The notes under the pieces: generated by a model
What the model was told of the DNA's origin: nothing
Database searches by the model: none
Seen by the model: only the letters and a program-made list of their open reading frames with translations
Position numbers and translations under genes: made by a program
From: a virus
IMG/VR virus record: IMGVR_UViG_3300042312_000042
Span: 1-25,969 of that record
Length of the DNA stretch: 25,969 nt
Direction: 5' to 3' (one strand)
Shown: in pieces, positions 1-25,969 of the stretch
How the letters are laid out: every line of letters starts with the position of its first letter
Position numbering within the stretch: the stretch's first letter is position 1

Positions 1-1657
1 TGCGATCATCGGATCCAGGAGAAGAGCGAGTCTCCAATGGCGCATACCTAAATATTGGATTCTTACTAGTAACCACACCAGCAGCATGAATACCAGTGCC
101 CCTAATACGACCACGTAACTGTTCTCCATAAATCTCCACTTCTGGATATTTTTCTCTAAACCACAATGTAGTTTTAGATGTGCAATATTCATCCCAAGTA
201 TCAACTAACTTTAATACCTTGTTAACATCTGTCAATGGTATATCTAAAACTCGTGCAACATCTCGCACAACACCTTTATCTTTAAATTCAAGGAATGTAG
301 CAATAGATGCTACGTGCCTATACTGTCTAACCAAATAATCTTTTACTTCATCACGACGTGTATCTTGAATATCCGTATCAATATCAGGAAAGTCATTACG
401 TTCTGGATTAATAAAACGAAAGAATAAAAGTCCATGCTCTAATGGATCTATATCTGTAATACCAAGCATATAACAAACCAAAGAACCAGCAGAAGATCCA
501 CGACCAGGACCAACTAAGATTCCTTCTTTCTTAGCCCAGTTAATCATGCTTTGAACTACAAGAAAATATGGAGCAAATTTTTTATCTTTAATAATTTCAA
601 GTTCTTCATCTAATCTTAACTCATATGAATCATTTCCTACCCAAGAAGATGTCAACCTTTTATCACTTAATGCTTGCCAGGCTAGATCTCTTAGTTGTTG
701 ATCTGGGTTTTTATATTGAACAGGAAGTAAGTTTAGTCCATCTTTAATATCATAATCTTCTACTGTATCTGCTAACAATATGGTATTTGAATATATATCT
801 TCTCTATTAATGCCCTGTTTTTCCATTGCTGCCTTAATTTCTTCATATGAAAGAAGATGAATATCAAATTTATTAAATGTTATATCACGATTATGACCAT
901 ATAAATAATCAAGTCGTTCCATCATGTCTGTTTTCTTTTTAGATTTTTCATATGTTGCATCTTTGTTTACTTTTCCATGTGTATTGAGGATCAACTTAAA
1001 TTCTTGTATTTCTTTTTGTAGTGTATCTGAATGATGGCAGTCTGGTGTAACAACAGCCCTTATATTAAATTCATCAGCAAGTTCAATTAGGTATTTATTT
1101 ATTTCTGGCGTATTGTGTGGCATAACTTCAATGTAATAATTACTACCAAAATTATCTTTAAACCATTTAATATGTTTTTTAGCAAGTGCAAATTCTTGCT
1201 CTTCTAATGCTTTAACAATAACGCTACTAGGACAAGCAGAGGTTACAATAATTCCCTCTTTATATTTTTGAAGAATGTCAAAATCAAATCTTGGTTTTTT
1301 AAAAAATCCATCTGTCCATGCAATTTCGCTAATTTTATTAAGGTTTTCCAAACCTTTTTGGTTCTTGGCTAGAAGGATAATATGGTTATAGACAAGATCT
1401 TGCTGACCTTCTCTTTCAGACTTATCTCTTTTATCAGATATATCTGCACACATGTATCCTTCTAGACCTAGAATTGGCTTAATACCCTTTTCTTTTGCAG
1501 CACGATACAACTCTCTGTGACCAGAAAGTGTACCGTGATCTGTAATCGCAAGAGCACTCATACCCAACTTGCTAGCACGGTCTACATACTCTTGTGGAGT
1601 TGCTATGCCGTCAAATAGGGAGTAGTGAGTATGAACATGTAAGCCTACGTAGTTCAT
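1..1657 (-). CDS. dnaE: DNA polymerase III alpha subunit (DnaE-like), N-terminal part, cut by window edge
   Basis: Replicative DNA polymerase of the C family; it would copy the phage genome with the helicase and primase encoded just upstream. The frame is open from the ATG at 1657 to the window edge (552 codons), about half of a usual DnaE. The N-terminal PHP domain starts with LHVHTHYSLFDG (H7, H9, D16), followed by ITDHG (D40, H41), GLEGY (E66), YNHIILLAKN, TSACPSS and PDCHH. The polymerase core shows GPGRGSSAGSLV (about residues 380-391) and the catalytic PDIDTD motif (424-429), followed by GVVRDVARVL and GTGVHAAGVV. The third catalytic Asp should lie beyond the window. The start lies one base after the stop of the preceding gene. 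The PHP metal ligands look complete, unlike E. coli DnaE. Identification is firm; the downstream tau-binding and OB regions cannot be seen. Confidence 0.95.
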   Translation of the reverse strand, partial: MNYVGLHVHTHYSLFDGIATPQEYVDRASKLGMSALAITDHGTLSGHRELYRAAKEKGIKPILGLEGYMCADISDKRDKSEREGQQDLVYNHIILLAKNQKGLENLNKISEIAWTDGFFKKPRFDFDILQKYKEGIIVTSACPSSVIVKALEEQEFALAKKHIKWFKDNFGSNYYIEVMPHNTPEINKYLIELADEFNIRAVVTPDCHHSDTLQKEIQEFKLILNTHGKVNKDATYEKSKKKTDMMERLDYLYGHNRDITFNKFDIHLLSYEEIKAAMEKQGINREDIYSNTILLADTVEDYDIKDGLNLLPVQYKNPDQQLRDLAWQALSDKRLTSSWVGNDSYELRLDEELEIIKDKKFAPYFLVVQSMINWAKKEGILVGPGRGSSAGSLVCYMLGITDIDPLEHGLLFFRFINPERNDFPDIDTDIQDTRRDEVKDYLVRQYRHVASIATFLEFKDKGVVRDVARVLDIPLTDVNKVLKLVDTWDEYCTSKTTLWFREKYPEVEIYGEQLRGRIRGTGIHAAGVVTSKNPIFRYAPLETRSSPGSDDR

Positions 1658-1658
1658 C

Positions 1659-2315
1659 TTACCAATCTGTGTTGGTTGATGAAGTTACAGATGGGGTATC
1701 AAACCCCAAATAGAATGCTTCTTGTTCAGCATAAGGAATTTTCTTTAATGCTAACTCAAGAGCGTATGGCTTGTATGCTGACCAGTCAAATGGTTCTTTG
1801 TCTGGTGCAGATGGAATGAGTGTATAACTTGTTTCAGTACCCTGACCATTACGCTTTAACTTCCATGAAATATTTGAGATGCTTCCTGTTTCAAGAGCAT
1901 ACTCACGAATAGTATTAAATGCAGATTGCTTACTTACACCCATTGACCAAATGGCTATGTATGGCTCTTCAATGCCATCATCTACAAGTACGTTGCAATA
2001 AAAACGAAGACGTGCTCTCCAGCCAGCCTTTGGATCTTTACGATGCATCTCTTCAGCCCAGTCACGGCCTTCTGTTTCCATAGTATCTACAGCCTTGCGC
2101 TTATAGTCTTTTGGATTTGTGTGTTCTTTAACAACAAGTGCTAAACCACGGTCTGCGCTATAGTTTGCAGAATCTTCGTCAAGTTCTTCAACGAATCTAA
2201 TTTTTGCAGATTGTCCATCGGCAAGTTTTAACCATCTTACCTTTGGGGAGTTTTCATCATATTTTGGTTTATCAACTAGGGCATTAATATTTTTTAGTCC
2301 CTTTACAATAGTCAT
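1659..2315 (-). CDS. putative single-stranded DNA-binding protein (218 aa)
   Basis: Probably coats single-stranded DNA at the phage fork. It sits between primase and polymerase in a replication block that otherwise has no ssDNA-binding protein. The core (about residues 28-168) looks like a beta-rich OB-type fold: KVRWLKLADGQSAKIRFVEE, then GWRARLRFYCNVLVDDG, PYIAIWSMG and a strand-rich segment ending TSYTLIP. The layout (a 'NVLVDDG' strand followed by 'W' and basic residues) recalls T4 gp32-type proteins and related actinophage proteins. There is no gp32-type zinc site and the C-terminal tail is not clearly acidic, so assignment is by pattern and context. Start ATG has AAGGAG 12 bases upstream (2328-2333). 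Codon choice is richer in CGT and C-ending codons than in the primase next to it, suggesting high expression. Confidence 0.55.
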   Translation of the reverse strand: MTIVKGLKNINALVDKPKYDENSPKVRWLKLADGQSAKIRFVEELDEDSANYSADRGLALVVKEHTNPKDYKRKAVDTMETEGRDWAEEMHRKDPKAGWRARLRFYCNVLVDDGIEEPYIAIWSMGVSKQSAFNTIREYALETGSISNISWKLKRNGQGTETSYTLIPSAPDKEPFDWSAYKPYALELALKKIPYAEQEAFYLGFDTPSVTSSTNTDW

Positions 2316-2344
2316 ATTATTTTTTTTCTCCTTATGTGTTATAT

Positions 2345-3268
2345 CTATTTTAACATACTGCTGATAGAATTGTCAAACTGGAATTCCAATTTTTTAATTG
2401 CATCATCATCCATGTCGCCTATATCTTTATATTTTTTATCTATATATACAGAAGTAACAACAGGGCCAAGTTTTTGAATTAACTTATCTCTCATTATTAT
2501 TCCTGCATCATCGTTATCTGCAATCAAAACAATACTATTAAAATATTTTTCTAATAGTTTTATTTGTGCTGCAGAAACATTAGCCCCTAGCGTAGCAACC
2601 GCAGGGAATCCTACTTGATCTAATCTAATTGCATCAAAAGAAGACTCTACAACATAGACAATATTTGAAGTTTTTATTCTATGTAGATTAAACAATGTCT
2701 TACCTTTTGGCAAACCAGGTGTGTTTTTAAATTCTTTACCTTCAATTGTTCTAGCAACAAATCCTATACACATACCATCTGGAGAATGTATTGGAATTGT
2801 AACTGAATCTTGTTTTTCTGAATAGCCAAGATTAAATTTTATTATTGAGTCTTTAGTAATCTTTCTTCCTTCATAATATCTATTTGCTCTTGGAGATTCT
2901 AATGCTTGATTATTTAATCTTTTAATTAATAATTCATCATACTGAACAAATTCTGGTTTACTTATTAATGCTTTATTTACTGATGTTTCAATACTATTTT
3001 CTTGTTCTTTACTTTTAATATATCTTATTGCCTCAAAATATGTTCTATTAGATATATGCATTACAAACTCAACAAGAGTTTTTGTAGTTTGACATCCAAA
3101 GCAAAAAAATAATCCATGTTCTTTTGATACCTCTCCAGCAGGAGTTCTATTATTATTATGATATGGGCAAAATACAATATAGTCTGTTCCATATTCAGCC
3201 TCAATGTCAATACCAGCACCAGTTAATACACGATAGACTTGTTCTGCAGTATAAGAGTCTTTAACCAT
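2345..3268 (-). CDS. dnaG: DnaG-like primase with CHC2 zinc finger and TOPRIM domain (307 aa)
   Basis: Makes RNA primers for the phage fork. The zinc finger is CPYH (C34, H37) and CFGC (C56, C59). The core continues through a DnaG-type segment (VTIPIHSPDGMCIGFVARTI) into TOPRIM: VVESSFDAIRL carries the metal-binding Glu (E208) and LIADNDDAG the Asp pair (D251, D253). The protein stops soon after TOPRIM, so there is no long helicase-interaction domain as in bacterial DnaG. An ATG start at 3268 is chosen over a TTG 14 codons upstream (3310): the ATG has GAGGA five bases before it (3274-3278) and overlaps the helicase stop by only 8 bases, which suits translational coupling. Numbering here counts from the ATG. 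Confidence 0.92.
   Translation of the reverse strand: MVKDSYTAEQVYRVLTGAGIDIEAEYGTDYIVFCPYHNNNRTPAGEVSKEHGLFFCFGCQTTKTLVEFVMHISNRTYFEAIRYIKSKEQENSIETSVNKALISKPEFVQYDELLIKRLNNQALESPRANRYYEGRKITKDSIIKFNLGYSEKQDSVTIPIHSPDGMCIGFVARTIEGKEFKNTPGLPKGKTLFNLHRIKTSNIVYVVESSFDAIRLDQVGFPAVATLGANVSAAQIKLLEKYFNSIVLIADNDDAGIIMRDKLIQKLGPVVTSVYIDKKYKDIGDMDDDAIKKLEFQFDNSISSMLK
2347..2355 (-). promoter_or_regulatory. extended -10-like box before the ssDNA-binding gene
   Basis: TGTTAAAAT on the minus strand overlaps the primase stop. The predicted start lies a few bases before the AAGGAG site. One base differs from TATAAT and no -35 is seen. It could give the ssDNA-binding protein its own, higher transcript level. 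Confidence 0.3.
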
Positions 3269-4487
3269 TTTTGTCCTCGTAATCCTTATAGCGATAATAT
3301 CCTCTATCAAAATCTACTTGAACTAGAAAATCCCCCATAAAACCATTTCTATTTTTTCTAAATACGCATTCAATAATGTCGCTATTTGTAGCACGACCAA
3401 GAGCCATTACCCAGTCAGCATCATAGGCAATTTGTCTAGACCAAGCAGTTTGTCCTAAAGTTGGTGGAGTAGAAAGATCTTTAACATCATCGGGAGTAGC
3501 AGATGAAATGGCAATAATAGGAACTTCTTCACTAATGGACATTAGTTTAAGTTCTCGTGAAAGGTTTTTCATTCGTACCGTTTCATTATCGGCTTTTTGG
3601 TTTGGTGACATTAATTGCAAATAATCAACAACTACAAAGTCTGGTTTATACTGATCAATTTTTCCACGTATAACTGAAGGAGTTAGGTCTCCACCATTGT
3701 CATTAGAAATAATATGAAACTCTGGCTTACCTGCTAGTTTATCGGCATGCCATTTTTTAAGCATTTCAATTTCTACTTCACCATTACTAAGTTTACGATG
3801 AGACCATAGGCCTTCACCCATAATTGCAAATACACGATTACGAACCTCTGTTTCAGACATTTCAAGACTTATAATAAGTGGACTGCGACCTTGTTTCCAA
3901 GCCTGTACAGCAAAATACAAGGCTAGCCAAGACTTTCCAATACCTGGATATGCAAGAAAAACCCCTAATTGTCCTGGCATAATTCCAGAAGGTAAGTAGT
4001 TATCAAATCCTGGCAAACCTGTTTTAATTCCAATGTGCCCAAGATCTTGCATTTTCTTTACGTTTTCAAAATATGCAATTGCTGATTCAAGATCTGTTAC
4101 TTCAATATCCCTAATTGCAGCAGTATTCTTTTTTAATTCCGATGTTTTTGTAATGAGATGTTCAAGAGCATTTGTTCCATTACCGCTTTGAACTTCGGAT
4201 GCTGCGTTGCGTAAAATATCTTTAAGGCTATCGTTTAAATATTCGGTTTGTAATTCTTCAAGGTGATGTTTGGTTGCACCAACACCTTCTACTGGAGCAA
4301 AATCCCTAAACTTTTCTACAACTAACGATATTGGTGGAACCGATTGATTATTTTCTGAATATAGCCTAATAAAATTCCAGACATCATTATGAGTTCTTAA
4401 AAGGTTATCAACATTTGCTTGTAATAATACGTGGACTTGTTTATCGTTTAATACTGCAGTTATTAACTTTGCTTCCGTATTATTCAC
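3261..4487 (-). CDS. dnaB: DnaB-like replicative helicase (408 aa)
   Basis: Hexameric 5'-3' fork helicase of the RecA-like DnaB family. A short N-terminal helical domain (residues 1-120) precedes the ATPase domain. Walker A is AYPGIGKSW (179-187, K185), the catalytic Glu lies in ISLEMSETE (E209), Walker B is FVVVDYLQLM (284-293, D288) and the arginine-finger region is FRKNRNG (about R380). Odd point: the segment equivalent to the DnaB sensor motif, usually 'SQxxR', reads AISSATPD and lacks the conserved Gln. The start is GTG, supported by a perfect AGGAGG seven bases upstream (4495-4500). It overlaps the gene before it and the primase after it by 8 bases each, so loader candidate, helicase and primase are probably translated as a coupled set. 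Confidence 0.93.
   Translation of the reverse strand: MNNTEAKLITAVLNDKQVHVLLQANVDNLLRTHNDVWNFIRLYSENNQSVPPISLVVEKFRDFAPVEGVGATKHHLEELQTEYLNDSLKDILRNAASEVQSGNGTNALEHLITKTSELKKNTAAIRDIEVTDLESAIAYFENVKKMQDLGHIGIKTGLPGFDNYLPSGIMPGQLGVFLAYPGIGKSWLALYFAVQAWKQGRSPLIISLEMSETEVRNRVFAIMGEGLWSHRKLSNGEVEIEMLKKWHADKLAGKPEFHIISNDNGGDLTPSVIRGKIDQYKPDFVVVDYLQLMSPNQKADNETVRMKNLSRELKLMSISEEVPIIAISSATPDDVKDLSTPPTLGQTAWSRQIAYDADWVMALGRATNSDIIECVFRKNRNGFMGDFLVQVDFDRGYYRYKDYEDKNG
3274..3278 (-). promoter_or_regulatory. Shine-Dalgarno fixing the ATG start of the primase
   Basis: GAGGA five bases before ATG at 3268, within the end of the helicase gene. It favours this ATG over the upstream TTG at 3310. Confidence 0.65.
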
Positions 4488-4788
4488 TAATCCACCTCCT
4501 TGCCAATTTTCTTCGTTCTTCTCGCTCTTTAATATCTTGTTCTACTTCCATTTTACCACTAAGAATTTTTTCTGCATTATATGCAAAATAATTCCAAGTA
4601 GGATTTTCTGCTATTTTAAAATAATAATCTAATAAATCATAGCATTGAGAAATACCATAAGACTCAACAAGAGCGTCAGAGGCCCATTGCTCAACATTAA
4701 GATTCATGTTGCTTTTGGCTTCATATCTTTGTAGATGTAATTTATTATACCTACTTAGCAAAGCCATACGGTCTTTGCGTTCTGCCAC
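4480..4788 (-). CDS. small replication-associated protein, helicase-loader candidate (102 aa)
   Basis: Not recognised by sequence. It is a small, charged, probably all-helical protein whose C-terminal half is NPTWNYFAYNAEKIL (62-76) followed by a Glu/Arg-rich helix ending ARRWISE. A 'W..Fa.na.Ki' segment followed by a charged helix recalls the C-terminal regions of phage replisome organisers and helicase loaders (DnaD-like), but the likeness is weak. It lies directly upstream of the helicase and overlaps it by 8 bases, which is a usual loader position. The start is GTG inside TAGTG, sharing one base with the preceding stop codon, and there is no clear Shine-Dalgarno, so translation probably depends on re-initiation. 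An internal ATG at codon 8 is possible. The gene call is good; the function is inference. Confidence 0.75.
   Translation of the reverse strand: MAERKDRMALLSRYNKLHLQRYEAKSNMNLNVEQWASDALVESYGISQCYDLLDYYFKIAENPTWNYFAYNAEKILSGKMEVEQDIKEREERRKLARRWISE
4495..4500 (-). promoter_or_regulatory. Shine-Dalgarno fixing the GTG start of the helicase
   Basis: AGGAGG seven bases before GTG at 4487. It decides the start, since no ATG in frame nearby has a comparable site. Confidence 0.8.
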
Positions 4789-4997
4789 TATTCGCTTTTA
4801 AATTCTTTTGCTTCGTTACTTTTTTCAATTAGTTTGTTTTCAACAAACTTGTATACACGCTCAAATGCTTGATCTATATTTTCTTCGTCACGCTTATAGT
4901 CAACAATACCAAGATCAAACCTTACTGATTGGAAATTGCCTAAATTGTGTGTATATCCTAATGTTACTGATACTTTCGTATTTTTATTTTCTTCCAT
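4788..4997 (-). CDS. conserved-looking small phage protein, function unknown (69 aa)
   Basis: I do not recognise a function. The first half is predicted beta-rich (VSVTLGYTHNLGNFQSVRFD) and the second half is one charged helix (NIDQAFERVYKFVENKLIEK). Small acidic proteins of this pattern (a beta hairpin with 'NLGN' and a C-terminal helix) occur in phage replication regions. There are no cysteines and no membrane segment. The ATG start has AGGTGG three bases upstream (5001-5006), so this is a real gene. It follows the MerR-like gene after an 18-base gap and shares its stop with the GTG start of the next gene. Confidence 0.75.
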   Translation of the reverse strand: MEENKNTKVSVTLGYTHNLGNFQSVRFDLGIVDYKRDEENIDQAFERVYKFVENKLIEKSNEAKEFKSE

Positions 4998-5015
4998 ACC
5001 CCACCTTTTCTATTA

Positions 5016-5558
5016 TTAAATATTCTCTGCCCAAACAGGAATAAATCTACCATCTTCTGTCTTTGTATATGTAAGTATACCGTCACCCATACGTCTTGTC
5101 AACTCTTGGCTCGTAGGCGTACTATTATTTGTTATTAGTCCATCTTTTCTTGGTTGTCCTATATGTATACTTGCAAGTATAGCACGAATCTCTCTAACGT
5201 GATCTTCTGAATAATAAGATCTAATTTTAAATCCAGTCTTACCACCAATGCTTGAACCTACTGGTCTTGGAATGACTCCTCGTTTAATTAAACTTGGTAT
5301 ATATTTTCTATGACGATTAATTAATTTAGCAGTTTCAGCAACAGTATATGCTCGTTGTCTATTTTTTCTAAAGTCAGAACGCAGACAAGTTTCAAATCTA
5401 TCTTTAGTTATATTATAAACAGAAACCATTCCAGTAGAGCGTGAACTATGATGAAGTCTTACCAGATCACCATTAAGAAACCATATTTTTTTATTACCCT
5501 TTATTATATCTTGGTTATTGTATATTTCGCTCTGAATAATTCCTTTGCTAGTAACCAT
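5016..5558 (-). CDS. MerR-like helix-turn-helix DNA-binding protein (180 aa)
   Basis: Probable DNA-binding regulator. Residues 70-100 form a MerR/excisionase-type winged helix-turn-helix: AYTVAETAKLINRHRKYIPS gives the two helices and the GVIPRPVG turn leads to the wing; SYYSEDHVREIRAILASI then forms the following helix. The N-terminal 65 residues include a beta-rich block (KIWFLNGDLVRL) seen before the HTH, and the C-terminal 45 residues look flexible. There is no MerR effector or coiled-coil dimer domain, so it may act like an excisionase-type or small phage regulator. It sits at the boundary between tail genes and replication genes, where a switch protein would make sense. The ATG has GAGGGT upstream. 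It overlaps the zinc-ribbon gene by 55 bases in another frame. Confidence 0.8.
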   Translation of the reverse strand: MVTSKGIIQSEIYNNQDIIKGNKKIWFLNGDLVRLHHSSRSTGMVSVYNITKDRFETCLRSDFRKNRQRAYTVAETAKLINRHRKYIPSLIKRGVIPRPVGSSIGGKTGFKIRSYYSEDHVREIRAILASIHIGQPRKDGLITNNSTPTSQELTRRMGDGILTYTKTEDGRFIPVWAENI

Positions 5559-5695
5559 CTACCCTCTTCACTTTCTTTTGGTGGATGAAAAAATTTTCTT
5601 AATCCACATCCAATACAGTAAGTTTCTATGTGCTGTAAACTGCTATACTGTCTATCAATAAAGATTCTACCTTTACATTTTTTACAATAAATCAT
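5504..5695 (-). CDS. small zinc-ribbon protein (63 aa)
   Basis: A compact protein with two Cys pairs: CKKC at the very N-terminus (C4, C7 from the ATG) and CIGC (about 27-30), spaced like a single treble-clef or rubredoxin-type zinc ribbon. The KGRIFIDRQYSS strand lies between them. Such proteins are common next to phage regulators and replication genes; they can bind nucleic acid or RNA polymerase, but nothing here shows which. The frame extends to a TTG at 5722, but the ATG at 5695 is preferred because it puts the ribbon at the N-terminus and falls 10 bases after the preceding stop. Neither start has a clear Shine-Dalgarno, so coupling to the upstream gene is likely. Its last 55 bases overlap the MerR-like gene. 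Confidence 0.72.
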   Translation of the reverse strand: MIYCKKCKGRIFIDRQYSSLQHIETYCIGCGLRKFFHPPKESEEGRWLLAKELFRAKYTITKI

Positions 5696-5705
5696 TTTTT
5701 TACTT

Positions 5706-6146
5706 TTAGTTAGGTATTCCAATAATAACTAAATTTATTGCTAAAGATAAGTTACCAGGTGTGCCAAATCTTACTGCACCCTCAACCTTAGACGTAGTTG
5801 GAGGATTCAAAACAATACTAACATTTTGACCTGCTGGCGTTTGCCCAACGTTAACTGGTGTTGCTGTAATAATTGGTGGATATTTAAAATCGCTAAAGTC
5901 ATAAGTAAAGGTTTTTTCACTTCCAGCAGTAACTGTAGCATCATTATATACAGGAACATATCCGCCGATTATTCTAGTTTCAGATGTTTTAAGATTTTGT
6001 TTACCAGCACTAAGTGTGTCTATAGTCGCATAATTATATGTTGCAGATGATACTTGAGTAGATATATCATTTACAGCATCAACAAGTGAATATAGATATG
6101 TAACGTCAAGAGGTTGCCCTCTTTCTGGTAGTGGTACTTTTGCCAT
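5706..6146 (-). CDS. putative tail fibre / tail-tip protein (146 aa)
   Basis: Last gene of the structural block. The N-terminal 40 residues (LYSLVDAVNDISTQVSSATY) look like a short trimeric helical or coiled segment. The C-terminal domain is beta-rich with a YPPIITATPV strand and ends in a hydrophobic strand, NLSLAINLVIIGIPN. A helical stalk with a small beta domain whose strand reads 'PP.i.atp' is typical of receptor-binding fibre tips and H-type-lectin-like knobs, so it may touch the host surface. The ATG is preceded by AGGAGG with a five-base gap (6152-6157), among the best ribosome sites in the window. The role as an adhesin is inference. Confidence 0.6.
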   Translation of the reverse strand: MAKVPLPERGQPLDVTYLYSLVDAVNDISTQVSSATYNYATIDTLSAGKQNLKTSETRIIGGYVPVYNDATVTAGSEKTFTYDFSDFKYPPIITATPVNVGQTPAGQNVSIVLNPPTTSKVEGAVRFGTPGNLSLAINLVIIGIPN

Positions 6147-6163
6147 TTATTCCTCCTATTTTA

Positions 6164-6172
6164 TTATACCAA
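6164..6172 (-). promoter_or_regulatory. extended -10 box before the last fibre gene (weak call)
   Basis: The minus strand reads TGGTATAAT across the stop of the preceding gene. The start point would fall on or just before the AGGAGG site, which would leave almost no leader, so it may be chance. Confidence 0.3.
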
Positions 6173-6589
6173 AGAAACTAAGCCAGAATTGTATATTTGC
6201 AAATTGGCATTTAATGTTTTTTCAGATGACTCAACTTGAATAATTACACGTACATTTGTAGTTCCAGTTTTAATAAATTGATATGAGTGAATTGGTGTTG
6301 TCCCATGATAAGTTGCTGTAGCCCCATCAAATCCAACAAAAACATCATATTTTGGCCTATTTAATTCATCTCCCCATACTGCACTAATAACTGAGGGTGA
6401 AACCTGTATGGCTCCAACAACACTGGTAATTGAATCATCTAGTACAAGATTTATCGGAGACCATTGAGAGGTTCTATTTTTATCTTCAGAGATTATTCTA
6501 TATCTAAAAATATAGCCAACATTGTTTGAATCTATAGGTGGCAAAAATGTTTTTTTAATAATTACCTTTTTAATACCTAAATCAGCCAT
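6164..6589 (-). CDS. virion structural protein with fibronectin-III-like fold (141 aa)
   Basis: Beta-rich protein in the tail-fibre cluster. The segment YIFRYRIISEDKNRTSQWSP (26-45) fits an FN3-type strand pair ('YRV.sedg..SqWSp'), and a second half with YDVFVGFDG and HSYQFIKTGTTNVRVIIQV completes an Ig-like or FN3 sandwich. There is no catalytic motif and no signal peptide. Domains like this decorate fibres or tail tips and help attachment. The start codon ATG shares one base with the stop of the preceding gene (TAATG), so it is probably translated by coupling. Its last bases also form a TATAAT-like box for the next gene. Confidence 0.6.
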   Translation of the reverse strand: MADLGIKKVIIKKTFLPPIDSNNVGYIFRYRIISEDKNRTSQWSPINLVLDDSITSVVGAIQVSPSVISAVWGDELNRPKYDVFVGFDGATATYHGTTPIHSYQFIKTGTTNVRVIIQVESSEKTLNANLQIYNSGLVSLV

Positions 6590-7743
6590 TATGATTGCAT
6601 CTCATCGGATACGCTTATAGAAAATCTAAACTCAATATAATTGTTAGTGTTAGGATTTTTAACAATTGTTGACGCATCTGAATTTTGAATAACTGAATAC
6701 CCTGTTAAACCATAAAGTGGATTAACTGTTGCAATATTTTCTAATCTTAATGCATCTAGAGCAACATAATAATTTTGAGAAGGCAACTCATCTTTAAGTA
6801 CACATGCATAAATTTTTACAATATTGACGGTATTCCAAGTAAAGTTTGCACTCGTATATAATTCTTGAAGTTGTTTTTTTACAACAAAAAATCTTTCAGT
6901 AGAAAAATCATATTGTCCACCACTGCTATCGTCTAGAACTTCTGCTTCAAATCTTGCAAACTCTCCCTCACTTGTTGATGCAAATTCAACAAGAACCCTT
7001 ACAGTATCTGGAATTAGTTCAGAGTCTCCATCTTTGTTTATTAAAGAAAATGCTAAACGTAACTCATCTATTGGAGAATTTTTATCAAAATCAAAAGTAC
7101 CGCCAGTTAGGCGTATATAATTAGAATCTTCTTCAATTACAAAATGATCTTGTGTTGGACCACTATCCTCACTAATTGTAATATTTGCTTCATCTCCCTG
7201 AATCATAATTATGTTATTTAAAAATCTTGGACGCTCATATCTTTCTTTTCTATTTGTATTAAAAAATATAGGATTATCTGAAGTTGTTTGAAATACAGGA
7301 TCTTCCACAGCGATTATATTATCTTGTTCTGGTTGATCAAGTGCTCCTAAATATGTGGCAATCTGTACTGCTGAACCAGTAGATTGATATTGCCAATTTT
7401 CTGTTTTTGTAAAAGCAAATATAGTTTTACTATCATAGGCACCAGCAGCGGGATTTGAACCTGCAGAATAAATTCCTATTTCTGTTATTTCATATCTTTC
7501 TTCTGTTGGCAACTCTGCTGTTAATACAATTTTATCTACACCATTTTCATTTACAAAGCCTTTTGAAGAAATTGGAACACGAAACATTTCAAAATCTAAG
7601 TTTTCTTTTAATGTATAATTTCCCAAAGGATCGCCAATTGTTAGTGGAGTAGCGCCACATCCAACTGCCAAATATGACGCATAAGATGGTGCTTGCCCAA
7701 GCAAATATTTGGCAATAATTGTTTTGCCAATATTAGTTATCAT
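6589..7743 (-). CDS. putative tail fibre / baseplate protein (384 aa)
   Basis: The N-terminal domain (MITNIGKTIIAKYLLGQAPS, then YLAVGCGATPL and EITEIGIYS) has a pattern found at the start of many phage tail-fibre and tail-tip proteins, where it anchors the protein to the baseplate. The part after about residue 170 is rich in beta strands with no repeat, with a long jelly-roll-like block (VRVLVEFASTSEGEFARFEA) and a C-terminal strand EFRFSISVSDE. It contains no visible enzyme motif, so a structural or receptor-contact role is most likely. The start overlaps the stop of the gene before it by four bases (ATGA), and the end overlaps the next start by one base. Confidence 0.65.
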   Translation of the reverse strand: MITNIGKTIIAKYLLGQAPSYASYLAVGCGATPLTIGDPLGNYTLKENLDFEMFRVPISSKGFVNENGVDKIVLTAELPTEERYEITEIGIYSAGSNPAAGAYDSKTIFAFTKTENWQYQSTGSAVQIATYLGALDQPEQDNIIAVEDPVFQTTSDNPIFFNTNRKERYERPRFLNNIIMIQGDEANITISEDSGPTQDHFVIEEDSNYIRLTGGTFDFDKNSPIDELRLAFSLINKDGDSELIPDTVRVLVEFASTSEGEFARFEAEVLDDSSGGQYDFSTERFFVVKKQLQELYTSANFTWNTVNIVKIYACVLKDELPSQNYYVALDALRLENIATVNPLYGLTGYSVIQNSDASTIVKNPNTNNYIEFRFSISVSDEMQS

Positions 7744-8531
7744 GATATATAATCTCCAAAATCTGCTTCATATATTGTACCATTTATAGATATTTGCGTT
7801 TCTACTTGTTCGTCATTGCTTAAATTAACAAATTCAATAACTAGGTCGCCAAACTCATTTAAGTATACATTATTACCATCTGGCCCATTACCTTCTTCTG
7901 GAATTTTATTTTCTAATTTTATTGGAAATCCAGCAAAATATTTATTATCAGTTTGTTGTAATCCAAGAATATTGTTTGGGTTATATTGTTGCTGTATTGC
8001 AGATAAATTTTTAATTGGCTGATATGATATTTTTTGTCCATTAACAATATCAGATCTGGTTATGCTTAGTAACTCTTGACCACCAATATTTTCAAATATT
8101 AAATCAGCCATCACTTCTACTGGTAATGAATTATCATTAAATAAAATAGTATCTATTGGTGCTGTTTTAATTGGTGGTGGAGGTAAAGAAATTGTTACTG
8201 GTACAGTTGGAGTTGATGGTGTTGGTTGTATGCTAGCAGTTATAAAAAATGCTGGAGGGACAACTTTAATAATTTCATCGTTTATAGGATTATTATACTC
8301 TGCAGTATATGTATTTTTAATTAGATCTACCATTGCTAAACCAGCAGCAGGACTATCATTATAAATAGATTTATTGTTTACCTTTATAGGAGGTGTAGTG
8401 GTTTTACTTGGAACACGATCTTCTTTTATATTAGCGCTTGTTGTTTTGCTAGATGATGTTGAAATACGACTTTCTTTTATATTGGTGTTAGTTGTTTTAG
8501 ACTTTCCACCACCCGAATTTTCGCTTGCCAC
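7740..8531 (-). CDS. virion-associated protein with repetitive, disordered N-terminus (263 aa)
   Basis: Function unknown; position points to a minor tail component. The first 55 residues are Ser/Thr/Lys-rich and carry an approximate repeat, SKTTNTNIKESRIS, SKTTSANIKEDRVP and SKTTTPPIK, at about 17-residue spacing. A Pro-rich stretch (PTPSTPTVPVTISLPPPP) follows near residue 105. The C-terminal half (from about 135) is a folded, beta-rich domain with IFENIGGQELLSITRSDIV and LNEFGDLVIEFVNLS. The disordered, sticky start could tether the folded domain to the tail. The start codon is GTG with GGAGGT five bases upstream (8537-8542), overlapping the end of the preceding gene. Confidence 0.6.
   Translation of the reverse strand: MASENSGGGKSKTTNTNIKESRISTSSSKTTSANIKEDRVPSKTTTPPIKVNNKSIYNDSPAAGLAMVDLIKNTYTAEYNNPINDEIIKVVPPAFFITASIQPTPSTPTVPVTISLPPPPIKTAPIDTILFNDNSLPVEVMADLIFENIGGQELLSITRSDIVNGQKISYQPIKNLSAIQQQYNPNNILGLQQTDNKYFAGFPIKLENKIPEEGNGPDGNNVYLNEFGDLVIEFVNLSNDEQVETQISINGTIYEADFGDYIS
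8415..8498 (-). repeat. two imperfect 33-base copies, period 51 bases, inside the 263-aa gene
   Basis: Copies at 8415-8447 and 8466-8498 match at about 27 of 33 bases and encode KTT..NIKE.R segments. A weaker third copy is visible at protein level (SKTTTPPIK, around 8381-8406). The unit spans 17 codons, so length changes would stay in frame. Confidence 0.7.
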
Positions 8532-8532
8532 T

Positions 8533-11500
8533 TTAAACCTCCGCTAAATAAATAGTCATGTCTGGACCATTTGCTTTCCTTGTATATTCAATATTATATA
8601 CTACAAACTTTGAGTTTTCTGATGTTACTAAATTTACATTATTAGAATCTTTGTATTGAATATTTACTATATCCCCTAATTGAATTATTGGTGTTGCAAA
8701 CATTTTAATTCCTATAGATTTTTTAGGTTCCATTAATTTATCAATTAGCCAACCCATTAAATTTTCTGCATCATCTTGAGTTTGAATATATGGACTTTCT
8801 AATGTAAATTCATTATTTCCATAGATCATTCTACTAAGTTTTATATTATCAAATTTTTGTTTTTCTACCAATGGAGAGACAATTAAAGAAGATCCTTCTA
8901 ATTCTGGATTAGCAAAATTACTCTTCTTTTTAAAATAATTATCAACTGTTAATTCGTGTGTTGTGTCTTGTGTAAATGTTATTCCCTGAATTCTTAAATA
9001 ATTCCCTGTAGTCTCGTCAAGATTTAATGCTGTATCTGTAGAATTAAATATTAAAAATTCTGCTCCATAAGAGTCTGCATAAAATCCAGAAGTTGTGTAT
9101 GCCTTTATTTTATTAAATGTTGGAGAAAGTTCTGCATAAAGAGCAGGATATGCACGATCATATTTTATATCAAAATAAGCACATTCTCTCATAATAGATC
9201 CAAATTCTTCAAAATATATATTATATTTTGGTGGTTGTTGAGAACTTATACCTGATAAATATGTTGACTGAATAACACCACTCATAGCATATTTTCTAAA
9301 TGACTCATTAACATTTATTACGTTATCGCCAAAAAGATTTGTTTTTTTATTAAATGTTTCAGATTCTTGTGTTTGTCCAAATGTTTTTGGAATTATTTCA
9401 GAAATTGTTGAAACAGTGTTTTGTGAATAATTTGTAGATAAAGCATATACGTTCTCAAACATACATCTAGATGATCCACGAACAAAAGTGGCCATATTAT
9501 TATAAGTTGGAAGTGGGTCTGGGTCGTCAACAATTTTAATTAATTTATTATTAATATATAAATAAAACCTTCTTATTTTTCCTATATCTTCGTATTCTAC
9601 AGATAAATCATATACTGTTGTATTTTCTTCTGCGGTAGTTCTATACTGCCCAGTAAACCTGCCATCATCAACAATAATTTTTGACAATCCGCCCCAAAGT
9701 TTTATTGGTATTGCATTATTATTTGATGCATCTTTTTTAATTTTATAAAACACAATATTATTAATTGATATATTAGATTCGCCCTTATTATTTAATTTTA
9801 AATAAGAATTTATATTTTCTTCTGTTAGTGCAACAATTTCAAAATAATATCCATTGTTGGTTTCTGGATTAAGCAAAACTCCAAGTCCTCCAGATCCACC
9901 AGCAATATTTATATTTTTATCTGGCTGTGCTCCAGGAACCTGATAATAAGTTACGCTTCCTGTGGGTGTCTGAGTTCTGTTTTCATTATTTTCAATTTTA
10001 CCAACAATCCTCATCCTCGTTCCAAAATGTTTATATGCACTATTAAGTTCTTTGTAGACATAGGAAATTAGGTTAATTGGAGTTTCTACTACTGTAAAAG
10101 ATGGACCATTCATTACTAAGGCAGAAGATTGAATTGTTCCAGATTGAGTTGACAGAGTGTTATTAGTTGGTGTTTCTGTTAAATGACTTGATGACATGAA
10201 ATTTTTTATTATTCCATTTCTAAATGTTTGTCTAGATTTTGTATTATTTATTCCAGCAGCCCCCAAAACAGTTGTTGGTAAAGAAATATCTTCAGTTAAA
10301 GTTGTTGTAAATAAATACTGGGATTGCATTTCACAACCCCTAACATATTCATTATTTGTCCAATATGAATTAATGCCAGCATTGTGTTCTGTAATTGTTG
10401 TACCAAATTGTGCACGGCCATGTTCGGATACTGGGCCATTCTGTAAACGAGTTATTCCGTCAACTGTTTCATAATAGGGCACAGTGTATATTCTTATTAA
10501 TCCAGTTGGATATATTTTTCCATTAAATGGAATAGATTTAAAATAATTTTGATATTCTTGATTGTTTGTAATCCAAACATTTCCAATACCAGTAATGCTG
10601 AACTCTGCTGCATCATATCTTATAACTTCGCCATTAGAATAAAAATATCCTTGATATCTTGTAAGCCAATAAACATTTTCTCCTAAATCCATAACGTTAT
10701 TTGTAACTATGTGATTTACTACTGTTGGAGCAATTGCAGATAAATTTGAATTAAGTGGCATTGCTCCCAAAACATATTTTCCTTGTTTTGAAACAACTTC
10801 ATTTATTGTTTTTGTTGAATCAGTTCCTGATACTTCCCATAACAATGCTGGTTTGTATATCCATGTTTTTTCTTTATCAATCATAGATGATTGACGAATT
10901 GATCCATACGATCTTTGTATATATCTAGATGTATAATTTATTTTTCCATTATTATAAATTTTTTTATCTTCTGATGCTATAGAAATAATATTTGGAACTG
11001 TATTATATGTTTGATTTTCAATAATATTATTTTTTTGTTGATTATTGGAGCCAGACAATGTAAGGCTTATTGGTCTTGAATTTGTTAACATATAGTTTTT
11101 ACTCATTACAACAAAGTTATTATATTCATCAAAAAACATAGCACTTTGCGTTGCTATTGCTAATTGATTTAAAACTTCTGCAACTGTTTGATCTGGGGCA
11201 ATAAAGAAAAATGGAATAATTAATTCTGTTTCATTATTTTCTCTATAAAAAGTATAATTACTAAAACCAATATAATCAAGTAATAAACTGATTGCATAAC
11301 TAAGTGATACTTCTGTTACTAACATTCTTGGTGCTGGCATAGATTCTAAAAAGAAATAAAAATCTCTTAAAGATATCTCCAATGTTCCTGCGGTTACAGA
11401 TGCTTGTGGAAAACCATCTGAGTATAATGTTTTAATTGGAACCCAATAATCAAATCCCTGTACATTTAATATTTTTTCATAAAAATTAAATTTAATGTTT

Positions 11501-12894
11501 TTACGAATATATTTATTTATAATACTTGAGGAGTTGTTGTCATTAAATGCTTGATCGTCATCAAATAAAGACAATGATCCAGTTGATGCAAGTAATTGAC
11601 CAACTGGTAAAGCAGAGTTACCAAGGTCTGAAAGGTTTTTCTTAATATTATAATCAATAACTTTATCTGATATATCTACTACTAATCTTGGAGACATTTC
11701 AATCAAATCAAAAGTAGAATCAAACTTATTCATTCTTTCTACTACAATTCTTATGCCACGAATATTTTGAAATTCTCTATATACAACACTGCCATTGATG
11801 CCTTCTTTAAAATATGACGGACTTGTAAGATTTTTTACAAAAGTTGTTTTATTATTTATTGTTTCATTTCCAAGAAACCATCCATAAACGGGTATAAACG
11901 TTTCATATTCATCTGTTAATCCATTCCAAACATTAAACTCACCCACATCTTCATTATTTTCAATAATCAAATATGCATATCCATTAATTGATTGATCTGG
12001 AAGAAGACTTGTTGATGAAATAGTTTCTGCAAAAACAAAAGTATCTTTAAATTTATCTGGTATATTTATTATTCCATATTGTAATTCAACATATCCATTA
12101 TGACTAATAATTTGTGTTCCATCTTCACGTAAATTATTTTCATTAAAAACATATGCGTCGGTCCAATTATTATTATTTAAATATTGAATTTGCCATCTTG
12201 TTGGAGTTGTTTTATTATTGTCTCCAAAAAATGGATCAGGAAATGTTGTTGTAGAATTTGTAAAATCACCAAGATTAATATCACCCACATTAGTTTGCAT
12301 TTTTACAACAATTCTATTTGCTGGTACATTTTCTTTATAAACTACAAAAGGGGCAGTGTCGTCTATATAGTAGTTATTGTTTATTGATATATTAGCAATA
12401 CCCCGTTCAACACCATTTTCTGTTCTATAAGATGTCCAATATTTAAATTGATCATATCTTGAAGACATATAATATCTTGGTCTTCTGGCAATATCACTTC
12501 CAGAGTTAGACAAAAATTTGCCTTTAAATGCAGTTGCTTTATTAATTCCAGATCTTGGCCTAAATGGTTTAACACAATCTTCTAATGAATATAATAATTT
12601 TATTTTTTCTTTAACTGATTTAAAAACTTGTGGAGTTCCATCATTTTCAAATCCTCCATCAATAACAACATCAGCATCTGTTGCCCCTGTATAAAATAAA
12701 CCAGCATCTGTTGGATCAAAAGTATTTAATAATGTTAAAAATTGAGAATTCTGTTCTTGAGATCTATATCTATAATTACCAAGTTTAAATATATTATCTG
12801 GCATATTCATATTCCACTCAGCCAAAACTAATGACTCTGTATGAATTGTTGCAGATGTTTCAAAATGATTTTTTAATTCGGCACTTTCAAACAT
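8533..12894 (-). CDS. large minor tail / tail-hub protein (1453 aa)
   Basis: Largest protein after the tape measure. It starts immediately next to the stop of the distal-tail-like gene. The order tape measure, distal tail, large protein is the usual place for the tail hub (Tal/gp27-like). Supporting parts: residues about 526-600 (SYAISLLLDYIGFSNYTFYR, then TVAEVLNQLAIATQSAMFF) resemble the hub's D1-like domains, and the C-terminal 90 residues (ENLMGWLIDKLMEPK, IIQLGDIVNIQYKDSN) resemble the final hub domain. Between them, residues about 1065-1130 (GLSKIIVDDGRFTGQYRTTA, then RRFYLYINNKLIKIVDD) look like a laminin-G/concanavalin-type sugar-binding insert. It is very rich in Asn, Ile and Tyr, with AT-ending codons. 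GGAAGAAG upstream serves as a modest ribosome site. No lytic enzyme motif is evident. Confidence 0.75.
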   Translation of the reverse strand: MFESAELKNHFETSATIHTESLVLAEWNMNMPDNIFKLGNYRYRSQEQNSQFLTLLNTFDPTDAGLFYTGATDADVVIDGGFENDGTPQVFKSVKEKIKLLYSLEDCVKPFRPRSGINKATAFKGKFLSNSGSDIARRPRYYMSSRYDQFKYWTSYRTENGVERGIANISINNNYYIDDTAPFVVYKENVPANRIVVKMQTNVGDINLGDFTNSTTTFPDPFFGDNNKTTPTRWQIQYLNNNNWTDAYVFNENNLREDGTQIISHNGYVELQYGIINIPDKFKDTFVFAETISSTSLLPDQSINGYAYLIIENNEDVGEFNVWNGLTDEYETFIPVYGWFLGNETINNKTTFVKNLTSPSYFKEGINGSVVYREFQNIRGIRIVVERMNKFDSTFDLIEMSPRLVVDISDKVIDYNIKKNLSDLGNSALPVGQLLASTGSLSLFDDDQAFNDNNSSSIINKYIRKNIKFNFYEKILNVQGFDYWVPIKTLYSDGFPQASVTAGTLEISLRDFYFFLESMPAPRMLVTEVSLSYAISLLLDYIGFSNYTFYRENNETELIIPFFFIAPDQTVAEVLNQLAIATQSAMFFDEYNNFVVMSKNYMLTNSRPISLTLSGSNNQQKNNIIENQTYNTVPNIISIASEDKKIYNNGKINYTSRYIQRSYGSIRQSSMIDKEKTWIYKPALLWEVSGTDSTKTINEVVSKQGKYVLGAMPLNSNLSAIAPTVVNHIVTNNVMDLGENVYWLTRYQGYFYSNGEVIRYDAAEFSITGIGNVWITNNQEYQNYFKSIPFNGKIYPTGLIRIYTVPYYETVDGITRLQNGPVSEHGRAQFGTTITEHNAGINSYWTNNEYVRGCEMQSQYLFTTTLTEDISLPTTVLGAAGINNTKSRQTFRNGIIKNFMSSSHLTETPTNNTLSTQSGTIQSSALVMNGPSFTVVETPINLISYVYKELNSAYKHFGTRMRIVGKIENNENRTQTPTGSVTYYQVPGAQPDKNINIAGGSGGLGVLLNPETNNGYYFEIVALTEENINSYLKLNNKGESNISINNIVFYKIKKDASNNNAIPIKLWGGLSKIIVDDGRFTGQYRTTAEENTTVYDLSVEYEDIGKIRRFYLYINNKLIKIVDDPDPLPTYNNMATFVRGSSRCMFENVYALSTNYSQNTVSTISEIIPKTFGQTQESETFNKKTNLFGDNVINVNESFRKYAMSGVIQSTYLSGISSQQPPKYNIYFEEFGSIMRECAYFDIKYDRAYPALYAELSPTFNKIKAYTTSGFYADSYGAEFLIFNSTDTALNLDETTGNYLRIQGITFTQDTTHELTVDNYFKKKSNFANPELEGSSLIVSPLVEKQKFDNIKLSRMIYGNNEFTLESPYIQTQDDAENLMGWLIDKLMEPKKSIGIKMFATPIIQLGDIVNIQYKDSNNVNLVTSENSKFVVYNIEYTRKANGPDMTIYLAEV

Positions 12895-13527
12895 TTAAAC
12901 TTCTTCCAGTGTTACCGATATATTCCAAAGATCATGATTTGTTGCCCCACGTTTTACAACAGAATAATTAAAATCTGCAAAATAAACTTGAATAATTTGA
13001 TTATATTTATTTAAATGACTGAATTCTGTGCCCTTGGTAAAGTTTGTATATTTATCATAAGCAAGATACATCCAAAAAGGACCTTGGTGTGTTTCATACC
13101 AATCAAGCAACTCTACTCCGCCTGCACCACCATCTGCTGTATACTCTGCTGTAGATCCTTCGTTTGGCGCTATACCTGACTCTTCATTAAAATTTGCTAA
13201 TCCCGAATAACCTCGTGAAGGCAACATATTCCAAGATACAGACATATTTAGTTTATCTGCAATATGATATGAACGCATACGACCATTAATTGTTCTTTGA
13301 CGTTGCTCAATTCTTTGGGTATTAAATTGCATATCTCCTCTATTGTGATCAGACAAGATAATAAATTGATCTAATAAATCTGGATCTGTTTCATCTGTAT
13401 CTGCTCCTACCTCTATGCCATTGGGCACATATAGGCCATTAGAGAGGGTTCCAGGATTGTTTGCCCATAATATACCCTGTGGTCTTGCATATCTGCGTCT
13501 GCCTATTAAATAGGCGCTAGTAGCCAT
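12895..13527 (-). CDS. distal-tail-like minor tail protein (210 aa)
   Basis: It lies right after the tape measure gene, where the distal tail protein (Dit) is usually found, and would join the tube to the hub. The sequence has a beta-rich layout (RRRYARPQGILWANNP, LLDQFIILSDHNRGDMQFN, KLNMSVSWNMLPSRGY, then QIIQVYFADFNYSVVKRG and DLWNISVTLEEV). The last two strands with 'W.I.v.leEv' resemble the C-terminus of tube-like tail proteins. The ATG overlaps the tape measure stop by one base (TAATG). No enzyme motif. The role as Dit is inferred from position and strand pattern; it could be another tube-type minor tail protein. Confidence 0.65.
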   Translation of the reverse strand: MATSAYLIGRRRYARPQGILWANNPGTLSNGLYVPNGIEVGADTDETDPDLLDQFIILSDHNRGDMQFNTQRIEQRQRTINGRMRSYHIADKLNMSVSWNMLPSRGYSGLANFNEESGIAPNEGSTAEYTADGGAGGVELLDWYETHQGPFWMYLAYDKYTNFTKGTEFSHLNKYNQIIQVYFADFNYSVVKRGATNHDLWNISVTLEEV

Positions 13528-16500
13528 TATATTCTTTGCCCCCGAACTCTTTGTGAATCAACATTTTTAATTTCTTTCATTACTGCTCTAGCAATATCAT
13601 TTGCATTTGAGTTAGTTCCATTAATGCTAAATCCTAAATTATAATTATACACTGCTGTTGAGTTATCGTTCATAGATGTTGAAACATTATTAACTGGCAT
13701 TTGTGCCCCAGCCCTATTACCAATCATTGATGGATATTTTGATTCATTTAACATAGATAGTAATGGACCAAATTGCTCAGTTGCTCTTCTATTCATTACA
13801 AACTCTCCAGGAGTTAGCATTGCTGGGACGGTATCAGATCCTATACCTCCACCACGAGCAAGATATTTAGGAACCATTCCACCCATATTCATTGATTTAA
13901 TTTTGCCACCATACATTTTTCCTGGTATTTTAATTATTTGTCCTGGTTTAATTAAATTAGGATTAGTGATTTGTGGATTGGATTTAATTACATCCGAAAG
14001 GCTGACTCCTGCTGCTTTTGCAATTCCACTTAATGTATTACCAGACTTTACAGTAACGGTTGATCCCGTACCTACACTAGTTCCTGTATTAGTTCCTGTA
14101 CTAGTTCCTGTGCCTGTGCCAGTTCCAGGTCCTGCTCCAGATACAAGACCTGACAATGAGGCTAAAGACTTTTGAGCAGTAACCGCATCTGAAAGTGATT
14201 TTGCAAGTGCTGCAGCAGATCCTGCCTGACTTAAAAGTAAATCATTAAATGGTATTCCTGCTTTTTCTGCTGCATCAATAAGTTCAGCAAGACTATCAAT
14301 ATCTGTCTTGGTTTGTCCAGCATATAAAGCAGCATTTTTTAATTTATCAACTTGAGAATTTAAGGCTTGAATACTTCTGTTTGTTGCCTCAATTGAAGAC
14401 TCAATTGTTTCTTTTTGTGTTTGTAAAGTTAATAACTTGTCTCTTTCAATTTTACTAATTTGTAACTGAAGTTCTTTATTTTGTTTTTCAAGATTAACTC
14501 TTCCCAATGCTGCTATTTGAGAATCACGACTGGATGTTAAAGCATCTTTTTGTGTAGAAACTGCAGATTGGGCCTGCTCTGCTCTTGCCTCTTGAGCAAG
14601 TTGTGCAGCAGCAGATATATCTCCACGAGTAAGTGCGTCAGCAATAGATAATCTTTGTTTTTGAATATTTGCAATATCTTGATTAATTGTAGCAATTTTA
14701 TCTAAAGCCTCTATTTGTGTATTATAAGTTTGATTAATTGTATCTTCTTGCAAAGATATTGATTCAAGAGCAAAGTTATTTGCATCAATTATAGCCTGTA
14801 TTGGCTTAATTTGAGAATTTGTAATTTTTTGAATTTCATCATTAACTTTTTGTAAATTTTCTTCTTGAATTTTTAAGGCATCATTTTCTGCTTTTATTTT
14901 TGATGCAAATTGGATATCAATTATTTTATCTCTAAGATTTGCTTGTGCTTGATATTGTTCTAATTGTTTTTTAAATAAATTTGGCTTTTCCATATATTTT
15001 AATTCAGCATCAGTTTGACCTTTGATTGCTGCCTTATATTCATTAATTAATGCAATAATTTGTTTTAATGATTTGCCTTTACTATTAGCAATAACTAAAG
15101 ATGCTATTTCAGCATCATTTGATAATTCGGTTGCAGTTGCCTCATCAACTTTTGCATTACGTAATATAATATATGCGTTAGTTTGATTTTGAATTGCTTT
15201 AATTCTTTCTTTTAATGGATTTGTTTTTCCAGCAGCATTATTTGCTGCATTAGCAGCATCTTCAGCATTTTTGTCGGCTTGAACAACTTTATTAATTGCA
15301 CCAATTGTTTCATCATACAATTTTATTAATGCTTTTCTTCCTCTTTGCTGATCTTCATAATCTTTTGATGCGAGAAGTTTAAAAATTCCACTATCTTTAT
15401 CCAAAACTCCACTACTAATTAAAGCCAAAGTTTGCATTTGTAGTACTGCGCCTTTTAGATTTGCCAAAAATGGTGCCGCATCAACATTAAGTGATTTAAA
15501 TATTTCCATTAAAACAAGTTTTTGATTTTCGGCACTAAGACTTTTAGTTGTTTCTAAAATTCCAAACATTGTTGCTTCAAAATCATCTGCGCTAATTAGT
15601 CCAAGTTTAAACATTCCAGCAGCAGAATTTGAAACAGAAGATATAGTTGTACTTAGTTCAGAAAGAGATTTTTTAGCAGCATTTGACATTGTATCCAATG
15701 AGCCTGGAGTTTTACCCCCATATGCTTGCAAGAAACTATTTTTAAATCTTTTAAATAATCCTTCTGCCCCAGTAGGTCCAGTCATTAGATTTTTTTCTAA
15801 ACTTAAAATAATTGGTGCAATTTGAGTTTGAATTCCTTTAATTGATTCTGCAGAAAAGTTAAGAGATTTAACGTCTAATTTAATGCTTGTTTTACCAGCC
15901 TCTTCACGAAGTGCGTCAACAATTGTCTGAACTTGTTGTTCTGCAAAACCCTGTGCCTTTAAATTAAGGGCAAGAGTTGTAAAAGCCAACCTTGCTTCTT
16001 CTGCTGTAGCAGCAGACAATGTCTTGATAGTTGGAGCAAATTCTTTTTGGAATCCTTCGTCTGCTCTTAACCTATCTCTTGCGCTTCTTGTTTCTTTTCT
16101 AACAACTTCTCTATTTTTAAGATCAATTGGAAGTTTTGTTGGTACAATTCCAAAGAAATCACCTAGAGTTTTTACTTGTTGTGTAGTAGTTTTCATTGCA
16201 TTTGAAAGACCATAAATATATTCTAATTCTTTTTTCCTTGCGTCATTTATTAATTTAGTTGCAACAACAAATCCCGTTAAGGCAATTGCTGCTACTCCAA
16301 ACTTAAGTTTTCCAATATTTTTAATAATTCCTATAATTTTTTGACCAGTAAATAGTTGAAGTATAGATGATAGTGCAAATAGTGGTCCAGTTATTTGAAA
16401 TAGTATTTGAGAAAATTTTCCTAAATTACCGCCAGCCATAGACGCTACACCTGACAGAGCAGATAAAGCAAAGGTTCCACCCATAAATGCTTTGTTTAAT

Positions 16501-19500
16501 GAATTCATTCTTGCACCAAGTGCTTGAGTACGTTTTAATTGTTGAGTTGCAAGAAGTTGCTCTCTATTTCTTCTTGCTTTTTCTGTTATTTCTGATAATG
16601 CAACTCCAGGCATTTTTGATGTTGAAATGTTTCCTGCTACAAACCCTGGTTGGCTTGGTGAACTAAATGGAATTTTTCCTACGCCACCTTGAACTGCTGT
16701 AGTAGCAGCCTTACCCAATTGAGATCCCGCTAAAACAACATCATCTTGTCTACTTCTCATTCCTTCTTCAAGGCCACGACCAATATCTTCGCCAGTTCTT
16801 CTTGTCTTTCGTGATGGGGATGCAGTTCCTGCTGCTTTAGCAGTTGCATTAACTGCTGATGTACCAACCATTTCTCCAACTTTGGCTGCCTCTATGATAA
16901 ATTCTTTTTTAAATGCCGTGAGATCATTTCTCATTCTTGATAAAGTTGTTTTAGCATCTATAGACATTTTGTTATATATCTCTGCTGCTTGTCTACTAGT
17001 AATTCCTAATTCTTTAGCAACATTATGTGTAACAACAAACCTGCTAGATTGTGGATATGGAATGTTTTCAGGACCGACCATTTGACCTTGCATTTTTCTA
17101 TACTGACTTGGAGTTCTTTGTGTAGATTTCTTTTGTCTAACATAAGATTCTTCTGTTATTGGGATTCTTGATCCTCTAACACCTGCCCTATCAGGATCAA
17201 AAACAGTTGAAACTTGTTTCATATTGTTATATGCTTTTTCAACACGAGCATCTGTTTTTGCTACTTCTTCATATGCTTTTCTTAAAAGGTTATTAAGTTC
17301 TTCAGAAGTAATTTCTGTTTTATCTCCCAAAGTGTCAAAACCTTTAATAATTTCACTTGTTATTTGTTTATTTATTAATTTAAATTCATCAATTGAGGTT
17401 CCAGAAGAAATTAACTGTCTTTGTAATTCTATATCTCTTGTTTCGGCAAATCCTGCACCAACTAAATTTTGTTTAACTCTTTGTGTACTTGCCTTTCCTT
17501 GAGTTTGCATTAATCTATTAATCTCAGTAAATTGTGCTACTACCTGATTATCAAAAGTTGTAAATACTCTGGTTAGTCCATCTTCAAAAGACTCAACCAT
17601 TTTTCTAACATTGTTAGCAGCGGTTGTTTCTAATCCTGTAATCATTGCAAGTAGTTCTGCACCAGTCCTACTACTTTTCATACCAAAATGAGATATATCC
17701 ATTCCACCTGGAACATCAACTGCTGTTCCCAAACTTCTTCCTTTTTGATATCCAGGAATATTATCTGCAATCATCCCCTGAATTAATGGAGCATATTTCT
17801 TTGCTATTTTTGTTGGAATAACTGCTTCTCCTGGAGATAGCATTGCTGGAACAATATCTCCCGCTCCTTTTGGTCCAGGAACTGAAACAATTCCGCTTGC
17901 GAATTTTCTAACTGCCCTTCCTGGCATCATCATTCCAGGATTATTCATTGCAAAGTTTCTTGCTGCACCTGCTGCAGAATTATATGCTGCTATAAGTTTA
18001 TTTATTTGACCTACTTCAGCAGTAAATGTTTGAGTTAATGTTGCATGAGTTTGATTTAGTGAGTGTGCTGCAGCAGCAGCATCTAATTGCTCACTAGTCA
18101 TATACTGGGTTTGTTCTCCTAATATTTGACTTTGACCAGTTAGTGTTTGATAGCCCATGCGTAATCTTAAAAATAACTTAATTATATTTGCTATACCGTT
18201 TGCAAGCAAACCAAATGTCATAAGAAGGACTGGTCCAACTGCTCCAAGACCTACAGTCAATAAAGTAATAAGTCTTTTAGTCCCAGATGAGAGGTTAGCA
18301 AATTTTTCAAGTACCCCACCAACAAATTCAAGTATTGGCGTTACTGCCTCTAAAAATGCTTGACCAACTGGAATTAATGCTACTTTAAGATCTTCAACAG
18401 TCTTTTTAAATTTATTCATAGAGGATTCTGCAGTCATTCCTAATTCTTTTTCAGATAAGGCAGAAAGTTCTTCTACTGAAGAATTTGCTAAATTAAGAAC
18501 ACGAGCAGCCTGGTTTCCGTCTCTGGCTACGTTAGCAAATAATGTTGATAAACGAGCAAACTGGAACTTACCAAACATTTGTTCAATTGCCCTTGCTCTT
18601 GCTAATGGATCCAATTGATTTAATGCCTGAGCAAAACCAATTACAGTTGCTTTTAAATCACCTTTATTTTTTTCAACAATTGCAGTTGCATTAATTCCAT
18701 ATGAAGCAAGCATGTCTGATGCTTTTTTAGTTGGATTAATTAATGCTGCAAGACCAGACTTAAGTGCGTTAGCGCCTTCTGATGCATTAATTCCACCTTC
18801 TTTCATTGCTGCCATGAAAAATGCTAAATCTTTTACATCTCCACCAAGTTGTTGAATTACAGGAGCAACTTTTGGAATTGCTGTTGTAATATCATCTAAA
18901 GATACAACGGTTTGGTTTTCTACTGCGTTTAAAAAGTTAATAGAGTCTGCAAGTTTTTCAGACGACATACCAAAAGCATTTTGCAAAGATATAGTTGTTT
19001 CAAGAGCCTTTTGACTATCAACCTGACCAAGAATAGAAAGACGTGTTGCTTCTGTTGTTTGACGTTGAAGGTCTAGTCCAGAAAAACCTGCTGCTGCTGC
19101 TTCTGCTGCTAAACCAACAGTAGTAGAAACTGCAACACCATATTTAGTAAATTGTTTTCCAAGTTCTGTAATATTGTCTAGGGCTCGTTGTGTTTCTTCT
19201 TGTGGTGTAAACAAATCTCCATAAACTTTTTTAAATCTAAGCGCTTGCGCTTCCATATCCATAAATGTTTTGGTTGCTGCAGTTCCTACTGCCATTAGTG
19301 GTAGGGTAAAACCAACCATTAACTGACGACCAGCCCACTGTGTATTTTTACCAAAATTTAAAAGATTGGTAGATCCTTGTTTCATTAATTGATTAAATAA
19401 TGCTTGTTTTTGTGCTGCTAACTGAACCTTGGTTGTATAGTCATTCATGTTCAACTGTGTTGGCATAACAGCAATTGCCTTCATTGCACCGTTAGTATCA

Positions 19501-19898
19501 CGGCCCATCTTAATATACTGTGTTTGTAATCTTTTTACACGTTCTTCGGCTACCTTGCCAATTGTGTCAAATTCTGATCTAAATAATCTGCCAAATGTTT
19601 TTGTAGATGCTCCCGCATAACGGAAGTATTCCCGCATTGAAAATTTATTTTTTTCTAATGAATTAGTAAATGATTCTGCAGATGTTTTAACTGTACGCAT
19701 TTCGGCAGTAAATGAGCCGATAGCGTTAATACTATTTAAAAGATTTTTTTGTAAACCTCTTTGAGCAAGGGCTGCTGCCTCACTTGATTTGGCTATTGAG
19801 GTGTGAAACTGTGATATCTGACGTTGTAATGCTTTTAACTGTGCTAATGCATTAGACGAATCAATATTAATGTCAATATTAGCATTAACATCAGCCAT
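13527..19898 (-). CDS. tape measure protein with C-terminal LysM domain (2123 aa)
   Basis: Fills the tail tube and sets its length; acts in virion assembly and DNA entry. Residues about 200-480 match the TP901-type phage minor tail domain (GLDLQRQTTEATRLSILGQV, IPKVAPVIQQLGGDVKDLAF, MAAMKEGGINASEGANALKS). A hydrophobic helix lies at about 541-577, with others near 1136-1186 and 1200-1214. A first GDIVPAMLSPGEAVIP motif is at about 680-696 and a second (SDTVPAMLTPGEFV) near 2021-2034. ASPSRKTRRTGEDIGRG (about 1023) is another usual tape-measure motif. Residues about 1640-1870 are a long coiled coil. A Gly-Thr-rich linker precedes a LysM domain at 1947-1994. The start is ATG with a distant AGAGGTG. 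At roughly 1.5 angstrom per residue the tail would be about 300 nm. Confidence 0.95.
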   Translation of the reverse strand: MADVNANIDINIDSSNALAQLKALQRQISQFHTSIAKSSEAAALAQRGLQKNLLNSINAIGSFTAEMRTVKTSAESFTNSLEKNKFSMREYFRYAGASTKTFGRLFRSEFDTIGKVAEERVKRLQTQYIKMGRDTNGAMKAIAVMPTQLNMNDYTTKVQLAAQKQALFNQLMKQGSTNLLNFGKNTQWAGRQLMVGFTLPLMAVGTAATKTFMDMEAQALRFKKVYGDLFTPQEETQRALDNITELGKQFTKYGVAVSTTVGLAAEAAAAGFSGLDLQRQTTEATRLSILGQVDSQKALETTISLQNAFGMSSEKLADSINFLNAVENQTVVSLDDITTAIPKVAPVIQQLGGDVKDLAFFMAAMKEGGINASEGANALKSGLAALINPTKKASDMLASYGINATAIVEKNKGDLKATVIGFAQALNQLDPLARARAIEQMFGKFQFARLSTLFANVARDGNQAARVLNLANSSVEELSALSEKELGMTAESSMNKFKKTVEDLKVALIPVGQAFLEAVTPILEFVGGVLEKFANLSSGTKRLITLLTVGLGAVGPVLLMTFGLLANGIANIIKLFLRLRMGYQTLTGQSQILGEQTQYMTSEQLDAAAAAHSLNQTHATLTQTFTAEVGQINKLIAAYNSAAGAARNFAMNNPGMMMPGRAVRKFASGIVSVPGPKGAGDIVPAMLSPGEAVIPTKIAKKYAPLIQGMIADNIPGYQKGRSLGTAVDVPGGMDISHFGMKSSRTGAELLAMITGLETTAANNVRKMVESFEDGLTRVFTTFDNQVVAQFTEINRLMQTQGKASTQRVKQNLVGAGFAETRDIELQRQLISSGTSIDEFKLINKQITSEIIKGFDTLGDKTEITSEELNNLLRKAYEEVAKTDARVEKAYNNMKQVSTVFDPDRAGVRGSRIPITEESYVRQKKSTQRTPSQYRKMQGQMVGPENIPYPQSSRFVVTHNVAKELGITSRQAAEIYNKMSIDAKTTLSRMRNDLTAFKKEFIIEAAKVGEMVGTSAVNATAKAAGTASPSRKTRRTGEDIGRGLEEGMRSRQDDVVLAGSQLGKAATTAVQGGVGKIPFSSPSQPGFVAGNISTSKMPGVALSEITEKARRNREQLLATQQLKRTQALGARMNSLNKAFMGGTFALSALSGVASMAGGNLGKFSQILFQITGPLFALSSILQLFTGQKIIGIIKNIGKLKFGVAAIALTGFVVATKLINDARKKELEYIYGLSNAMKTTTQQVKTLGDFFGIVPTKLPIDLKNREVVRKETRSARDRLRADEGFQKEFAPTIKTLSAATAEEARLAFTTLALNLKAQGFAEQQVQTIVDALREEAGKTSIKLDVKSLNFSAESIKGIQTQIAPIILSLEKNLMTGPTGAEGLFKRFKNSFLQAYGGKTPGSLDTMSNAAKKSLSELSTTISSVSNSAAGMFKLGLISADDFEATMFGILETTKSLSAENQKLVLMEIFKSLNVDAAPFLANLKGAVLQMQTLALISSGVLDKDSGIFKLLASKDYEDQQRGRKALIKLYDETIGAINKVVQADKNAEDAANAANNAAGKTNPLKERIKAIQNQTNAYIILRNAKVDEATATELSNDAEIASLVIANSKGKSLKQIIALINEYKAAIKGQTDAELKYMEKPNLFKKQLEQYQAQANLRDKIIDIQFASKIKAENDALKIQEENLQKVNDEIQKITNSQIKPIQAIIDANNFALESISLQEDTINQTYNTQIEALDKIATINQDIANIQKQRLSIADALTRGDISAAAQLAQEARAEQAQSAVSTQKDALTSSRDSQIAALGRVNLEKQNKELQLQISKIERDKLLTLQTQKETIESSIEATNRSIQALNSQVDKLKNAALYAGQTKTDIDSLAELIDAAEKAGIPFNDLLLSQAGSAAALAKSLSDAVTAQKSLASLSGLVSGAGPGTGTGTGTSTGTNTGTSVGTGSTVTVKSGNTLSGIAKAAGVSLSDVIKSNPQITNPNLIKPGQIIKIPGKMYGGKIKSMNMGGMVPKYLARGGGIGSDTVPAMLTPGEFVMNRRATEQFGPLLSMLNESKYPSMIGNRAGAQMPVNNVSTSMNDNSTAVYNYNLGFSINGTNSNANDIARAVMKEIKNVDSQRVRGQRI
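13917..14060 (-). other. LysM domain within the tape measure protein
   Basis: Residues 1947-1994 read TVTVKSGNTLSGIAKAAGVS followed by LSDVIKSNP and NLIKPGQIIKIP, the full LysM pattern (V..GdtL..Ia...gvs...l...N......l..Gq.l.iP). LysM binds N-acetylglucosamine in peptidoglycan, so the tail could grip the cell wall during DNA entry. Confidence 0.93.
14076..14133 (-). repeat. 12-base tandem repeat coding a Gly-Thr linker
   Basis: On the plus strand actagttcctgt, attagttcctgt and actagttcctgt follow one another at 14076-14111, then decay into related gcctgtgccagttcc sequence. They code for the GTGTST/GTNTGT-type linker before LysM. Copy number is prone to change by slippage without shifting the frame. 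Confidence 0.85.
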
Positions 19899-19920
19899 TT
19901 AGTTTCACACCTCTTTTAAA

Positions 19921-20250
19921 TTATTCAGCCATAGTTACGCCAAGAACGTCAGAAACTTCAGCAAGTTTAATACCTGATGCTGCTTCTACAATCTTGTAAA
20001 CAGTTGGGAGATCAATATTCTCCTCTAGTTTTTTTACGTCTTCAGAGAGTTCTGGCTTGTATTGTTTCATTGCAATCTGTACACATTCCATAAGAATGTC
20101 CATAGACTTTCCATTATCTTCCGCCACTGCTCCCACACCCTCAAACTTCTTCATAAATGGACGAAGTAGAGAGATTTTTAGAGGACGTACTGTAACTTTT
20201 GTGCCATCAATCAATGTAAGAGTATTTTCCTCATACGTAGTTGTTGCCAT
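19921..20250 (-). CDS. tail assembly chaperone, short form (gpG-like, 109 aa)
   Basis: Chaperone that would bind the tape measure during tail assembly. Its whole length is homologous to the N-terminal half of the next gene upstream (20308-21003): both begin MATT.Y, share LIDGT, PLKI, LR.FM..FE, ECV.I.MKQY.PE and D.PT.Y.I, with about 40 identical residues in the first 96 by eye. It has no gpT-type C-terminal domain, and the 22 bases before the tape measure leave no room for one by frameshift. The ATG has a perfect AGGAGG five bases upstream (20256-20261), a TGCTATAAT promoter candidate lies before that, and the codons are less AT-biased than in the long form. All this fits the high copy number expected of gpG. 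Confidence 0.85.
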   Translation of the reverse strand: MATTTYEENTLTLIDGTKVTVRPLKISLLRPFMKKFEGVGAVAEDNGKSMDILMECVQIAMKQYKPELSEDVKKLEENIDLPTVYKIVEAASGIKLAEVSDVLGVTMAE

Positions 20251-20255
20251 GATTT

Positions 20256-20261
20256 CCTCCT
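20256..20261 (-). promoter_or_regulatory. strong Shine-Dalgarno of the short chaperone gene
   Basis: AGGAGG with a five-base gap to the ATG at 20250. It contrasts with the long chaperone gene, which lacks any such site. Confidence 0.8.
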
Positions 20262-20274
20262 ATAGGTTATGTCA

Positions 20275-20283
20275 ATTATAGCA
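20275..20283 (-). promoter_or_regulatory. extended -10 promoter candidate for the short chaperone gene
   Basis: The minus strand reads TGCTATAAT, a full TGnTATAAT extended -10 box, in the 57-base gap between the two chaperone genes. No good -35 box is seen at 17 bases. Initiation about 7 bases on would leave a short leader holding the AGGAGG site. Confidence 0.5.
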
Positions 20284-20307
20284 TGGTGATACTTATTTTT
20301 TACTATT

Positions 20308-21003
20308 TTATTTTGTTAAATCTTCATACTCTAAGCCCATGCCAATACCAAACCCAGCACTTTTGGCATTTTGACCTTGAAGGGCTAATATGTCTTTACT
20401 ATCACTTGTTTTACCTTTACTAAATACTCTGGCTTTCATGTCTTCCCATTCTTTTTGACCTCTTGAAGATCCAGACTGTTTTTCTAAATCTACCCCTTGA
20501 ATTGCAGCAAGAAATTTTTTTTCCTCATAATCAAGTTCTCTACGACTAGAAAGGGTCGCCATAAGTTCTGGCATAGACAGCGATTCTTCTAACTCTTTGT
20601 AATCTTTCCAAATACCTATTAAAAATACCTCAGCCTCAATTTTTGCTAAATCTAGATCTGACCATGTGGCGCCACTATCTTCTGCTTGATTTTTAACTGT
20701 TTGACTTGATTTTTCATTTATTTTAATTCCCGCTGAAACATCTAAAATTGTATATATTGTTGGCATATCTAAACTATCCTCTATATCAGATTTTGTCAAT
20801 GTTATTTCTGGATAATATTGTTTCATTGTAATTCTTACGCATTCTATTAAATAATCTACAGCCTCATCATCATTTTTGGCTTTTTTGACATACTCAAACA
20901 CTTCCATAAATTCACGTAAATATTTTATTTTTAATGGCATAATTTCTAATTCTGTGCCATCAATAAGTTTTATTATTTTATTTTGATAAACGGTTGTTGC
21001 CAT
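20308..21003 (-). CDS. tail assembly chaperone, long form (gpGT-like, 231 aa) in one continuous frame
   Basis: The first ~100 residues match the short chaperone; the rest is a gpT-type domain with LAKIEAEVFLIGIWKDYKEL, SMPELMATLSSRRELDYEEK and KFLAAIQGVDLEKQ, patterns typical of actinophage tail chaperones, ending in GFGIGMGLEYEDL. In most siphoviruses this long product is made by a -1 frameshift from the gpG gene; here the fused protein is encoded without a shift. I saw no clear slippery heptamer at the junction (around 20690-20720). The gene has no Shine-Dalgarno; a TGATAGAAT box ends nine bases before the ATG, so the mRNA may be leaderless. Codons are strongly AT-ending (TTA, AAA, ATA), unlike those of the short form. 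It follows a terminator after the major tail protein gene. Confidence 0.85.
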   Translation of the reverse strand: MATTVYQNKIIKLIDGTELEIMPLKIKYLREFMEVFEYVKKAKNDDEAVDYLIECVRITMKQYYPEITLTKSDIEDSLDMPTIYTILDVSAGIKINEKSSQTVKNQAEDSGATWSDLDLAKIEAEVFLIGIWKDYKELEESLSMPELMATLSSRRELDYEEKKFLAAIQGVDLEKQSGSSRGQKEWEDMKARVFSKGKTSDSKDILALQGQNAKSAGFGIGMGLEYEDLTK

Positions 21004-21012
21004 GATTTATCT

Positions 21013-21021
21013 ATTCTATCA
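21013..21021 (-). promoter_or_regulatory. extended -10 promoter candidate giving a near-leaderless long-chaperone mRNA
   Basis: The minus strand reads TGATAGAAT (TGn plus a TAnnnT -10 box). It ends nine bases before the ATG at 21003, so a normal start point falls at or within a few bases of the ATG. No Shine-Dalgarno is present. It lies just downstream of the terminator at 21031-21058. Confidence 0.45.
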
Positions 21022-21030
21022 TAAGCAAAA

Positions 21031-21058
21031 CAAAAAACCCACCTCATAAGAGATGGGC
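21031..21058 (-). terminator. intrinsic terminator after the major tail protein gene
   Basis: The minus strand forms CCCATCTC-TTAT-GAGGTGGG, an 8-bp stem with one G-T pair and a 4-base loop, followed directly by TTTTTT (21032-21037). It would end most transcripts of the major tail protein gene and separate it from the chaperones. Confidence 0.85.
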
Positions 21059-21080
21059 CTTTGTTTAATCTAAAATTAGA

Positions 21081-21713
21081 TTATGATTGACCAAATGTAC
21101 GATCTACGATCTTTCCATATGATCCTGATACATCTTCTGGTAGAAGACGGAATGAAACTTCAAACATTGACGCTTCGTCACGTTTTGCGGATACAGTTAC
21201 GTTCTCAATTGATAGAGCACGATATGCTGTGTAAACACGCTCAACAGTGTCAGAGTTGTCGCAATCTCCAGTTCCTGGTCCAACAGCAACGATTCCTCGT
21301 TCTACTGGACATTCTCCAAGTTCACCTGCAGATAGATTAAGTGTCTGACCTGTAGATGCTGCCTTGTTTCCTGTAAGTTGTGCATCAGAGAATGCTAATG
21401 CAAGAAGCAAGTTTTCTAGGGTTGCTTCAGCAAAAGCGGTAGCAAGATTAACCTGCATACCTTGCTTATATAGTTTTGCAACGTCAAGAATTTGATCTAC
21501 CTGGACTTCACCGAAATCTGGTTGGAACTGTAATTCTAAACCGTTCATGGTATAACCTACGTTAGTGTACGTTGCATCTGCTGAAAGTGTATCTTTAAAA
21601 GACTCACTTGCATCAAAACCCTCCAGTGTACCTGGAGTCAAAGTTGTATCAGCAACGAAAAGTGCTGCTGCACCAACGATAATGTTGTTTGACGTACCAC
21701 GGCTATATGGCAT
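21081..21713 (-). CDS. major tail (tube) protein (210 aa)
   Basis: Forms the stacked rings of the tail tube. It lies between the tail-terminator candidate and the chaperones, its usual place. The sequence is acidic and beta-rich with one central helix (VDQILDVAKLYKQGMQVNLA, ENLLLALAFSDAQL). It ends with a beta hairpin, ASMFEVSFRLLPEDVSGSYG, of the kind seen at the end of tube proteins. Two Cys flank an inserted loop (ECPVERG ... GDCDNSD). Codons are more GC-ending (AAC, TTC, CGT) than those of the minor tail genes, as expected of an abundant protein. The ATG has GAGGTGA upstream (about 21720-21726). The gene is bounded by a promoter candidate and a terminator. Confidence 0.85.
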   Translation of the reverse strand: MPYSRGTSNNIIVGAAALFVADTTLTPGTLEGFDASESFKDTLSADATYTNVGYTMNGLELQFQPDFGEVQVDQILDVAKLYKQGMQVNLATAFAEATLENLLLALAFSDAQLTGNKAASTGQTLNLSAGELGECPVERGIVAVGPGTGDCDNSDTVERVYTAYRALSIENVTVSAKRDEASMFEVSFRLLPEDVSGSYGKIVDRTFGQS

Positions 21714-21771
21714 ATTTATTCACCTCTTTCATAAAGTATATTAAGTTGTTTGGCGTGTTTCCTCAAAACCA

Positions 21772-21777
21772 ATTATA
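21772..21777 (-). promoter_or_regulatory. -10 promoter candidate for the major tail protein gene
   Basis: TATAAT on the minus strand directly after the stop of the preceding gene, about 60 bases before the ATG. It is preceded by GGGCGG and lacks both TGn and a clear -35, so it is weaker than the other candidates; the 71-base gap and the high expected output support it. Confidence 0.35.
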
Positions 21778-21784
21778 CCGCCCT

Positions 21785-22396
21785 TTATTTATATCTAGTT
21801 TCCACCGATATACCGTTTATTGTTGCAGTATCCTTTATATGATAGTCATACTCAATAATTAATTTATTTACAAAAAGCGTCCTTGCTGAGGCTAGTTCTG
21901 CTACATCCCTGCTTTCGTCTGCTTGATATACCCTGGTATTATGAAAATAAATGTTATATGGAATAGATACCTCTCCAGCGGAGTTTAGTATTGGATTTGA
22001 AAGACTATAAGAGTTTATGTCTTGGGCTGAAGCATCTTCACGATCAAGGGCATTTGAAATAACACGAACTGAGTCTATTAACTTACCCACATCTGTAGAA
22101 TATATAAAATATATAAGTTGCTCCCTTTTGTGAGCATAAAATGGGGTAGGTCTAAATCTCATCAATCTATCATAAACAATAAGAACTGGACTTTCTGTTT
22201 GTCTTATTTGAATACTGTCATTGTATAAGTCCTCAATGTTTGTTGGAAACTGTGCTGGAACCATAGGTGAGGTTGAAAGCGAAGGGCCTGGTGTTAAAAT
22301 ATCTGATTCTGCTATTAAACCATAAAATGCTAACTCAGATAAAACATATCTGTTTAAAAATGTAGGTGGAAAACCAGTATCTGTTAATATACTCAT
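21785..22396 (-). CDS. tail terminator / tail completion protein candidate (203 aa)
   Basis: The last gene before the major tail protein normally encodes the protein that caps the growing tail and joins it to the head. The sequence agrees: an N-terminal helix (NRYVLSELAFYGLIAES), a central alpha/beta part with PVLIVYDRLMRFRPTPFYAH and REQLIYFIYSTDVGKLIDSV, and a C-terminal strand ANKLIIEYD-like segment (VNKLIIEYDYHIK). This layout fits tail-completion proteins of actinophages. The start follows the previous stop by four bases with only a weak GGGGT-type ribosome site, so coupling is likely. Assignment rests on position and pattern. Confidence 0.7.
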   Translation of the reverse strand: MSILTDTGFPPTFLNRYVLSELAFYGLIAESDILTPGPSLSTSPMVPAQFPTNIEDLYNDSIQIRQTESPVLIVYDRLMRFRPTPFYAHKREQLIYFIYSTDVGKLIDSVRVISNALDREDASAQDINSYSLSNPILNSAGEVSIPYNIYFHNTRVYQADESRDVAELASARTLFVNKLIIEYDYHIKDTATINGISVETRYK

Positions 22397-22400
22397 AGTC

Positions 22401-23078
22401 TTATTCTACCCCAATTGTTGCATTAGTAATCCATTTAAATCCTGTATCAACACCTTTACTTTTACCAATTTTTGAACCTGCCTTAAAGTTTTTCTTATAT
22501 AAACTTGGTTTTTTAATATAATCATATAAACCAGATGCTCTTAAAAATGATTGTTTAAAGTATCTCATCATAAACTCATCAAATGCTGATTCAAAACCTT
22601 TATATACTGCATCTCCACCTGGATTTTCAACCTTAATTGGCCTGCTTGTAAATACTTCTCCACTAGGTCCATTAAACTTTAATACTTTAGACTTCGTTGG
22701 TGAAATTGTAACTGGAATTCCATTTTCCATAATTTTTGCTTTGTTATAAAATGGTATTGTCATGTTTTCTGATATACTTCTTGATTGTTTAAAAGTAGAA
22801 TTAACAGATAGTCCTAAATTGCTAACAGTATATCTTAAATCAAATAACCTTGCACTTGGACTGCCAGTTTGATTCCATTCGTAAACATGGTGCAATGCTT
22901 TTGGATTTGCCCTTGCTTGTACGTCAATGTATTGTGATAATGACTGAATAATTCCTAAACCCAAATTATCAAGAAATATTTTTTTACCACGATCTATACC
23001 TTCTAAAAATCCCAATGAATAATTTACAATATTATTCATTTGCCTAGTAAAAGAAATGGTGTTGGTGTTTACTATCAT
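22401..23078 (-). CDS. neck / head-tail connector protein, HK97-gp10-like candidate (225 aa)
   Basis: It lies between the head-closure and tail-terminator candidates. It begins with a long helical part (NIVNYSLGFLEGIDRGKKIF, then LGLGIIQSLSQYIDVQARAN) and ends in a basic tail (SLYKKNFKAGSKIGKSKG). The motif MMRYFKQSFLRASGLYDYIK near the C-terminus suggests a helix that packs against the tail terminator. HK97-gp10-type proteins share the helical start and a following beta region. The ATG shares one base with the preceding stop (TAATG). The role is inferred mainly from order. Confidence 0.62.
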   Translation of the reverse strand: MIVNTNTISFTRQMNNIVNYSLGFLEGIDRGKKIFLDNLGLGIIQSLSQYIDVQARANPKALHHVYEWNQTGSPSARLFDLRYTVSNLGLSVNSTFKQSRSISENMTIPFYNKAKIMENGIPVTISPTKSKVLKFNGPSGEVFTSRPIKVENPGGDAVYKGFESAFDEFMMRYFKQSFLRASGLYDYIKKPSLYKKNFKAGSKIGKSKGVDTGFKWITNATIGVE

Positions 23079-23527
23079 TAATCACCCACAGTTTGATTTT
23101 CAGTTCTACGCCATAACATTTTATAATATTCTGTAGATCCAAATGGTCCAGTAAATGGTTCTACAGTTGCTATTTCGTATATTGTTCCACGACCAGATCT
23201 TGGTCCAGCAGTTTCTTTATAAATAATGTTATTATTAGAATCTCTTACATTTGTAACAAGTATATTTGTTGTAGCATTGTTTGAATTATTTGAAGAAAGT
23301 CTGGGGTCGTTTTGGGTCCTTGCAATAAGTTTATTTTCATATTGTAAAAATGCTTCTGGTTTAATATCTTCTGTTCCTAAACCACCAACTGGTGTTGCGT
23401 TACATATTATGGTTCTATCATAAACCCAGTCTTTTTTAGGTTGACCATAATCACCTTGTGTAAGAATAGGAAAATATATATCAGCCTTCATTGGATATAC
23501 AAAATCTGTAACCTCGCATGAGTTCAT
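23078..23527 (-). CDS. head closure protein candidate (149 aa)
   Basis: Short beta-rich protein following the head-tail adaptor, which is the place of the head-closure protein that plugs the portal after packaging. The strand pattern (YPMKADIYFPILTQGDYGQP, then TIICNATPVGGLG, NKLIARTQNDPRL, TIYEIATVEPFTGPFGSTEY, YKMLWRRTENQ) matches the small barrel of SPP1-gp16-like and actinophage head-closure proteins. Cys4 and Cys42 have no obvious role. The start overlaps the previous stop by one base (TAATG). Confidence in the gene is high, in the exact role moderate. Confidence 0.62.
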   Translation of the reverse strand: MNSCEVTDFVYPMKADIYFPILTQGDYGQPKKDWVYDRTIICNATPVGGLGTEDIKPEAFLQYENKLIARTQNDPRLSSNNSNNATTNILVTNVRDSNNNIIYKETAGPRSGRGTIYEIATVEPFTGPFGSTEYYKMLWRRTENQTVGD

Positions 23528-24528
23528 TACAAAACTCCAGGACGGACAATATTATCAACATATTTAGACAAAATTTTGTCTACAATAATATTTCCAGTAC
23601 CCTCAAACATTCCTTTATCGTATTCAATTTTAAATTGATCAGTGCTATAGTTTTTAACATATCTCTTATAATAATCTAATTTGCCACATTTAATGTCATT
23701 TATTAATAGTTTTGTAGCGTCTTGAATATCAATAGGGACTACTTTGTATCCAGTCTCTACTAAGAAAATATAATCTACTCCATTTGGAAAGCCTACGCCA
23801 GCAGTAATGGTTTGAACATTTCCACTATCCTCTGTATCAAATATTGCAAATGAATCTGAAGATGCTATTGGAATTCTTGCTGGTCTTCTTTCTGCTCTAT
23901 TAAGAGAGTCTGTTGCTTGTACTGGATCTTTTGTAATTGCAGTTTTATCTTTAGTTATTAAATAATTGAAATCCCCTAACGCTGGACCATCTGGGTTATC
24001 AATGTCATAGACCAACTCTGCATTTTCATATACTTTTAGTATTTTATGTGTTCTGTCCCAAAGAGGAATGTAATCTGTTTCTTGACCAACTAGTTCAAGA
24101 TATTTACGTTTATAATAAAACCCATCAACGATTGTATCAATAATTGCTCTTGCTAAAGATTCATATTCTTTATATTTTGCAATGTCTGTAGCAGATGTTT
24201 CATTATTTTCTATAGCCAATGTTGTTGGATCTATATATGGACGTTCAATTTGTAGATTATCTTCAACTACTATATCTCCACGTTCTCCATCAATGTCTTC
24301 ATATACAGTTACTGCATAAGATTTGTCATATTTTACAAAATCTCCATTAAGTTCATATGTAATTGTTCCTTCTGAGGAAGATGTCAATCCAGATTCTCCG
24401 CTAATTGATACTTCAATCTCTGTTTGTTCTGGAATATCTTCAATAACAAGGATATAATCCGCTGTTTCATCTGGTACTTTATAAGTTACAGAAAGTGGAT
24501 ATGGTGGTAAACGAAGTACTGTTGACAT
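23527..24528 (-). CDS. head-tail adaptor with N-terminal Ig-like domain (333 aa)
   Basis: The C-terminal two-thirds (from about residue 113) has the helical bundle of HK97-gp6-like adaptors: KYKEYESLARAIIDTIVDGF, YYKRKYLELVGQET, and near the end a second bundle, DATKLLINDIKCGKLDYYKR, then ILSKYVDNIVRP. It would dock under the portal. The first ~98 residues are different: strand-rich with YKVPDETADYILVIEDIPEQ and YDKSYAVTVYEDIDGE, resembling an Ig-like domain. Usual gp6-type adaptors are about 100-120 residues, so this protein is long because of the extra domain and a middle insertion. The start overlaps the preceding stop by one base (TAATG). Confidence 0.65.
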   Translation of the reverse strand: MSTVLRLPPYPLSVTYKVPDETADYILVIEDIPEQTEIEVSISGESGLTSSSEGTITYELNGDFVKYDKSYAVTVYEDIDGERGDIVVEDNLQIERPYIDPTTLAIENNETSATDIAKYKEYESLARAIIDTIVDGFYYKRKYLELVGQETDYIPLWDRTHKILKVYENAELVYDIDNPDGPALGDFNYLITKDKTAITKDPVQATDSLNRAERRPARIPIASSDSFAIFDTEDSGNVQTITAGVGFPNGVDYIFLVETGYKVVPIDIQDATKLLINDIKCGKLDYYKRYVKNYSTDQFKIEYDKGMFEGTGNIIVDKILSKYVDNIVRPGVL

Positions 24529-24884
24529 TAGTCTTTACGGTAATAAGATGCTACCTCTTCAGGTGACGCTATGCGTACCAATCTGTGAGTTAGCCACTTT
24601 TCCGATGCCTCCTTTGATACTATGTTATACCCCACCTTTAAAGCACCAAGATTATCCATGTGAAGATTTTTATCTGAATATAGTGCTATTTTATTTGTTA
24701 AATTTTCAACCTTGTTTGCTTCCTCTACACGCTCTTCTGTTTTTTCTGGCGGAATCCAACTAGCCAAAATTTCTAAAATTTCAAGTTTAGTATTTGCTTC
24801 AAACAATTCAATATTATTTTTCTTTGCATATGCCTTTAATGCCATTACAGTTTTAGTTGATAATTCTTCTATTGTTAAACTCAT
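24528..24884 (-). CDS. small SAP/HeH-like protein after the capsid gene (118 aa)
   Basis: Residues 1-43 (SLTIEELSTKTVMALKAYAK, then NNIELFEANTKLEILEILAS) form the helix-extended loop-helix of SAP, LEM or Rho-N-like domains, often nucleic-acid binding. Proteins with this domain often follow the major capsid gene in actinophages. The C-terminal half (HMDNLGALKVGYNIVSKEAS, then HRLVRIASPEEVASYY) is a small alpha/beta unit suggestive of a head or neck part. The ATG has AGGAGA four bases upstream, and a good extended -10 box precedes it. A role in DNA packaging or head completion is possible but not shown. Confidence 0.65.
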   Translation of the reverse strand: MSLTIEELSTKTVMALKAYAKKNNIELFEANTKLEILEILASWIPPEKTEERVEEANKVENLTNKIALYSDKNLHMDNLGALKVGYNIVSKEASEKWLTHRLVRIASPEEVASYYRKD

Positions 24885-24906
24885 AACTCTCCTATGCTTA
24901 TTTGTA

Positions 24907-24915
24907 ATTATACCA
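24907..24915 (-). promoter_or_regulatory. extended -10 promoter candidate for the neck gene operon
   Basis: The minus strand reads TGGTATAAT, a perfect TGnTATAAT, 12 bases downstream of the capsid gene terminator. The start point would lie near 24900, leaving a short leader with AGGAGA at 24888-24893. No -35 box is evident because that region is the terminator stem. Confidence 0.6.
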
Positions 24916-24927
24916 GAATAAGAGTAA

Positions 24928-24954
24928 GGCGGGTAGTTTTTTATGCTACCCGCC
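24928..24954 (-). terminator. terminator after the major capsid protein gene
   Basis: A perfect 9-bp GC-rich stem (GGCGGGTAG / CTACCCGCC) with a 9-base loop holding an A-run, followed on the minus strand by TTACTCTTATTC. The U-tract is imperfect, so read-through is likely, but the stem is strong. Confidence 0.7.
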
Positions 24955-24976
24955 CTAATATTTGATCTTTTAGATC

Positions 24977-25969
24977 TTAGGAATCAGCGCTATCTGAGTC
25001 AACATAAGCGACTGCATCTAGTTCTTCCCATTGGATACCAAATCGTACAAATACTGTGTACTCAATTGTATCTTTCTTTGGCTTGTATTCACGGTTTACA
25101 GTGATGTCTCTCTGGAAACCCCATACACGGTTCTGAGGGAATGTTAAATCAACATAACCTGCAGGGTAGTAAGGAACTTCTAGAACATCTACACCTAGTA
25201 CACGAGTTGTACGTGAGTTACCAAATGTCTGTGCATTTCCATCAAGGTAATCTTGACGGTTTGCTTGAGTGCTACCAGTGCGATCTGAGAACGCTTGTGA
25301 AATAGCATCTGCTAATGTACCGTTGTTACGAACAATACCAGCAAAAGCATCAGTACCTGCGTAGAACTTAAGATTGCTCTTAAGTGCACGATACTTACGA
25401 GGCATTGCTAATAGCAAGCCTTGCATTACTGATGTTGTGTAGTTGTTGTCTGAAACTGTTGCAGCATATTCGTGAGCATCGTTTCCGACTGTTCCACGAG
25501 TTTGCTTTACGAATCCAGCCATAATAGAAAGGAAGGCATCTGAGCCTGTTCCTAGACCATTAATAGCAAGGTCTTCAATATCGTTAGCGAATGCATTGGT
25601 CATTAAGCGAACTAAATGATCTTCAAGTGCTCCACCTTCAATATTGTCTTCTAGTGCTTCAGTTGATACTTCCCAATCAAGACGAATCTTTTTGGTTGTT
25701 AGTTCAACTTTTGTAAAGGTTGCGCCGATGTTTGTATAATCTGGTGCGCCTTGAGCAGCAGCACGAATTACACGTTCACCAACATTTACCTTTTCAATTT
25801 CCATGGTGTTTGCTCTCATGGTGACACGACGGCCATCCTTAGCGAGGACAGTTGCATCCCATACGTAGTCAATAAAACGACGTGCTTGTTCTGGTGCTAG
25901 AATACCACCTGCAACACCTGTTGGATTTACTGCATTTGCTCCAGTTGTTGAACCGAATGCTGCAGTTGC
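24977..25969 (-). CDS. major capsid protein, HK97 fold, 5' end cut by window edge
   Basis: Forms the icosahedral head shell. The frame is open to the window edge (330 codons seen). The ATG at 25819 is internal: the 50 codons before it code for AFGSTTGANAVNPTG, GGILAPEQARRFIDY and VWDATVLAKDG, which belong to the N-arm and E-loop region of actinophage capsid proteins. Then come RAAAQGAPDYTNIG, KKIRLDWEVSTEALEDNIEG, HLVRLMTNAFANDIEDLAIN, GLGTGSDAFLSIMAGF, the A-domain NRVWGFQRDITVNREYKPKK, and the C-terminal TVFVRFGIQWEELDAVAYV. Codons are GC-ending more often (AAC, TAC, GAC, CGT) than in other genes, typical of the most abundant protein. A terminator follows the stop. Confidence 0.9.
   Translation of the reverse strand, partial: ATAAFGSTTGANAVNPTGVAGGILAPEQARRFIDYVWDATVLAKDGRRVTMRANTMEIEKVNVGERVIRAAAQGAPDYTNIGATFTKVELTTKKIRLDWEVSTEALEDNIEGGALEDHLVRLMTNAFANDIEDLAINGLGTGSDAFLSIMAGFVKQTRGTVGNDAHEYAATVSDNNYTTSVMQGLLLAMPRKYRALKSNLKFYAGTDAFAGIVRNNGTLADAISQAFSDRTGSTQANRQDYLDGNAQTFGNSRTTRVLGVDVLEVPYYPAGYVDLTFPQNRVWGFQRDITVNREYKPKKDTIEYTVFVRFGIQWEELDAVAYVDSDSADS

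Follow-up and report, generated by a model that had tools for sequence, protein, structure and literature searches.

How does a long-tailed phage obtain a short and a long form of its tail assembly chaperone when the locus offers no site for ribosomal slippage? It is commonly held that frameshifting at the tail chaperone genes is conserved very widely. The stretch of viral DNA analysed here (the window: IMG/VR record IMGVR_UViG_3300042312_000042, 25,969 bp) has two homologous genes where such a phage would have one frameshifted locus. An earlier note, made from the sequence of the window, had suggested that gene duplication took the place of translational recoding, and that the dosage of the two forms came to be set by initiation. 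Our analysis bears on both parts of this proposal, the origin of the two genes and the control of their products.

Two paralogous genes between the tail genes

The tail module of the window lies on the minus strand, in the coding order major tail protein (MTP), terminator, long gene, short gene, tape measure protein (TMP). The probable MTP gene (21081..21713, 210 aa) lies immediately upstream of the chaperone genes; it matches phrog_2175 strongly and phrog_885 weakly, and its place corresponds to that of the annotated major tail protein in Streptomyces phage Circinus. The MTP gene is separated by an intrinsic terminator (21033..21062; 13-pair stem, 4-nt loop and T-run) from the long gene (20308..21003, 231 aa), which is followed by the short gene (19921..20250, 109 aa); both open reading frames are where the earlier note had placed them. 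The TMP gene (13527..19898, 2123 aa) matches Pfam PhageMin_Tail (PF10145, E 7.8e-26), and residues 1949-1992 of its product form a LysM domain. Both genes of interest are thus located between the MTP and TMP genes, as tail assembly chaperone genes are. Just before the TMP start, the 3' end of the short gene (19921-19966) has, across relatives, a synonymous conservation about 0.3 above expectation. No tRNAs were found in the window.

The similarity between the two products, which had been estimated by eye, is clear in pairwise comparison (45 identities in 100 positions, E 2e-29) and in the comparison of family profiles (99.9% probability, E 4.7e-37), where a failure to align would, by the earlier note, have refuted its proposal. 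On these alignments the two genes are paralogues, and the short and long forms have a common N-terminal domain, as expected of this class of chaperones. We call this domain G (residues 1-100 of the long protein, 20704..21003; 45% identity to the short protein). The rest of the long protein, T (about residues 113-231, 20311..20667), is homologous to an open reading frame that other phages encode in the -1 frame relative to G, and the short protein is homologous to the G of these phages. W114, F127, G130, W132 and other T residues are invariant across both types of locus. The N-terminal half of the long protein (E 2.8e-23) and the short protein (E 1.9e-21) match phrog_10504, and the C-terminal half of the long protein matches phrog_10474 (E 3.8e-14). 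Both are families without a named function, and Pfam has no significant family for either protein; homologues in Streptomyces Stanwilliamsviridae carry the annotation "tail assembly chaperone". The predicted model of the long protein is of moderate quality (pLDDT 70), with a G domain made of a beta-hairpin plus helices (pLDDT about 85), and that of the short protein is poor (pLDDT 53). No solved structure in the PDB matched either protein by sequence or by fold; a Foldseek search with the long model retrieved the predicted chaperones of N15, 6ec and EfaCPT1 with probabilities of 0.91-0.98 but E-values of only 0.001-0.05. We infer from this ensemble that both proteins are chaperones.

The window shares its tail module and gene order with Stanwilliamsviridae. 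A scan of genome contigs returned no prophage or host-genome copies from whose flanks hosts might be read. The presence of WhiB genes in seven of nine long contigs suggests actinobacterial hosts and, together with the LysM-bearing TMP, points to phages of siphovirus morphology infecting such bacteria.

Two architectures among relatives

In all 90 distinct complete IMG/VR relatives of the window's group, G and T are fused in one gene and a second gene, with G alone, follows; the long gene is a single open frame in the window and in every one of them. The count covers complete loci; two further contigs (L059 and L079) end after the long gene. The short gene is split over two frames in one contig (L046/L124), probably by a sequence error. 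In two loci, the long and short genes are parted by an inserted open reading frame of 209 or 215 aa that resembles a SAM-dependent methyltransferase (L014:4697-5472 and L024:4697-5477), and there the short gene retains its own -10 and Shine-Dalgarno despite the insertion.

A profile scan reached a second group, which includes the Streptomyces Stanwilliamsviridae; each of its 65 distinct loci has one single G gene, which overlaps a T in the -1 frame. The frameshift-type relatives that the earlier note had suggested looking for do exist, and their slippery heptamer is conserved in 63 of the 65 loci, as C_CCA_AAC (52) or C_CCA_AAT (11). The two exceptions are Jay2Jay-type Streptomyces phages (L164 and L180), with CCCGGAA at this place and T still in the -1 frame. 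The combination known from lambda, a slippery heptamer with T in the -1 frame, is therefore present in 63 of the 65 frameshift-type loci and absent from the window and its 90 relatives. Many GenBank records of Stanwilliamsviridae annotate T as a separate hypothetical protein, unjoined to G, despite the conserved -1 slippery site of the Circinus type. The neighbouring genes are the same in both architectures, which are flanked by MTP and TMP: an MTP homologue lies directly upstream in 86 of 90 fused and 65 of 65 frameshift-type loci, and a TMP homologue downstream in 86 of the 90 fused ones. The number of G domains follows the architecture, with exactly two copies in each of five two-gene contigs (80-92 kb) and one in each of four frameshift-type contigs (82-130 kb). 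Among all loci fetched, none was intermediate, whether by a slippery site in a fused gene or by a second G in a frameshift locus.

The two-gene state occupies one side of a single branch in the trees of T (support 92), MTP (100) and TMP (100). In the G tree, the domains of the long, short and frameshift-type proteins each form one group; long and short domains are sister clades (100/97 for the two together, 99/96 for the short clade). A single duplication that preceded the diversification of the two-gene clade, without subsequent exchange between the copies, would give this pattern. The long G domain has since evolved faster than the short one (mean pairwise identity of 0.63 vs 0.75). The linker of the fused protein (GIKINEKSS...) begins like the predicted slippage product of the other group (GVKLNDPNSS...), and extra residues precede the conserved Trp. 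All these trees are unrooted, so the direction of change rests on parsimony, which, together with the wide occurrence of frameshifting at this locus in long-tailed phages (PMC5009743), points to frameshifting as the ancestral state. Most likely, then, one duplication plus an in-frame fusion replaced frameshifting. The proposal that a duplication stands in place of programmed frameshifting is well supported, both by the relatives with the conserved heptamer and by trees that fit a single event.

Start signals and the control of dosage

The expectation of an excess of the short form had been based on three signals, two of which distinguish the genes in most relatives as well. The short gene of the window has a perfect Shine-Dalgarno AGGAGG (20256..20261) with a duplex energy of -10.2 kcal/mol, vs +0.2 kcal/mol for the long gene. 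Across the 90 relatives the medians are -10.2 and 0.0 kcal/mol, the latter weaker than shuffled sequence (-2.8). The short gene also has less AT-biased codons: GC3 is 0.28 vs 0.19 for the long gene in the window, and 86 of 90 relatives have a difference in the same direction. The third signal, a promoter of its own, is present in the short gene as the extended -10 TGCTATAAT (20275..20283, 24 nt before the ATG), with TGnTATAAT 23-35 nt upstream in 90 of 90 loci. However, an extended -10 of its own, TGATAGAAT (21013..21021), precedes the long gene too, so that this signal is common to both genes.

What sets the long gene apart is the position of this element, which ends 9 nt before the ATG in the window and 6-9 nt before it in 88 of 90 loci. 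In a thinned set, TnTGnTAnAAT is invariant in 42 of 45 loci, 5-9 nt before the ATG and with a variable spacer, and occurs at the same distance in 1% of shuffles and in 6 of 259 other ORFs. With a -10 so near the ATG, the transcript should start at the ATG or a few bases before it, and the long mRNA is therefore probably leaderless; transcription start sites are here those implied by the promoter elements. The G genes of frameshift-type loci have the same -10 and leader layout as the short gene. A terminator lies between the MTP and long genes in 88 of 90 fused and 62 of 65 frameshift-type loci, vs about 1% of shuffles. None was found between the long and short genes in 87 loci, and transcription from either promoter should therefore cover the short gene. 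Elsewhere in the window, a strong GC-rich inverted repeat (24954-24907, minus strand) followed by TGGTATAAT, between the capsid gene (ending at 24977) and the next gene (starting at 24884), repeats the terminator-plus-extended -10 layout found after MTP.

The idea that dosage is set by initiation would thus account for only a part of the control. The genes differ mainly in how they start, the long one nearly without a leader and the short one with a leader and a strong Shine-Dalgarno, but both have promoters of their own and a terminator shields the long gene from MTP transcription. Transcription and initiation together probably set the dosage. The pattern of terminator, -10, Shine-Dalgarno and GC3 would favour more short than long protein, the ratio itself being deduced from these signals. 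In mycobacteria, transcripts without a leader are not translated systematically less well (PMC7148126). Weak translation of leaderless mRNAs is no fixed rule in actinobacteria, and a low level of the long protein is thus not assured.

Alternatives, implications and known systems

Metagenomic contigs can contain frame errors, and an error of assembly or sequencing might have joined G and T beside an unrelated small protein. We ruled this out, and hold it to be scarcely conceivable, because 90 distinct sequences, with identities of the long protein as low as 47%, have this fused frame, and the second G is homologous (E 2e-29). A genuine fusion could still make the short product by recoding elsewhere, leaving the 109-aa protein as an extra paralogue with a different job, and 53 of 90 long genes do have A_AAA_AAA or A_AAA_AAG at codon 160, where GAA AAA is used for the Glu-Lys-Lys in 50 of 67 genes vs 58% expected. 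But this site lies inside T, so that no G-sized product is possible and slippage would yield one of roughly 160 aa. A functional slippery site in the long gene was also what the earlier note had named as evidence against its proposal, and heptamers are in no excess there (2.19 per gene vs 2.09 expected from codon shuffling). Across the 90 relatives none is conserved at or near the G-T junction, C_CCA_AAY is gone from the long gene, and CCCAAA occurs in 3 of 90 long and 0 of 90 short genes. We rejected residual frameshifting in the long gene for these reasons, and consider such recoding quite improbable. We give just as little credence to the reverse history, in which the two-gene state is ancestral and frameshift-type phages derive from it by loss of the short gene. 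Unrooted trees do not formally fix the direction, but frameshifting is widespread at the tail chaperone locus of long-tailed phages (PMC5009743), the reversal needs three changes together, namely the loss of a gene, a break in the frame and the emergence of a canonical slippery site, and frameshift-type phages have the promoter and leader layout of the short gene.

Somewhat less improbable, if still unlikely, is that there is no fixed excess of the short form and that the two proteins diverged into separate partners, e.g. in a heteromer, each binding a different stretch of the TMP. In favour of this, identity between the paralogues is just 45%, their clades are distinct and show no trace of exchange, evolution is quicker in the long G domain, and translation does not follow from leader status alone (PMC7148126). 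Yet in the relatives the short gene has the advantage in GC3, in Shine-Dalgarno and in -10 consensus, as would be expected in a system with G in excess.

We therefore favour, with a probability of roughly 0.8, the reading that a two-gene tail chaperone locus replaced -1 programmed frameshifting, with the excess of the short form arising from gene structure. The duplication would have affected an ancestral gene for G whose T lay in the -1 frame and was reached via slippage at C_CCA_AAY; one copy would have become the in-frame G-T fusion that encodes the 231-aa protein, and the other would have kept G alone as the 109-aa protein. By analogy with lambda, both G domains should bind the TMP, and T should recruit the MTP. 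The long gene would be expressed behind a terminator, from a non-consensus extended -10, with a transcript starting at or near the ATG and without Shine-Dalgarno. The long transcript would include the short gene, which would also be transcribed from a consensus extended -10 of its own and has AGGAGG as a strong Shine-Dalgarno; the excess of short over long protein would then arise from the structure of the genes. We are more tentative, at somewhat less than even odds, about the narrower claim that control of the short:long ratio was taken over from ribosomal slippage by two mRNAs with opposite kinds of start, the long one leaderless and the short one led by a Shine-Dalgarno. If this were true, the ratio would vary with how the host balances leaderless against leadered initiation. 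Slippage and the two genes are one step apart in related phages whose neighbouring genes are the same, so that the need for slippage becomes directly testable: is the ratio alone enough, or must the short and the long form also be made by a single ribosome pool? A concrete prediction for how the ratio would be kept comes from the conserved contrast between start sites.

The two-gene solution is already known, in that some T4-like phages are described, in the passage of PMC10885494 that cites Vladimirov, Gautam and Davidson (2022, Virology 566:9-15), as having one short gene and one longer fusion gene without frameshifting. Compared by this description only, the arrangement is the same as in the window, a short gene and a separate long fusion gene. 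The phages of the window's group differ from T4-like ones in being relatives of Stanwilliamsviridae, with probably actinobacterial hosts, in having known frameshift-type relatives with an intact slippery site, and in a long gene that appears leaderless; no named T4-like phage was among the database homologue matches of the chaperones. Lambda gpG and gpGT (PMC5009743) are likewise a short and a long form with a common N-terminal domain, encoded between the MTP and TMP genes, but the window lacks both the slippery site and the -1 frame T ORF and has the two forms encoded by two genes. The closest comparison is with Stanwilliamsviridae (Circinus and Jay2Jay) and the environmental loci L165-L247, with homologous G and T, the same neighbours and the same module of terminator and extended -10. 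These differ in having one G gene and T in the -1 frame, mostly with C_CCA_AAC/T and with CCCGGAA in the Jay2Jay type. As far as our searches extend, what appears to be new is an independent case in actinophage-like siphoviruses, with frameshift-type relatives for comparison and a pattern of leaderless vs leadered starts.
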